Positions 1 through 64,000 of a stretch of 64,000 bases of DNA are shown here, one piece after another. The DNA comes from Fluviicoccus sp. (lineage in GTDB: Bacteria; Pseudomonadota; Gammaproteobacteria; Pseudomonadales; Moraxellaceae). Numbering within the stretch: the first letter of the stretch is position 1; every line of letters begins with the position of its first letter. A program made the position numbers and the translations under genes. Below the pieces are notes generated by a model. That model made no database searches and was not told the origin of the DNA. It saw only the letters and a list, made by a program, of their open reading frames with translations. The stretch lies in assembly GCF_030646115.1 (NCBI RefSeq), contig NZ_JAUSMX010000009.1, positions 434,001-498,000 on the forward strand. Direction: 5' to 3'.

Positions 1-433
1 AGCGTAGCCGCTTCAGGCGCATTAGTTGGATCGCATTGTAACCAATACTGGTCTCAAGCGTATCCAGCAGGCGGTTTCGTGCCAGTTCTGCGTCCCGAGA
101 GGAGGAATAAAGCCTGAGGATACGCGCGTCCTCCTGTTGCCGGCGAAGCATGGCATCACGCCGTACCTTGTCCTTCTGGTAGGCATCCTCATTGAAAGCC
201 GGTATACGGCGAAGTACCTGCATGTTCCTGTCAAGTATGTCATAGCCGCGCTTAACATGCTCTTCGGTAATCTGATCGCTTAGTGTGGGAATTCCGCCTT
301 CACTGAAAAAACGGTACCAGCGTTTCGGTTCTGATCCTGCAGGGGCGTTGGAGGTGGCGGCAATGGCAAATTCAGCGCCCAGCGACAAAGCCAGCACCAA
401 TACCCTCAAAATGACCTTGCCTGATAGACTCAT
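1..433 (-). CDS. Exported hypothetical protein, 3' part beyond window (DUF4124-like N-terminus)
   Basis: Reading the minus strand from the ATG at 433-431 gives 144 codons that run off the left edge, so only the N-terminal part is visible. Residues 1-25 form a signal peptide ending in AIAA. A WYRFFSEGGIPTLSD stretch and then a VKRGYDIL motif follow; this resembles gammaproteobacterial exported proteins with a DUF4124-like start (a YRY/YKW...G...SD pattern, then an 'xxGYEVL' segment). The remainder is charged and probably helical. No catalytic motif is visible, and the function is unknown. It is divergent from the TauE-like gene, with about 50 bp between their starts. Family membership is a tentative recognition. 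Confidence 0.6.
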   Translation of the reverse strand, partial: MSLSGKVILRVLVLALSLGAEFAIAATSNAPAGSEPKRWYRFFSEGGIPTLSDQITEEHVKRGYDILDRNMQVLRRIPAFNEDAYQKDKVRRDAMLRRQQEDARILRLYSSSRDAELARNRLLDTLETSIGYNAIQLMRLKRLR

Positions 434-484
434 GGATACGCCCGATACTTCATGTAATTCTTGTCCAACTATTCTAGTCATAGG

Positions 485-1258
485 ATGCGCCCCGTGTCAG
501 CCACTGAACTGTTGATTTTGTTTGTGGTTTCATTAGCGGCCAACTTGTTGTCGGCTTTGGCGGGCGGTGGCGCCGGATTACTGCAGTTGCCGGCATTGCT
601 GATTCTCGGTTTACCGTTCGGCACGGCGCTGGCGACACACAAGATTGCCAGTGTTGCTTTGGGGGTGGGGGCTGGGCTCCGGCATTTCCAGAACCGCACC
701 CTGGCGTCAGGCTTGTCAATGCTGATTCTGGTGGCCGGGCTGCCCGGGGTTTGGCTGGGAACCCGGATCATATTGTCTGTTCCCGAGCGTTTGGCGGAAT
801 TGAGTCTCGGTCTTCTGACATTGGGTTTGGGAGGCTACTCCTTCTGCAAGCCGCAACTGGGTCAACATAGTGTCGAAACGCGGCACGACTGGAGAGGGCT
901 CTTGGGCGGAGGGGTGGTATTGTTTCTGATAGGCATGCTAAACGGGTCCTTGACCTCGGGAACCGGACTGTTTGTCACCATTTGGCTGGTGCGTTGGTTC
1001 GGACTGGATTTTATGACAGCCGTGTCATATACCCTGATTCTGGTGGGATTGTTCTGGAATGGTGCGGGTGCCTTGCTGCTCGGACTGCAGGCGCCGATAG
1101 CCTGGAGCTGGCTGCCTCCCCTGATTGCTGGCTCATTGATTGGCGGCTATGCCGGAGCGCACTGGAGCTTGCTGAAAGGTAATGCCTGGGTCAAGCGCTC
1201 CTTCGAGGTATTGACGGTTCTGGTCGGTCTACACCTGATTCTGGATGCCATCAGATAA
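485..1258 (+). CDS. TauE/SafE-family membrane permease (sulfite/organosulfonate exporter family)
   Basis: A 257-residue, very hydrophobic protein with about eight predicted membrane helices. It has the family's N-terminal signature of a helix followed by a Gly-rich turn (SALAGGGAGLLQLPALL) and a second-half repeat with GMLNGSLTSGTGLF. The length is typical for the family. ATG 485 is preferred; an in-frame TTG at 461 would add eight residues without a better ribosome binding site. Family members move sulfite, sulfonates or other small anions across the inner membrane; the substrate here cannot be told and there is no sulfur-metabolism neighbour. Its last 30 bp overlap the 3' end of the convergent GGDEF-EAL gene. 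Confidence 0.8.
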   Translation: MRPVSATELLILFVVSLAANLLSALAGGGAGLLQLPALLILGLPFGTALATHKIASVALGVGAGLRHFQNRTLASGLSMLILVAGLPGVWLGTRIILSVPERLAELSLGLLTLGLGGYSFCKPQLGQHSVETRHDWRGLLGGGVVLFLIGMLNGSLTSGTGLFVTIWLVRWFGLDFMTAVSYTLILVGLFWNGAGALLLGLQAPIAWSWLPPLIAGSLIGGYAGAHWSLLKGNAWVKRSFEVLTVLVGLHLILDAIR

Positions 1259-3400
1259 TGCGCAGGAACTGCGCCGGGCTGCATCCCATGCGATCAACTC
1301 GTCCAGCCGCATTGGGGCACCCGGCATGTAGCCTTGAACTGAATGACACTTGAGCGATGCCAGCAGTTTCCATTGATCATTGTTTTCAACACCTTTGGCA
1401 ATTATCTCCCACCCCATGTGGCCAGCCATGGAGATCAGTGCTGCCAAAATATCATGATCATGTGTCACTTCATTCGAACTCAACAGGCATCGATCCAGTT
1501 TGAGTGCAGAAATGGGTAAGGTTTTAAGCCAAAGCAGGGAAGAAGAACCGGTACCGAAATCATCAACCACCAGCCGAATGCCTGAACCCTGCAAGCGGGA
1601 AAGGAAGGCTGGAGCTTTGTGCCGGAATTCAAAAAGAATGGATTCGGAAATTTCAAGCCTGAACGTAGCAGGACTGACGCCTTCTTCCTCAAGGATACGC
1701 ACAGTATCCGCCACAAACCGTTCATTGTTCATGTTCAGGGAAGAGCAGTTCATGCTGATATGCAAGCCGTGGAAAATTCCTGAAAGAATAGTCAGATCCT
1801 TGCAAATGCGACGGATCACCCAAGTGTCAATCAGGTCAATGAACCCGTTGAATTCTGCAATATTGATGAAATGGTCCGGAGTGAGAATGCCCTTGACCGG
1901 GTGCTGCCATCTGACCAAGGCCTCTACTGAGCATAGCGTGTTGTTGTCCAGTGAAAGCACCGGCTGGTAGAGCAGGAAGAGTTCTGATTCGGTAATGGCC
2001 TTTTGCAAGTCCTGCTGGATTTTGAGTTCGCGGTGTGATTTGTGCTGAAGGTAGTCACTGTAATAATTAAAGGTGTTCCGGCCGCTCCCCTTGGATTGAT
2101 AGAGCGCGTAATCCGCATTCTTGATCAACAAGTCCTGATGGTCGCCGTCATGGGGGAACAGGCTGATGCCGATGCTGGTGGTGGTGGTGACAGCGCGTCC
2201 ACTAATGGCAATTGGCTCCTGCATTTTTTGCAGGATGCGGTTGGCGATAGCCTTGGACTCAGCGGTGGTGCTGATAGGCGCAACCAGACAGAATTCGTCC
2301 CCGCCCAGTCTCCCAATCAGATCGTGCCCACGTAAAACACTACGCAAGCGCCGTGAAATGATGCGCAATAGCTCATCACCGGCAGCATGTCCCAAGGTGT
2401 CATTGACCTGTTTGAAGTTGTCCAAGTCGATAAACAGTATGGCGAGGCGTCCACCGGCCTGACGGGACTCATGAAGCCGGGCTGCAAAGGCCTCCATGAA
2501 GGCGTGGCGGTTATATAAGGATGTTAGCGGATCGTAGTGGGCCAGTTGCTCAAGGCCTTCACGGGTGTTATGCATCTCTTCTACCAGAGAGCGGGTCTGA
2601 ACAAGACTCTCGGACTGCTCCGTCAGTTTCCGGAAGGCGAACAATGCCAGAAAAAGAGTCATTACGGCGATAAAAAAAGTCAGAGAAATAAACAGCGCCA
2701 GAATCAGGTGACCTGCGGTCTTGTCAGGTCCGGCGGTGATGGAGTCCGAAGGGAAAAACAGGACAGAGTGGATGGTAAGCCGGTATTCTGTACAGATCAG
2801 TATCGCCAGCAACAGCGAAAATCCTGCCGACTCAACAGCGCGGTCGGGGTTGCGGGGGGTCAAAAAACGCCAGGCTGCCAACCCGTTAGTCAACACCATC
2901 AAAGCGAACACCCAGAGTATGTTTGCAGGACTCAGATACAAAGGGCCAAGAGTGGACAGCGGCGACAATGGCGCCAGCACCATCATGGCCATGGAAACCC
3001 CCAGGAGAAGGGCGGAAATTGTTTTGGAAGTCAGGAGGCTGCGGTCAGGCGGAATATGAAAAAGCAGGAAGGTGCATCCCCATACTGCGATAAAAACCAA
3101 CAGCCAAATGCCGCTGAACCCGCTGAAAGGCAGCAATAGACCCAGATAGAGAACGAAAATACCGGACCAGAGAGCACCCGCCAAAACCAGGCTTCCTGCC
3201 AGTTGCCAGAAGGGCAGGGTGTTGTCCGGCAAGAGCCCGGGATGATGAATGCGGGCATGGAAATGCTGGCAGGAATAGAACCCGGCTGCCAGCACCAGTA
3301 AAGCGATCAGCAGATGAGCAGGGCTGTGCGGCCAGACGTGGACAACGGATTGATGGCTTCCAATCCCGGCCAGATACCATGGCGTCCAGTCATCAAACAT
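1229..3400 (-). CDS. Membrane GGDEF-EAL protein with degenerate EAL site
   Basis: 723 residues. Residues ~25-255 hold about seven hydrophobic helices of no recognised sensor family, followed by a short coiled coil (~258-285), a GGDEF domain (~287-450) and an EAL domain (~458-712). The cyclase site GGDEF is intact at 366-370 and the product-inhibition motif RxxD at 357-360. In the EAL domain, EAL (493-495), the DDFGTG loop (613-618) and the QGY glutamine (689) are present. The glutamate that opens the usual AEGVE motif is a lysine (K669), a position known to matter for phosphodiesterase chemistry. The likely net activity is c-di-GMP synthesis, or GTP/c-di-GMP-modulated signalling. The start has a strong AAGGAG 8 nt upstream. 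Its position beside the Pil-Chp locus would suit control of surface behaviour (inference). Confidence 0.9.
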   Translation of the reverse strand: MFDDWTPWYLAGIGSHQSVVHVWPHSPAHLLIALLVLAAGFYSCQHFHARIHHPGLLPDNTLPFWQLAGSLVLAGALWSGIFVLYLGLLLPFSGFSGIWLLVFIAVWGCTFLLFHIPPDRSLLTSKTISALLLGVSMAMMVLAPLSPLSTLGPLYLSPANILWVFALMVLTNGLAAWRFLTPRNPDRAVESAGFSLLLAILICTEYRLTIHSVLFFPSDSITAGPDKTAGHLILALFISLTFFIAVMTLFLALFAFRKLTEQSESLVQTRSLVEEMHNTREGLEQLAHYDPLTSLYNRHAFMEAFAARLHESRQAGGRLAILFIDLDNFKQVNDTLGHAAGDELLRIISRRLRSVLRGHDLIGRLGGDEFCLVAPISTTAESKAIANRILQKMQEPIAISGRAVTTTTSIGISLFPHDGDHQDLLIKNADYALYQSKGSGRNTFNYYSDYLQHKSHRELKIQQDLQKAITESELFLLYQPVLSLDNNTLCSVEALVRWQHPVKGILTPDHFINIAEFNGFIDLIDTWVIRRICKDLTILSGIFHGLHISMNCSSLNMNNERFVADTVRILEEEGVSPATFRLEISESILFEFRHKAPAFLSRLQGSGIRLVVDDFGTGSSSLLWLKTLPISALKLDRCLLSSNEVTHDHDILAALISMAGHMGWEIIAKGVENNDQWKLLASLKCHSVQGYMPGAPMRLDELIAWDAARRSSCALSDGIQNQV

Positions 3401-3798
3401 ACCGTATACTCCTTGTACTCGTCAGTGTGTCCGTCACAAATGAAGCAAAGCCGATAGTGGAACCAGCCAAAGCGGGAAAGACAGCCGTCAAAAAGGCTTC
3501 CTTGCCCAACACAAGGGCGCACGCCTCTACGCTAACAAAGAAAAGATGCTAACACTGCGCTGATCCAATTGCGCCTTACCTTGCCCAGTGCATGAAGAAA
3601 AAACGCTAAGCCTTTGTAAAATAATTTAACGTACCGCTCCACAACCTCGGCGACAGATTGTAGCGCCGTCCCTAAAACTATGTTAAAACAACAGTGGCCC
3701 CCATTAAAGCAGTCATTGCATCATAACGAGGGGTAATTCTTGGTAATTTCCGATTCCACCCCGGCCTTGTGGCCCCAAATTTTAGGAAGGCGGCTCCG
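3401..3798. other. Intergenic region between the GGDEF-EAL gene and pilG
   Basis: This 398-bp divergent region must carry the promoters of both the GGDEF-EAL gene and the Pil-Chp operon. It is A+T rich around 3610-3630 and 3675-3700, but I see no convincing -35/-10 pair, no small reading frame with a ribosome binding site, and no strong hairpin. A direct repeat of GGTAATT lies at about 3731-3748. Confidence 0.5.
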
Positions 3799-4182
3799 AT
3801 GGATGAAAATTTTGACGGCTTGAAAGTCATGGTGATTGATGACTCCAAGACCATTCGACGCACAGCTGAAACCCTGCTCCAGAAAGCCGGATGCACAGTC
3901 ATCACGGCGGTAGACGGATTTGATGCGCTTTCCAAGATTGCGGACACAAATCCTGACATCATTTTTGTCGACATCATGATGCCGCGTCTGGACGGTTACC
4001 AGACCTGCGCGCTCATCAAGAACAATTCGGCTTTCAAGTCAACGCCGGTCATTATGCTGTCCAGCAAGGACGGCCTCTTTGACAAGGCTAAAGGGCGCAT
4101 CGTGGGTTCTGACGAATACCTGACCAAGCCTTTCAGTAAGGAAGAGTTGTTCGACGCCATCAAGCAACATGTCAAGTCCTGA
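3799..4182 (+). CDS. pilG: PilG, single-domain response regulator of twitching motility
   Basis: 127 residues, a lone CheY-like receiver. The acidic pair is in VIDDS (13-15), the phosphoacceptor D58 is in IIFVDIMMPR, and the switch Thr/Ser and Lys are in MLSSKD and YLTKPF. The sequence closely follows Pseudomonas PilG, including TIRRTAETLL and the DGYQTCALIKNNSAFKS run. In that system PilG is phosphorylated by ChpA and promotes pilus extension and cAMP production. ATG 3799 is chosen because AGGAAGG sits 8 nt upstream and because it matches the family start; an upstream in-frame GTG (3769) would add ten unsupported residues. First gene of the Pil-Chp operon. Confidence 0.96.
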   Translation: MDENFDGLKVMVIDDSKTIRRTAETLLQKAGCTVITAVDGFDALSKIADTNPDIIFVDIMMPRLDGYQTCALIKNNSAFKSTPVIMLSSKDGLFDKAKGRIVGSDEYLTKPFSKEELFDAIKQHVKS

Positions 4183-4212
4183 TTATTCAGATACGGCATT
4201 CGTGAGGATAAC

Positions 4213-4581
4213 ATGGCTCGAATTTTGATCGTGGATGATTCGCCAACAGAAACGTATCGCTTCAAGGAAATACTTGAGCGGTATGGTCATGGCGTTCTTG
4301 AAGCGCCTAACGGCGCCGATGGTGTGGCAATGGCGAAAGCCGAATTGCCCGATCTGGTGTTGATGGATGTGGTCATGCCCGGGATCAACGGATTCCAGGC
4401 GACCCGGCAGATCACTAAAAGCCCTGAAACGGCCCACATTCCGGTGGTGATTGTGACCACCAAGGATCAGGAAACAGACCGTGTATGGGGCAAGCGTCAG
4501 GGCGCCAAGGACTACCTCACCAAGCCGGTGGATGAAACGCTTCTGATGCAGGTCATCGCTAATCTGATTCCAGGCAAGTAA
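4213..4581 (+). CDS. pilH: PilH, single-domain response regulator
   Basis: 122 residues, a complete receiver domain. The acidic pocket is D8/D9 (LIVDDS), the phosphoacceptor is D52 in LVLMDVVMPG, the switch Thr lies in IVTTKD and the conserved Lys in YLTKP. It is the second receiver of the Pil-Chp pathway, where PilH is thought to drive the retraction arm or act as a phosphate sink opposing PilG. It starts 30 bp after pilG with ATG at 4213, preceded by GAGGATAAC. It lies in the same operon as the CheW-like PilI. Confidence 0.96.
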   Translation: MARILIVDDSPTETYRFKEILERYGHGVLEAPNGADGVAMAKAELPDLVLMDVVMPGINGFQATRQITKSPETAHIPVVIVTTKDQETDRVWGKRQGAKDYLTKPVDETLLMQVIANLIPGK

Positions 4582-4595
4582 GTAGGGTATCGAGC

Positions 4596-5126
4596 ATGGC
4601 TGCCAAAGGCTTTATCAAACTCCTTGAAATTGCCGAGCGCTCCAAACAACAGGGTTTGGGCTTGCTGGGTCAGGGTGGGGATGCATGGACCGGGGTGGGG
4701 TTCATGTTGTCCGGTCAATTGTTCCTGACTCCGATCGGTGAAGTGGCTGAAATCCTTAAAGTGCCCCGCTATACCATGATTCCCGGTGTCGCCGGCTGGA
4801 TGAAGGGGCTTGCCAATGTGCGGGGGCGGTTACTGCCAATCATGGATTTGTTGGCTTTTGTCAATAAAAGATCCGGCCAGCAAGGGCATAAGCGCCGGGT
4901 TCTGGTCATTGATCATGAAGATGTATTCAGCGGACTGATTGTGGATGATGTGCTGGGAATGCAGCATTTTCCGGCCTCCGACTTCAGGCAGTCGTCAGTG
5001 GGTGTATTTCCTGAGATGGCGCCGTTTGTGCGCGGGAGTTTTGTCCGCGACGGGCGTGTCTGGCATGTACTGCTTATGAGCCGGCTCATTGAGGATCCAC
5101 GTTTCCTCAAGGCTTCGGCCGCGTAA
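4596..5126 (+). CDS. pilI: PilI, CheW-like adaptor
   Basis: 176 residues, almost wholly one CheW domain (about 35-170), including the 'IPGVAGWMKGLANVRGRLLPIMDL' type core with its NVRG arginine turn. CheW-family adaptors bridge the methyl-accepting protein (PilJ) and the histidine kinase (ChpA) in polar or membrane-bound arrays. The gene begins 14 bp after the pilH stop, so the two are probably co-translated. The C-terminus (MSRLIEDPRFL) matches PilI proteins. There is no sign of degeneration. A second CheW-like adaptor, chpC, ends the same operon. Confidence 0.94.
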   Translation: MAAKGFIKLLEIAERSKQQGLGLLGQGGDAWTGVGFMLSGQLFLTPIGEVAEILKVPRYTMIPGVAGWMKGLANVRGRLLPIMDLLAFVNKRSGQQGHKRRVLVIDHEDVFSGLIVDDVLGMQHFPASDFRQSSVGVFPEMAPFVRGSFVRDGRVWHVLLMSRLIEDPRFLKASAA

Positions 5127-5186
5127 ATTCACGATCCTTATGCAGCTTTGTAGAACAAAAACAGGTTTGGGGGAGAGAAATAGGCT

Positions 5187-7319
5187 ATGAAACCGCAGAC
5201 GCAAAACAAGCGCATCGCGCTGGGCGGCGAAAAAATCAAAGGGTTGTTCTCCAAAAAGAACCTTCAAGCCCTGTTCAGTCGTAACTATTGGCAAAATCTC
5301 TGGCGGTCGGTTGCCGACACTCCGGATACAGGGCGTTGGCTGGTGTCCTTTGTGCTGGCGTTCGTGTTCACCGCCATTGCCTTCGGTGTGGTGGGTTTCC
5401 GGAGCGCCAAAGGTCGGGAGATGATTCAGGACTCTTCGGAGATGCGCGTGTTGTCGCAAGATATTGCGAAGAACGCTACGGAATCGGCTTCCGGCAACCA
5501 GCAGGCATTTGAATCATTGGCGAAGGCGACCAAGGATTTTGATGCACGGTGGACCTCCCTGAAAAAGCTGCATGACCCCAACAAGCCTGACTCCAAGAAG
5601 GTTGAGGAAGTTTGGAGTCGGATGTCCAAAAATACTCAAGCAGTACTTGCCGGTGAAAAGACAGTAGGTAACCTGCATGATCTGGTGGCCGGTATTTCTG
5701 ATGCTGTGCCGGAATTGCAGTCTGAAAACGATGTGTTTGTTGATCGTCTGGTTGCGTTGAATGCATCCTCGTCACAGGTAGTGTTGGCCAAGCAGCAGTC
5801 AGTGCTGGCTGAGCGGATTCTGCGATCCGTATCCAGTGTCCTCAACGGGGATGAAAACGCCGTCATGGCGGCGGATGATTTCGGTAGGGATGCGGCTGAA
5901 TTCGGTGAGGTGTTGCAGGGGTTTCTCAACGGCTCGCCTGATTTGGGAATTCTGGCGGTGCGTGACGCAGACGCACGTCAGTCCCTTGAGGCTGTGGCCA
6001 AACTGTTTGATACCTCGGTTCAGCAAGGCGCCAATGAAATTCTTGAAACTTCGCCTGAATTGTTTCAGGTGCGTGAAGCTTCTTCAGCCGTATTCCGTGA
6101 TTCCCCCGAGTTGCTGACGGCACTGAATACGATGACTGTCTCCATCAACGAAGAATCAAACTCCTTGGCGGCGGCTATCATCGGAGGTGTTTCGCTGTTA
6201 ACGACACTGGTTTCTCTGATCATGCTGATTCGCTTGCGCGCCCGTCAGGATCGGGAACGGGCCGAAGGTGAAAAGACCGTTGAAAAGGATCGCGCTGAGA
6301 AGGTGGAGCTGGAAAATCAGCGCAATCAGGCCGCTATTTTGAGATTGCTCGATGAGCTCGGTGATTTGGCGGATGGTGACCTTACTGTTCAGGCAACCGT
6401 GTCTGAAGACTTCACCGGTGCGATCGCTGACTCGATCAACTACTCCATTGACCAATTACGGCAACTAGTATCGACCATTAACCAGACGGCGGTGCAGGTT
6501 TCATCCGCGGCTCAGGAAACTCAGTCTACAGCCATGCATCTGGCTGAGGCATCCGAGCACCAGGCTCAAGAAATTGCCGGAGCTTCCGCCGCCGTGAATG
6601 AAATGGCGGTATCGATTGACCAGGTGTCGGCTAACGCGGCTGAATCCGCCGTTGTGGCCGACAGATCTGTGGCAATTGCACACAAAGGCGCGGATGTAGT
6701 GCAGCGCAGTATCGAGGGTATGGATACTATTCGTGAGCAGATTCAGGAAACCTCCAAGCGGATCAAACGTCTAGGTGAATCTTCTCAGGAAATCGGCGAT
6801 ATCGTGTCGCTGATTAACGACATTGCTGACCAGACAAACATTCTGGCGTTGAACGCGGCTATTCAGGCGTCTATGGCGGGTGAGGCCGGTCGCGGTTTCG
6901 CGGTGGTTGCGGACGAAGTGCAGCGTCTTGCAGAACGTTCGGCGGCTGCAACGAAGCAGATTGAACAGTTGGTTAAAACGATTCAATCGGATACCAACGA
7001 AGCGGTTATCTCCATGGAGCAAACCACTTCTGAAGTTGTGCGCGGTGCCAGGCTCGCCCAGGATGCCGGTGTGGCTCTGGAAGAGATTCAGTCCGTTTCC
7101 AGAAGCCTTGCAGACTTGATTCAGAACATCTCCAATGCGGCACGTCAACAAGCTGCATCCGCAGGCCACATTTCCAACACCATGAACGTCATTCAGGAGA
7201 TTACGACCCAAACAACTGCAGGTACCATCGCAACCGCGCGGTCCATTGGTAATCTCGCGGAAATGGCTGCCGAGTTGCGTTTGTCGGTCGCAGGTTTCAA
7301 GCTGCCTGAAGCTGCTTGA
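5187..7319 (+). CDS. pilJ: PilJ, methyl-accepting chemoreceptor for twitching motility
   Basis: 710 residues. A cytoplasmic N-terminal stretch (~1-48) is followed by TM1 (~49-72), a periplasmic helical region (~73-328) with a PilJ-type sensing domain, TM2 (~329-350), a HAMP region (~375-435) and a long signalling coiled coil to ~700. The hairpin tip carries the conserved core ([20 protein letters not shown] then [14 protein letters not shown]). In PilJ this receptor senses surface contact, probably through pilin. There is no C-terminal NWETF-like tether for CheR, so PilK must act without it. Length and order match Pseudomonas PilJ. The gene lies 60 bp after pilI. Confidence 0.96.
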
Positions 7320-7345
7320 CCAAAGTCTGAAAGGGAGTAGCCGGC

Positions 7346-8212
7346 GTGAGTTTGGCAGATTGGGGTTTTAAGCCGGCTTTGCCCATGTCGGATGAGCAGT
7401 TTGAGTTATGGCAGGCTTTGGTTGAGGTCAGAATTGGAATTACGGTTACTCCGAGTCGCCGTTCCTTTCTGGAGACAAGTCTGACAACCCGCATGCGTGA
7501 AATTGGTCTTGATGACTATGAGGTGTTTTACGAAAAGCTGATGTCCGGCCCTGCGGGCAGTACAGAATGGATGATTCTGACCGATCGTTTAACCGTACAG
7601 GAAACCAGCTTCTTTCGTCATGTCAGCTCGTATAATCTGGTTGAAGAGCATCTGAGAAAGCTGGTGGCGGAGCCTGAGCGCCGCTCCATTAATTTATGGA
7701 GCGCAGGATGCTCAACAGGAGAGGAAGCGTACTCTCTGGCAATGCTGTCAGATAGTTTGCTAACTTCTAATGCGCATCGGCACGAGATATTTTTTGGGGT
7801 GACGGCCACCGACATCAGCTTGCCTACCTTGATGAAAGCCAGGCAAGGAGTATATGCGGACCGCAAAGTGATGGCGATTCCTGAGCATTATCGTCAACGA
7901 TACTTCCAGCATCTGGATAACCAGCGGGAATGGAAGATTGTGGATGTCATCAGAAAGCGGGTTGCGTTTAGCCAGCTCAACCTGATGGAGTTGGAGAAAG
8001 CGCCTTTTGCTGATATGGATATTATTTTTTGCCAGAACGTATTGATTTATTTTCGCAGATTTCGTAAGCGAGATGTCGTGACCCAGTTGGCTAACCGCTT
8101 GGCTGTGGGTGGAGTCATGGTGCTCGGTTTGGGCGAGGTGGTGGACTGGAGCCATCCCCAGCTTGAGCGGATTGAATATCCGGATACATTGGCGTTCAGA
8201 CGCGTGTGCTGA
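7346..8212 (+). CDS. pilK: PilK, CheR-type receptor methyltransferase
   Basis: 288 residues. An N-terminal CheR helical domain (~20-90) precedes a SAM-dependent methyltransferase fold with the glycine-rich SAM motif in LWSAGCSTGEEAYSL and the CheR signature FCQNVLIYF. It should methylate glutamates on PilJ, opposed by ChpB. The start is GTG at 7346, with AAGGGAG 9 nt upstream; it lies 26 bp after pilJ. The CheR beta-subdomain residues look intact, so this is probably active rather than vestigial. Confidence 0.92.
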   Translation: MSLADWGFKPALPMSDEQFELWQALVEVRIGITVTPSRRSFLETSLTTRMREIGLDDYEVFYEKLMSGPAGSTEWMILTDRLTVQETSFFRHVSSYNLVEEHLRKLVAEPERRSINLWSAGCSTGEEAYSLAMLSDSLLTSNAHRHEIFFGVTATDISLPTLMKARQGVYADRKVMAIPEHYRQRYFQHLDNQREWKIVDVIRKRVAFSQLNLMELEKAPFADMDIIFCQNVLIYFRRFRKRDVVTQLANRLAVGGVMVLGLGEVVDWSHPQLERIEYPDTLAFRRVC

Positions 8213-8262
8213 AACCTTTACGAACAACAAGCATCTGGACCCCACAGGGGGGGTGATTTGAG

Positions 8263-11200
8263 ATGAGCAATAATCATAATTTTCTCGCGTTGGACTGGGT
8301 AAAAAGCGAAATTGAAGAAACGCTGAAGCAAGCCCAGCAATCATTGGAAGCGCATGTTGCCAATGAAAGTGATTCCTCCCAATTACGCTTTTGCCTTGCC
8401 TATCTGCATCAAATCTTCGGCACCCTGCAAATGGTAGAGTTTCATGGCGCAGCCATGCTTGCGGAAGAGATGGAGAAGTTATGCCTGGCGCTGGTCAACG
8501 GCAAATGCCGAAACAACAAGGCTGCCTATGACGCACTGGTCAAAGCCATGCTGCAATTACCTGCATATCTTGAGCGTTTGCAAGTCAGCAAGCGTGATAC
8601 TCCATTTGTCCTTTTGCCTGCTATCAATGAATTGCGCGTTGCACATGATGAGGCTCCGCTCTCAGAAATCGCATTGTTCCAGCCTGATTTTTCTCGTGTG
8701 TTTGCTATTGCAGCACAGGGAGGCAGTACACCAACGGCGGAAAATCTAAAAAAACTGCGTCATCTCTACCAGTTAGGGTTGTTGGGAGTATTACGTCAGC
8801 AAAATGTACGCGAAGGTCTTGATACCCTGCATCAGGCATTGGGCTTGCTGGGAACCCTTCTGGGACAGAAGTCGCTGCAGGCGTTGTGGCAAATCAGCGA
8901 GGCTTTGATTGAGGGGCTGATCAACAAGTCGATTCCGTTGACACCTGCCGTCAAGCAATTGCTGGGTGATATTGAACATGAGATCCGTAAATTTGCCGGT
9001 TACCCGCAGCATAATCCATCGCTCGAACTGTTGAAAAACATTCTGTATTACATTGCCAAAAGTCAGGGAACTTCTCCGACCATTGCCGCAATCCGCGCGT
9101 TGTATCGTTTGGATGAGGCCCTGCCATCACAGGAAAAAGTAGAAGCGGAAAAGGACAAACTGAATGCCCCCAATCGGGATGCGCTCAAGTCGGTCATTGC
9201 CAACATTGACGCCGAGCTGGTTACTGTCAAAGACGCCATTGATGATTTGATGTATGCAGAGCGCCCGTCGGTGCAGACACTGGAGCCACTACTCCCCTTG
9301 CTGCGACAAATGTCAAGTACGCTTATGGTTATGGGCTGGACGCATTTGCAGCGGATTGTGGATGAGCAACTGGTTGTGATGTCCGGAGCAATCCGCAATG
9401 ACGAAGTCGCGGAAGGTACTCTGCTGCACATAGCGGCTGGATTGCTGGAAGTAGAGTCCGGATTGCAGCAAATGATTGATGAAGGTTCCTCCGGTGAGAA
9501 CTACACCGGTAGTGGAACTGTGGCTGATCAGCTCTCAACCGCCCAAGCGGCAGTCTTGAGGGAGTCGCGCACAGCGCTTGAAAAGTCCAAGGAAGTGATA
9601 GTCGAATATATCAGCTCACAATGGGATCCGTTGCGGCTGACCGAGCTGCCTCAACTGTTGAAAACAGTGCGTGGAGGCTTGACCATGCTGGATCTGGTTC
9701 GCCCTTCGCAGATACTCGGCAAGCTGACCGACTTTGTTGAGCAACATCTGTTGCGTGAAGCCTATCGACCAAGCTGGTCCGAAATGGATACCATGGCCGA
9801 TATAGTTTCCTCTGTCGAGTATTACCTTGAGCGGATGGCAAATCATCATCAAAATAATGACTTGCTGGAACTGGCCGAAAAAGCTCTGGACAAACTGGGT
9901 TATGGGCTTGTTTTTGCCGCTCCGGCCATACAGTTTCCGATCCAGCCTTATCATGACATGCTGGAGACGCGTAAAGAGCCCGAGCAGGATCAGTCGCCTG
10001 CATCAGAGATGCAGGAAGCCGGAGATACTCAGCAAACTTTATTGAATATTCCAGCGCTGGTCCTGCCGGAAGTATTAGAAGACTTGCATCCGTCAAATGA
10101 GACGGCGGTAAACCTGCCGGTTGCGTTAATTGATGATGACGCATTAATTGACAATGATGATATCAGTGGAAAAACCTTGGTCGGGATGCCTGCTCTAGTG
10201 TTGCCTGAAGAGCCTGTTCAGGAAGAGCCGTCATTTAGTATGGACAGCACACTCACTGAAATTCCAGCGCTTGAAATTGAAAGCTTGGCAGAGCCAAGCC
10301 AGGAGTTTGCGGAAAAAACATTGTTGAGTATTCCGGTCATCACCGATGACATGCTCAAAGGCAATGTGACTGATCCGGATCGAACACTGATCAATATGCC
10401 TGCCCTCAACATTCCGTTGATGGAAGACTCGCCGCAAGCTGATGCCGTAGACAAAACATTGTTGAGCATTCCTGTTGTCGATATTCCTTTGGCAGAAACC
10501 GCCTCGGAGCAATCATTCAGTTCGTTCAATGATTTTGACAGCACCGTCAGCTTTGATGCGGAAGCCTTGTTGGGGGATATGACCTTTACGTTGCGCCCAT
10601 CTACAACCGCAGTTCAATCCACTTCCACTGTTCAGGTTGAAGAGGAAGTACTAATACCTGAGCCGGATGTTGCCCCGGAGCCAATTCATCCGGAGACTAT
10701 TGATGCCGCCGATGTTGTAGTGGCAGACGGTGAAGTCACAACTGTCCTGGCGGAAGCCAATGAAGTTCAGGCAGATGATTTGATGGTTGATGCTGATGAA
10801 ACGATTGGCTATCAATCGGAAGAAACATCCATCAGCATGGGTTCTGATACATTGGAGTCTGCGCCGGTAGCTCGACCGGTTCGCCCAGTTTTTGCAGCCA
10901 TGCCTGAGGATGATTTCGACCAGGATGATGAAATTCGTGAAATCTTCATTGAAGAAGCAACTGAAGTCATGGAAACCATCCATGAGTTCTTCCCCAAATG
11001 GGCATCCAATTTTGAAAACAAGAATGCACTGACCGAGTTCCGTCGGGGATTTCATACTCTTAAAGGTTCAGGCCGCATGGTTGGCGCCCGGGTTGTGGGT
11101 GAGTTGGCGTGGTCCATTGAGAACATGCTTAATCGGGTCATTGATAAGACCGCTACAGCCAATGGAGTCATGGTCAACCTCATTTCAGCAGTGCTGGAAG

Positions 11201-14200
11201 TAGTGCCCGAGCTGGTTGAAAACTACAACCAAAGAGCTCTGCCTTCTATCCACACCGTACCGTTGATGGAGTTAGCGAATCGCTTTGGGAAAGGTGAAAG
11301 CCCGACGGAGAAAGAACTCGCTGAAGCTATTGCCTGGTCGAGCCAGACTGAGTCTGAAATTGACTCTGAGCCAGTCAACGAGCCCGAAGATCAAATTTCC
11401 AGCATTGAAGTCATGTCGGATGCCAGCTCTACATCCATGGAAGCCGAAGAGATACAGAGCTTTGATTCCGAGTTTGCGGATGACGAAGTATTTGAGCTGG
11501 AAGAAGTGATTAGCGAAGCTGATGAGGCTCCTGGACTTGTTGGGCAAGCAGAAACTGGCGAGTTGGAATCAGCAAATCAGCAAGCTGCAGAGCCGCAAAC
11601 CGAGCAAACGCAGTTGCTGGAAATCGAGACCGTTGAAGGCGGATCTGCTCTAAAAGGGTCTGCAGTAGTAAGCAAGATTAATGTCCTGAATCATATGCCT
11701 CAGGATGATTTTAGCCAGGATGATGAAATCCGGGAAATTTTCATCGAAGAAGCGGAAGAGGTTATGGAGACTATCCATGAGTTCTTCCCGAAGTGGGCGG
11801 CCAACTTTAATAACAAAAGCGCGCTGACGGAATTCCGGCGTGGATTCCATACCCTGAAAGGCTCTGGCCGCATGGTTGGCGGCAAAGTTGTTGGAGAATT
11901 GGCTTGGTCGATTGAGAACATGCTGAATCGAGTCATTGATCATACGGCAACTCCGAATGAGGCAATGACGCGACTGATTACGGAAGTGCTGGGCTTAATT
12001 CCGGAGCTGGTAACAGCGTTCCAGAATCGGGAATCACCTTCGATTGACACGGGTCCGATGATGACCGTTGCCGACGAATTCTCCCGAGCGAATCCTGTAA
12101 CGGTTGACCGGGTTCTTGACGCCGTGAATCAGGCCCGTCACCTGGCAGATTCCAGTGAGGTCGCACAAGTTGATGCGGTGGCAAGTGAAACGATTTTGGA
12201 TAATGACGATGCCCCTGAGGCCGTCAGTGCGTCTTTCGATGACAATGTTTCTGTTCAGGCTCAGCATTCAGAAACAGTAGAACAGAATCATACGGATGCA
12301 TTCGAGGCATTGGCCAGCAGCCTGGAACAAGTCAATCCGGAAGACTCTGATGCCGGAGCCGATCCGGTGTTGATGGAAATTTTTGTATGCGAGGCAAATA
12401 CTTACCTTGATGAAATTGAACAATTTTTACAAGGTGTAAGTCATGGCGCTCGAATGGTGGTTACGGACGAGGTTTTGCGCGCCCTGCATACCTTGAGAGG
12501 CAGTTCGGGAATGGCTGGTGTCAAAACAGTCGCCGGAATTGCTGCGCCCATGGAAACACTGTTCAAGGATCTTCGCAATCAAGGCCGGATGCTCAATGCT
12601 GCACATATTGAATTGCTGGGTGAAACCCATCGGTTGATCAAGCAGAGCATCAATAGTGTAGCCGGTGGCGGACAAGGTCTTGTGTCTGGTGATGACTTGT
12701 TGCTGGAACGGATCGAGCAGGTATCACGGACTCCGGCGGAAGCGCATGAGGAAACTTATGAGGTAGATCAGGCGGCAAATACAGCCGGTATTGTTGCAGG
12801 ATTCCTGGATTTAGGTCTGGATCACCTTCTGGATGCTCCTTGGGAGCTTTCTGGGTGGTTGAACGGTGATGACAGGGACGAGCACATCGCAACCATGTTG
12901 GGTGAACTGCATCAACTGCACCCTGAGGCCGTTAAAGCCAAGATTGAACCCTTGTCACAACTGGTCGCCGGTTTGACGGGTGTCTATCGCCAGATTTCCC
13001 GGGATCCGCAAAGCTCATTGGCCAATGAAGCCTTGATGGAGGCGCTGGCTAATGCCCATGATGAACTCATCAATATTTTCGATACACTGGCTGCTTGTCA
13101 GACCGTAGGCGCAAATGATGAACTGATCCAGAAACTGGCAGACTGGAGCGCTGTTGCTGTTGAACCTGCGGAGCAACCCGTCAGACCGGTAGCTGAAATT
13201 GACAATGGTGCCGATGCTGAATTGCTATCCATCTTCCTTGAGGAAGGTGAGGAAGTATTACAAGCTGCCGATGACGAATTCCAGTCATGGAAACAGGATC
13301 CGGATAACAAGCAGGCGCTCCGGGCATTGCAACGCCACTTGCATACATTGAAAGGTGGAGCCAGGATGGCGGTTGTGGCCAGTTTGGGTGACTTGGCTCA
13401 CGAACTGGAGTTTATCTATGAGGGCTTGCTCGATGGTCGTTACCTGCCTTCACCAATCCTGACGGACCTGCTGCTGCGCTGTCATGACCGAATTGCCGGG
13501 CAACTGAGTGACCTGATGGCAACGGGTCGCTGTGAGTACGCTAAAGATTTGGTCGAGGTGATCAATCAATATCGGCACACTCCCAAGGACACGGTAATTC
13601 TGGATTTTTTCTCCTCAGCGGCAGGTGGCTCGACTGAGGCACCGTCAATCCAGCCTGCTGCTGAGCCTGAATTGCAAGTTGCCGTCGCTGAGGACAACTC
13701 CCTGTCACCAGCAGTCGCAACTTTTGTGCAGCCTGAAGTTGAACTGGAAGTCCCGACTTCTCCGGCTGAAGGACCATCCAGTGGCTTTGATGCTGAAATG
13801 CTGGAAATTTTCCTGGAGGAAGCTCAGGAAATCGTGGAGGAAACCAATAGCAAACTTGCCGAATGGCAAAGTAATCCGGCTGACACAGGTCCAGTTAAGA
13901 TACTGCAGCGTGGACTTCATACCTTGAAAGGTGGAGCCCGCATGTCAGGTGTGACTGCGTTGGGAGATTTGGCTCATGAAATGGAAAACCTCTATGAAGG
14001 GGCATGCCTGAATCGCTATCAAGGGACACCGGCTGTATTTTCCATTTTGCAACGGTGCCATGACCGTATAGCAGAAGCTGTTGATATGCTGCAGGCAAGC
14101 GGACAGTGCCCCGGCGTGAGCGACTTGGTCAACGCCTTGAAACGATACCTGAGCAATCCGGCAATATTCAGTGATGACCGCTCTGAGGCTGCGTCGGTCA

Positions 14201-16176
14201 AGTTGTCAGCAGCACCCGTTATTCCTGCCGTTGTGCAAGCGGCTGTCGAGGTTGCGACTGTAGCCGCTAGTGCTCCTATGATGGATGAGGTTGGTATTCC
14301 ATCCATGCTGGGCAACTTCCGCAATCTTAAGGCCCAGCAAACCGCTCAAGAAATGATCCGTGTTTCTTCGGAGTTGATGGAAAAACTGATTAACCTGGCG
14401 GGTGAAGGTTCAATTATCCGTTCTCGGGTTGAAATGGGTGTGCATGGATTCGCACAAACGGTAGAAGAAATGGGCGCCACCGTTCAACGTCTGGCTGATC
14501 AGTTGCGCCGGATGCAGGGTGAACTTGAGTCTCAGATTATTGCGCAGCACACCACCGAAGGCGGTAAGTACGAAGATTTCGACCCATTGGAGATGGACCA
14601 ATATTCATCAGTCAATCAGTTGTCGAAGTCACTGTACGAATCGGCTTCCGACTTGATGGACATCAAGGGAACGCTGATTGAAAAAGCCCGGGACACAGAA
14701 ACCCTGTTATTGCAGCAGGCACGCCTGAATACGGAACTGCAGGAGGGCCTGATGAGTTCGCGAATGGTGCCTTTCTCGCGATTGGCCCCTCGCTTGCAGC
14801 GTATTGTCCGTCAAACGTCCCAGGAAGTGCATAAGCCAGCTGAGTTGATCGTGATCAACGCTGAAGGCGAAATGGACCGTACCTTGCTGGAGCGGTTGGT
14901 TGCCCCGCTTGAGCACATGCTCCGGAATTCAGTCGATCATGGCATGGAGCCACCCGAAGATCGTGCCCGCAGCGGAAAGGAAATGATGGGGCGCATCACA
15001 CTTACCCTGTCCCGTGAGGGGGGGGAAGTGGTTCTGACCTTGGCTGATGACGGTCGCGGCATCAACGTAGAGGCAGTTCGTAATAAGGCGATTGAGCGCG
15101 GCCTGCTGAGCCCGGATGCGGAAGTCAGTGAAAGAGAATTGTTGCAGTTCATTTTTCATGCTGGTTTGTCCACGGCCCAGAAAGTTACCCAGGTTTCCGG
15201 CCGTGGCGTTGGCATGGACGTTGTTGTCAGTGAAATCAAGCAGTTGGGCGGAGCAATTGCCATTGCTTCGGCACAGGGCAAGGGTACGACATTCACCCTG
15301 AGGTTGCCGTTTACGGTGGCGGTCAGTCGTGCACTGATGGTCCGAATTGGTGAAGATGTGTACGCCATACCGCTTTCGCAGATTGAAGGTATCGTGCGTG
15401 CCAGTCCTTATGAACTGGAAACCTACTATGCCCCGGAGGCACCACCTTTCGAATATGCCGGTATAACCTACAAGCTGCATTATCTGGGTGAGTTTGTTCA
15501 CGGGCTGCGTACGCCGTCATTGTTTGGCCAGACATTGCCGCTGCCAATCCTGTTGGTACGCGGAGGAGAGCAGCGGGTCGCCATTCAGGTGGATCAGTTG
15601 ATTGGCTCGCGTGAAATCGTGGTTAAATCGGTAGGAGCCCAACTGGCCAGTGTCGCCGGTATCTCTGGTGCCACGATTCTGGGTGATGGTTCGGTGGTCA
15701 TCATTCTTGACGTACAGGCCATGCTCCGTGCAGCGGCCATTTCCAAGCCACGTCAGAAGAGCGATGTCGAAAAAGCGCGCGTTGTTCCTGAGAAGGCGAC
15801 CCGGACCGTCATGGTGGTAGACGACTCGGTCACGGTGCGCAAAGTGACTTCGCGACTGCTGGAACGTCATGGTTACGAGGTCGTTCTGGCAAAAGACGGT
15901 CTGGATGCAATCACCAAGCTGGAAGATATCCGCCCGGATATCATGCTGCTCGATATCGAAATGCCGCGCATGGATGGTTTTGAAGTGGCTTCTTTGGTGC
16001 GGCACAACCCGAATCTGGTCGGCTTGCCAATCATCATGATCACCTCGCGTACGGGTGAAAAGCACCGTGAACGGGCCTTCCAGATCGGAGTTAATTGCTA
16101 CATGGGCAAGCCATTCCAGGAACAACAGTTGCTGGATACAATCGGCGAGTTGCTGGCCACTGCGGTTGAGAGGTAA
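8263..16176 (+). CDS. chpA: ChpA, giant hybrid CheA-type histidine kinase with multiple HPt domains
   Basis: 2637 residues, slightly longer than Pseudomonas ChpA. Order: a FimL/ChpA N-terminal helical module (1-~570); an acidic unstructured linker with a seven-copy repeat (~590-740); five canonical HPt domains with phosphoacceptor His at 931, 1196, 1409, 1694 and 1886; a degenerate helical module without His (~1505-1630) between the third and fourth; a CheA dimerisation segment (~2030-2150); a HATPase with N-box Asn 2222 and DDGRG; a CheW-like domain (~2350-2490); and a C-terminal receiver with phosphoacceptor D2564. In Pil-Chp systems ChpA passes phosphate from PilJ/PilI arrays to PilG and PilH. 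The long acidic linkers keep the HPt modules mobile. The reading frame is intact throughout. Confidence 0.97.
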   Translation: MSNNHNFLALDWVKSEIEETLKQAQQSLEAHVANESDSSQLRFCLAYLHQIFGTLQMVEFHGAAMLAEEMEKLCLALVNGKCRNNKAAYDALVKAMLQLPAYLERLQVSKRDTPFVLLPAINELRVAHDEAPLSEIALFQPDFSRVFAIAAQGGSTPTAENLKKLRHLYQLGLLGVLRQQNVREGLDTLHQALGLLGTLLGQKSLQALWQISEALIEGLINKSIPLTPAVKQLLGDIEHEIRKFAGYPQHNPSLELLKNILYYIAKSQGTSPTIAAIRALYRLDEALPSQEKVEAEKDKLNAPNRDALKSVIANIDAELVTVKDAIDDLMYAERPSVQTLEPLLPLLRQMSSTLMVMGWTHLQRIVDEQLVVMSGAIRNDEVAEGTLLHIAAGLLEVESGLQQMIDEGSSGENYTGSGTVADQLSTAQAAVLRESRTALEKSKEVIVEYISSQWDPLRLTELPQLLKTVRGGLTMLDLVRPSQILGKLTDFVEQHLLREAYRPSWSEMDTMADIVSSVEYYLERMANHHQNNDLLELAEKALDKLGYGLVFAAPAIQFPIQPYHDMLETRKEPEQDQSPASEMQEAGDTQQTLLNIPALVLPEVLEDLHPSNETAVNLPVALIDDDALIDNDDISGKTLVGMPALVLPEEPVQEEPSFSMDSTLTEIPALEIESLAEPSQEFAEKTLLSIPVITDDMLKGNVTDPDRTLINMPALNIPLMEDSPQADAVDKTLLSIPVVDIPLAETASEQSFSSFNDFDSTVSFDAEALLGDMTFTLRPSTTAVQSTSTVQVEEEVLIPEPDVAPEPIHPETIDAADVVVADGEVTTVLAEANEVQADDLMVDADETIGYQSEETSISMGSDTLESAPVARPVRPVFAAMPEDDFDQDDEIREIFIEEATEVMETIHEFFPKWASNFENKNALTEFRRGFHTLKGSGRMVGARVVGELAWSIENMLNRVIDKTATANGVMVNLISAVLEVVPELVENYNQRALPSIHTVPLMELANRFGKGESPTEKELAEAIAWSSQTESEIDSEPVNEPEDQISSIEVMSDASSTSMEAEEIQSFDSEFADDEVFELEEVISEADEAPGLVGQAETGELESANQQAAEPQTEQTQLLEIETVEGGSALKGSAVVSKINVLNHMPQDDFSQDDEIREIFIEEAEEVMETIHEFFPKWAANFNNKSALTEFRRGFHTLKGSGRMVGGKVVGELAWSIENMLNRVIDHTATPNEAMTRLITEVLGLIPELVTAFQNRESPSIDTGPMMTVADEFSRANPVTVDRVLDAVNQARHLADSSEVAQVDAVASETILDNDDAPEAVSASFDDNVSVQAQHSETVEQNHTDAFEALASSLEQVNPEDSDAGADPVLMEIFVCEANTYLDEIEQFLQGVSHGARMVVTDEVLRALHTLRGSSGMAGVKTVAGIAAPMETLFKDLRNQGRMLNAAHIELLGETHRLIKQSINSVAGGGQGLVSGDDLLLERIEQVSRTPAEAHEETYEVDQAANTAGIVAGFLDLGLDHLLDAPWELSGWLNGDDRDEHIATMLGELHQLHPEAVKAKIEPLSQLVAGLTGVYRQISRDPQSSLANEALMEALANAHDELINIFDTLAACQTVGANDELIQKLADWSAVAVEPAEQPVRPVAEIDNGADAELLSIFLEEGEEVLQAADDEFQSWKQDPDNKQALRALQRHLHTLKGGARMAVVASLGDLAHELEFIYEGLLDGRYLPSPILTDLLLRCHDRIAGQLSDLMATGRCEYAKDLVEVINQYRHTPKDTVILDFFSSAAGGSTEAPSIQPAAEPELQVAVAEDNSLSPAVATFVQPEVELEVPTSPAEGPSSGFDAEMLEIFLEEAQEIVEETNSKLAEWQSNPADTGPVKILQRGLHTLKGGARMSGVTALGDLAHEMENLYEGACLNRYQGTPAVFSILQRCHDRIAEAVDMLQASGQCPGVSDLVNALKRYLSNPAIFSDDRSEAASVKLSAAPVIPAVVQAAVEVATVAASAPMMDEVGIPSMLGNFRNLKAQQTAQEMIRVSSELMEKLINLAGEGSIIRSRVEMGVHGFAQTVEEMGATVQRLADQLRRMQGELESQIIAQHTTEGGKYEDFDPLEMDQYSSVNQLSKSLYESASDLMDIKGTLIEKARDTETLLLQQARLNTELQEGLMSSRMVPFSRLAPRLQRIVRQTSQEVHKPAELIVINAEGEMDRTLLERLVAPLEHMLRNSVDHGMEPPEDRARSGKEMMGRITLTLSREGGEVVLTLADDGRGINVEAVRNKAIERGLLSPDAEVSERELLQFIFHAGLSTAQKVTQVSGRGVGMDVVVSEIKQLGGAIAIASAQGKGTTFTLRLPFTVAVSRALMVRIGEDVYAIPLSQIEGIVRASPYELETYYAPEAPPFEYAGITYKLHYLGEFVHGLRTPSLFGQTLPLPILLVRGGEQRVAIQVDQLIGSREIVVKSVGAQLASVAGISGATILGDGSVVIILDVQAMLRAAAISKPRQKSDVEKARVVPEKATRTVMVVDDSVTVRKVTSRLLERHGYEVVLAKDGLDAITKLEDIRPDIMLLDIEMPRMDGFEVASLVRHNPNLVGLPIIMITSRTGEKHRERAFQIGVNCYMGKPFQEQQLLDTIGELLATAVER
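10030..10485 (+). repeat. Seven-copy ~23-residue linear-motif repeat inside ChpA
   Basis: The acidic linker of ChpA carries the motif x-T-L-x-x-(I/M/L)-P-(A/V)-(L/V), often followed by two or three residues and another Pro. The Thr residues are at 592, 614 (degenerate, TAVNLPVAL), 638, 663, 686, 708 and 732, a spacing of 22, 24, 25, 23, 22 and 24 residues. A weaker eighth copy may start at T761. Copies use different synonymous codons, so the repeat is conserved at protein level rather than being a recent DNA expansion. Function unknown. Confidence 0.85.
10900..11172 (+). repeat. HPt domain copy 1 of an intragenic duplicate in ChpA
   Basis: ChpA residues 880-970. This 91-residue block aligns without gaps to residues 1145-1235 (11695-11967), with 79 of 91 residues identical by my count, including the whole phosphorylation motif around His 931. 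The DNA differs at many third codon positions. Confidence 0.9.
11695..11967 (+). repeat. HPt domain copy 2 of an intragenic duplicate in ChpA
   Basis: ChpA residues 1145-1235, the partner of the block at 10900-11172, offset by exactly 795 bp. Phosphoacceptor His 1196 sits in the same HTLKGSGRM context as His 931. Confidence 0.9.
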
Positions 16177-16181
16177 GTCCC

Positions 16182-17204
16182 ATGGACTCCGTGCATAATC
16201 CGCGTGTAGCAATTGTTTCAGATTCCAGTCTGCAAAGACTGGCGCTCGCGCACGCGGTCAAGGGGCACGGCTATGATCTGGTGCTGAATATTCCACCAGA
16301 GCGTCTGGATAATAAAACCTTGGCCAATACCAAGGCGGATGTATGGCTGGTTGATATGCACGAGGAGGATGATGACCTTCTTGATAAACTTTTATCCGGC
16401 GACACCCCCATTCTGTTTGGTGTGGAACAAGCTCCGGTGCAAGGAACGCGTGCTTATCCTCGCTGGGAAAGACGGGTTTTCATCAAGTTGCATGACGTCA
16501 TTGGGCAGCCGGTTATTTCTGAGAGTCTTGAGCCTCTGGAAAAGGTGACCCCCAAACCTGTCAAGTCTTTACAACTGGTACTCCCGCCAGAAATATCCAG
16601 CCGCAGGCAATCTCCAAGGCTGGAATATGTTTGCGTACTAGCCGCATCATTGGGGGGGCCAGCGGCAGTTAAAGAGTTTCTTGATTATTTACCGGGGGGC
16701 CTGCCCGTTGCGTTTTTACTTGCGCAGCATATTGATGTACGCATGCAAGAATCTCTGACGCGAGTCTTGGTTCGTCATAATCATATCCCTTGCCGGATGG
16801 GAAAAGGCGGTGAAGCTCTGAAGCATGGTGAATTGCTGATTGCTCCTGTTGAAACAGAAATAGATTTCAGTGCCGATGGTCAGGTAGTTGCCCGGGACAT
16901 GCCATGGGATGGGCCTTACTCTCCATCCATTGATCAGGTACTGGCCAATGTCAGTCGCAGATTCGGAAAACGATCCATAGCGATCATATTCAGCGGAATG
17001 GGCGGTGACGGCTCCATCAGCGGTCCGCTTATGGTGGAGAGCGGGGGTGTTATCTGGGCGCAAGAGTCCGGTTCCTGTGCCTGCTCCAGCCAACCCGACG
17101 CGATGCGTTCCACCGGGTGCGTTTCATTCAGTGGTAAGCCGCTTGAGCTTGCTCAAAAACTAGTGAGTTACATCAATACCGGCCTGCACAACACGGCAGC
17201 TTGA
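16182..17204 (+). CDS. chpB: ChpB, CheB-type receptor methylesterase
   Basis: 340 residues. An N-terminal region (~1-115) looks like a weak receiver domain: there is an aspartate in WLVDMH and a late lysine, but the usual DD pair is reduced. It is followed by a CheB methylesterase domain (~150-330). The catalytic triad is visible: S156 in AASLGGP, H183 in LLAQHID and D276 in GMGGDG. It should remove methyl groups from PilJ and so set adaptation. It begins 5 bp after the chpA stop, so translation is probably coupled. Whether the receiver is still phosphorylated is uncertain. Confidence 0.92.
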   Translation: MDSVHNPRVAIVSDSSLQRLALAHAVKGHGYDLVLNIPPERLDNKTLANTKADVWLVDMHEEDDDLLDKLLSGDTPILFGVEQAPVQGTRAYPRWERRVFIKLHDVIGQPVISESLEPLEKVTPKPVKSLQLVLPPEISSRRQSPRLEYVCVLAASLGGPAAVKEFLDYLPGGLPVAFLLAQHIDVRMQESLTRVLVRHNHIPCRMGKGGEALKHGELLIAPVETEIDFSADGQVVARDMPWDGPYSPSIDQVLANVSRRFGKRSIAIIFSGMGGDGSISGPLMVESGGVIWAQESGSCACSSQPDAMRSTGCVSFSGKPLELAQKLVSYINTGLHNTAA

Positions 17205-17214
17205 GGACAGTTTT

Positions 17215-17700
17215 ATGTCGCATCTGGGCACACTTTCGCAAACGACACTTTTAAGCGCCACTACGGGTAGTTTGCCGGGTTATCTGTTTCCCGTCTGGCA
17301 AAAAACTTTGCTGTTGCCTTCTGCCGTGGTGCTGGATTTTGTCCCGGCAAACCATCTGGTGCCTCCAAAAAGCAAGAAAGAAGGGTATCTGGGGACCGTG
17401 GAGTGGCAAAACAAAATGATTCCCGTGTTTTCCTTTGAGGTGCTGAATCATGGACCGAAGGCTCCTGACCCTCAAACTATTGCCATTGTGCATGCCATCA
17501 GTATTGATGACAAAATTCCGGAATACGGAATTGCCTTGCAAGCTACAGCCGAGCAGGTAAAGGTCAAGATTTCTGAACTGGAAGACATAGAAAAAGCGCC
17601 AGTCGGTCCTATGGAGTTCTTGCAGGTTCGTTTTCGCGAGGATTTGGCCTATATTCCGGATATGGACAAGTTTGAGGCCAAAATCCTTAGTGTGATTTAA
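17215..17700 (+). CDS. chpC: ChpC, CheW-like adaptor
   Basis: 161 residues with a CheW-like domain (about 20-155), including a GYLGTVEWQNKMIPVFSFE core that corresponds to the CheW 'ng.r..pvidL' region but lacks its usual Arg-Gly turn. In Pseudomonas, ChpC is an accessory adaptor linking further receptors to ChpA. It starts 10 bp after chpB and is the last gene of the Pil-Chp operon. An imperfect hairpin follows. Confidence 0.88.
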   Translation: MSHLGTLSQTTLLSATTGSLPGYLFPVWQKTLLLPSAVVLDFVPANHLVPPKSKKEGYLGTVEWQNKMIPVFSFEVLNHGPKAPDPQTIAIVHAISIDDKIPEYGIALQATAEQVKVKISELEDIEKAPVGPMEFLQVRFREDLAYIPDMDKFEAKILSVI

Positions 17701-17735
17701 ACGGGTTCAGATGTTCCGGACAGCCTGAAACCGTT
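17700..17735. terminator. Imperfect hairpin between convergent chpC and pilU
   Basis: AACGGGTTCAG (17700-17710) pairs with CTGAAACCGTT (17725-17735) with one G-A mismatch and a 14-nt loop. It sits in the 63-bp gap between convergent genes and could end transcription from either side, but no U-tract follows in either direction. Confidence 0.4.
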
Positions 17736-17763
17736 ACTATACTTCCGGTCGGACTCGACGTTA

Positions 17764-18891
17764 TTATTCACGGTTAATCCTGTCCAGTTCCAGATGAGAG
17801 TCCGGGTACGCGGCGTGACCTGGACTTAGCCGGATCTTTAAGGCGACATCAGTTTTCGAGTCTGCATTGTCGATGGCTTGTTGTTCCGTGATGGCTCCCT
17901 TCAGATAAAGATGAAATAAGGACTGATCGAAGGTATTCATGCCTTGCTCATTGCCCTTGCTAATGGCGTCTTTAAGCAAATCAACTTCTCCCTTCAGGAT
18001 CAAGTCCGAAATATAGTTCGACTGCAGTAATATTTCTGTGGCGGGCACCTGAAAGTTCCCTGCACCCTGTATCAATCGTTGCGCGACCACGGCTTTCAAA
18101 TTCAAAGACAAGTCCATTAGAAGCTGACGTCGGCGGTCTTCAGGAAAAAAATTAAGGATTCGGTCAATTGTCTGGTTGGCGTTGTTGGCATGAAGGGTCG
18201 AAACACAGAGATGGCCGGTTTCTGCATAAGTAATGGCATGTTGCATGGTTAATGCATCTCGTATTTCCCCGATCATGATGACATCAGGCGCCTCGCGCAT
18301 GGCATGTCGAAGTGCATCAGCGAAAGAATGCGTGTCCAGCCCAACCTCACGCTGATCAAATATGGACTTCTTATGCTCGTGAACATATTCAATCGGATCT
18401 TCAATGGTGAGAATATGCGATCGACTATTTAGATTTCGATATTCAAGCATGGCGGCAAGGGTGGTGGACTTCCCCGAACCGGTAGATCCCACTACAAGAA
18501 TCAAACCCCGTTTCAGCATGGCCAGATCAGCTAGAACAGGAGGCAGGTTCAATGACTCAAAGTCAGGGATTTTGGATGTAATATGCCGAATTACAGCGGC
18601 AATTTCACCGCGTTGCATATAAAAGTTCAAACGGAAGCGGCCAAGTGGCTCTAGAGCAATCGCCAAATCCAGTTCCAGTTCCTTCTGGAGAGTTTGAATT
18701 TGCTCCATGGACAATATTGATCCGGTAAGCATGCGCGCCATCTCAGGTGTCAAGCTGGGCAGGTGTATAGGGTGTATCTCACCCCTGACCTTGACGCTGG
18801 GCGGCGCTCCGACAGAGAGGAACAAGTCCGAGGCTCCTTGTTCAACCATAAATTTCAAGTAGGCTTTCATGTCTGAGAATTCAGGACTCAT
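17764..18891 (-). CDS. pilU: PilU, type IV pilus retraction ATPase
   Basis: 375 residues, a GspE/PilT-type secretion ATPase. An N-terminal PAS-like domain (~1-100) begins with LKFMVEQGASDLFLSVGAPP. The ATPase core follows: Walker A GSTGSGKST (135-143), an Asp box (ILTIEDPIEYVH), Walker B in VIMIGEIRD and a His box (TGHLCVSTLHANNA). The overall pattern fits PilU better than PilT (RGLILVVG before Walker A, EQGMNTFDQSLF near the C-terminus). PilU works with PilT at the pilus base to power retraction. PilT is not in the window. Convergent with the Pil-Chp operon, whose output it would serve. Confidence 0.9.
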   Translation of the reverse strand: MSPEFSDMKAYLKFMVEQGASDLFLSVGAPPSVKVRGEIHPIHLPSLTPEMARMLTGSILSMEQIQTLQKELELDLAIALEPLGRFRLNFYMQRGEIAAVIRHITSKIPDFESLNLPPVLADLAMLKRGLILVVGSTGSGKSTTLAAMLEYRNLNSRSHILTIEDPIEYVHEHKKSIFDQREVGLDTHSFADALRHAMREAPDVIMIGEIRDALTMQHAITYAETGHLCVSTLHANNANQTIDRILNFFPEDRRRQLLMDLSLNLKAVVAQRLIQGAGNFQVPATEILLQSNYISDLILKGEVDLLKDAISKGNEQGMNTFDQSLFHLYLKGAITEQQAIDNADSKTDVALKIRLSPGHAAYPDSHLELDRINRE

Positions 18892-19078
18892 ACGGCTAAC
18901 CCCTGTAATAATGCGTTTGACTATCGGTTTATCATAGTTTGAGTTTCAATGCCATGCAGGTCGATTGCCGCTATTACTTGTCAAAGTGACGACCATTCAT
19001 TGACATTTCGGATGGCAAGCACACAGAGGCTTGATGCTACACGGTCCTTATTGTGTCTCAAATGTTTAGGCGTAGAAC

Positions 19079-20212
19079 ATGCCCTACTGGCGTCTGTCTT
19101 TTTTCTATTTCTTCTATTTCGCCGTATTGGGCGGATTCATGCCGTATTGGGGCTTGTATCTGGACAATCTGGACTTTACTTCAGCCCAGATTGGTCAGTT
19201 GATGGCTATCGGGATGCTGACAAGGATATTTGCGCCCAATTTTTGGGGGTATCTTGCTGATGCAACCGGGAAGAGGATTGAGTTGGTCCGGCTGGGTGCG
19301 GTGATGGTCAGCGTTTTCTGGGCAGGGATTTTTTTCACTGGCAATCACTTCTGGTTAATGGCCAGTGTGCTGTTTGCGTACAGTTTTTTCCAGAATGCCA
19401 TACTGGCGCAATTTGAAGCCGTTACCATTGCGCATCTTGGCGCTGACCGTGCCCGGTATGGCAACATCCGCTTATGGGGGTCGCTGGGTTTCATCGCGAC
19501 TGTGGCGGGCTTCGGCTTTTTGTTCGACATGATTTCAGTTAAAAATCTGCCCGTCATGCTGATGATCTGCGCCTTGATTGCAGTCGTCTTCAGCTTCTTG
19601 GTCCCGACACCACCGGCTATCCAAGTGAAGAGTCATGGCGCAACATTCTGGCAAATTCTGAGAAAGCCATTGGTGGCTGGCTTCTTTGCGTCTCATTTTT
19701 TACTTCAGTTGTCCCATGCACCTTACTACAGCTTTTATAGCCTGTATCTGGAAAGTCATGGTTATAGCCGCACAGTCATTGGCTTGTTGTGGGCACTGGG
19801 GGTGTTGGCGGAGGTATTCGCATTTACGCGGACATACTGGCTTTTGAGTCGATTCAGTGAGACCACTTTAATTGTCAGTTGCCTGCTGTTGGCGGCCTTG
19901 CGCTGGATAATGATTGGATGGTTTGTGGATTTTCCTGCGCTGATCTGGTTGGCTCAACTGCTACATGCTTTCAGTTTTGCCATATTTCATGCCGCTGCCA
20001 TGCAATTGATTTTTCGTGAGTTCAACTCAGGTCAGCAAGGGCAAGGGCAGGCGGTTTACAGTGCGCTGTGGGGCTTGGGTGTGGCCTTTGGCTCCTGGAT
20101 GACGGGAGAAGTATGGACCTCGCTGGGAACCTCAATTATCTTTTCCATGGCCGCTTGTGCGTGTGTGGCGGGCATGCTGTTTTTCATCAGGCCAATCAAC
20201 AAATTAGCGTGA
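19079..20212 (+). CDS. MFS transporter, MFS_1-like/phenylpropionate-permease type
   Basis: 377 residues with about twelve membrane helices. The start (RLSFFYFFYFAVLGGFMPYWGLYL) and the loop with GYLADATGKR are typical of the LacY/HcaT-like 'MFS_1_like' group. AGGCG lies 7 nt before ATG 19079. The substrate cannot be deduced. It is divergent from pilU across a 187-bp region with no clear promoter pair. There are no metabolic genes beside it. Confidence 0.8.
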   Translation: MPYWRLSFFYFFYFAVLGGFMPYWGLYLDNLDFTSAQIGQLMAIGMLTRIFAPNFWGYLADATGKRIELVRLGAVMVSVFWAGIFFTGNHFWLMASVLFAYSFFQNAILAQFEAVTIAHLGADRARYGNIRLWGSLGFIATVAGFGFLFDMISVKNLPVMLMICALIAVVFSFLVPTPPAIQVKSHGATFWQILRKPLVAGFFASHFLLQLSHAPYYSFYSLYLESHGYSRTVIGLLWALGVLAEVFAFTRTYWLLSRFSETTLIVSCLLLAALRWIMIGWFVDFPALIWLAQLLHAFSFAIFHAAAMQLIFREFNSGQQGQGQAVYSALWGLGVAFGSWMTGEVWTSLGTSIIFSMAACACVAGMLFFIRPINKLA

Positions 20213-20263
20213 CGGATACCACTTTTGACGCATCTTGGGTGGAGCATGGTGCTTGATAGTGAC

Positions 20264-20269
20264 TATAAT
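20264..20269 (+). promoter_or_regulatory. Possible -10 element upstream of the nqr operon
   Basis: A perfect TATAAT lies 80 bp before nqrA, in the only sizeable gap upstream of the operon. No good -35 hexamer is found 16-18 bp further upstream, so this may be an activated promoter or chance. Confidence 0.3.
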
Positions 20270-20348
20270 CGACATTTTTCGAGCGATGAGACAGTAAACA
20301 CCGATTGAAGGTGGCTGTTTGCTCCGGTCTTTCCCACCCTAAGGGTGC

Positions 20349-21695
20349 ATGGGCGTGTGTATGGTCAAGATAAAACGAGGTCTGGATATCCCGATTTCCG
20401 GGTCGCCGGCCCAACAGATCCACGATGTTTCCTCTATTCGCTCAGTGGCGCTGCTGGGGGTGGATTATCACGGCATGATGCCGTCGATGAAAGTCGCGGA
20501 TGGCGATCGGGTTCTCAAAGGCCAGGTGCTTTTTGCCGACAAAAAGAATCCCCGTGTCCAGTTCACCTCGCCAGTCACCGGGCGGGTGCGTGCTATCAAC
20601 CGGGGCGCACGCCGCGTATTCCAGTCATTGGTCATCGACGTGGAGTCCGGATCCGACGAGGCTGTGGAATTCAGGAGTTACAACCGCCTCCAGATCAAGA
20701 ACATGGACCGGGATTCGGCGGTTGAGCAATTATTGGCGTCAGGTTTGTGGACCGCAATCCGCGCCCGCCCTTTTAACAAGATTGCCAATCCTGACATCAC
20801 GCCCGCGGCAATATTCGTGAATGCCATGGATACCAATCCGCTGTCCGCAGATCCCGCGCCGATCATCAAGGCCGAACAGCAGGCGTTTGAAGACGGATTG
20901 TCATTGGTGTCGCGCCTGGCGCCCAAGATTTATATCTGCAAGGAAGTCCATGCCGGGATATCTACCGGTGATTTCAACTCCCATGATTTCAGCGGTCCGC
21001 ACCCGGCCGGATTGGTCGGTACGCATATCCATTTTCTGGAGCCGGTGTCGGCAGGGAAGACAGTCTGGCATGTGGGTTATCAAGACGTCATTGCTATCGG
21101 CAAGCTGTTTTCGACGGGTCAGATTGACAGCAATCGTATCATTGCCTTGGGGGGGCCTTCGGTCAAGCAGCCGAGGCTTCTGCGCATTCTGTCAGGCTCT
21201 TCACTGCAAGACTTGACGACCGGGGAGTTGAACGGCAGCAACAACCGCATCATCTCTGGTTCGGTGTTGTCAGGCCGTACGGCTCAAGGCGTGGATGCAT
21301 GGCTGGGGCGTTACCACCTCCAGGTGTCGGTTCTGAAGGAAGGCGTTGACCGCGAGTTTGTCCACTATATCAAGCCGGGTACCCAGCGCTTCTCGCAGTT
21401 GGGGATCTATGTTGGCAAGTGGTTGCAGAAGTCTTTCCAGATGACTACCAGCACTAATGGCAGTCCACGCGCCATGGTTCCGGTTGGCGTTTACGAAGAA
21501 ATCATGCCTCTGGATATTTTGCCAACGCCCCTGTTGCGCTATTTGCTGGTAGGCGATACAGATACCGCCCAAGCTTTGGGCTGCCTGGAGCTGGATGAGG
21601 AGGATCTGGGACTGTGCACCTTTGTCTGTCCCGGCAAATATGAATATGGCCCGATTCTGCGGGACGTGCTGGACCGTATTGAGAAAGAGGGCTGA
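20349..21695 (+). CDS. nqrA: NqrA, Na+-translocating NADH:quinone reductase subunit A
   Basis: 448 residues, the usual NqrA length. The start [12 protein letters not shown] and the motif [17 protein letters not shown] are family hallmarks. NqrA is the peripheral cytoplasmic subunit near the ubiquinone site of the six-subunit sodium pump. Two starts are possible: ATG 20349, with AAGGG close upstream, and in-frame ATG 20361, which matches the usual NqrA N-terminus better. First gene of nqrABCDEF-apbE-nqrM; nqrB follows after 6 bp. Confidence 0.95.
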
Positions 21696-21701
21696 CCGAT
21701 C

Positions 21702-22973
21702 ATGAAATGGATGCGACAAAAACTCGATAATATGGCGCCTCACTTCGAGAAGGGAGGGCGCTATCACAATTGGTATCCGCTTTTCGAAGCGTTGGATACC
21801 TTCCTTTACAGTCCGCCATCGGTGACACATGCCGCGGCCCACGTTCGTGATTCTGTTGACCTGAAGCGGATCATGATCCTGGTGTGGATGGCGACGTTCC
21901 CGGCCATGTTTTTCGGTATGTGGAATGTGGGCAACCAGGCACTTGGGGCACTGGCCTTTGCCGCTCAGCAGGGGGTAACACCGGATATGGCTGTGGAGGG
22001 CTGGCGTCATGCGCTGATTGCCCTTGTCGCCGGTTTTAATTCCGCCAGTGTCTGGGATTGCCTGGTGTACGGCGCCACCTTCTTTGTCCCCATTTACCTG
22101 GTCACCTTTGTTGTTGGCGGTTTCTGGGAAGTGCTCTTCGCCATGAAGCGCGGGCATGAGGTCAACGAGGGCTTTTTTGTCACCTCGGTGCTTTTTGCCT
22201 TGACCCTACCGCCCTCCATACCCTTGTGGCAGGTCGCCTTGGGCATCAGTTTCGGCGTGGTCATCGGCAAGGAAGTGTTTGGCGGCACCGGCAAGAATTT
22301 TATCAATCCGGCGCTTGCCGGGCGCGCCTTCCTGTTCTTTGCCTATCCGGCACAAATGTCCGGCGACACCGTTTGGACAGCCGTGCAGACCCAATTGTGG
22401 AAGCAGGGCGTAGATGGCTATTCGGGCGCCACGGCGCTGGGGCAGGCAAAGCTGGGAGGGCTGGAAAGCATGCAGCACCTGACGGCTACCGGCATGCAAC
22501 CCATTACCTGGTGGGATGCTTTCCTGGGCACCGTTCCCGGTTCAATCGGAGAAGTATCGACACTGGCGATTCTTGTCGGCGGCGCAATTCTGCTATTGGC
22601 GAGAGTTGCATCCTGGCGCATCATGGCCGGGGTTATGATCGGCATGGCAGGAATGTCATTTGTGTTCAACCAGATTGGTTCGGTGACCAACCCGATGTTT
22701 GCCATGCCGTGGCACTGGCATCTGGTGCTGGGGGGCTTCGCCTTCGGCATGGTATTCATGGCAACCGATCCGGTATCCGCATCCATGACCAATACCGGCC
22801 GCCTCGTTTTCGGGATGTTGATCGGTGTAATGGTGGTGCTGATCCGGGTTGTCAACCCGGCTTATCCGGAAGGCATGATGCTCGCCATTCTTTTCGCCAA
22901 CCTCTGTGCGCCGCTGATCGACTACTTCGTGATGCAGGCCAACATCAAGCGGAGGGCCTTGCGCAATGTCTAA
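21702..22973 (+). CDS. nqrB: NqrB, membrane subunit with covalent FMN
   Basis: 423 residues, with a cytoplasmic N-terminal stretch followed by about ten membrane helices. The covalent FMN attachment motif SGAT is present, with the phosphoester-bearing threonine at T244 (within [10 protein letters not shown]). NqrB binds FMN and riboflavin, and the sodium pathway runs through it. ApbE, encoded downstream, should attach the flavin. Its last 8 bp overlap the start of nqrC, which suggests translational coupling. Confidence 0.96.
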
Positions 22974-23757
22974 ATCCAAAGAAACCACCGGCAAGACCAT
23001 TCTTGTGGCGACAGTGTTGTCGGTGGTCTGCTCCATTGCGCTGGCGGCGGCCGTCACCTTGCTCAAGCCCATTCAGGACACCAACCGGGCGCTTGAAAAG
23101 CAGCGCAAGATTTTGGCTGCCGCCCAGATTCTGGAAGAAGGGAAAGGTTCCCCCCAGGAAGTACATAAACAATTCGAGCGTTTCCAGCGTTATCTGGTCA
23201 ACCTGGATACGGGTGACTTCAAGCAGATCAAGACCGATGATCCTTATGATCAGCGTAAAGCGTCGAAAGATAGCAAGCGGTCAATTGTTCTAAGCAGTGA
23301 TCAGGACATTGCCGGTCTCAAACGCCGGGCCAATGAAGCGGATATTTATGTGCTGCGCGATGCTTCTGGCAAAGCCGAAAACCTGGTGTTGCCGATTTCC
23401 GGATATGGTCTGTGGTCAACGCTTTACGGTTATATCGTGTTAAAGGCCGATGCCGGCACTGTGGTCGGAATTACCTTTACCGAACATGCCGAAACGCCCG
23501 GTCTGGGTGGGGAAGTCGACAATCCCAAGTGGAAGGCACTGTGGCCCGGCAAACAGGTTTTCGACGCGCAGGGCAATCCAGTGCTGGGTCTGATCAAGGG
23601 CAATGTCGACCCCGCCAAGCCGGAAGCCATTCATCAGGTGGATGGCCTGTCCGGCGCCACCCTGACCAGCAACGGCGTCAGTCACCTGGTCAAGTTCTGG
23701 ATGGGTGATCTCGGTTTCCGCAAGTTCCTGAACAAAGTTCGTCAAGAGGGTATCTGA
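22966..23757 (+). CDS. nqrC: NqrC, membrane-anchored subunit with covalent FMN
   Basis: 263 residues. One N-terminal membrane helix (~10-32) precedes a periplasmic FMN-binding domain. The flavin attachment motif is [10 protein letters not shown] with T232 as the modified residue, and the upstream [12 protein letters not shown] motif is typical of NqrC/RnfG. It relays electrons from the 2Fe-2S/iron centre to NqrB. ATG 22966 overlaps the nqrB end by 8 bp. Confidence 0.96.
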
Positions 23758-23758
23758 C

Positions 23759-24436
23759 ATGGCCGAAGAACAACAATCCGTCAAGGAAATCCTGTTCGGG
23801 CCGGTCCTGAACACTAATCCGGTGATCTTTCAAGTGCTGGGCATTTGTTCGGCCCTGGCGGTCACCAGCAGCCTGAAGACGGCACTGGCCATGTCCATCG
23901 GTCTGACATTGGTCACGGCATTTTCCAACTTCTTCATCAGCCTGATCCGCAACATCATCCCCAATTCGATCCGCATCATTGTGCAAATGGTGATTGTGGC
24001 GACGCTGGTGATTGTCGTGGATCAGTTCCTGCAAGCCTTTGCACCGGCCATCTCCAAGCAGATGTCGGTGTTTGTCGGCTTGATCATCACCAACTGCATT
24101 GTCATGGGCCGGCTCGAAGCCTTCGCCATGAAGAACCCCCCGGTGATCAGCTTCATAGACGGCATCGGTAATGGCTTGGGATATTCAGCGCTGTTGATTG
24201 TTCTGGCAGTGTTCCGTGAGGTGCTGGGCTCCGGCACCTTGCTCGGTTTCACCATCCTGCCGACGATCAGCAATGGCGGCTGGTATGTTCCCAATGGCTT
24301 GCTGCTGCTGCCACCCTCAGCCTTTTTCCTGATTGGCCTTGTGATCTGGGCGCTGCGCTCCTGGAAGACAGACCAGCAGGAAAGCACCGAATACAAGATC
24401 GCGGCGCAGTCCAAGGCGCAGACGACCGGCCATTGA
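23759..24436 (+). CDS. nqrD: NqrD, membrane subunit
   Basis: 225 residues with six predicted membrane helices, an NqrD/RnfE family protein. It carries the two intramembrane cysteines (C30 in LGICSALAV and C113 in ITNCIVMGR) that, with two from NqrE, hold the intramembrane iron centre. It starts 1 bp after the nqrC stop. The N-terminus [19 protein letters not shown] is typical. Confidence 0.96.
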
Positions 24437-24448
24437 GGAGTCACTGAC

Positions 24449-25066
24449 ATGGAACATTACCTGAGCCTCTTTATCCGCTCTGTCTTCATCGAGAACATGG
24501 CCTTATCGTTTTTCCTGGGGATGTGCACGTTTCTGGCCATTTCCAAGAAGATCCAGACGGCGATTTCCCTGGGCATAGCGGTGGTGTTTGTGCAGACACT
24601 GACCGTTCCGGTGAATGCCGTGCTTTGGCAATACATGCTGAAGGAAGGCGGCCTCTCCTGGACCGGCATTCAAGGCATTGAGACCGTCGACTTGTCGTTC
24701 CTCAGCCTGATGATCTATATCTGCACCATCGCGGCGCTGGTACAGGTCATTGAAATGGCCTGCGACAAGTTTTTCCCCGCCCTGTATAACGCCCTCGGCA
24801 TTTACCTGCCGCTGATCACTGTTAACTGTGCTGTGCTGGCCGGTGCGCTGTTCATGCAGCAACGTGACTACAGCGTATCCGAGAGCGTTGTTTATGGTTT
24901 TGGCTCCGGACTCAGCTGGGCGCTGGCCATTGTGCTGCTGGCCGCTGTACGGGAAAAAATGAAATACAGCGACGTTCCGCCCGGCCTGCAGGGTCTGGGT
25001 ATTACTTTCATTTCTGCCGGACTGATGGCCTTGGGCTTCATGTCATTCTCCGGCGTGCAACTCTGA
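24449..25066 (+). CDS. nqrE: NqrE, membrane subunit
   Basis: 205 residues with six membrane helices, an NqrE/RnfA family protein. C26 (FLGMCTFLA) and C127 ([10 protein letters not shown]) are the ligands that complete the intramembrane iron site with NqrD. The start [20 protein letters not shown] matches the family closely. A GAGGAG-like ribosome binding site precedes ATG 24449. Confidence 0.96.
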
Positions 25067-25078
25067 GCGAGACGAGCC

Positions 25079-26317
25079 ATGACACAAGAAGCCGTCATTA
25101 TCCTGAGCATGCTGATGTTTGCCGGGACCGTGCTGGTCCTGGTGGCCTTCATTCTCGCTGCCCGCTCGCAACTGGTCTCCGCCGGGACAGTCACCATTGA
25201 TATCAATGATGACCCCGAAAAGCGGATGGAGGTTTCTACCGGCGGCAAGTTGTTGCAAACCCTGTCGGATGAGAAGATTTTCCTGTCGTCGGCCTGCGGC
25301 GGCGGTGGCACGTGCGGCCAATGCCGGGTGAAGGTCAAGTCGGGAGGAGGGGATATCCTGCCTACCGAAGAGCCGCATTTTACCAAGCGTGAAATCCGTG
25401 ATGGCTGGCGTCTGGGCTGTCAATTGGCAGTCAAGCAACCCCTGTGCCTGGAATTGCCGGAGGAGTTTTTCGGCATCAAACGTTGGGAGTGCGAGGTCAT
25501 TGCCAATGACAATGTCGCTACCTTCATCAAGGAACTGACCCTGAAGCTGCCGGAAGGAGCGGATGTGCATTTCCGCGCCGGTGGCTATATGCAGTTGGAG
25601 GCGCCCGCATACAGCGTCGACTACAAGGATTTCGAAATTGAGGAGCAGTATCGCGGCGACTGGGAAAAATTCAAGCTGCTGGATTTGAAGGCGCAAACAA
25701 CCGAGCCCACCATTCGTGCTTATTCGATGGCGAACTATCCGGAAGAAAAAGGGCTGTTGAAGTTCAATATCCGCATCGCCACCCCGCCGTTGCGGCAGTT
25801 GCACGAGATTCCGCCGGGCAAAATGTCCTCGTGGGTGTTTAATCTGAAGAAAGGCGACAAGGTAACTGTCTTTGGCCCCTTCGGTGATTTCTTTGCCCGT
25901 GATACAGATGCCGAAATGATTTTCATCGGCGGTGGCGCCGGTATGGCTCCTATGCGTTCGCATATTTTCGATCAGCTCAAGCGGCTCAAGAGTCCGCGCA
26001 AGATCTCGTTCTGGTATGGCGCGCGCTCCTTGCGCGAGACTTTCTACGCGGAAGAATACGATCTGCTGGCGAAGGAGAATCCCAATTTCGAATGGCATCT
26101 GGCCTTGTCCGAGCCGCAACCTGAAGACAACTGGACCGGATTAACGGGCTTTATTCATAACGTACTTTATGAAAATTACCTGAAGAACCATCCCGCTCCG
26201 GAAGACTGCGAATTTTACATGTGCGGTCCGCCCATGATGAATGCGGCCGTGATCAAGATGTTGCTTGATTTGGGAGTGGATCGTGAAAACATCATGCTGG
26301 ATGATTTTGGCGGGTGA
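25079..26317 (+). CDS. nqrF: NqrF, NADH dehydrogenase subunit with 2Fe-2S and FAD
   Basis: 412 residues. An N-terminal membrane helix (~5-28) is followed by a 2Fe-2S ferredoxin domain with ligands C73, C79, C82 and C114, an FAD domain with [11 protein letters not shown], and an NADH domain with [12 protein letters not shown] and YMCGPPMMN; the C-terminus is LDDFGG as in other NqrF proteins. It takes a hydride from NADH and passes electrons across the membrane. The stop overlaps the GTG start of apbE by 4 bp. Confidence 0.97.
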
Positions 26318-27411
26318 ATAAGCGGCGGGTGACAATGCAGTGTGCCGGTAACCGATTACTTGGTCAGGGATTGGCGAAGTGGGGGCGTTGCTTCACTTTG
26401 CTGTTGCTGATGACTGGTTTTCTGTCCTCCTGCTCTTCACAGGCCCCGGAACCGGTGACGTTTACCGGTCTGGCATTTTACAGTATGCCTTGGCAGGTGA
26501 AGGTGAGCCGAGTGCCTCAAGGGGTGAGCCAGACAGCACTGCATGCTGAACTGCAACAGACGCTGGATAGTCTGAACAAGGTGCTTTCCACGTATCAGCC
26601 TGACACGGAGTTGATGCGTTTCAATGCCACAAAACAGGGGCTGCCATTTGTTGCCAGCCCCACGCTGTTTCAGGCAGTCTTGACGGCGCGTCAGGTCAGC
26701 CAGGCGACACAAGGCGTTTATGATGTTACGGTGGGGCCCTTGGTCAACCTCTGGGGCTTTGGGCCGCAGTCCGTTCCCAAGCATATGCCCCAAGCGGGAG
26801 AAATTGACTCCGCCCGGCAGCGGGTGGGCTGGCAGTATCTGGTCGTGGAGCCGGAAACCTTCTCCCTGATCCGGAAAGCGGATATTCAGGTTGATCTTTC
26901 GTCCCTGGGCGAGGGGATGGGTGTGGATGCGCTGGTGCGGGTTCTGGATAAATACGTCATCAAAGACTATATGGTTTCCGTAGCGGGAACGATTCAGGTC
27001 AGAGGTCGAAAGATGTCCGGTGCGGGATGGCAAATCGCAATCGAGAAACCGGATGGCAGCGGCTTTCCGCAACAACGCTTGACGCTGGACGGGCGTGTTT
27101 CTGTTTCTACCTCCGGCTCGTATCGCAATTACAATGAAATCGACGGGGTGCGGTTTTCGCATACCGTTGATCCCCGAACCGGCCGTCCCATAACCCACAA
27201 AGGTATCTCAGTGTCAGTGGTGCTTCCGGATGAGCAGGCGGCGCTGGCCGATGCCTGGGCGACCGCACTGAATGTGTTGGGACCGGAGGAAGGCATTCAA
27301 GTAGCCCGCAATGCGGGTATTCCGGCTTATTACCTGTTCAAAACGCCCACGGGATTTGACGAAGCGTTTACCCCGTCCTTCAAGGCATTTTTACAAGGTA
27401 ACAAGCCATGA
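26314..27411 (+). CDS. apbE: ApbE-type FAD:protein FMN transferase lipoprotein
   Basis: 365 residues. The hydrophobic leader ends in a lipobox (LSSC, Cys 40), so the mature enzyme is an outer-face or periplasmic lipoprotein. ApbE signatures include [25 protein letters not shown] and the [10 protein letters not shown] segment. It hydrolyses FAD and links FMN to the SGAT threonines of NqrB and NqrC, which fits its place directly behind nqrF. GTG 26314 overlaps nqrF by 4 bp; an in-frame ATG at 26335 is an alternative start. Confidence 0.93.
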
Positions 27412-27644
27412 TGTTGTTTCTGGTGTCACTGATCGTCATTTTATTGATGATCGGGTTAATGGCTATCGGGGTATGGCTGGGTAAGCGGGAGCCCTTGAAA
27501 GGCACCTGCGGAGGTCTGAACCGGTTTACCGGTGACAAGGAGTGCCCGGTTTGCGGTGGGGACACTGCCAAATGTGAACAGGCCGAAACCGGGGAAGAAT
27601 TGAGAGCCGCTCCTGAAACCGCAGTGAAAACCTGGAAACCCTGA
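27408..27644 (+). CDS. nqrM: NqrM, NQR maturation protein
   Basis: 78 residues. One N-terminal membrane helix (~3-24) is followed by a short Cys-rich tail with C34, C46, C49 and C56 (GTCGGLNRF then ECPVCGG), the DUF539/NqrM pattern. NqrM is required to install the iron centre of Na+-NQR. ATG 27408 overlaps the apbE stop (ATGA), so it should be translationally coupled. It ends the operon only 3 bp before the convergent phosphodiesterase gene. Confidence 0.94.
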   Translation: MMLFLVSLIVILLMIGLMAIGVWLGKREPLKGTCGGLNRFTGDKECPVCGGDTAKCEQAETGEELRAAPETAVKTWKP

Positions 27645-27647
27645 CGT

Positions 27648-28388
27648 TCAGGCCAGAACCTGCAGGGCTTTTTGCGGGTAATCCGTGATGATGCTGTCTA
27701 CACCCAAGTCACGTAATCGAAGCATGTCATCCGCTTCGTTGACGGTCCAGGTGGAAACAGTCAATCCGGCTTGGTGTGCGTCGGCGACCAGTTCGGCCGT
27801 GCACAAGGAAAAGTGCGGTCCGATGGAAATGCAGCCCAGATCGACAGCATGCTGCACCAGATCGCCCCGGAAATCGCTCTCCACCAGCAGGCCTCGCGGA
27901 ATTTCCGGAGCGGCCTCGCGGATACCCTGAAGGTATCGGGAGTTAAAAGAGGTGGTGACGGCGTGATGGCCAAAGGGCTGCCATAATTCCGGAAGCCGCT
28001 GGATGACTTGTGCAACATCTTCAGGCGATTGTGCTTTGACTTCGAGTTGCAGATGGCTGAAGTCTGCAAGCAGGGCCAGAACATCCCGAAGAGAAGGGAT
28101 GCCATCGTGACAAGGCCAGTCATATTCAAGACCATCAGCAGACAGAAAGCGACGGTGCTGACAGGCATCCATCCGGTTCAACTGCGTCACTGTAAACTCA
28201 CGAAGACGGCCAGTAGCGGCAGTCGTTCGATCCACACGGTCATCATGGATAACCATCAGTTCGCCATCACCGGCTACCTGGATGTCGAACTCCACCGCAC
28301 GGATACCCAGATCACGAAGGTGCCGGAAACCACTCAAGGTATTTTCCGGAGCCTCGCCACGCGCACCGCGGTGACCCAGGATTTCCAA
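27648..28388 (-). CDS. Glycerophosphodiester phosphodiesterase, cytoplasmic UgpQ type
   Basis: 246 residues, a GDPD TIM barrel. The catalytic signature is HRGARGEAPENT (His near 6), the metal ligands are in EFDIQ and MVIHDD, and the C-terminal STWTVNEADDMLRL matches the family. There is no signal peptide, so it is probably cytosolic and hydrolyses glycerophosphodiesters from phospholipid turnover to glycerol 3-phosphate and an alcohol. The length matches UgpQ. The upstream gene on the same strand ends 4 bp before its start, so the two are likely co-transcribed. Confidence 0.88.
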   Translation of the reverse strand: MEILGHRGARGEAPENTLSGFRHLRDLGIRAVEFDIQVAGDGELMVIHDDRVDRTTAATGRLREFTVTQLNRMDACQHRRFLSADGLEYDWPCHDGIPSLRDVLALLADFSHLQLEVKAQSPEDVAQVIQRLPELWQPFGHHAVTTSFNSRYLQGIREAAPEIPRGLLVESDFRGDLVQHAVDLGCISIGPHFSLCTAELVADAHQAGLTVSTWTVNEADDMLRLRDLGVDSIITDYPQKALQVLA

Positions 28389-28392
28389 GGCC

Positions 28393-28701
28393 TTACTTCA
28401 CTTCCACGCTAAGGGAGGCTTCGCCTTTGCCGGAGGTGCTTGCCGGAGCAGTAGTGGACGCTGGAGCAGCGCCCTCATGTTTGACGGTCATGCTGTGCAC
28501 TACATGCTTGTATTCAAAAACAACGGTAAAGTCATTGTAGACCCAGCGGGTGATGGGGGGCCTGCCCACCGGACCCGTCTTCTGAACGGGAGCGCCGAAT
28601 TGCTTCAGGACGGAAGCCATGCTTTTGCCCTGGGCCGGTAAATCAGCCGCCAGGACAGAATTGGCCAGCAGCATTGCACTCAGTAACAGCCAGTTTTTCA
28701 T
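28393..28701 (-). CDS. Small periplasmic protein, unknown function
   Basis: 102 residues. A clear signal peptide (KNWLLLSAMLLANSVLAA) precedes a short conserved-looking domain: SMASVLKQFGAP, then RPPITRWVYNDFTVVFEYKHV. This resembles small 'phosphodiesterase-associated' exported proteins that sit next to GDPD genes in gammaproteobacteria. The tail is rich in Ala, Ser and Thr and looks unstructured. ATG at 28701 is preferred because GGAGCG lies 5 nt upstream; a longer in-frame start at 28737 has no such site. It precedes the phosphodiesterase gene on the same strand. Confidence 0.7.
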   Translation of the reverse strand: MKNWLLLSAMLLANSVLAADLPAQGKSMASVLKQFGAPVQKTGPVGRPPITRWVYNDFTVVFEYKHVVHSMTVKHEGAAPASTTAPASTSGKGEASLSVEVK

Positions 28702-28846
28702 GTCGCGCTCCGGCGAATATGTTATATTTTCAGCCATATTAGAGAGTTAGCCGCATTTATTCAAGAACCGTCAAGGTGTCTGTGTGTGCTGGCTTTTACA
28801 GACGGATTCCGTCACCTTTCTTTCTCTTGTGCAAAGCCGGAAAGAC

Positions 28847-29542
28847 ATGTCTGCCAATCCAGTAAACCGGGGCGCTAAAACCGCCTATCATGGTCGTAAA
28901 CCTGCGCGTGAAAGCAGTGAACAGCGCCGGGTGGCTATTTTACAGGCAGCCCTGAGGGTCATGGTCAGGGACGGGGTCAGGGGGGTGCGCCACCGGGCCG
29001 TAGCCCTGGAGGCGGATGTTCCGCTGTCCGCCACCACCTATTATTTCAAGGATATCCATGACCTGCTGGCGGATGCGCTGACGCTCTACGCCCGCGATGT
29101 CATGGAAAACGTGGTCAACCCGTTCTGGGTAAAAGTCAGGGAATGGCTGTTTGTCACCTTTCCCCTCTATTCCGGTACGGATATCCGTGCACAACTGCCC
29201 ATGATCATTGATTTTGCGGTCAGTCGCGCCATTGATGACATTGTTGACCGCCTCACCAACCATCGCGAGCGACTGATGGTTGAGCAATCCTTCTGGTATG
29301 CCATCCTGCAGGATGAACGCCTTCATGCCCTGGGTCTGGACTACAGTCAGGCGGTCTTGCGTGACGCAACCCAAATGTTGTCGTTTATCGGCGTGGAGCA
29401 GCCGGCCAGCGCCGCGCGCCTGATCCTGATGACCATCAAGCAACTGGAGGTTGAGGGCTTGCTGAAGCCGCTGGACAGCCTGGATCGCGAAGCCATGAAG
29501 CGGTTGCTGATGTATCAGGTGCGCGCCATCTGCAAAATCTGA
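28847..29542 (+). CDS. TetR/AcrR-family transcriptional regulator
   Basis: 231 residues. After a basic N-terminus of about 25 residues comes a TetR-type helix-turn-helix (~27-75, including VALEADVPLSATTYYFKDI), then a helical ligand-binding domain. The target is unknown; it is divergent from the small periplasmic protein gene, about 145 bp apart, which is the natural place for an operator. ATG 28847 is chosen because GGAAAG precedes it; an in-frame GTG at 28784 would add 21 residues. Confidence 0.85.
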   Translation: MSANPVNRGAKTAYHGRKPARESSEQRRVAILQAALRVMVRDGVRGVRHRAVALEADVPLSATTYYFKDIHDLLADALTLYARDVMENVVNPFWVKVREWLFVTFPLYSGTDIRAQLPMIIDFAVSRAIDDIVDRLTNHRERLMVEQSFWYAILQDERLHALGLDYSQAVLRDATQMLSFIGVEQPASAARLILMTIKQLEVEGLLKPLDSLDREAMKRLLMYQVRAICKI

Positions 29543-29597
29543 ATCTGCCAATGCCGTGCGTTCGTGCTGCGGACGCCGTTCACGGAACCGTTATTGA

Positions 29598-30320
29598 ATG
29601 GATATGACGTCTTTTACCCCCGAGCAGCAGGAAATCCTGTCCCGCGTACAACTGGTTGAGGAGTGGAAGCAGCCCTTGGCGCATGCCTTCCTTGCACCTT
29701 ACATGACCGTATTGCGTCAGTTTCTGGCCGATGAGCGCCGCGAAGGCAAGGTCATCTTTCCGCCGCCTGCAGAATACTTTAATGCCTTGAACACTACTCC
29801 GTTGTCGATGGTCAAAGTCGTGATTTTGGGTCAGGACCCTTACCATGGCCCCGGTCAGGCACATGGTTTGTGTTTTTCGGTGAGAAAAGGCGTCAGGCCG
29901 CCACCCTCGTTGCAGAATGTCTTTCGTGAAATTCAAATGGACCTCGGTATTCCTCCCGCGCCGCATGGGGAGTTGACCCACTGGGCGGAGCAGGGCGTGT
30001 TGCTGCTGAACAGTGTGCTTACGGTTCAGGCGGGAAACGCCGCCTCCCATCAGGGGCGGGGCTGGGAGCAATTTACCGACGAAGTGGTCAAGGTGCTTAA
30101 CGATCAGTGTGAGAATCTTGTCTTCCTGCTGTGGGGCAGCTATGCCCAGCGCAAGGGACAAATGATCGATGCCGATAAACATCTGGTGCTGAAGGCTACA
30201 CACCCGTCGCCGATGGCGGCCAATCGTGGTGGGTTTTTTGGATGCCGCCACTTCTCTCAAGCGAATGCTTGGCTGGAGAAGCACGGACAAACACCAATCG
30301 ACTGGGCGCTTCCCTCATGA
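29598..30320 (+). CDS. ung: Uracil-DNA glycosylase, family 1
   Basis: 240 residues. The catalytic motif [18 protein letters not shown] holds the water-activating Asp, and [19 protein letters not shown] holds the DNA-intercalation loop and catalytic His. It removes uracil from DNA to begin base excision repair. Length and motifs are fully typical. Its TGA overlaps the ATG of the next gene, giving translational coupling to an acyl-CoA hydrolase, an unusual functional pairing. Confidence 0.96.
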
Positions 30321-31435
30321 GCCAAGAAAACCTGGTCGTTTTTGAGGAGCTGCCTGCAGCCGGTGGCCGTGTCATTGGCGTTGCCCGGATCAACAGCGAG
30401 AAAACACTGAATTCGCTGAATGTTCCCATCATTCGCTTGTTGTATGCACAGTTATGCGGCTGGGCGCTAGATGAACGGGTGGTCGCAGTATTCTTGCACG
30501 CTTCCGGTGAGAAGGCGTTTTGTGCCGGTGGCGACGTCAAGTCCATCTGTGTCGCCGTGCGCGCCCATGGCGTGGATGATCCGACCGCCATGGATTTGTT
30601 TTCCGACGAATACCGGCTCGATTTCCTGATTCACGATTACCCCAAGTCGTTTATTGTCTGGGGTACCGGCATAGTCATGGGTGGCGGCATTGGCTTGTTG
30701 TGCGGGGCCTCTCATCGTGTGGTGACGGAAACGTCGAGACTGGCCATGCCCGAGATCGCCATCGGCCTCTATCCGGATGTCGGCGGTTCCTGGTTTTTGG
30801 GGCGTATGGGGCGTATCGGCCTGTTCCTCGGCTTGACCGGCGCCAACATCAATGCCGCCGATGCACTGGCGACTGGCTTTGCCAATCATCTGTCGGCATC
30901 CGGTCGCCGACAGGATGTTTTACAGGCGTTGGCATCGCTGGCATGGGATGCTGACCGCGCCCGGCATAACGGACAGGTTTCGGCGTTGCTGGATAATTTT
31001 CCTCCCGAGTCCTTGCCCATCGGGCAACTGGTGGCAGCGGGTGACGAGGTGGCGAAACGGGTGTCGGCGGACAATCTGTCGGAGCTCTATGCAGCCCTGA
31101 CGGCTCCTCATGAAAATGCGTGGCTGGACAAGGCGGCGCGCAGTCTCAAGGCAGGTTCTCCGACCAGTGCGGCGTTGATCTACCGGCAATGGCTGAGCGG
31201 GCAGCAACTCTCGTTGGCGGACATTTTCCGGCAGGAGCTGATCCTGTCGGTGCAGTGCGCCCGTCATCCGGATTTCATAGAAGGCGTTCGCGCCTTGCTG
31301 GTGGACAAGGATCAGCAACCAGTCTGGACCCCTGCTAGCTTGGGAGAAGTATCCGAAGCCTGGCTTGACGGACATTATCAGGCGCCATGGACCGGTGAAC
31401 ATCCTTTGGTGAATCTGGAAAACTGGCGGAGCTAA
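30317..31435 (+). CDS. Enoyl-CoA hydratase/isomerase-family protein, 3-hydroxyisobutyryl-CoA hydrolase type
   Basis: 372 residues, a crotonase fold of the longer HIBCH type. The oxyanion-hole motifs are [13 protein letters not shown] and [15 protein letters not shown], and [18 protein letters not shown] carries the catalytic acid region characteristic of 3-hydroxyisobutyryl-CoA hydrolases (valine degradation). ATG 30317 overlaps the ung stop (ATGA); an earlier in-frame start would overlap ung far more. Its substrate could also be another beta-hydroxyacyl-CoA, since no valine-pathway genes are adjacent. Confidence 0.85.
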
Positions 31436-31438
31436 GCC

Positions 31439-32053
31439 ATGTCATTTTACGCAGACCACATTTTCCCGCATGTTCTGGATATCGCCACCCGGCCGTTCTG
31501 GCCGCAGCGCAAGGAAGTGATTGCCGAAGCCTATGGCCGGGTACTGGAAATCGGTATCGGCACCGGCGCCAATCTGGCGCATTATCCGGCTCAGGTTACG
31601 GAGATCGTCGGAATTGAGCCGGATGCCGGGATGCTGGAGCGGGCCGGAAGCACGGCCGCGACCTTGAAGCTGCCCGCGCCCTTGATCCTGGCGGCAGGTG
31701 ATGCGCAGGCGCTGGACTTTCCGGACGAAAGTTTCGATACAGTATTGATGTGTCTCGTGCTGTGTACCATTCCCGATCCCCTGAAAGCATTGCAGGAGGC
31801 GAGGAGGGTGCTGAAGCCGGGCGGGCAGGTGATTTTCCTGGAGCACGTCCGCTCACCGGATGCCGGGGTGGCGAAGTGGCAGGATCGCCTGACACCCGCC
31901 TGGAAGGTGCTGGGTTGCGGCTGCCACCTGAACCGGGATACGGCGGCAACCTTCAAGCAAGCGGGTCTCCATTTCCATCGTATCCGCCGTTATGAGCATC
32001 CGAAAATGATGCGATTGGGCAGCGCCATTATCCAGGGAATCGCCATCAAGTAG
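31439..32053 (+). CDS. Class I SAM-dependent methyltransferase, METTL7/phospholipid-methyltransferase-like
   Basis: 204 residues. The SAM-binding glycine motif is VLEIGIGTGANLAHY, followed by an acidic strand end (IVGIEPD) and the PGGQVIFLEHV strand of the Methyltransf_11 group. The C-terminal GCGCHLNRDT segment resembles the METTL7/thiol-methyltransferase branch. The substrate is unknown. It starts 3 bp after the acyl-CoA hydrolase gene, so ung, the hydrolase and this gene form an apparent three-gene operon. Confidence 0.82.
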   Translation: MSFYADHIFPHVLDIATRPFWPQRKEVIAEAYGRVLEIGIGTGANLAHYPAQVTEIVGIEPDAGMLERAGSTAATLKLPAPLILAAGDAQALDFPDESFDTVLMCLVLCTIPDPLKALQEARRVLKPGGQVIFLEHVRSPDAGVAKWQDRLTPAWKVLGCGCHLNRDTAATFKQAGLHFHRIRRYEHPKMMRLGSAIIQGIAIK

Positions 32054-32080
32054 CATTCAGGCCTGCCCGCGACGGCGTAG

Positions 32081-33049
32081 TTATTCGCGCGGCTCCACCA
32101 CATAAGGCAGATCCAGTACGTGCAGCTCTGACGGGTTTTCCGGCAGATGCAGACCGGAAAGCGCATCATGCCGCGCCACGGCCAGAAGCTCTACCTGACC
32201 CCGCTCTGCATGGGCGGCCATCACCACATGCCCCACCGTTTGTCCGGCATCCGTGACGAGCGGGGTGTTGATGGCGGGCAGCGCATCCGCCGCTAAGGCA
32301 AAACGGTGTACCCATTGCTTGAGTTTGCCCCGGAAGTACAGGCGCGCCACGATTTCCTGTCCTGTATAGCAGCCCTTGTTGTAGCTGACACCATTCAGGG
32401 CCTGAAGGTTCAATTCCTGCGGCTGGAATTGCTCGCTGCCGGCCGCCAGCACCTGGCTTTCACCGGCGCGGATTTGCGCCAGCCGCCAGTCATTGGTGGA
32501 GCCGACCGGGGCGGTTGCCGTCAGTTTTTCCCAAAGTTCAGGCAGTTTTTCGGGCTTGGCGAGCACCAGGAACCGGTTGGAGCCGGGCAGCCTGACCAGA
32601 GCGACTTCACCGGTGTTGGCAACGGCATCACTTTCCTCCGGGCAAACTCCAAAATGTTGCCGGATGAAAGCGGGGGCTTCGCTGCCCAGAATGCCGAAGA
32701 CGGCAATGTCGGGCGTCGCCAATTGGGCTTTCGAGAAAATGATGTATTTCTGAAGAGTATTTTTGGCCAAGGACAGCAGTTCAGTGTCCACCGATAGATG
32801 GTAACTGTCTTGCCACAACACGGCGCGAAAGCTGACGGTGGCGCGGCCCTTGAGGTTGCAATAGCAGCCAAGACGTGAGGTAGTCGGCGTGACCTCGCGA
32901 AAATCGGTTGAGGTTTGACCTTGCAGGAACTTTTCACTGTCCGGACCGGTGACAGTCAGGACCGACTCTCCCGGCAGCGGAACCAGCATGACCGCCGCCC
33001 CGTTAGTCACGTTTTCCTGTACCGAAAGGGAGGACCAGATGGCTGACAT
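32081..33049 (-). CDS. ygfZ: YgfZ/GcvT-domain folate-dependent Fe-S protein
   Basis: 322 residues. A GcvT-like folate-binding N-terminal domain (with FLQGQTSTDF) precedes the diagnostic YgfZ motif KGCYTGQEIVAR, whose cysteine is essential in this family. YgfZ supports repair or maturation of certain Fe-S enzymes in a tetrahydrofolate-dependent way. ATG at 33049 has GAGG about 8 nt upstream; an in-frame start at 33115 would add 22 residues without family support. It is divergent from sdhE, the arrangement seen in Pseudomonas. Confidence 0.92.
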   Translation of the reverse strand: MSAIWSSLSVQENVTNGAAVMLVPLPGESVLTVTGPDSEKFLQGQTSTDFREVTPTTSRLGCYCNLKGRATVSFRAVLWQDSYHLSVDTELLSLAKNTLQKYIIFSKAQLATPDIAVFGILGSEAPAFIRQHFGVCPEESDAVANTGEVALVRLPGSNRFLVLAKPEKLPELWEKLTATAPVGSTNDWRLAQIRAGESQVLAAGSEQFQPQELNLQALNGVSYNKGCYTGQEIVARLYFRGKLKQWVHRFALAADALPAINTPLVTDAGQTVGHVVMAAHAERGQVELLAVARHDALSGLHLPENPSELHVLDLPYVVEPRE

Positions 33050-33154
33050 GGGAAGAACCTCGAAAAAAATGGGGTCAAGACAACTGAAAAATGGGGGCAG
33101 GGCAGGCAATTGCAAGCAATACGGTTAGAATAATCAATCAATTGAAGGAAGTGA

Positions 33155-33418
33155 ATGACGATGCGTGAACTCACCACCGCCGAACGCAAACTGTTCTGGC
33201 ACGCCCGGCGCGGCCTCAAGGAACTGGACATCTATTTTGAGCCGTTCATGCGCGATCACTATCTGCAATTGCCCGAGAACGAGCAGCAGATGGTTTTCAA
33301 GCTGATGACCTGTGAAGATCCCGACCTGCTGTCCTGGGTGATGGGCTATGACGTTCCGGCCGATCCAGATCTGGTCCATATCCTGAAGGTGCTGCATGAG
33401 CGTGTGGGACCTCAATAG
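33155..33418 (+). CDS. sdhE: SdhE, FAD assembly factor for succinate dehydrogenase
   Basis: 87 residues, a small helical protein with the RGxxE motif (RRGLKELD) that defines SdhE/YgfY/SDH5. It promotes covalent FAD attachment to SdhA and related flavoproteins. The segment MTCEDPDLLSWVMG is also typical. Start ATG 33155 or 33161. Its 3' end overlaps the start of ygfX by 23 bp. sdhCDAB itself is not in this window. Confidence 0.93.
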   Translation: MTMRELTTAERKLFWHARRGLKELDIYFEPFMRDHYLQLPENEQQMVFKLMTCEDPDLLSWVMGYDVPADPDLVHILKVLHERVGPQ

Positions 33419-33815
33419 CCGTTTGCAGCCGTCAAGGATGCAGTTGTTGATGCTGGGCGGTTTGTATCTGGTGGCGCTGGCAGGAGTCTGGCTGGCGGTA
33501 TTGCCGGTGAGGGTGCGGATTTTCGGATCGGTGACACTGGCCTTCAGCGCCTGGCTGGCGTGGCGTCGTTGGTTGCGACCGCCGGGGCAATCGGTGCGAG
33601 AGCTGACCTGGATTGGCGATCAGGCATCCCTGGTGCTGGCGAATGGCCAGCGGGTGCGGGTGCAGTGGGTCAGGTCGGCTGTCTGGCGTTGGCTGGTAGT
33701 GCTGAAGTTTCGCGCCACCGATATTGAATGGTCGGATGAGCTGGTGCTGCTGCCGGACTCCCTCCCCAAGGAGGACTTCCGGCGATTGAAAGTCAGGCTG
33801 CTGGCCGGGGCCTAG
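33396..33815 (+). CDS. YgfX-like membrane protein, partner of sdhE
   Basis: 139 residues. Two adjacent hydrophobic helices (~15-58) are followed by a soluble domain with WIGDQASLVLANGQRVRV and a DIEWSDELVLLPDSL segment, the pattern of YgfX/CptA-like proteins (DUF1434-related) found next to sdhE in enterobacteria and pseudomonads. ATG 33396 lies inside sdhE with AAGGTG 8 nt upstream, so the pair is translationally coupled. YgfX has been proposed as a toxin-like partner of YgfY; here that role is only inferred from order. Confidence 0.75.
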   Translation: MSVWDLNSRLQPSRMQLLMLGGLYLVALAGVWLAVLPVRVRIFGSVTLAFSAWLAWRRWLRPPGQSVRELTWIGDQASLVLANGQRVRVQWVRSAVWRWLVVLKFRATDIEWSDELVLLPDSLPKEDFRRLKVRLLAGA

Positions 33816-33818
33816 CTG

Positions 33819-35432
33819 CTAGGCGACGACCGGCTGATCCACGGTAAACAAGGGCGGGGAGAGGATGGTGTCCTTGACCACCGGATTCATGTCGGGATAG
33901 TCCAGCGTATAATGCAGGCCGCGCGACTCATGCCGTGCCAATGCCGAGCGGATAATCAGCTCGCCCACCAGCACCAGATTGCGCAGCTCCAGCAAGTTGC
34001 CGGAAATCCGGTAGTTGCTGTAATACTCCTGGATTTCGCTCTTCAGCAGCTCGGCGCGATGCAGGGCGCGCTCCAGGCGTTTGTTGGTGCGGACGATACC
34101 AACGTAGTCCCACATGAAACGCCGCATCTCCTCCCAGTTATGCAAAATCACAACGTCTTCGTCCGGGTCACGCACCAGCGATTCGTCCCAGGCCGGGCAA
34201 TCCGGCGAAGGCGGGGTGCTGCCCATCTTGGATTCAATGTCCTGGGCCGCCGACATGGCGAACACGAAGCATTCCAGCAATGAGTTACTGGCCATGCGGT
34301 TGGCGCCATGCAGTCCGGTGAAGGAGGTTTCGCCGATGGCATAGAGGTTCTGCACGTCCGTCTGGCCTTGCAGGTTAACCACGACGCCGCCACAGGTGTA
34401 GTGGGCGGCGGGCACCACCGGAATCAGGTCCGTTGTAATGTCGATGCCGAATTCCTTCAGGCGCTCATACAGCGTCGGGAAGTGCTGGATGACAAAATCG
34501 GCAGGCTTGTGGGTGATGTCCAGATATACGCAGCGAATACCCAGCCGTTTCATTTCATAGTCAATGGCGCGGGCCACGATGTCGCGCGGCGCCAGTTCGG
34601 CGCGGGCGTCAAAACGCGGCATGAAGCGTTCACCGTCCGGCAAGCGCAGGTAGGCGCCTTCACCGCGCATGGCTTCCGTAATCAGGAAGGAACGGGCCTC
34701 AGGGTGAAACAGGCAGGTGGGGTGAAACTGGTTGAACTCCAGATTACCCACCCGGCAACCGGCGCGCCAGGCCATGGCAATGCCGTCGCCGGTGGCGATA
34801 TCAGGGTTGCTGGTATAAAGATAGGCTTTGCTGGCGCCGCCACAGGCCAGTATCACAAACCGGGCGCGCAGGGTTTCGACTCGCCCGCTGGTCTTGTTCA
34901 GAACATAAGCCCCCACCACCCGGTTCGGGCCGGTCTGACCCAGTTTGGCGGTGGTGATGACATCGACGGCGACCCGGTTTTCCAGCAGGGCGACATGACG
35001 CGATTCCTTGACCCGGCTCACCAGTGTTGTTGAAATGGCGTAGCCGGTTGCATCGGCGGCATGGATGATGCGCCGGTGGGAGTGGCCGCCTTCGCGGGTC
35101 AGGTGCAACTGGTCGGCCTCATCCAGCGTAAAACGGACGCCTTGGTCGACCAGCCAGCGGATGGCGTCCGGGCCGTTCTCGACCGTGAACGCCACCGCAT
35201 CCGGATGACACAGACCCGCTCCGGCAATCAGGGTATCCTGCACATGGCTGTCGGTGGAGTCGGTTTCATCGAGGACGGCAGCCACGCCGCCTTGGGCATA
35301 ATAGGTGCTGGCCTCGGTCAGCGCGGCCTTGGACAGCACGGCAACCCGCAGGGAGTCAGGCAGTTTCAGGGCCAGCGTCAGACCGGCGGCGCCACTGCCG
35401 ACGATCAGTACATCGTATTCGAATGGGTTCAT
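33819..35432 (-). CDS. nadB: L-aspartate oxidase
   Basis: 537 residues. The FAD dinucleotide motif is [15 protein letters not shown], followed by the succinate dehydrogenase/fumarate reductase flavoprotein fold with EATRGEG-like [13 protein letters not shown], the [10 protein letters not shown] motif and the active-site HYTCGGVVV segment. It oxidises L-aspartate to iminoaspartate, the first step of quinolinate/NAD synthesis. It is convergent with ygfX (3 bp between stops) and divergent from rseC, as in pseudomonads except for the missing rpoE module. Confidence 0.96.
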
Positions 35433-35553
35433 GGACTTGTCAGTGTCGTGTCATGAAGTTGACGTGCGCTGAGTATAGGGCAAGCAGATGCTTGGTCATA
35501 GCGCACAGCGGGACAATGTCCTTACAATAATCGACATTATCGGGGTCAATGCC

Positions 35554-35985
35554 ATGCTTGAAGAAACGGCTAGGGTTGTGTCACTGGAGTCGGCCGGACG
35601 GGTTCGGGTGGCCACGGTGCGCCAGAGCGCCTGCGGCGGATGCCAGGGTGAACAGTCCTGTGGCAGCGGCGTCCTGGCCACCTCAGCCCGCCGGTCTGCG
35701 GTCATTCTGGCCGCCAGTAACGGGCTGGAGCTGAAGGCAGGCGACTCGGTTGTTGTGGGTGTGCCGTCCGGCGTGCTGTGGCAGGGAATGCTTCTTTTAT
35801 ATGGCATGCCGCTGCTTTTGCTGGCTGTCTGCGGCATGGCGGGGCAAATCCTGGGCGGGGAACTGGGGGCCGTGATAGGAGCAATGGCGGGTCTGGTCAG
35901 CGGATTATTACTGGCATATGCCTGGTCGCATAAACAGCCTCCCGACAAATATTTACCGATTGTTATCAAAAAAGGCGTGTCGTAA
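35554..35985 (+). CDS. rseC: RseC/MucC-family membrane protein
   Basis: 143 residues. The N-terminal soluble part carries the family's cysteine cluster (SACGGCQGEQSCGSG), then two membrane helices (~75-95 and ~100-120). RseC proteins modulate sigma-E signalling in some species and SoxR reduction in others. ATG 35554 is chosen to match the family; an in-frame start at 35488 adds 22 residues. It sits directly upstream of the mucD/degP-type protease, but rpoE, rseA and rseB, which normally precede it, are absent. Confidence 0.88.
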   Translation: MLEETARVVSLESAGRVRVATVRQSACGGCQGEQSCGSGVLATSARRSAVILAASNGLELKAGDSVVVGVPSGVLWQGMLLLYGMPLLLLAVCGMAGQILGGELGAVIGAMAGLVSGLLLAYAWSHKQPPDKYLPIVIKKGVS

Positions 35986-36109
35986 CAAAAGCGCCATGGC
36001 GAAGCAAGGCCGGACTGAATACCGTTGACACGTCATTTTTTGATTACGACCAGTAGCCCTCGGGGCAGTATGACTGGCGTTTTTTCTTTACAAGGGGAGA
36101 GTTTTTCAC

Positions 36110-37519
36110 ATGCCAAGCATGCATTCCGTCACGCGTCGCTGGTTGGTCGGGGTTGTCTGCGCTATCGGAGTCCAGGCCTCCTGGGCCGCGACCGCCGTGG
36201 TCGACTTTTCCGAACTGGTTGAGCAGAACGCCAAGACCGTGGTCAACATCAGCGCCACCGCCAAGAGCAACTCCGGCAAGAACCGGACCCAGCAACAGCA
36301 AGTCCCCGATATCTTCAAGAAGTTCTTCGGAGACGAGTTCGGCATGCCGCAACAGCGGGATCGCCAGTCCTTCGGCTCGGGATTCATTATTTCAAAAGAC
36401 GGTTATGTCCTGACGAATAATCATGTCGTGGCCGACTCGGACAAGGTCGTGATCCGCCTGAATGACCGGCGGGAGCTGGAGGCCGAAGTGATCGGCACCG
36501 ATGAGCGCACCGATGTCGCCTTGCTCAAGATCAAGGCCGATGACTTGCCTTGGGTGAAGATCGGCAATCCGGACAAATTGAAAGTCGGTCAACCGGTGCT
36601 GGCCATCGGCTCGCCTTTCGGTTTTGACTACTCAGCGACCGCCGGTATTGTCAGCGCCAAATCCCGGGCGTTGCCGAACGAGTCTTATGTTCCCTTCATC
36701 CAGACCGATGTCGCCATCAACCCGGGCAACTCCGGTGGACCGTTATTCAATGCCGATGGCGAGGTGATCGGGATCAATTCACAAATCTACAGCCGGTCGG
36801 GTGGTTACATGGGGCTGGCCTTCGCCATTCCCATTGATGTGGCCATGGAAGTCGCGGATCAATTGAAGGCCGGTGGCAAGGTGTCTCGTGGGTATCTGGG
36901 GGTCGTGGTGCAGGATATCGACCGTAATCTGGCCGAGGCCTTTGGCTTGCCCAAGCCTGCAGGTGCGCTGGTGGCCAAGGTGATACCTGAGACTCCTGCC
37001 GAAAAAGCCGGGTTGAAGGAAGGGGATGTCATTACCGCCTTTGATGGCCATGATATAGGCCTGTCTTCCGAGTTGCCGCAGATGATCGGTCGTGCCAAAG
37101 TCGGCAAGAAAACACCGCTGACCGTGCTGAGGGATGGCAAGGTGCAAACCCTGACCTTTGAGGTGGCCAGCCTGCCCACGGATGAAGAGACTGAGTCCTC
37201 AGGTTCCGAACCGGATATTTCCAGCCTGCAAATCAATATTCGCAGCCTGACCGAGCAGGAAAAGGCTCAGTTGAAACTGGAAGGCGGAGTGGCCGTGATT
37301 CAGGTTGCTGACGGTGTGGCGGCTGATGCCGGTGTACGTCCCGGTGACATTATCCAGAAGCTGAACGGGCAATCAGTCAAGGACTCCAAGGAGTTCATCG
37401 CCCTGGCGCGGAAGCTGCCTGTCGACAAGGCTGTGCCGATGGTGATCCTGCGTCAAGGGCAGCCGAAGATACTGGCCATTCGCCTGGAGGCCAAGGAGCA
37501 GGACAAGAAAAAGCGTTAA
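36110..37519 (+). CDS. mucD: Do-family periplasmic serine protease (MucD/DegP)
   Basis: 469 residues. A signal peptide ends near residue 25 (SWAA), then a trypsin-like domain carries the triad: His in TNNHVVADS, Asp in TDVALLKI and Ser in NPGNSGGPLF. Two PDZ domains (~270-360 and ~375-465) follow. It degrades or refolds misfolded envelope proteins; in Pseudomonas, MucD restrains envelope stress. AAGGGGAG precedes ATG 36110. The gene is 124 bp downstream of rseC, so it may have its own promoter. Confidence 0.95.
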   Translation: MPSMHSVTRRWLVGVVCAIGVQASWAATAVVDFSELVEQNAKTVVNISATAKSNSGKNRTQQQQVPDIFKKFFGDEFGMPQQRDRQSFGSGFIISKDGYVLTNNHVVADSDKVVIRLNDRRELEAEVIGTDERTDVALLKIKADDLPWVKIGNPDKLKVGQPVLAIGSPFGFDYSATAGIVSAKSRALPNESYVPFIQTDVAINPGNSGGPLFNADGEVIGINSQIYSRSGGYMGLAFAIPIDVAMEVADQLKAGGKVSRGYLGVVVQDIDRNLAEAFGLPKPAGALVAKVIPETPAEKAGLKEGDVITAFDGHDIGLSSELPQMIGRAKVGKKTPLTVLRDGKVQTLTFEVASLPTDEETESSGSEPDISSLQINIRSLTEQEKAQLKLEGGVAVIQVADGVAADAGVRPGDIIQKLNGQSVKDSKEFIALARKLPVDKAVPMVILRQGQPKILAIRLEAKEQDKKKR

Positions 37520-37532
37520 ATGTGCGGAATAT

Positions 37533-37557
37533 GCCGGGAGCAGGGATGCATCCCGGC
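37533..37557 (+). terminator. Hairpin 3' of mucD
   Basis: GCCGGGA (37533-37539) pairs perfectly with TCCCGGC (37551-37557) around an 11-nt loop containing GCAGGGATGC. It lies 13 bp after the mucD stop, but no T-run follows. It shares its loop sequence with the hairpin at 54291-54316. Confidence 0.5.
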
Positions 37558-37621
37558 GGCTTCACGAGGCCGGATTAAGTGCTTTGGCCGTAAATGGCTG
37601 GTTTCGTTCCGTTAAATTCAT

Positions 37622-37627
37622 TATAAT
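37622..37627 (+). promoter_or_regulatory. Possible -10 element of the suc operon
   Basis: A TATAAT hexamer in an A+T-rich block (37610-37630) about 310 bp before sucA. The hexamer 17 bp upstream (TGGTTT) is a poor -35, so this is tentative. Confidence 0.3.
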
Positions 37628-37666
37628 TATCAAGGTTACATCCTCTTTCCTGCCAACGACGGCAGT

Positions 37667-37687
37667 GCTATTTCCTAGGGAAATAGC
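37667..37687. promoter_or_regulatory. 21-bp palindrome upstream of sucA, possible operator or leader hairpin
   Basis: Arms GCTATTTCC and GGAAATAGC are perfect 9-bp inverted copies around TAG. The site is about 40 bp downstream of the TATAAT-like element, where it could be a repressor site or form a stable hairpin in the 5' leader of sucA. Confidence 0.5.
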
Positions 37688-37934
37688 CCACATTTACCGC
37701 TTTATTTCCCCGGCTTTTTTGCTTAGTCTCTCCCAATGCTGGTAGCAGACAGAATGCGAAGACGTGTTCAATGGCTGCATGGCGGCTGTTTGCCTTAACC
37801 AGGTCAACCAAGCCCCGCACAAACAGTCAGTTTGCCGCAATACACCGGCGGTGACGATGGTTGCAGGCAGCTTACCCAGTTGCCTGCGTGTCATTCATAG
37901 GTCGCTTCCGAACGGAAAGCGAGGATTTGAAACC

Positions 37935-40778
37935 ATGCAAAATGGAAACATGCTGCAGCAGTGGGGGCTGTCCCAGCTCTCGGCTGAAAATGCAGCCTAT
38001 GTAGAAGATCTTTACGAGCAGTATTTGCTCTCTCCCCAGTCTGTCCCGGATGATTGGCTCGCTTATTTCGAGAAGCTTCCCCGTGTTAACGGCCTTGAAC
38101 AGGACATGCCGCACAAGAATGTGCGTGAACAATTCCTGTTATTGGGACGAAACAGTTCCCGTGTCCAGCCGATGCAGGTCAGCAGTGTTTCGACCGAACA
38201 TGAAAAACGTCAGGTCGGGGTGCTGCAACTGATTGCGGCTTACCGTAACCGCGGTCACCAGAAAGCGAAACTGGACCCTCTGGGCCTGATGCAGCGCGAG
38301 GCGGTTCCCGATCTTGAACTTTCTGCGCACGGCTTGTCCCGTTCTGATTTCAATACGGTCTTCCAGACCGGCAATCTAGCCATCAACAAGACCGAAGCCA
38401 CGCTGGGTGAGATGGTCGCGGCCATGGAGGCCACCTATTGCGGCTCCATTGGCACAGAATACATGCACATTGTCGATACCGCCGAAAAGCGCTGGATTCA
38501 GCAACGGCTGGAAAGCGTGCGCGGTAATCCCAAATTCACGATCGAAACCCGCAAGCATATTCTGGAACGCCTGACTGCCGCCGAAGGCCTCGAAAAATTT
38601 CTTGGCAATAAATATGTTGGCGCCAAGCGCTTTGGTCTGGAGGGTGGTGAAAGCTTCATTCCTCTGGTCGATGAGATCATCCAGCGTTCCGGCGGCAAGG
38701 GCGCCAAGGAAATCGTCATTGGCATGGCCCATCGCGGCCGTCTCAATCTACTGGTCAACATCCTGGGCAAGAACCCCGGTGACCTGTTTGACGAGTTTGA
38801 GGGCAAGACCTTCAACAAGCAGGGTTCCGGTGATGTCAAATACCATCAGGGATACTCCTCGAATGTGATGACGCCCGCCGGTGAACTGCACCTGGCGCTG
38901 GCGTTTAATCCATCTCACTTGGAAATCGTTTCACCGGTGGTCGAGGGCTCGGTCCGCGCCCGCCAGATGCGCCGCAAGGATACCGAAGGCAAGCTGGTGT
39001 TGCCGGTGATCGTGCACGGCGATGCCGCCTTTGCCGGTCAGGGTGTGGTAATGGAAACCTTCCAGATGTCGCAGACCCGCGGTTACAAGACGGGCGGCAC
39101 CATGCACATCATCATCAACAACCAGGTCGGTTTTACAACCAGTTTCCGTGATGACGCCCGTTCGACCGAATATTGCACCGACATTGCCAAGATGGTGCAA
39201 GCGCCCATTTTCCACGTCAATGGCGATGATCCCGAAGCCGTATTCTTCATTACGCAGGTGGCGCTGGATTACCGGATGCAGTTCAAGAAGGATGTGGTCA
39301 TTGACCTGATCTGCTATCGACGTCGCGGTCACAACGAAGCTGATGAGCCGTCCGGCACCCAACCCCTCATGTATCAAGTGATCGGCAAGCTGCCTACCAC
39401 GCGCTCCCTGTACTCGGATCAACTGGTCTTGGCAGGCGTCATGACCCGCGCCGAAGCTGATGAAATGGTCGAAGACTACCGTTCAGCTCTGGAAGAGGGG
39501 CGGCATGTCGCCAGGGCGCTGGTGCGCCAGCCGAATACCGAATTGTTCGTCGACTGGCGTCCTTATCTGGGGCATCAGGTGATTGATGACTGGGAAACCG
39601 GATTGCCCCTGTCCCGACTTACCGAGCTGGGTATGAAGCAGTTACAGATACCGGAAGGATTTGTGCTGCAGCGGCAGGTACAGAAGGTAATGGAAGATCG
39701 TGCCCAGATGTTTCAGGGTGCAAGCGACCTGAACTGGGGCGCCGCCGAAGTTCTGGCTTACGCCTCGTTGCTGGAAGATGATTTCGTGGTCCGCCTGACC
39801 GGTCAGGATGTCGGACGCGGCACTTTCTCGCATCGTCATGCCATCCTGCACAACCAGAAGGACGACAGCACTTACGCGCCTCTGCAGCATCTGAGCCCGA
39901 CCCAGCAGCGCTTTGCCATTTTCGATTCGTTGTTGTCGGAAGAGGCTGTGCTGGCATTTGAGTACGGCTATGCCACCACGATTCCCAAGTCGCTGGTGAT
40001 CTGGGAAGCGCAGTTTGGTGACTTCGCCAACGGCGCCCAGGTCGTGATCGACCAGTTCATCTGTTCGGGTGAAACCAAGTGGGAGCGTATCTGCGGTCTG
40101 ACCATGTTGCTGCCTCACGGTTTTGAGGGGCAGGGCCCGGAACATTCGTCGGCACGACTGGAGCGTTTCCTGCAACTGTGCGCCGAGCACAACATGCAGG
40201 TCTGCACGCCCACCACCCCGGCGCAGATTTTCCATCTGTTGCGCCGTCAGGCGGTGCGCCCGTTGCGCAAGCCTCTGATCGTGATGACGCCGAAGAGCCT
40301 GTTGCGTCACAAGATGGCGGTTTCCAGCCTCGCGGATTTGTCTACAGGCGGTTTCCAGACCGTGATTCCCGAAGTGGAAGCCCTGGATCCGGTCAACGTT
40401 ACCCGAATCATATTGTGCGGCGGCAAGGTCTACTACGACTTGCTGGAGAAGCGTCGCGAAACCGGTCGCTACGATGTGGCGATCATCCGCATTGAGCAGC
40501 TGTATCCTTTCCCGGAAAAGAAGCTGATTGAAGTCCTGAGCCCCTATACCAATATTGACCATGTGGTCTGGTGCCAGGAAGAGCCGATGAACCAGGGAGC
40601 CTGGTACAGCACGCGCCACCGCTTCCAACGTGTTTCGGCGGCCTGGAGGCCGGAACTGGAGATTCGCTATGTGGGACGTCCGGCTTCCGCCGCGCCCGCC
40701 TGCGGGTCCGCCTATCTGCATTCGGCCCAGCAAACCGCGCTGTTGCACGATGCCTTCAATCTCAACACCCACTTGTAA
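37935..40778 (+). CDS. sucA: 2-oxoglutarate dehydrogenase E1 component
   Basis: 947 residues, the normal E1o length. The N-terminal segment with YVEDLYEQYLLSPQSVPDDW binds the E2 core in this family. The thiamine diphosphate region includes GMAHRGRLNLLVNILGK and GDAAFAGQGVVMETFQMS, and the C-terminal half has the transketolase-like pyrimidine domain. It decarboxylates 2-oxoglutarate and succinylates the SucB lipoyl group. ATG 37935 has GAGGA 9 nt upstream. First gene of sucA-sucB-lpd-sucC-sucD, the same order as in Pseudomonas. Confidence 0.97.
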   Translation: MQNGNMLQQWGLSQLSAENAAYVEDLYEQYLLSPQSVPDDWLAYFEKLPRVNGLEQDMPHKNVREQFLLLGRNSSRVQPMQVSSVSTEHEKRQVGVLQLIAAYRNRGHQKAKLDPLGLMQREAVPDLELSAHGLSRSDFNTVFQTGNLAINKTEATLGEMVAAMEATYCGSIGTEYMHIVDTAEKRWIQQRLESVRGNPKFTIETRKHILERLTAAEGLEKFLGNKYVGAKRFGLEGGESFIPLVDEIIQRSGGKGAKEIVIGMAHRGRLNLLVNILGKNPGDLFDEFEGKTFNKQGSGDVKYHQGYSSNVMTPAGELHLALAFNPSHLEIVSPVVEGSVRARQMRRKDTEGKLVLPVIVHGDAAFAGQGVVMETFQMSQTRGYKTGGTMHIIINNQVGFTTSFRDDARSTEYCTDIAKMVQAPIFHVNGDDPEAVFFITQVALDYRMQFKKDVVIDLICYRRRGHNEADEPSGTQPLMYQVIGKLPTTRSLYSDQLVLAGVMTRAEADEMVEDYRSALEEGRHVARALVRQPNTELFVDWRPYLGHQVIDDWETGLPLSRLTELGMKQLQIPEGFVLQRQVQKVMEDRAQMFQGASDLNWGAAEVLAYASLLEDDFVVRLTGQDVGRGTFSHRHAILHNQKDDSTYAPLQHLSPTQQRFAIFDSLLSEEAVLAFEYGYATTIPKSLVIWEAQFGDFANGAQVVIDQFICSGETKWERICGLTMLLPHGFEGQGPEHSSARLERFLQLCAEHNMQVCTPTTPAQIFHLLRRQAVRPLRKPLIVMTPKSLLRHKMAVSSLADLSTGGFQTVIPEVEALDPVNVTRIILCGGKVYYDLLEKRRETGRYDVAIIRIEQLYPFPEKKLIEVLSPYTNIDHVVWCQEEPMNQGAWYSTRHRFQRVSAAWRPELEIRYVGRPASAAPACGSAYLHSAQQTALLHDAFNLNTHL

Positions 40779-40796
40779 GAACAAGGAATAACGAAC

Positions 40797-42014
40797 ATGG
40801 CAATTGAAATCAAGGCGCCCGTTTTCCCGGAATCCGTGGCTGACGGTACTGTGGCGACCTGGCACAAGAAAGTGGGTGAGCCTGTAACCCGCGATGAAGT
40901 TCTGGTTGATATCGAAACCGACAAAGTGGTGCTGGAAGTGGTCGCGCCTGCTGATGGCGTGCTCACCAGCATCACCAAGGCTGAAGGTGACACCGTGCTC
41001 AGCCAGGAAACACTGGCCTTATTTGACACCAGCGCGGGTAGTGCCGCCGCTTCGACACCGACCAGTGTCGCGGCCCCCACGGAGTCGGTTGCTTCTTCCG
41101 CAGCGGTTGCCGCTCCGGTTCCGGCGGACCTGGCTCCGGCTGTGCGCAAGGCGGTAGCCGAGAATCAGGTGGATCCGTCCCAGGTCAGCGGCTCCGGTCG
41201 TGGCGGGCGTATCACCAAGGAAGATGTGCTGGCGCATTTGTCCGCCGCCGCTTCCACGCCCGTGCCGGCTCCGGCCGCCGCTCCGTCGATCGCGATCAGC
41301 ACGGCTGTCGGCGAGCGCATCGAAAAGCGCGTGCCGATGACCCGCCTGCGCGCCAAGGTTGCCGAGCGCCTGCTGCAAGCCAGCCAGCAGACCGCCATGC
41401 TGACTACGTTCAACGAAGTCAACATGAAGCCGATCATGGAAATGCGCAAGGGCTACGGCGAGCGTTTCGAGAAGCGTCACGGTATCCGTCTGGGCTTCAT
41501 GTCCTTCTTCGTGAAGGCGGCGGTTGAAGCGCTGAAGCGTTTCCCGGCCGTCAACGCTTCCATTGATGGTGGTGATATCGTTTATCACGGCTATCATGAT
41601 ATTGGCGTGGCGGTGTCCTCCGATCGCGGTCTGGTGGTTCCCGTGGTTCGTGACGCCGAGCGCATGAATCTGGCTGAAATTGAAAAGAACATTATCGATT
41701 ACGGCAAGAAGGCTAAAGAAGGCAAGCTGAGTCTGGAAGACATCACCGGCGGCACCTTCACCATTTCGAATGGTGGTGTATTCGGATCGCTGCTCTCGAC
41801 GCCGCTGCTGAACCCGCCACAAACGGCTATTCTGGGTATGCACAAGATCCAGGAGCGCCCGATGGCCGTCAACGGTCAGGTGGTGATCCTGCCGATGATG
41901 TATCTGGCGCTGTCCTATGACCACCGCCTGATCGACGGTAAGGAAGCGGTCAGCTTCCTGGTGACGATCAAGGAACTGGTGGAAGATCCGGCACTGTTAT
42001 TGCTGGATTTGTAA
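40797..42014 (+). CDS. sucB: Dihydrolipoamide succinyltransferase (E2)
   Basis: 405 residues. One lipoyl domain (1-77) has the modified lysine in [10 protein letters not shown], followed by an Ala/Pro-rich linker (~80-110), an E1/E3-binding domain (~113-150, [14 protein letters not shown]) and another Ala/Pro linker. The acyltransferase core ends with the catalytic [13 protein letters not shown] motif. It transfers succinyl from lipoate to CoA in the 2-oxoglutarate dehydrogenase complex. A GAACAAGGA stretch lies before ATG 40797; the gene starts 18 bp after sucA. Confidence 0.97.
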
Positions 42015-42025
42015 AACCCCCCTGG

Positions 42026-42044
42026 CCCCCCTTTTCAAGGGGGG
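42026..42044 (+). repeat. G/C-rich hairpin between sucB and lpd
   Basis: CCCCCCTT (42026-42033) pairs with AAGGGGGG (42037-42044) around a 3-nt loop, starting 11 bp after the sucB stop and 28 bp before lpd. No U-run follows, so it is probably an RNA-stability or attenuation element rather than a terminator. Similar C-run/G-run hairpins are common dispersed repeats in some proteobacterial genomes; that is general knowledge, not checked here. Confidence 0.6.
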
Positions 42045-42057
42045 TGAAGGTTTATGA

Positions 42058-43509
<1,452 letters not shown>

Positions 43510-43516
43510 ATAACGA

Positions 43517-43539
43517 AGCGCGGTGAACCCGCGCTTTTT
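43517..43539 (+). terminator. Rho-independent terminator after lpdA
   Basis: AGCGCGG (43517-43523) and CCGCGCT (43529-43535) form a 7-bp stem around TGAAC, followed by TTTT. It separates sucAB-lpd from sucCD, so the latter may rely on read-through or its own start. Confidence 0.8.
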
Positions 43540-43589
43540 GTTGGTGACACGAGCGTACCGGCTCGAAACACTTCTTCAGAAGGTGAAAA

Positions 43590-44747
43590 ATGAATCTACA
43601 TGAGTATCAGGGGAAGCAACTGTTTGCTGAATACGGACTCCCCGTGTCCCGCGGTTTTGCCGCTTCGACCCCCGAAGAGGCCCGCCAGGCCGCTGCCCAG
43701 ATTGGCGGTGATGTCTGGGTGGTCAAGGCCCAGGTGCATGCCGGTGGTCGTGGCAAGGCTGGCGGCGTGAAGCTGGTCAAGACTCTGGATGAAGTGGAAC
43801 AATTCGCCCGCGACAAGCTGGGCACCCGTCTGGTGACGTATCAAACGGACAGCCGTGGTCAACCCGTCACCAAGATTCTGGTGGAAACCTGCACCGACAT
43901 CGCCAAGGAACTGTACCTGGGTGCGGTGGTGGATCGCGCTACACGCAGCATCGTTTTCATGGCATCCACTGAAGGCGGCGTTGAAATTGAAACCGTTGCC
44001 CACGAAACCCCCGAGAAGATTTTCAAGGTCACTGTTGACCCGCTGATCGGTGCACAAGCCTACCAAGGCCGTGAAATCGGCGGCAAGCTTGGCCTGAATG
44101 CCACTCAGATCAAGCAGTTCGTCAAGATTTACCTCGGTCTGGCGAAGATGTTCGTTGAGTGCGACTTGGCGATGATCGAAGTCAACCCGCTGGTCATCAC
44201 CAAGGAAGGCAACCTGCACTGCCTCGATGCCAAGCTGGTTGTGGACTCCAACGCTTTGTACCGCCAACCCAAGCTGAAGGCCATGGATGATCCCAGCCAG
44301 ATTGACGACCGTGAACGTCGTGCTGTCGAGTGGGACCTGAACTATGTCGCCCTCGAAGGCAACATCGGCTGCATGGTGAACGGTGCCGGTCTGGCGATGG
44401 CCACCATGGACATCATCAAGCTGAAGGGCGGCCAACCGGCCAACTTCCTCGATGTCGGCGGCGGCGCAACGAAAGAACGCGTCACTGAAGCCTTCAAGAT
44501 CATCCTTTCCGACTCCGCCGTGCAGGCCGTTCTGGTCAACATCTTCGGCGGCATCGTGCGCTGCGACATGATTGCCGAAGGCATCATCGGCGCGGTTCAG
44601 GAAGTGGGTGTGAAGGTGCCGGTCGTGGTCCGTCTGGAAGGCAACAATGCCGAACTGGGCGCGCAGAAGCTGCGCGACAGCGGTCTGAACATCATCCCGG
44701 CCGCCTCGCTGAATGAAGCGGGCGAGCTGGTGGTCAAACAGGTTTAA
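43590..44747 (+). CDS. sucC: Succinyl-CoA synthetase (ADP-forming), beta subunit
   Basis: 385 residues. The start [21 protein letters not shown] is invariant in the family. An ATP-grasp domain (~1-240) is followed by a ligase domain with NPLVITKEG and [16 protein letters not shown]. It forms ATP or GTP from succinyl-CoA with SucD. AAGGTG precedes ATG 43590. It lies 50 bp past the lpdA terminator and 11 bp before sucD. Confidence 0.97.
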
Positions 44748-44758
44748 GGGGCGATTCC

Positions 44759-45637
44759 ATGAGCGTATTGATTGACAAAAACACCAAGGTGATCTGCCAG
44801 GGCATCACCGGCTCCCAGGGCACCCTGCATACCGAACAGGCCATTGCCTACGGCACCCAGATGGTTGGCGGCGTGACCCCCGGTAAGGGCGGCACTACCC
44901 ACCTCGGCCTGCCGGTGTTCGACACCGTGCGTGAAGCTGTGGAAAAGACCGGCGCAGAAGCGACCGTGATTTATGTTCCGGCCTCGCTGTGCAAGGACGC
45001 CATTCTTGAAGCCGTCGATGCCGGCATCAAGCTGGTGGTCTGCATTACCGAAGGCGTGCCGACCATCGACATGCTTTACGTGAAGGAATACATCGTCCGC
45101 AAGGGCGGTGTGCGCATGGTTGGTCCTAACTGCCCCGGCGTCATTACACCCGGTCAGTGCAAGATCGGCATTATGCCTGGTCACATCCACCTGCCCGGTA
45201 AAGTGGGCATCGTGTCCCGTTCCGGCACGCTGACTTATGAAGCGGTCAAGCAGACCACCGACCTGGGCTTTGGTCAGTCGACCTGTATCGGTATCGGCGG
45301 TGACCCGATTCCCGGTATGACCTTCATTGACGCGCTGGCGCTGTTCCAGAACGACCCGCAAACCGAAGCCATCATCATGGTGGGTGAAATCGGCGGTTCG
45401 GCTGAAGAAGAAGCGGCGGCTTTCATCAAGGCCAATGTGACGAAGCCGGTGGTGTCCTACATCGCCGGTGTGACTGCTCCGGCGGGCAAGCGCATGGGCC
45501 ATGCGGGCGCGATCATCTCAGGCGGCAAGGGTACGGCAGCCGAGAAGTTTGCGGCGCTGGAAGAGGCGGGCGTGAAGACGGTGCGCAACCCGGCTGAGCT
45601 GGGCAAGGCGATTGCCGAGGTGACCGGCTGGAAGTAA
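44759..45637 (+). CDS. sucD: Succinyl-CoA synthetase, alpha subunit
   Basis: 292 residues. A CoA-binding Rossmann domain ([18 protein letters not shown]) is followed by a ligase domain with the phosphohistidine loop [24 protein letters not shown] is the usual start. Together with SucC it makes the succinyl-CoA to succinate step. It is the last gene of the operon; a strong terminator follows about 24 bp after the stop. Confidence 0.97.
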
Positions 45638-45660
45638 TTTCGCTCCAGACGTAAACCACA

Positions 45661-45692
45661 AAACGGGCCGATTTATCAGGCCCGTTTTTTTT
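45661..45692 (+). terminator. Strong rho-independent terminator after sucD
   Basis: AAACGGGCC (45661-45669) and GGCCCGTTT (45679-45687) form a 9-bp stem with a 9-nt loop, followed by an uninterrupted T-run to 45692. Confidence 0.92.
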
Positions 45693-45710
45693 GCACTATA
45701 ATTGTGCAAA
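45690..45710. promoter_or_regulatory. Inverted repeat enclosing a TATAAT hexamer, upstream of ompW
   Basis: Perfect 7-bp arms TTTGCAC and GTGCAAA flank TATAATT, so the symmetric site encloses a consensus -10 hexamer (45697-45702). The first arm overlaps the T-run of the sucD terminator. It could be an operator for ompW, whose start is 180 bp downstream, but no matching -35 is seen. Confidence 0.4.
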
Positions 45711-45803
45711 TTTGATGACAGGCAAGGCTGAGTGAGTCAGATAAGTTCATCGGTTTCCAGAAAACACCAAGATATGATCGTTTTTTATACACTTACGCTT
45801 CAT

Positions 45804-45832
45804 ATGCTTACAAAAAGTATGGTAATAAGCAT
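45804..45832. promoter_or_regulatory. Second inverted repeat upstream of ompW
   Basis: ATGCTTA (45804-45810) and TAAGCAT (45826-45832) are perfect 7-bp arms 15 bp apart in an A+T-rich block, 58 bp before the ompW start. A regulator-binding site or leader hairpin is plausible. Confidence 0.35.
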
Positions 45833-45890
45833 CATTTAGGCATATATTGAAACCAGAAGTTACAGTTTTTACTAGAAGTCGGAGATGTTC

Positions 45891-46514
45891 ATGCGTGCAT
45901 TACCTTTGATGTTGGCTATGGGTTTGGTTGCTGGTTTTTCCGGTGTAGCTGCAGCCGGTGAGTCTCCTTGGACGGTCAAGGTTGGTGCGAGTCAGATCAA
46001 GCCAAAGAATAGCGACGTTATCGCCGGGTTTGATATGAATGTCAGCAAGGAACTGGGGCTCACTCCTTCGATTGAATATAAGTTCTCCCCCAATTTGGTT
46101 GGTGAGGTACTGCTTGCAATCCCGTTCGAGCACGATGTCGAAGTGCCGGGTGCAGGTAAAGTTGCTTCATTCAAACATCTGCCTCCGACGTTTACAGCGA
46201 AATATCTGTTCAGTCCAGAGGCTACCTTTTCACCTTATGTTGGCATTGGCTTGAATTACACTTTGGTGTTCGGTGAGGAGTTGACGGCGACTGGTAAAGC
46301 GGCGACAGCAAGCAACAAGTTGACTGGTAGCGACAGTATTGGTTTGGCTGCAACCGCCGGTCTAGAATACCGTTTGCCTAACAGTCCGTGGGGGGTTGCT
46401 CTTGATGTTCGATACATTAAGATTAGCAGCGATCTGAAGTTGGATGGTAACAAAATTGGTACGCTGAAAGTGGATCCTCTGGTTGTCGGCCTGAGCGCCG
46501 CTTACCACTATTGA
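45891..46514 (+). CDS. ompW: OmpW-family outer membrane protein
   Basis: 207 residues. A signal peptide ends near residue 22 (GVAAAG), then an eight-stranded barrel of OmpW type follows (start SPWTVKVGASQIKPKN, later YKFSPNLVGEVLLAIPF and a terminal HY). OmpW proteins form narrow hydrophobic channels in the outer membrane and are often stress-regulated. ATG 45891 has GGAG 6 nt upstream; the ATG at 45885 would be too close to it. Codon use is more A+T rich than in the neighbouring suc genes. It is transcribed alone, with terminators on both sides. Confidence 0.9.
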   Translation: MRALPLMLAMGLVAGFSGVAAAGESPWTVKVGASQIKPKNSDVIAGFDMNVSKELGLTPSIEYKFSPNLVGEVLLAIPFEHDVEVPGAGKVASFKHLPPTFTAKYLFSPEATFSPYVGIGLNYTLVFGEELTATGKAATASNKLTGSDSIGLAATAGLEYRLPNSPWGVALDVRYIKISSDLKLDGNKIGTLKVDPLVVGLSAAYHY

Positions 46515-46530
46515 TCCGTCAATAGGCAAT

Positions 46531-46560
46531 AAAAAGGGCGACCACATGGTCGCCCTTTTT
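46531..46560. terminator. Bidirectional terminator between ompW and slyD
   Basis: AAAAAGGGCGACCA (46531-46544) pairs with TGGTCGCCCTTTTT (46547-46560), a 14-bp stem with a 2-nt loop. With A- and T-runs on its two sides it can stop transcripts from both convergent genes. Confidence 0.93.
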
Positions 46561-46579
46561 ATTGGGACTTTTTCATCAA

Positions 46580-47065
46580 TCAGTGATGATGATGACCGTC
46601 CGGACCGTGCACATGGCCATGGGCCAGTTCTTCTTCGGTGGCGGCGCGGATCGACATCACTTCCACGTCAAAGTTCAGTTGCACGCCGGCCAGCGGGTGG
46701 TTGCCGTCAACCGTCACTTCATCACCTTCAACCGCAGCAATGGTCACCACCTGGATGCCATGGTCGGTTTGGGCCTGGAACTGCATGCCAACTTCAATGT
46801 TGTCCACACCGGCAAACATCTGGCGGGGAACGGATTGCACCATCTGGGCATCGTATTCGCCATAGCCGTCAACCGGGGCAATGGTCACTTGCAGCTTGTC
46901 GCCAATGGCCTTGCCGGCCAAAGCATTTTCCAGGCCGGGGATGATGTTGCGCGCGCCATGCAGGTAAACCAGAGGCTCGCCACCGGCGGAAGTGTCAATG
47001 ACGGTACCGTTGTCGTCGGTCAGGGTGTAGGCGATCGCGACTACGCTGTTCTGGGCAATTTGCAT
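46580..47065 (-). CDS. slyD: SlyD-type FKBP peptidyl-prolyl isomerase/metallochaperone
   Basis: 161 residues. The FKBP core is interrupted by an IF (insert-in-flap) domain, as in SlyD: FVYLHGARNIIPGLENAL-like flap residues (LVYLHGARNIIPGLENAL) and then GYGEYDAQMVQSVPRQMF. The C-terminus is His-rich (HGHVHGPDGHHHH), a nickel/zinc-binding tail, though shorter than in E. coli SlyD and without its cysteines. It is a cytosolic folding helper and possible metal chaperone. ATG 47065 has AAGGTAAT upstream; an upstream in-frame start (47110) lacks family support. Confidence 0.92.
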   Translation of the reverse strand: MQIAQNSVVAIAYTLTDDNGTVIDTSAGGEPLVYLHGARNIIPGLENALAGKAIGDKLQVTIAPVDGYGEYDAQMVQSVPRQMFAGVDNIEVGMQFQAQTDHGIQVVTIAAVEGDEVTVDGNHPLAGVQLNFDVEVMSIRAATEEELAHGHVHGPDGHHHH

Positions 47066-47125
47066 GATATTACCTTGAGGGCCACAGGCCGGTTTGAAAG
47101 AGGCCGACATAATACTGCATCCGCA

Positions 47126-47157
47126 GCTTTCCTGAGTACTGCTTTGTACAGGAAAGC
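47126..47157 (-). terminator. Hairpin between lipase and slyD
   Basis: GCTTTCCTG (47126-47134) and CAGGAAAGC (47149-47157) form a perfect 9-bp stem in the 109-bp gap downstream of the lipase gene. There is no T-run on the minus strand, so it may be an attenuator or processing site rather than a terminator. Confidence 0.4.
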
Positions 47158-47174
47158 GACGGTGAGAGGGGGAA

Positions 47175-48122
47175 TCAGGCGGGAAAGCGCGCCGTCAGCC
47201 ACGCGAGCAGGTCCTGGCGCACTTCAGAGGCGTTGGTTTCATAGAGTGAACAATGACGCGCATCGGGATACAGCTTGAAAGTGACCTGCGCCCGACCGGC
47301 CTTGATATGGCGGTCCGCCAACTGTTTGACACCCTTGCCCATCTGGCCGACGGGGTCCTTGTCGCCGGAGAAAATATAAAGAGGCAGCCCCTTGGCAACA
47401 CGCTTCATGTTAGCGTTAGTGTAGATATCGGAAAGGGTGTTGAGCAGGTCACGCCAGTAGGAGTTTGCCATGCGGTAACCGCATTGGTCATCAGCAACAT
47501 ACTGATCTACGTAGACGGGATCGCGCGACAACCAGTCGAAATCGGTGCGGGCGTTCTTGAACGCTTTGCCGAATTTGCCGAAGGCCAGATTATGAATCAG
47601 GTTGCTACGGCCATTCTTTCCGCCTCTCAATGTTTCGATACAGGCGATGCGGGCAGCGATACCGGAAAACCATGGGGCCACGTAATCAGAACCGGACAGC
47701 ATCAGTGCTGCCACCCGGTCAGGGTGGTTCTGGGCAAACCACTGACTGACAAAGGACCCCATGCTGTGGGCCAGAATGGCGTAGGGGACACTGCTGTAGG
47801 TGGCGCGCACCCAGTTATTGATCAGCAACATGTCCTGCAACACATTGGGCCAGTTTTGCAGGCGGTCGACATTGCCCTGGAGTTTGTTGTCTGCAACGGA
47901 CAGCGCATGGCAGCGATGGTCGTGGGCAATGACGGTAAAGCCGTTCCGGTTCAGCAATTGTGCCATATCTTCATAGAGGCCGCTGTGTTCCGCCATGCCA
48001 TGTACAATGTGGATGATGGCGCGCGGGCTGGACACTGGCCAGTGGCGCAGGGGAATGCGGTGTCCGTCAGGCGCCGGAAGATAAAGCAGGGCGGGCTCTT
48101 GGCTAAGATGGGGGTTTTTCAT
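47175..48122 (-). CDS. Alpha/beta hydrolase, monoacylglycerol lipase-like
   Basis: 315 residues, serine aminopeptidase/Hydrolase_4 type. The oxyanion motif is HGMAEHSGLYEDMA, the nucleophile elbow AHSMGSFVSQW, and a late acid and His lie in SGDKDPVG and DARHCSLYE. It probably hydrolyses monoacylglycerols or lysophospholipids in the cytoplasm; there is no signal peptide. It is divergent from the M61 peptidase gene, with starts 44 bp apart, and lies upstream of slyD on the same strand. Confidence 0.85.
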   Translation of the reverse strand: MKNPHLSQEPALLYLPAPDGHRIPLRHWPVSSPRAIIHIVHGMAEHSGLYEDMAQLLNRNGFTVIAHDHRCHALSVADNKLQGNVDRLQNWPNVLQDMLLINNWVRATYSSVPYAILAHSMGSFVSQWFAQNHPDRVAALMLSGSDYVAPWFSGIAARIACIETLRGGKNGRSNLIHNLAFGKFGKAFKNARTDFDWLSRDPVYVDQYVADDQCGYRMANSYWRDLLNTLSDIYTNANMKRVAKGLPLYIFSGDKDPVGQMGKGVKQLADRHIKAGRAQVTFKLYPDARHCSLYETNASEVRQDLLAWLTARFPA

Positions 48123-48166
48123 TAGTCTGTGATCCTGGATATTTTCTTCAAGCGGATAAGCCCACC

Positions 48167-49939
48167 ATGCATGCAGCCTGCCATTACACGGTCATGGCCC
48201 GACACCCGGCCAGTCATTTCTTTCAGATAACCCTGCATGTACACCATCCGCACCCGCAGGGGCAACTGTTGTGGTTACCGAACTGGATCGTCGGCAGCTA
48301 TATGATTCGCGATTTCGCGCGGCATATTGTGAGTTTAAGCGCCCGGACCGCGCAAGGCTTGTTATTAGATGTCAACAAGGTCGGGAAAAATCAATGGATG
48401 GTTGAGCCGCACGCCGGTGATATCCGGGTTGAGTATGAAGTTTATGCCTGGGATTTGTCCGTGCGCGGGGCGCATCTGGACCAATTTCACGGTTATTTCA
48501 ACGGCCCCTGCCTGTTTTTGGCGGTTGCCGGGCAGGAACAGATGCCTGTAACGCTGGATATTCAATGCCCCGAAGGCGTGGAAGGCTGGAAAGTAGCGAC
48601 GGGCCTGACGCCGCGCGCGACGCTTGCCAGTGGTTTTGGAGAGTACGAAGCCCCCGATTACGCGTCCCTGCTGGACGCACCGGTGGAAATGGGAACCTTT
48701 GATGAACTGGAGTTTGCCGCAGACGCCATGCCGCACCGCATGGTGCTGACCGGCCGCCAACGCGCCGACAAAGCCCGGCTGGCCCGGGATTTGGCGAAGA
48801 TCTGCGAAACCTGTATCCGTTTCTGGCATGACCCGGCGCCGTTTGCCGGCTACCTGTTCCAGGTCATGGTCACAGGCAATGGCTACGGAGGTCTGGAGCA
48901 TGGCAATTCAACCAGCCTGATGTGCTCGCGGGATGATTTGCCGTTATCCACCGAGCCCGAGCGCCCCTCGGACAAATACCGGACATTCCTGGGCCTCTGC
49001 AGCCATGAATATTTTCATGCCTGGCTGGTGAAACGCATCAAGCCGGCGGTATTGATGCAGCCAGATCTGGAACGGGAGAACTACACGCCGTTACTGTGGG
49101 TGTTTGAGGGCTTCACTTCCTATTATGACGACTTGATCCTGGCGCGCTCCGGGGTAATTTCCTCCCAGGATTATCTCGATATGCTGGGACAACAGATCAG
49201 CCGTTACCTGAAGACGCCCGGTCGTCACGTGCAGTCGGTGACGGAATCCAGTTTTGACGCCTGGACCAAATACTACAAGCCGGACGAAAACACCCCGAAC
49301 AGCGTGGTCAGCTATTACATCAAAGGTTCGCTGGTAGCCTTGTGCATTGATCTGACCCTGCGCCAAGATTCCAACAATACGTTGCGCCTGGATGATGTGA
49401 TGCGGCTTTTGTGGCAGGAGCACGGCAAGCCCGGCATAGGGGTAGAGCCGGACACGGTGCAGCGGCTGGTGGAGAGACTTTCCGGCCGGGTCTGGAGCTC
49501 CGAGTGGACGGACTGGCTGCACGGAACTGCTGAGCTACCCTTGAAATCGTTACTGGAAAAGCAGGGTATCAGCTTGAACCTGAGAGCGGATTCCGGCGCC
49601 AATGGTCAGGTATATGCCAGTTTGGGAGTGCGGGGGCAGGCCTCCGAAGGCGGCTTCCTGCTGCAGAATGTTTGGCGGGGCGGAGCCGCCGATGCCGCCG
49701 GTCTTTCGGCCGGTGACCTGATTATTGCCGTGGACGGCCTGAAAGTTAGTTCTCAATTGGAAAAAGTGATTGCCAGCTATCCGGTAGGTGGTAATCTTTG
49801 CATCCACGCATTCCGCCGCGATGAACTGTTGCCATTTGAGGTTCATCTGCAGGCCGCTCCCTTTGAGAATTGTGCGCTGGCCTTGCCGTCCGACCCCGGG
49901 TTGCGGCAGCGGGCCGAGCAGTGGATTCTGGACCAATAA
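48167..49939 (+). CDS. M61-family metallopeptidase (glycyl aminopeptidase type) with PDZ domain
   Basis: 590 residues. An N-terminal beta-rich M61 domain (WLPNWIVGSYMIRDFARHI) is followed by the catalytic region with the zinc motif HEYFH at 280-284 and a downstream glutamate in WVFEGFTSYYDD. A C-terminal PDZ domain (~490-560, GLSAGDLIIAVDGLKV) follows. M61 enzymes act as aminopeptidases with a preference for Gly/Ala. No signal peptide is seen. The gene ends 19 bp before fadD. Confidence 0.9.
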   Translation: MHAACHYTVMARHPASHFFQITLHVHHPHPQGQLLWLPNWIVGSYMIRDFARHIVSLSARTAQGLLLDVNKVGKNQWMVEPHAGDIRVEYEVYAWDLSVRGAHLDQFHGYFNGPCLFLAVAGQEQMPVTLDIQCPEGVEGWKVATGLTPRATLASGFGEYEAPDYASLLDAPVEMGTFDELEFAADAMPHRMVLTGRQRADKARLARDLAKICETCIRFWHDPAPFAGYLFQVMVTGNGYGGLEHGNSTSLMCSRDDLPLSTEPERPSDKYRTFLGLCSHEYFHAWLVKRIKPAVLMQPDLERENYTPLLWVFEGFTSYYDDLILARSGVISSQDYLDMLGQQISRYLKTPGRHVQSVTESSFDAWTKYYKPDENTPNSVVSYYIKGSLVALCIDLTLRQDSNNTLRLDDVMRLLWQEHGKPGIGVEPDTVQRLVERLSGRVWSSEWTDWLHGTAELPLKSLLEKQGISLNLRADSGANGQVYASLGVRGQASEGGFLLQNVWRGGAADAAGLSAGDLIIAVDGLKVSSQLEKVIASYPVGGNLCIHAFRRDELLPFEVHLQAAPFENCALALPSDPGLRQRAEQWILDQ

Positions 49940-49958
49940 CTGAAACAGGAGCCTCCTG

Positions 49959-51620
49959 ATGGAACAACCGGATTTCTGGAAAGACAAGTACCCCCAAGGC
50001 CTCGCCCGTGAGATCAACACCGAGGTGTATCCCACGATCATGCATCTGTTCAAGGATGCATGCCGCAAGTACGCCAACAAACCGGCGTTCTCGAACATGG
50101 GCCGCACCCTGACGTTTGCCGAACTGGACAAGTACAGCGCCGCCGTGGCGACCTGGTTCCAGCAGAATACCGACCTGCAACCGGGCGACCGCGTGGCGGT
50201 GCAGATGCCTAATGTGCTCCAGTATCCGGTAGTGGTTTTTGGTATTTTGCGTGCCGGGCTGGTGGTGGTGAACACCAACCCGCTGTACACCGCCCGCGAA
50301 ATGCAGCACCAGTTCAAGGACGCCGGTTGCAAGGCGCTGGTTGCGCTGGCCAACTTCGGCCACATGGTGGAAGAAGTGCTGCCGCAAACCGGCATTCGCT
50401 ACCTGATCATGACCGAAGTGGGCGACATGATGCCGCCGTTGAAGCGACTGATTGTCAATAATGTCGTGAAGTATGTGAAGAAAATGGTGCCGGACTATGA
50501 CCTGCCCACCGCCATCCCCTTCACCCGCCTGATTCGCGCCAATCCTCACAAGCTGAAGGAATACACCGCCAAGCCCGATGATATTGCCTGCCTGCAATAT
50601 ACCGGCGGCACCACCGGTGTTTCCAAGGGAGCCATGCTGACGCATCGCACCATTACCTCGAACATGATGCAGACCCACGCTTTCCTCAGTACGGCCTTGC
50701 AGCCGGGCCGTGAAGTGATGATCTGCCCGCTGCCGCTGTACCACATCTTTGCCTTCGGGGTTTCTTGCATTGGCATGGTGCTGGGCATGCATACCGTGCT
50801 GATCACCAATCCGCGTGACATTCCCGGCTTCGTGAAAGAGCTGCAATCCTGGGACTTCACTGCCATGATGGGTCTGAACACCTTGTTCGTGGCCTTGATG
50901 AACAACCCGGAATTCCGCAAGCTGAACTTCAGCAAGCTGAAGGTGACCATTGCCGGCGGCATGGCCATGCAGACGGCGGTGGCCAATGACTGGGAAAAGC
51001 TGACCGGCAGCAAGGTTTGCGAAGGCTATGGCATGACCGAGTCTTCGCCGGTGATCACCATTAACCCGCCGACCGCCATCCAGATCGGCACCATTGGCGT
51101 ACCGGTGCCCAATACCGAAGTGCGTATCGTCAATGACGACGGCGAAGACATGCCGTTGGGTGAGGCCGGTGAGCTGTGGGCCCGTGGTCCGCAGGTGATG
51201 AAGGGTTACTGGCAGCGTCCGGAAGCCACCGCCGAAACGGTTACTTCGGACGGCTGGTTGAAGACCGGTGACGTGGCATTGGTGCAGCCTGACGGCTATA
51301 TCCGTATCGTCGACCGCAAGAAGGACATGATTCTGGTGTCCGGCTTCAACGTCTATCCCAACGAGATTGAAGAAGTCGCCGTGCAGCATGCCGGGGTTCT
51401 GGAGTGCGCCTGCGTGGGCGTGCCTGACTCCAAGTCCGGCGAGTCGGTGCGTTTGTTTGTGGTGAAGAAGGATGCCTCCCTCAGTGAGGAAGAGCTGATG
51501 ATTCACCTGAAGAACAACCTGACCGGTTACAAGGTGCCGCGGTCCATCGTCTTCAAGACCGATTTGCCGAAGACCCCGGTGGGCAAGATCCTGCGTCGCG
51601 AATTGCGCGACAAGGGTTGA
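49959..51620 (+). CDS. fadD: Long-chain fatty acyl-CoA synthetase
   Basis: 553 residues, an adenylate-forming enzyme. The P-loop motif is YTGGTTGVSKGAMLTH, the A5 motif is GYGMTESSP, and the C-terminal hinge GWLKTGDVAL...DRKKDMI and GKILRREL lysine motif are intact. The FadD-specific linker and fatty-acid signature (DGWLKTGD...) are present. It activates fatty acids with ATP and CoA at the inner membrane for beta-oxidation or lipid synthesis. AGGAGCC precedes ATG 49959. A clear terminator follows. Confidence 0.95.
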   Translation: MEQPDFWKDKYPQGLAREINTEVYPTIMHLFKDACRKYANKPAFSNMGRTLTFAELDKYSAAVATWFQQNTDLQPGDRVAVQMPNVLQYPVVVFGILRAGLVVVNTNPLYTAREMQHQFKDAGCKALVALANFGHMVEEVLPQTGIRYLIMTEVGDMMPPLKRLIVNNVVKYVKKMVPDYDLPTAIPFTRLIRANPHKLKEYTAKPDDIACLQYTGGTTGVSKGAMLTHRTITSNMMQTHAFLSTALQPGREVMICPLPLYHIFAFGVSCIGMVLGMHTVLITNPRDIPGFVKELQSWDFTAMMGLNTLFVALMNNPEFRKLNFSKLKVTIAGGMAMQTAVANDWEKLTGSKVCEGYGMTESSPVITINPPTAIQIGTIGVPVPNTEVRIVNDDGEDMPLGEAGELWARGPQVMKGYWQRPEATAETVTSDGWLKTGDVALVQPDGYIRIVDRKKDMILVSGFNVYPNEIEEVAVQHAGVLECACVGVPDSKSGESVRLFVVKKDASLSEEELMIHLKNNLTGYKVPRSIVFKTDLPKTPVGKILRRELRDKG

Positions 51621-51646
51621 TTGCAGCGTGGTTAAGGTTTGAAATG

Positions 51647-51675
51647 AAGCCTGTCTCCGGACAGGCTTTTTCTTT
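51647..51675 (+). terminator. Rho-independent terminator after fadD
   Basis: AAGCCTGTC (51647-51655) pairs with GACAGGCTT (51660-51668) around TCCG, followed by TTTCTTT. It ends immediately before the ribosome binding site of the FecR-domain gene. Confidence 0.9.
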
Positions 51676-51689
51676 GGGGAGTGCAGGAC

Positions 51690-52460
51690 ATGAGAACAGC
51701 GGCATATGCGTTGATGCTGGTGTGTGGTTTGGGGTCTGGCGGTGTTTGGGCCGGTCTGAAGGCAGGGACGGTGACCCAGATTGAAGGTGAAGTGTCCGTG
51801 CTGGACAGCACCGGTAGCGGTCATGCCCTGCGTATGGGGGACAAGGTCAGCGAAGGCGAAACGCTGGTCACCGGTAAAACCGGGCAGGTGCATATCAGGA
51901 TGGTGGACGATGCCTATCTGGCCGTTCGCGCCAATACCCGTCTGGTGATTGATACCTACCGCGCGGCGAACAAGGACGATGACAGCAGCGTGTTCAGTCT
52001 GTTGCAGGGGTCATTCCGGGCGGTAACCGGGTGGATTGGCCAGACCAATCCCGCGCATTACAAGGTGAAAACTCCGACCGCTTCCATTGGTATTCGCGGT
52101 ACGGATCATGAGCCCGTATTCGTGCCGGAGGCCGAAGCCACTGAAGAAACACCGGCCGGGACGTATGACCGGGTGCATGAGGGCGGGACGATGATTGAGG
52201 CGGAAGGTGAGACGGTGGAAGTGAAGCCGGGGTTTGCCGGGTTTGCCCCTTTTCGCGATCGGCCCAGATTGCTGGCCGCCATTCCCCGTTTTCTGGAAAA
52301 CCGTCCGCGTCTGGATGAAAAGCTCGAAGCCATCAAGCCCGAGTTGAAGGCCAGGCTCATGGAGCGGGTGGAGCGTTTACGCGCCTTGCGTCAGGAAATC
52401 CAGAAGCAGCGGCTGCGACCCTTGCAGCAAATTCAGCCCCTGCAGAGATTCCAACGTTAA
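51690..52460 (+). CDS. FecR-domain exported protein, unknown role
   Basis: 256 residues. A signal peptide (~1-23, GGVWAG) precedes a FecR domain (~25-150) with GTVTQIEGEVSVLDSTG, MGDKVSEGETLVTGKTGQV and the TASIGIRGTDHE motif. FecR-domain proteins without a TonB receptor nearby are mostly periplasmic and of unknown function. The C-terminal ~70 residues are basic, helical and Gln/Arg-rich. ATG 51690 is preferred, with GGGGAG 8 nt upstream. It lies directly after the fadD terminator and before a Cys-rich protein gene. Confidence 0.8.
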   Translation: MRTAAYALMLVCGLGSGGVWAGLKAGTVTQIEGEVSVLDSTGSGHALRMGDKVSEGETLVTGKTGQVHIRMVDDAYLAVRANTRLVIDTYRAANKDDDSSVFSLLQGSFRAVTGWIGQTNPAHYKVKTPTASIGIRGTDHEPVFVPEAEATEETPAGTYDRVHEGGTMIEAEGETVEVKPGFAGFAPFRDRPRLLAAIPRFLENRPRLDEKLEAIKPELKARLMERVERLRALRQEIQKQRLRPLQQIQPLQRFQR

Positions 52461-52548
52461 TCCCTGTTAATTTTGTGGTTAAGGGTTGATTGTCGCCTGA
52501 TGGCGATGGAAACTCGGTTGACACAAAAACATAAGCAAGAGGGTCGTC

Positions 52549-53013
52549 ATGAACAAGATTGTTATGGGATTACTGGTTGTGTTGTTGTCCGGCGGAGCCG
52601 CAGCCGAAGAGGCAGCCACCCCGGACTCACCGGCTTATGGCAAGGGGCCTTGCCGGGAAGATATCGTGAAGCTGTGCCCCGGTGTGTTGCCGGGTCAGGG
52701 ACGCATGGCAACCTGTCTGGCCATGAACCGCGCCAAGGTTTCTCCGCAATGCCGTGAAACGATAACTGCAGCGGCGCAATCGGTGAAGAACGGGCCATGC
52801 AAGGCGGATATCCAGAAATTCTGCACCGGCACACAACCTGGTCAGGGTCGCATGCGCGCCTGTCTGGTGCAGCACAAGAGCGAGCTGTCACCGGAGTGCC
52901 AGACCAAGGTTTCGGAGGGAAAGCAGCGGGCACAGGGCATTATGATGCAGCGCCGGCAACAGCAGTCACAACAAGGTCAGGCCAAACCGGCCGATGATGA
53001 GGGTGATCTTTAA
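52549..53013 (+). CDS. Exported Cys-rich repeat protein (GLG1-like repeats)
   Basis: 154 residues. A signal peptide (~1-19, GGAAAE) precedes two 49-residue repeats with identical cysteine spacing: C35, C43, C56, C68 and C84, C92, C105, C117. Each reads GPC-x7-C-x12-C-x11-C around a PGQGRM motif. This matches the Cys-rich GLG1/ESL-1 repeat family described from Golgi proteins and found in some proteobacteria. The tail is Gln-rich and acidic. It is probably periplasmic with disulfides; the function is unknown. It shares its surroundings with the FecR-domain gene 88 bp upstream. Confidence 0.8.
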   Translation: MNKIVMGLLVVLLSGGAAAEEAATPDSPAYGKGPCREDIVKLCPGVLPGQGRMATCLAMNRAKVSPQCRETITAAAQSVKNGPCKADIQKFCTGTQPGQGRMRACLVQHKSELSPECQTKVSEGKQRAQGIMMQRRQQQSQQGQAKPADDEGDL

Positions 53014-53121
53014 GGATGGCTGTATGCTGACGGAGTTCAAGCAACAATAAGCTCTCAAGTCATTCTCCCGGCCAATCCCCGCAGACTCTATGATGACGGT
53101 TCACTTACAAAGGCCGTCGTC

Positions 53122-54285
53122 ATGAACACATCCCTTGATGGGCAGGACATCATTGAACCGGAGGCATCGTTGGAAACTCCTCCGGTGGTCATGGATGTAC
53201 CCGTAGGTATCCGCAGTGTCTCGCTGGCGGTGTTGGCAGTGCTGGCAGTCTTGTATGCCCTCCACTGGGCCGGGGAATTCCTGATCCCGGTTTTTCTGGC
53301 GCTGATGTGCAGTTACACTTTGTCGCCGTTGGTGGACCGGATGGTTCATTGGCGAATCCCCCGCGCCCTGGCCTCAGCCCTGGTGCTTTTGGGGCTGATT
53401 GGCGGTACTGGCATGACGGTTTATTCCCTGAGTGATGATGCCGCTGACTTGATCGGCGCGTTACCGGCGGCGGCTCAGAAAGTGCGGGTTTCCTTGCAGC
53501 GTGATCGCGACAGCAGCGTCGGACCCATGGAGATGCTGCAAAAGGCCGCCAAACAGATTGAGCAGGCGACCGAAGAAGCCGGGACTTCCATTCCCGCAGG
53601 AAAAGGCGTGACTAGGGTCCAGATAGAACATGCCAAATTCAATATCAGCAACTATTTCTGGAGTGGCACCCTCAGCCTCTTCGCCATGGTCGGGCAGGCA
53701 TTGATAGTCTGCTTCACGACCTATTTCCTGTTGACCTCCGGAGACAGGTTCCGGCGTAAAATCGTGAAAATTGCTGGCCCCACGTTCAGCCGGCGTAAAA
53801 TCACGGTGCAGGTTCTGGATGAAATTACGAGGCAGATCCAACGGTATCTGGTGGTGCAGGTACTGACCAGTGTCATGGTGGGAGTCGCGACCTGGCTGGC
53901 ATTTCGCTGGATCGGGCTTGAGCATGCGGCGGTTCTGGGACTGATTGCCGGGATTCTGGACTTCGTGCCGTACATTGGCATGCTGGTGGTGACGGTGGGC
54001 TCGGCGTTGTTGGGGTTCCTGCAATTTGACTCGCTGAACATGGCCTTGCTGGTGGGCGGAGTATCACTGCTGATTCACGGGATTGAGGGATACATCCTGT
54101 TTCCATGGCTGACCAGTCGCGCCAGCCGCATGAATCCGGTGGCTGTTTTTGTGGGGATGCTCGGCTGGGGATGGTTATGGGGCTTCTGGGGGCTGTTGCT
54201 GGGCTTGCCGATCCTGATGTCAATCAAGGTGATTTGTGATCATGTGGAGGGGTTGAAGCCGGTGGGGGAACTGTTGGGGGAATAA
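53122..54285 (+). CDS. AI-2E family (PerM-type) membrane permease
   Basis: 387 residues with about eight membrane helices. After an N-terminal tail of ~30 residues come paired helices, a large periplasmic or cytoplasmic loop (~115-180), and the family core with YLVVQVLTSVMVGVATWLAF and GLIAGILDFVPYIGMLV. The family was named for autoinducer-2 export but most members have other or unknown substrates, including Na+/H+ exchange. Nothing adjacent points to quorum sensing. A hairpin follows the stop. Confidence 0.87.
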   Translation: MNTSLDGQDIIEPEASLETPPVVMDVPVGIRSVSLAVLAVLAVLYALHWAGEFLIPVFLALMCSYTLSPLVDRMVHWRIPRALASALVLLGLIGGTGMTVYSLSDDAADLIGALPAAAQKVRVSLQRDRDSSVGPMEMLQKAAKQIEQATEEAGTSIPAGKGVTRVQIEHAKFNISNYFWSGTLSLFAMVGQALIVCFTTYFLLTSGDRFRRKIVKIAGPTFSRRKITVQVLDEITRQIQRYLVVQVLTSVMVGVATWLAFRWIGLEHAAVLGLIAGILDFVPYIGMLVVTVGSALLGFLQFDSLNMALLVGGVSLLIHGIEGYILFPWLTSRASRMNPVAVFVGMLGWGWLWGFWGLLLGLPILMSIKVICDHVEGLKPVGELLGE

Positions 54286-54290
54286 ATGAT

Positions 54291-54316
54291 CCCGGCCGCA
54301 GGGATGCGCGGCCGGG
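54291..54316. terminator. Hairpin between AI-2E-type permease and YjdM genes
   Basis: CCCGGCCGC (54291-54299) pairs with GCGGCCGGG (54308-54316), a perfect 9-bp stem with an 8-nt loop, between two convergent stop codons. The region reading GCAGGGATGC across the loop matches the hairpin after mucD. There is no long T-run in either direction. Confidence 0.6.
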
Positions 54317-54325
54317 AGGCAGGAC

Positions 54326-54667
54326 TCAGGCCTTCTTGACGAACTCGGACTTCAATTTCATGGGACCAATGCCGTCAATCTTGCAATCGATGTCGTGGTC
54401 GCCATCCACCAGACGGATATTCTTGACCTTGGTGCCCACCTTGACCACCAGCGAGGTGCCCTTGACCTTGAGGTCCTTGATCACGGTGACGGAATCACCG
54501 TCCTGCAACAGGTTGCCGTTGGCATCCTTGATGATGCGGGCATCGTCACCGGCTTCAGCCGCCGCACCCTTAGTCCATTCATGGGCGCATTCCGAGCAGA
54601 TGACCATGCCGCCGTCTTCATAGGTATATTCGGAGTTGCATTTGGGGCAATGGGGGAGGTCGGACAT
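54326..54667 (-). CDS. yjdM: YjdM/PhnA-family zinc-ribbon protein
   Basis: 113 residues. An N-terminal zinc ribbon has CPKC and CSEC ([22 protein letters not shown]), followed by the conserved PhnA domain with [15 protein letters not shown] and the C-terminal [12 protein letters not shown]. The family was once linked to phosphonate use but its role is unresolved. ATG 54667 matches the family; an in-frame start at 54712 would add 15 residues. Convergent with the AI-2E-type permease gene. Confidence 0.93.
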
Positions 54668-54745
54668 GGTGTGCGCCTGAGAAATGGGGGAAAGAGGGGC
54701 GGAAGGGTACAATAATAGCCCTGAAAAATAAACGGGTATGACAGT

Positions 54746-55096
54746 TTAGAACACCATCACATGATCAACCTGATACCGCCCGTCACGACAGACCAGCACC
54801 ATTTCCGCCACAAAATCACCTTGGGCTTTGGTGAAGCTTTGCCGCCAGACAATCGCGGCGGAGTCGGGGCGCTTGAACACGGCGACCGGCTCGCGTCCGG
54901 CAAAAAAGCCTTTTTCGGCCTGATATTGGCGGCAGACATAATCCAGGTGTTCTGGCGTGACGATGGCTTTGATGCGATCGGTGAAATCGCGGACATGGGC
55001 GGCGTGGTCGATGCGGGTTGAGGCCTCCATCAGGTTGTCCATGATCGGGTTGGCGATGGTGAGGATGTCGGCGTCGGAAAGGGACTGAAAGTTCAT
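54746..55096 (-). CDS. Small conserved-looking protein, unknown
   Basis: 116 residues with no signal peptide or membrane helix. Helices at the N-terminus (IMDNLMEASTRIDHAAH) are followed by a beta-rich half (PVAVFKRPDSAAIVWRQSF, then MVLVCRDGRYQVDHVMVF). The arrangement suggests a cystatin/NTF2-like fold, but I cannot name a family. It is divergent from the FKBP gene, whose start is 113 bp away. Confidence 0.55.
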   Translation of the reverse strand: MNFQSLSDADILTIANPIMDNLMEASTRIDHAAHVRDFTDRIKAIVTPEHLDYVCRQYQAEKGFFAGREPVAVFKRPDSAAIVWRQSFTKAQGDFVAEMVLVCRDGRYQVDHVMVF

Positions 55097-55209
55097 GATG
55101 GCTCGGGAAAGAAGGAGAAAACCTCGGGTAAGATAACAATCCGGGATCAGTAACGGAAGTTATCCGGGTAAATTCGGGCGTCGCCAAATTGATGATGGGA
55201 ATACGCAAC

Positions 55210-55548
55210 ATGAGCAATGAACTGGGTGTAACCGATATTGTGGTGGGTGAAGGCAAGGAATGCGTGAAGGGCGCGTTGATCACGGCGCATTACACCGGCT
55301 GGCTGCTGGACGGGACGAAGTTCGATTCCTCGGTGGATCGCGGGCAGCCGTTCCAGTGCGTGATCGGCACCGGGCGGGTGATTCAGGGTTGGGATCAGGG
55401 CATGATGGGGATGAAGGTGGGCGGCAAGCGCAAGCTGATGGTGCCGTCGCATCTGGCGTACGGAGCGCGGCAGATGGGGCCTTTGATCAAGCCAAACTCG
55501 GATCTGGTGTTTGAAATTGAGTTGCTGGATGTGAAGACCAGAGATTGA
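55210..55548 (+). CDS. FKBP-type peptidyl-prolyl cis-trans isomerase, minimal single domain
   Basis: 112 residues, one FKBP domain with the active-site residues in VHYTGWL-like AHYTGWLLDGTKFDSSVDRGQPF, VIQGWDQGMMGMKVGGKRKLMVP and LAYG. No signal peptide is seen, so it is cytosolic. ATG 55210 is preferred; an upstream run of TTG/ATG codons (55189) would add seven residues. It is a general folding catalyst, distinct from the slyD copy in this window. Confidence 0.92.
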   Translation: MSNELGVTDIVVGEGKECVKGALITAHYTGWLLDGTKFDSSVDRGQPFQCVIGTGRVIQGWDQGMMGMKVGGKRKLMVPSHLAYGARQMGPLIKPNSDLVFEIELLDVKTRD

Positions 55549-55644
55549 ATAGCCATGCGGCATGTAAGATGATTGAGCCGCGCCTAGATATGCACAGGGG
55601 CAACGAAAGCCCCGTCATTGTTATAAAACTACAAGGAGATGGAG

Positions 55645-56157
55645 ATGGGACAATCAATGCAGTTCTATGCTTGCCCTGAAAGCACCGTTGAGCAGTTGGA
55701 AGAGGTGGATCTGGATGACTTCCATGATTTGATAGACGAAATTCAAACCGGTAATTTTTGCCCGGAGTATGCGTGGAATATCCTGTTTTTTCTGTTGGAT
55801 GCGATGGGTGAGACCCATTTTGACGATGATGAATTTCAGATATTGGATGAAGAAGGCGAAATCTGCGACAACCCCGATTGTGTGTTAGAGGGGGAACCTT
55901 TGGAGAATGGCCCGGATTTTTGTCAGCTACTGGATGCAGATAGCGTGGGTTATGCCGCAGCCGTTTTGAAGACTTTTACCGTAGAGCATTTGAGAAAGCG
56001 GTTTGATTCCGATTGTTATAAAGAAGCCGTCTCCAAGGGTGACATTTATCGTCATTCTCATGAATTTGAAGAAGTAGCGGCTGCCTATCTTGAAATGCGA
56101 GAATTTTTCATGAAGGCCGCCGAGCGCGGTGATGTGGTTGTCTATTATTTCATCTGA
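55645..56157 (+). CDS. Small acidic protein, YfbM/DUF1877-like
   Basis: 170 residues, strongly acidic in the first 110. A C-terminal VLKTFTVEHLRKRFD segment and EMREFFMKAAERGDVVVYYF resemble the DUF1877/YfbM family, in which a helical C-terminus ends near a buried patch; the fold suits such a protein but the function is unknown. ATG 55645 has AAGGAG 6 nt upstream. Base composition is clearly more A+T rich than hrpA next to it, which suggests recent acquisition. It starts alone between the FKBP gene and hrpA. Confidence 0.6.
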   Translation: MGQSMQFYACPESTVEQLEEVDLDDFHDLIDEIQTGNFCPEYAWNILFFLLDAMGETHFDDDEFQILDEEGEICDNPDCVLEGEPLENGPDFCQLLDADSVGYAAAVLKTFTVEHLRKRFDSDCYKEAVSKGDIYRHSHEFEEVAAAYLEMREFFMKAAERGDVVVYYFI

Positions 56158-56241
56158 GGGTGGCGTGGTTGCAGGACGTGGGGCAGAAGCTGTTTTTTCC
56201 GCTAAACTACCCCACCAAATTTCCAGCCCCGACCCGACCCC

Positions 56242-59200
56242 ATGCACAAGGCCGCCTTCTTCGCCGCCATCGACACCTGCCTCGTTGCCGACCGCCCGCG
56301 CCTGATCGCCCGTTGGCAGCGCCTGCGCGGCATCGCCCCTGAAAAGCGCGACGAAGCCGCCGCCCAGCTGCAAAGCCAGATCGAACAATCCCAGGCCCAC
56401 GTCGCCAAACGCATCGCCAGCCTGCCGGAAATCCGTCTCAACGACGACCTCCCGGTCAGTAGCCGCGCCGCCGACATCATCGAGGCCATCCGCAACCATC
56501 AGGTAGTGGTGGTCGCCGGTGAAACCGGTTCCGGTAAAACCACGCAGCTGCCCAAGCTCTGCCTGCTGGCCGGACGCGGCCGCACCGGTTACATCGGCCA
56601 TACCCAACCGCGCCGCCTGGCCGCCCGCAGCGTGGCTGCACGTATAGCCGAAGAACTGGGCAGCCCGCTGGGTGAAGTGGTCGGTTTCAAGGTGCGTTTC
56701 AGCGAGGCCATCAACGCCAACGGCTACGTCAAGCTGATGACCGACGGCATCCTGCTGGCCGAACTGACAGGCGACAGCTACCTCAATGCCTATGACACCC
56801 TGATCATCGACGAAGCGCACGAGCGCAGCCTCAATATCGACTTCCTGCTGGGCTACCTGCGGCAACTGATGGACAAGCGTCCCGACCTGAAAGTGGTGAT
56901 TACCTCCGCGACGCTTGACGTGGAACGTTTCAGCCGCCACTTCAACAACGCACCGATCATCAATGTCGAAGGCCGCACCTTTCCGGTGGAATTGCTGTAC
57001 CGCCCCATAACCACTGAAGCCGTGGCCTCCGATGAGGACGAAAGCTTCGAGCAACTGGAAGATGCCTTGCCGCGCGCCGTGCTGGCGGCGGTAGATGAGT
57101 GCGTGGAACATGGCCGTCGTTCCGGGAGGCCGGGGCAGGGCGATATCCTGATTTTCGCCAGCACCGAGCGCGAAATCCGCGAGCTGGCGGAAACCCTGCG
57201 CAAGTACGGTCCGCAACACACGGAGATTTTGCCGTTGTACGCCCGCTTGTCGCTGGCCGAGCAGCAGAAAATTTTCCACCCCAGCGGCAAGGGTCGCCGT
57301 ATTGTCATCGCCACCAATGTTGCGGAAACCTCGCTGACGGTGCCGAACATCTACTACGTGATTGATCCCGGTTTCGCCCGTATCAGCCGCTATTCCTACC
57401 GTTCACGGGTGCAACGGCTGCCGATTGAAGCGGTGTCGCAGGCGGCAGCCAATCAGCGTAAAGGCCGTTGCGGCCGAATTGCGCCCGGTATCTGTATCCG
57501 TCTTTACAGTGAAGAAGACTTCCTGGGTCGCCCGGAGTTCACCGAGCCGGAAATCCGCCGCACCCACCTTGCGTCGGTCATCCTGCAAATGCATGCGCTG
57601 GGTCTGGGTGATATCAGCAACTTTCCCTTTGTGGAACCGCCGGACAGCCGCTTCATCAATGACGGCGTGCGGGTGCTGGAAGAACTGGGTGCGCTGGATG
57701 ACGACCACAAGCTGACCAATCTCGGCCGCCAGCTCAGCCGCTTCCCGCTGGACCCGCGTCTGGCGCGGATGATCATTGCCGGGGCGCACAACGGTTGCCT
57801 GGATGAGATGCTGATGATCGTCAGCGCCATCAGTGTGCAGGACCCGCGCGAGCGGCCGCCCGAGAAGCAAACCCAGGCCGACCAGAAGCATGCCCTGTTC
57901 CGTGAGCCGGACTCCGATTTCCTGTTCTATGTGAAACTCTGGCGCACCTTCGAGGAAGTGCGCGGCGACCTGAGTGAAAACCAGCGGCGGCAATGGGCGA
58001 AGACGCACTTCATTTCTTACCTGCGCATGCGCGAGTGGAAGGAAACGCACCATCAGTTGCTGATCGTCTGCAAGGAGTTCAACCTGGCCCGCAACAGCGA
58101 ACCGGCAAATTACGAAACCATTCACCGCGCCCTGCTGTCCGGGTTGCTGGCGCAAATTGCGCACAAGGGCGACGACCGCGAGTTCATAGCCGCCCGCAAC
58201 CAGAAAGCGAAGATTTTCCCCGGTTCCATTCTGCACAAGAAGTCGCCTCCGTGGGTGATGGCCTCTGAAGTCGTGGAAACCAGCCAGGTCTACCTGCGCA
58301 CCGTCGCCAAGGTGGAACCGGAGTGGATTGAGCAGGAAGGCAAGCACCTGCTGAAGCACCATGTCTTCGAGCCGCACTGGGAAAAGGGACAGGGCCGGGT
58401 GATGGCTTTTGAGCAGTTGTCGCTGTTCGGGCTGATCGTCAACCCCAAGCGCAAGCTGAGCTACGAGAAGGTCAATCCGGTGGAGGCGCGGGAGATTTTC
58501 ATCCGCAGCGCGCTGGTGGAAGGCGACATCAACCTCAAGGCGGCCTTCCTCAAGCACAACCGGCAATTGGTGGAGGACATTACCCGCGTGGAAGACAAGG
58601 TGCGACGTCGCGACCTGCTGGTGGATGACGAAGTGCTGTATGCCTTCTACGACAAGCTGATTCCGCCCACTATCGCCAACGCCCGCGCCTTTGACGGCTG
58701 GCGGCATGATGAAGAACGCAAGAATCCGCAAATACTGTTCCTGAAGCCGGAGGACCTGCTGACCGGCGACAGCCTGCCTGCCATCGACGAGTATCCCGAC
58801 CATCTGGATATCAGCGGCCTGCGCCTGCCGCTCAGCTATCACTTCGACCCCAGCGCCGAGGACGATGGTGTGACGGTCAGCGTTCCCTATACGGTGTTGT
58901 CGCAGATTTCGGCGGCGACCTTGTCATGGCTGGTGCCGGGATTGCTGGATGACAAGGTGGAAGCCCTGTTGAAAGCCTTGCCGAAAGCCTTGCGGCGGCA
59001 ACTGGTGCCGGTGCCGGACACGGTGAAGTTCGTGGTGGAGAGGCTGGAAGGGAAGGCGCATTCGGCGTCGTTGGAAACTATGCTCAGCCAGATACTGATG
59101 CAGAAAAGTATCCGCGTGACGCCCGAGGACTGGCAGGACGCCCTTCAGCAACTGCCCGTTTACTGCCGTTTCAACCTGCGCGTGGTGGATGAAAAGGGCA

Positions 59201-60123
59201 AGACACTGGCGACGGGCCGGGATCTGGAAGAACTGCGGATCAAATTCGCCGGGCAGAAAGTTGTGGTGCAGCCGGCAACGGACGAATTGATGATTACGTT
59301 CCCCGAAGCCATCCCTCCGCTGATGGAGAAGAAGGTGGCCGGCTTGCCGTCGCGCAGTTATGCGGCGCTGGTGGCGGGGGAGAAAGGCGTCAGCCTGCAA
59401 TACCTGAGCAGCGAGGCCGAGGCGCAGCGTGAGCATTATCACGGCATGGTCTGGCTGTGCAAACACCAGTGCGCTGCGGAACTGAAACAGATCAAGAAAT
59501 ACATTACTCCGGCCCTGACACTGGATTACGCGGCCTTCGGCAACAAGCAGCAATTGGAAGAACAGGCGGTCAACGCGGTGTTTCGCACCGTCTGCCTGCC
59601 CGAAAATGCATATACCCGCGCCGCCTATGACGCCTGGCTGGGCAAGGTGCGGCCGAAGCTGTTGTCTGAAGCGGCGCGGCTGGTGCAGCAGTTGGGCGAT
59701 ATCTACCATCAATGGCGGGAAGTGCAGAAGGAGTTGCAGGGTATGCGGCAGGCGGTTTTTGCCCCGGCGGTGGAGGATATCAAGGCGCAATTGGAGGCTT
59801 TGCATCCGACCACGTTTGCGGCAGAAGTGCCCAATGCTCGCTGGAAGGAATATGCCCGCTACCTGAAGGCGGTGCATTTGCGTCTTCAACGGCTGCCCAA
59901 CAATATGTTGCGGGATACCCAAGGAACGCAGGACATGCAGAAACGCTGGAAGGCCTTGCAGCAGAAAAAGACCGACCGGATTGCGCGTGGTCTGACGCTG
60001 GAGCCGGTGGAGGAGTATCGCTGGCTGCTGGAGGAATACCGGATTTCCCTGTTTTCCCAGCCGATGAAGACCGCGGTGCCGGTTTCTGCGCAGCGCCTGG
60101 ACAAGCTGTGGTCGGAACTCTGA
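56242..60123 (+). CDS. hrpA: ATP-dependent RNA helicase HrpA
   Basis: 1293 residues, a full-length bacterial DEAH/RHA helicase. Motif I is GETGSGKTT (93-101) with K99, DEAH is at 190-193, motif III is SATL and motif VI is QRKGRCGR; winged-helix, HA2, OB-fold and the long HrpA-specific C-terminal DUF3418 domain follow. HrpA helps resolve stalled ribosomes and processes certain mRNAs. The ribosome binding site before ATG 56242 is weak and cytidine-rich. The gene is among the most G+C rich in the window. Long antisense open frames lie opposite it but are composition artefacts. Confidence 0.96.
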   Translation: MHKAAFFAAIDTCLVADRPRLIARWQRLRGIAPEKRDEAAAQLQSQIEQSQAHVAKRIASLPEIRLNDDLPVSSRAADIIEAIRNHQVVVVAGETGSGKTTQLPKLCLLAGRGRTGYIGHTQPRRLAARSVAARIAEELGSPLGEVVGFKVRFSEAINANGYVKLMTDGILLAELTGDSYLNAYDTLIIDEAHERSLNIDFLLGYLRQLMDKRPDLKVVITSATLDVERFSRHFNNAPIINVEGRTFPVELLYRPITTEAVASDEDESFEQLEDALPRAVLAAVDECVEHGRRSGRPGQGDILIFASTEREIRELAETLRKYGPQHTEILPLYARLSLAEQQKIFHPSGKGRRIVIATNVAETSLTVPNIYYVIDPGFARISRYSYRSRVQRLPIEAVSQAAANQRKGRCGRIAPGICIRLYSEEDFLGRPEFTEPEIRRTHLASVILQMHALGLGDISNFPFVEPPDSRFINDGVRVLEELGALDDDHKLTNLGRQLSRFPLDPRLARMIIAGAHNGCLDEMLMIVSAISVQDPRERPPEKQTQADQKHALFREPDSDFLFYVKLWRTFEEVRGDLSENQRRQWAKTHFISYLRMREWKETHHQLLIVCKEFNLARNSEPANYETIHRALLSGLLAQIAHKGDDREFIAARNQKAKIFPGSILHKKSPPWVMASEVVETSQVYLRTVAKVEPEWIEQEGKHLLKHHVFEPHWEKGQGRVMAFEQLSLFGLIVNPKRKLSYEKVNPVEAREIFIRSALVEGDINLKAAFLKHNRQLVEDITRVEDKVRRRDLLVDDEVLYAFYDKLIPPTIANARAFDGWRHDEERKNPQILFLKPEDLLTGDSLPAIDEYPDHLDISGLRLPLSYHFDPSAEDDGVTVSVPYTVLSQISAATLSWLVPGLLDDKVEALLKALPKALRRQLVPVPDTVKFVVERLEGKAHSASLETMLSQILMQKSIRVTPEDWQDALQQLPVYCRFNLRVVDEKGKTLATGRDLEELRIKFAGQKVVVQPATDELMITFPEAIPPLMEKKVAGLPSRSYAALVAGEKGVSLQYLSSEAEAQREHYHGMVWLCKHQCAAELKQIKKYITPALTLDYAAFGNKQQLEEQAVNAVFRTVCLPENAYTRAAYDAWLGKVRPKLLSEAARLVQQLGDIYHQWREVQKELQGMRQAVFAPAVEDIKAQLEALHPTTFAAEVPNARWKEYARYLKAVHLRLQRLPNNMLRDTQGTQDMQKRWKALQQKKTDRIARGLTLEPVEEYRWLLEEYRISLFSQPMKTAVPVSAQRLDKLWSEL

Positions 60124-60291
60124 GATTAGACACGCCGTTTGTCCGACAAAACCCTTGCCTGCCTGACATCTTTGAGGCAAATTGTTACACTTTTGCGGAC
60201 GGCCGTACCACGGCTGTCTGTCCTGCCTGACTGCGGACGGTTGTTTATCCGCCGGCGCCGCCCAAAATCGCCACCCGCGAGGAGTTGATGG

Positions 60292-61416
60292 ATGAAGAAG
60301 GTCCTGATCAGTGGAACCGGATTGTTCACCCCCAGTGAAAGCATCAGCAACGAAGAGCTGGTGGAATCGCTGAATGCCTATGTCGAACTGTTCAATGCCC
60401 GCAACGCCGAGGCCATTGAGCGCGGCGAAGTGCAGGCCCTGAAGGGCTCGACACCGGAGTTCATTGAAAAGGCGTCGGGCATCCAGTCCCGGTTTGTCCT
60501 CAACAAGTCCGGTATCCTGGACCCCGAGCGCATGTACCCCTTCATTGCCGAACGCGGTGATGACGAGCCGTCCATGCAATGCGAAATGGCGGTCAAGGCG
60601 ATTGCCGGTGCGCTGGAACAGTCCGGCAAAACCGCTGCCGATATCGACATGATTATCGTGGCCTGCTCCAACATGCAGCGTCCGTATCCCGCCATGTCTA
60701 TCGAAATCCAGAACGCCATTGGCGCCAAGGGTTTTGCCTTTGACATGAATGTGGCTTGTTCGTCCGCCACTTTCGGCCTGCAAACGGCGGCCGATGCCAT
60801 TCGCAGCGGTTCGGCGAAGTGCGTGCTGATGGTGAATCCGGAAATCTGCTCCGGCCATCTGGAATGGCGCGACCGCGACTGTCACTTCATTTTCGGTGAT
60901 GTCTGCACCGCCGTGATCCTGGAAACCGCCGATACCTGCACCAATCCCGAAGCTTGGGAAATTGTCGGCACCAAGCTGCAAACCCAGTTCAGCAACAATA
61001 TCCGCAACAATTTCGGTTTCCTGAACCGTTGTGATGAAAGCGGTGTCGGCCAGCGCGACAAGCTGTTCCGCCAGGAAGGCCGCAAGGTGTTCAAGGAAGT
61101 GTGCCCGATGGTGGCCGAACAGATTACCCGGCATCTGGGTGAGTTGAATCTGGAAGCGGCGCAACTGAAGCGGATGTGGCTGCACCAGGCCAACAGCAGC
61201 ATGAATGCGCTGATTGCCCGCCGTGTGCTGGATCGTGACCCGACAATTGAGGAAGCGCCGATTATTCTGGACCGTTATGCCAATACCAGTTCGGCGGGTT
61301 CCATCATTGCCTTCCACCTGCATCGCGATAATCTGGCGGGCGGCGATGTGGGCGTGATCTGTTCCTTTGGGGCCGGGTATTCGATTGGCAGCGTGATTGT
61401 GCGCAAGGCGAGTTGA
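60292..61416 (+). CDS. Beta-ketoacyl-ACP synthase III-like enzyme
   Basis: 374 residues, about 50 longer than E. coli FabH owing to an insertion near the N-terminus (~30-80). The Cys-His-Asn triad is present: [14 protein letters not shown] and NTSSAGS. This is the long FabH-like group seen in Pseudomonas and Acinetobacter, which can start fatty acid synthesis from longer acyl-CoAs rather than acetyl-CoA. Substrate preference here is not knowable. AGGAG about 6 nt before ATG 60292 supports the start. It is followed by two inverted repeat copies. Confidence 0.85.
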
Positions 61417-61433
61417 TACCCGGATTCATCATG

Positions 61434-61505
61434 CCCGCGAAGGCGGGTATCCACCTCCGACAAACACAATTAGCTTTACGCACCGTAGATTCCCGCCTTC
61501 GCGGG
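61434..61505. repeat. Pair of oppositely oriented short palindromic repeats
   Basis: CCCGCGAAGGCGGG (61434-61447) and CCCGCCTTCGCGGG (61492-61505) are each near-perfect hairpins and are inverse copies of each other, 44 bp apart, in the gap between the convergent KAS III-like and DUF3108 genes. Such units are typical of REP-like intergenic repeats. No transposase is nearby. Confidence 0.7.
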
Positions 61506-61536
61506 AGTCAGCGGCTAGCAGCGGGAGATGTGCTCC

Positions 61537-62781
61537 TCAGGGTGCATCTTCTCCCGGCAAGCCCGACCCTTTCTGTTCCTGCTGATACTGCTTGAAGTCT
61601 GGACGATCCATCCATTCCGCCGGGACAGAGCTGTCTTCGTCTTCTTCCTGACTTCCTTTTACCTTCTTGCCATAGCGCATCTGTCCTTCAAACGACAAGT
61701 CTTTCAGGCTCATTTCCAGCGTTTCCGCCTTGCGCTTGATCAGAATCTTGGCGGGAAAATTCCGATGCTCCGGGGCCAGCCAGATGTCCACCTCAAAAGG
61801 GGTGCCTTCGCGACTTTTGCCCTGGATATGCAGGGTTTTAAGAATGCCGCCGGGTAACTTGAGGGTTTCTTCTCCGGCCAGTGTCAAATCCACAATCGAA
61901 AAACTGGCGCCGGTGGTGAAATAAAGTGTCATCGGCTCGCCGGTAAAACTCACCGCCAGTTGATAGGCCATGCTGAGATGGTCGTAGATATTTTCGGTGA
62001 TACGGACGGAGCGCGGACGATCCGGCTTGCCATAGGACAAGACATTGTTTTGATAATCAAAGTCAGCGAAACGCAAAATCTTCTTGTTCATCATCAACCG
62101 GTATTTCCAGGGCTTCAAAGTCCCGTCCGGTGTTATTTCCCCTTCTGTGGTCATGCGGAACTTAAAGCCGACAAATGAGCTGCTGTTTTCAATGCTGTAC
62201 TGGTAACCCTCCATGCGCCAAACCTGAAGCACATTGGCCTTGATGCCCTCGACGGCGGCGCGGAAATTGGCCTGTAATTCCGCCGGGAAGGCCGGTGGCG
62301 GTTCCACCTTGGGGGCCGGTGGCGCCGGTGGCGTGTCCACTTGGGCAACCACCGGTGTTTCTTCCGCTATGACTGGAGGTGGCGGTGGCGGTGGCGCAAC
62401 AGCAGGGCCGTTTTCAGCCGTCAATACCGGTGTGCCTGGAGCGCTGTTGGAAGCCGCGACGGGTTTCCGAGCAGCCGGTTTCGGCGTAGGTAAAGGCTTC
62501 ACAACCGGAGGAACGGCCACGGGTTTCGGCGGTTCCACAAACGTCAAGGTCACCCGAGTCGCTCCGGCAACACCTGTCGGGCGAGCCCCGGATTTGACGT
62601 TCAGCTTGACCTTGGGGACTGATTTCGCCTTCTTCTTTTCCAACACCTGGTCAGGGTCGTCCGGTTCCAGCATTTCCGTGAGCGCAGCCAGATCGCCGTC
62701 CCACATCATGGACAGATGCACCAGCAGGGACAGCAGGAGGGCTGTCCCCAGGGTGTGGCGCTTGAACCAGGCAAAACTCAC
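61537..62781 (-). CDS. DUF3108 protein with TonB-like proline-rich N-terminal half
   Basis: 414 residues. One N-terminal membrane helix (~10-28) is followed by a TonB-like half (~35-175) rich in Pro, Lys and Val, including PPPPPPPVI. A DUF3108 beta-sandwich (~180-380) with YQYSIENSSSFVGFKF follows, and the tail is acidic. DUF3108 domains are periplasmic and of unknown function; the rigid Pro-rich spacer could reach across the periplasm. It follows hemL on the same strand 14 bp after the hemL stop, a common gene pair in beta- and gammaproteobacteria. Confidence 0.8.
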   Translation of the reverse strand: MSFAWFKRHTLGTALLLSLLVHLSMMWDGDLAALTEMLEPDDPDQVLEKKKAKSVPKVKLNVKSGARPTGVAGATRVTLTFVEPPKPVAVPPVVKPLPTPKPAARKPVAASNSAPGTPVLTAENGPAVAPPPPPPPVIAEETPVVAQVDTPPAPPAPKVEPPPAFPAELQANFRAAVEGIKANVLQVWRMEGYQYSIENSSSFVGFKFRMTTEGEITPDGTLKPWKYRLMMNKKILRFADFDYQNNVLSYGKPDRPRSVRITENIYDHLSMAYQLAVSFTGEPMTLYFTTGASFSIVDLTLAGEETLKLPGGILKTLHIQGKSREGTPFEVDIWLAPEHRNFPAKILIKRKAETLEMSLKDLSFEGQMRYGKKVKGSQEEDEDSSVPAEWMDRPDFKQYQQEQKGSGLPGEDAP

Positions 62782-62795
62782 GTTGGGTGCGCCGT

Positions 62796-64000
62796 TCAGG
62801 CAGCCGCGACACGGGCGAATGCCCGTTCGGCGGCGTCCAGCGTGGCCTGGATATCGGCGTCGCTGTGGGTGCTGGATATGAATCCGGCCTCGAACGCGGA
62901 CGGAGCCAGGTAAATGCCTTCGTCCAGCATGGCATGGAAGAATTGCTTGAAGTGTTCGATGTTGCAGGTGGTGGCTTCGGCGTAGCTGGTTACCACTTTC
63001 TTGTCGGTAAAGAACAGGCCGAACATGGCACCGACCTGAGCGGTAGTGAACGGCACCCCGGCGGCATCGGCGCGGGCCTGCAGGCCGCTGAGCAGGGTAG
63101 CCAGCTGGCTAGTTAGGTTTTCATAGAAACCGGGCTGGCTGATCAAGTTGAGCATGGTGAGACCAGCGCTCATGGCCAGCGGGTTGCCGGACAGGGTTCC
63201 GGCCTGATACACCGGACCCAGCGGCGCAATGCATTCCATGATTTCACGCTTGCCGCCGAATGCACCCACCGGCAAACCCGCGCCGATGATCTTGCCCAGC
63301 GTGGTCAGATCGGGCTTGATGCCGTAATAAGCCTGGGCGCCGCCCAAGGCGACGCGGAAACCCGTCATCACTTCATCAAAAATCAGCACCGCGCCATAAC
63401 GGGTGCAGAGGTCGCGCATGGCGTTGAGGAATTCGCGGGTGGGGGCAATCAGGTTCATGTTGCCCGCCACCGGCTCCACGATGATGCAGGCAATTTCCTC
63501 ACCCAGTTCGGCAAAGAGCTTCATCAGCGCATCGGGATCGTTATAGGGCAGGGTCAGCGTGTGCTTGGCAAGGTCGGCGGGCACACCCGGCGAGGTGGGA
63601 ACGCCCAGTGTCAGCATGCCGGAACCGGCCTTGACCAGCAGCGAGTCGGCATGGCCGTGGTAGCAACCTTCAAACTTGACCAGCTTGTCGCGGCCGGTAA
63701 AACCACGCGCCAGGCGGATGGCGCTCATGGTGGCTTCGGTGCCGGAACTGACCATGCGCACCATGTCCATGGAGGGCAGGATTTCGCAGACCTTGTCGGC
63801 CATGGCGATTTCCAGCTCGGTGGGCGCACCGAAGCTGAGGCCGTCTTCCGCCGCCACCTGCACCGCCTTGATGATGTCGGGGTGGGCGTGACCCAGAATC
63901 ATGGGGCCCCAGGAGCCGACATAATCAATGTACTTCTTGCCGTCGGCATCCCAGAGGTAAGCCCCTTTGCCCTTGGCGAAGAAAATGGGGGTGCCGCCGA
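62796..64000 (-). CDS. hemL: Glutamate-1-semialdehyde 2,1-aminomutase, 5' end beyond window
   Basis: The visible 401 codons include the full C-terminal two thirds and most of the N-terminal part; frame continuity reaches the right edge ([20 protein letters not shown]). PLP motifs are [31 protein letters not shown], an Asp in [11 protein letters not shown], and the lysine in [18 protein letters not shown]. It converts glutamate 1-semialdehyde to 5-aminolevulinate for haem synthesis. About the first 30 residues are missing. It is upstream of the DUF3108 gene. Confidence 0.96.

Follow-up and report, generated by a model that had tools for sequence, protein, structure and literature searches.

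The window, a 64,000-nucleotide stretch of a Fluviicoccus sp. contig, contains a gene cluster of the type IV pilus chemosensory system (Pil-Chp) in the order pilG-pilH-pilI-pilJ-pilK-chpA-chpB-chpC-like, in which the gene names are the authors' own reading of domain matches. The genes pilG and pilH encode two single-domain response regulators and pilI a CheW-like protein; the chpC-like frame is 161 aa long and is named by no NCBIfam model. Upstream of pilG, and in the opposite orientation, lies the gene of a 723-aa GGDEF-EAL protein (1232-3400, minus). The product of chpA has six Hpt stretches and the Pfam domains HATPase_c, CheW and Response_reg. With a CheA core (HATPase, CheW-like domain), several HPts and a receiver at the C terminus, the protein belongs to the Tfp-class CheA proteins, and it has the FimL-like N-terminal module and the pil-chp neighbourhood expected of ChpA. 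The Pfam matches of ChpA up to E 0.01 do not include a P2 docking domain. The initial annotation had recognized the N-terminal module as FimL-like, in agreement with a FimL-like paralogue, a 562-aa frame at another place in the genome, which matches ChpA residues 8-550 with 27% identity. The HPt duplication proposed there is also present, since residues 811-996 recur with 60% identity. The features of chpA are positioned in the window as follows:

8263..16176, plus strand: chpA, a single open reading frame of 2637 aa
8263..9912, plus strand: FimL-like N-terminal module (residues 1-550), from the paralogue match and AlphaFold2
9931..10878, plus strand: predicted disordered acidic linker (residues 557-872), pLDDT below 50 in two models
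10033..10071, plus strand: motif copy 1, QTLLNIPALVLPE (T592), pattern and profile match
10099..10137, plus strand: motif copy 2, ETAVNLPVALIDD (T614), the weakest copy, profile E 0.052
10171..10209, plus strand: motif copy 3, KTLVGMPALVLPE (T638), pattern and profile match
10246..10284, plus strand: motif copy 4, STLTEIPALEIES (T663), pattern and profile match
10315..10353, plus strand: motif copy 5, KTLLSIPVITDDM (T686), pattern and profile match
10381..10419, plus strand: motif copy 6, RTLINMPALNIPL (T708), pattern and profile match
10453..10491, plus strand: motif copy 7, KTLLSIPVVDIPL (T732), pattern and profile match
10534..10587, plus strand: second element, FDSTVSFDAEALLGDMTF (residues 758-775), one copy, conserved in 5/5 carriers
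10915..11232, plus strand: first HPt of the duplicated pair (about residues 885-990), from Pfam, the internal duplication and AlphaFold2

The linker is acidic, as had been stated, with 42 Asp and Glu against 7 Lys and Arg in residues 561-760, and carries the motif T-[LA]-x-x-[ILM]-P-[AV] seven times. The threonines reported at 592, 614, 638, 663, 686, 708 and 732 are all exactly placed, and the measured distances between them (22, 24, 25, 23, 22 and 24 residues) agree with the reported spacing of 22-25 residues. No match to [ST][LA]..[ILM]P other than the seven occurs in the whole 2637-aa protein. Spacing this even was equalled in a fraction of 6e-5 of 200,000 random non-overlapping placements. 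The seven occurrences of T[LA]..[ILM]P in the linker (residues 557-872) compare with a maximum of three in 20,000 shuffles, far above chance. Because this pattern was chosen after looking at the sequence, the commonest gapped residue triple was also scored with no pattern given. In the linker it is T-L-x-x-x-P, found seven times, namely in six array copies and in a stray TLESAP at T863, with copy 2 (TAVNLP) excluded; among 1000 shuffles, six occurrences were reached in two and seven in none. The count in the array alone (residues 586-750) is six, which was reached in 1 of 1000 shuffles.

The genome's own genus is represented in the comparison by one species, and the nearest genus, g5, by four genomes. 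The motif is present in the same ChpA linker of all four, with three or four regular copies in each. The ChpA linker of G019 has four copies, that of G030 three and one more past a second conserved element, that of G004 three, and that of G040 three and a further one that lacks a residue (KTLIMPAL). A degenerate copy resembling TL[IV]N[MI]xxP is positioned farther along ChpA in G019, G004 and G040. The copies from both genera define the refined motif D-K-T-[LQ]-[LIV]-[NS]-[MI]-P-A-[LV]-x-[LI]-P. Columns were counted on 21 regular copies, excluding KTLIMPAL of G040 and the degenerate copies TLINIAVP, TLVNMQIP and TLVNMAIP, which lie beyond the second element. Threonine is found in 21/21 copies and serine never in its place; the proline, the Ala or Val that follows it, and Met, Ile or Leu at +4 are likewise present in all 21. 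The remaining counts are 15/21 for Asp or Glu at -2, 16/21 for Lys or Arg at -1, 19/21 for Leu or Gln at +1, and 17/21 for Asn or Ser at +3. The initial annotation had proposed to look for both the motif and its period of about 23 residues in the linkers of related species. The motif is kept in g5 (4/4), but the period is not, with spacings of 20-34 residues. Because copy number and spacing differ between the genera, the 23-residue period itself is not conserved.

The pattern T...[ILM]P[AV], defined on this ChpA alone, occurs 4, 4, 3 and 3 times in the g5 linkers, compared with 0.04-0.09 expected. It has no match in 23 ChpA segments from non-carriers, three of which (L070, L071 and L073) are not the first linker. 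Segment ends were set by a simple pattern; these three segments start inside the first HPt, and that of L067 extends beyond the HPt. Nine of the 38 ChpA frames (L046 and L074-L081) gave no segment and are covered by the whole-frame profile scan only, and L053/L039 and L054/L040 are duplicate entries of two genomes in the segment tests. Taken alone, the g5 linkers, with few copies each, give P values of 0.43-0.61 in the pattern-free triple test, which is not significant; they contribute solely through matches to the pattern derived from this ChpA. The low pattern-free P values of L062 and L065-L071 are due to other triples, from low-complexity sequence or young tandem repeats, and not to the array motif.

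The copies had been described as encoded by different codons, which is right in substance. Among the 106 same-residue pairs between copies, 67 have different codons, compared with 71.9 expected under independent codons with the usage of this gene, indicating that synonymous positions are saturated between copies. The saturation, together with conservation in a second genus, sustains the earlier proposal that the repeat is maintained at the protein level. In every pair of copies Thr and Pro are identical, Leu at +1 agrees in a fraction of 0.71, and the columns outside the motif (ten before and two after it) agree in 0.05-0.14. A conserved short motif between unconserved spacers is the arrangement of a short linear motif array; the units are not alike throughout, synonymous sites included, as they are in a recent tandem repeat. 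The array of ChpA may descend from an old duplication of which only the motif is left.

In other genera of the family, ChpA linkers contain young acidic tandem repeats with nearly identical units, unrelated in sequence to the array. The repeated unit is 53-63 aa long in L066, 37 aa in L067 and 30 aa in L069, with three units each, and a 21-aa unit is repeated eight times between the first two HPts of L070; L068 has a run of eleven AEV at the end of the locus. These repeats indicate that ChpA linkers readily grow by duplication. It could be argued from young repeats such as those of L070 and L066 that the array is a relic of old slippage in an acidic linker growing by tandem duplication, and has no function. 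However, the young repeats are alike over the whole unit, whereas in the array the spacers and synonymous sites are randomized and the T, P, A and hydrophobic columns are kept in two genera. A functionless relic is therefore quite improbable.

The second element is present once in the ChpA of each of the five carriers, with the consensus F-x-S-T-[LMV]-[TS]-F-[DN]-A-E-x-x-L-x-[DN]-M. Measured from Thr to Thr, it follows the last preceding motif by 27-30 residues in 5/5 carriers, despite the three to seven copies upstream. A profile of the element, built from the carriers, gives 44-52 bits in these and scores none of the other ChpA frames examined above zero. A short helix is predicted in the element in both AlphaFold2 models described below (residues 766-771 and 766-769).

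The array profile A1 was trained on the carriers, so that a diverged form of the motif could escape it. Of the 348 family genomes scanned with this profile, 5 give a match at E 0.003, namely this one and the four g5 genomes. At the same threshold the profile matches one of 369 genomes of the class (this one), and at E 0.01 three of 390 genomes of the order, a sample in which g5 was evidently not drawn. The three are this genome, G252 and G264; the latter two have single weak matches in frames of 114 and 64 aa, which are read as chance. Over 39 whole ChpA frames, the array profile has no positive score outside the carriers. The ChpA N-terminal 996 aa have no match in 23 of 149 family genomes, indicating that some family genomes lack ChpA. 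Related ChpA proteins that lack the motif and function unchanged had been named as an argument against the array. Relatives without the motif are common, as 343 of the 348 family genomes, some of them without any ChpA match, have no array match, and the Pil-Chp system therefore probably works without the array in relatives. In a tree of 29 N-terminal modules, the five carriers are on one side of a branch with moderate support (85/79; long branches are flagged), so that a single gain of the array suffices. The comparison of sequences indicates that the array is real, conserved, lineage-specific and kept at the protein level, and that it is an accessory of two genera and not a general part of Pil-Chp. 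Its conservation in the sister genus is a new result beyond the earlier observation.

Within the five carrier genomes, every A1 match up to E 0.052 is inside ChpA, and the next best match has E 0.42. A motif bridging ChpA to another protein of the same genome was considered and rejected, as none of the five genomes has a non-ChpA profile match better than E 0.4. A looser DNA pattern (T-[LF]-x-x-[IM]-P-[AV/..]) occurs at 42 places in this genome, six of them in the array, and its reversed form at 10; the 36 places outside the array, frame and gene context aside, do not cluster. A search of solved structures for the motif gave five weak matches only, the best of them at E 0.11 to a CoA-transferase, and is uninformative.

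The structure of the linker was predicted with AlphaFold2 in two overlapping segments. In the model of residues 1-1000 (10-row alignment, mean pLDDT 64.5, pTM 0.38), the N module and the first HPt are folded, the N module being nearly all helical with block pLDDT mostly above 70, and residues 550-879 have pLDDT below 50. In the model of residues 586-1746 (6-row alignment, mean 56.9, pTM 0.27), residues 586-887 are below 50. The array has no secondary structure and block means under 40 in both models; it is predicted to be disordered, as is expected of a short linear motif array. The linker had been described as an acidic, disordered spacer on which typical docking motifs recur at even distances. 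At the level of sequence and AlphaFold2 prediction this description is supported, except that the even period is not shared by the relatives, where copies are 20-34 residues apart. The regular 22-25-residue spacing in this ChpA would suit a small repeat domain, such as a solenoid, whose units fold together instead of acting as separate peptides. However, the variable spacing and the three to four regular copies of the relatives, the unconserved columns between the motifs (ten before and two after each) and the lack of predicted secondary structure in the array make such a domain highly improbable.

The limitation of the profile matches to ChpA in the five carriers is consistent with an intramolecular latch, in which the copies would bind the FimL-like module, the HPts or the core of ChpA itself and fix the kinase in one state. 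However, block means remain below 40 across the array when it is modelled beside the N module and the first HPt and beside the following HPts, in models that do not extend to the kinase core or to the CheW-like and receiver regions. Because the alignments are shallow (10 and 6 rows), the models are weak evidence against the latch and fair evidence of disorder. A latch is considered distinctly unlikely.

The initial annotation had offered a Ser/Thr kinase target as one guess. The invariant threonines may be phosphorylation switches, modified by a Hanks-type kinase and read by an FHA protein or through a loss of binding. The occurrence of threonine in 21/21 copies and serine in none, the acidic residue at -2 in 15/21, and the five Pkinase and three FHA matches in the genome would agree with such switches. 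However, kinases are present in 19/19 and FHA domains in 18/19 of the genomes tested, in carriers and motif-free genomes alike, so that their distribution is not linked to that of the motif. FHA domains select their ligands at the +3 position, by the rules T-x-x-[ILV] or T-x-x-[DE], which fit 0/21 and 1/21 copies, respectively. Furthermore, phosphorylation alone leaves the equally strict proline and alanine unexplained, and threonine switches are regarded as unlikely. Two of the three FHA matches of the genome belong to one open frame of 360 aa (G000:C15:28043-28576, outside the window); genomes of g5 and g13 likewise have frames that match FHA twice.

A moderately probable reading is that the array forms a lineage-specific multivalent docking strip on the disordered ChpA linker. 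Repeated linear motifs typically combine conserved peptides with divergent spacers, disorder and a variable copy number, as this array is seen or predicted to do, and a docking function as such is likely. Each copy (D-K-T-[LQ]-φ-[NS]-[MI]-P-A-φ-x-[LI]-P) would act as a short extended peptide that binds one partner weakly. With seven such peptides on the flexible acidic linker that joins the FimL-like module to the first HPt, the partner would be concentrated near the phosphotransfer domains, and the putatively helix-forming second element just past the array could provide a fixed second contact. The low confidence of the array in the AlphaFold2 models, in which it is undocked on the N module or HPts, is weak evidence against docking, given the 10- and 6-row alignments. 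The position of the array between the FimL-like module and the HPts, together with the lack of a P2 match, suggests a response regulator or its adaptor as the first guess for the partner. In the authors' view, the most likely single role of the array is to keep such a regulator or adaptor near the HPts, which is the job of P2 in classical CheA.

The partner of the docking strip would plausibly come from the Pil-Chp positioning set, that is, PilG/PilH, FimL or FimV. In P. aeruginosa, PilG is recruited to the pole by both FimL and ChpA (PMC10519157). In Acinetobacter baylyi, chpA, pilI, pilG and fimL are required for lining pili up along the cell and pilus positioning requires chpA (PMC9596432). 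The array may contribute to comparable positioning. For the polar scaffold that the initial annotation had guessed at as an alternative, FimV would be a candidate; it is encoded in this genome, but likewise in motif-free genera. T...[ILM]P[AV] does not occur in the part of FimV covered by locus L161. In the acidic cytoplasmic part of this FimV, S-L-x-x-L-x-x-F and L-x-x-D-F-x-F pieces seem, by eye, to recur. It is possible, although doubtful, that a tunable series of short peptides on a disordered tether takes the place of a folded docking domain in bringing the output partner to the kinase. The copy number (three or four versus seven) would then set avidity and twitching behaviour, and the motif would belong to a new class of short linear motifs in bacteria, with a dedicated receptor.

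Linker motifs in ChpA are not mentioned in those parts of the Pil-Chp and CheA-architecture literature that were accessible, most subscription journals being outside the search. No literature was found for ChpA and Hpt together with 'intrinsically disordered', and the word 'disordered' is absent from the Pil-Chp and CheA texts searched, PMC12632253 and PMC10519157 among them. A published table of the Pil-Chp components lists the location of ChpA as unknown (PMC12632253). The seemingly inert linker of ChpA carries a strictly conserved repeated peptide and a second fixed element, both known to date from two genera within a single family. The array offers a concrete way to test how a kinase of this very large size chooses its partners or its location in the cell, and the motif is now defined well enough to derive a bait peptide for pull-down.

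The gene order, the FimL-like N module, several HPts, the CheA core and the receiver are common to this protein and other Pil-Chp ChpA (Tfp-class CheA) proteins; it differs from them in the linker array, for which the remaining family genera that were searched give no profile match. The P2 domain of CheA, which docks CheY and CheB, would resemble the array in holding a partner near the HPt; however, P2 is a folded domain, whereas the array is a predicted disordered row of short peptides. EPYC1 and CsoS2 are disordered proteins that carry repeated short binding motifs. As in the ChpA array, a short motif is repeated on a disordered chain, and the spacers are free to diverge, although the motif and the class of protein are different. 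The C-terminal peptide of FtsZ, with the core D-I-P-A-F-L, has a loose [IM]-P-A-φ resemblance to the motif that may serve as a lead only: unlike that peptide, the ChpA copies are internal and repeated, and are without its flanking Asp and Arg.
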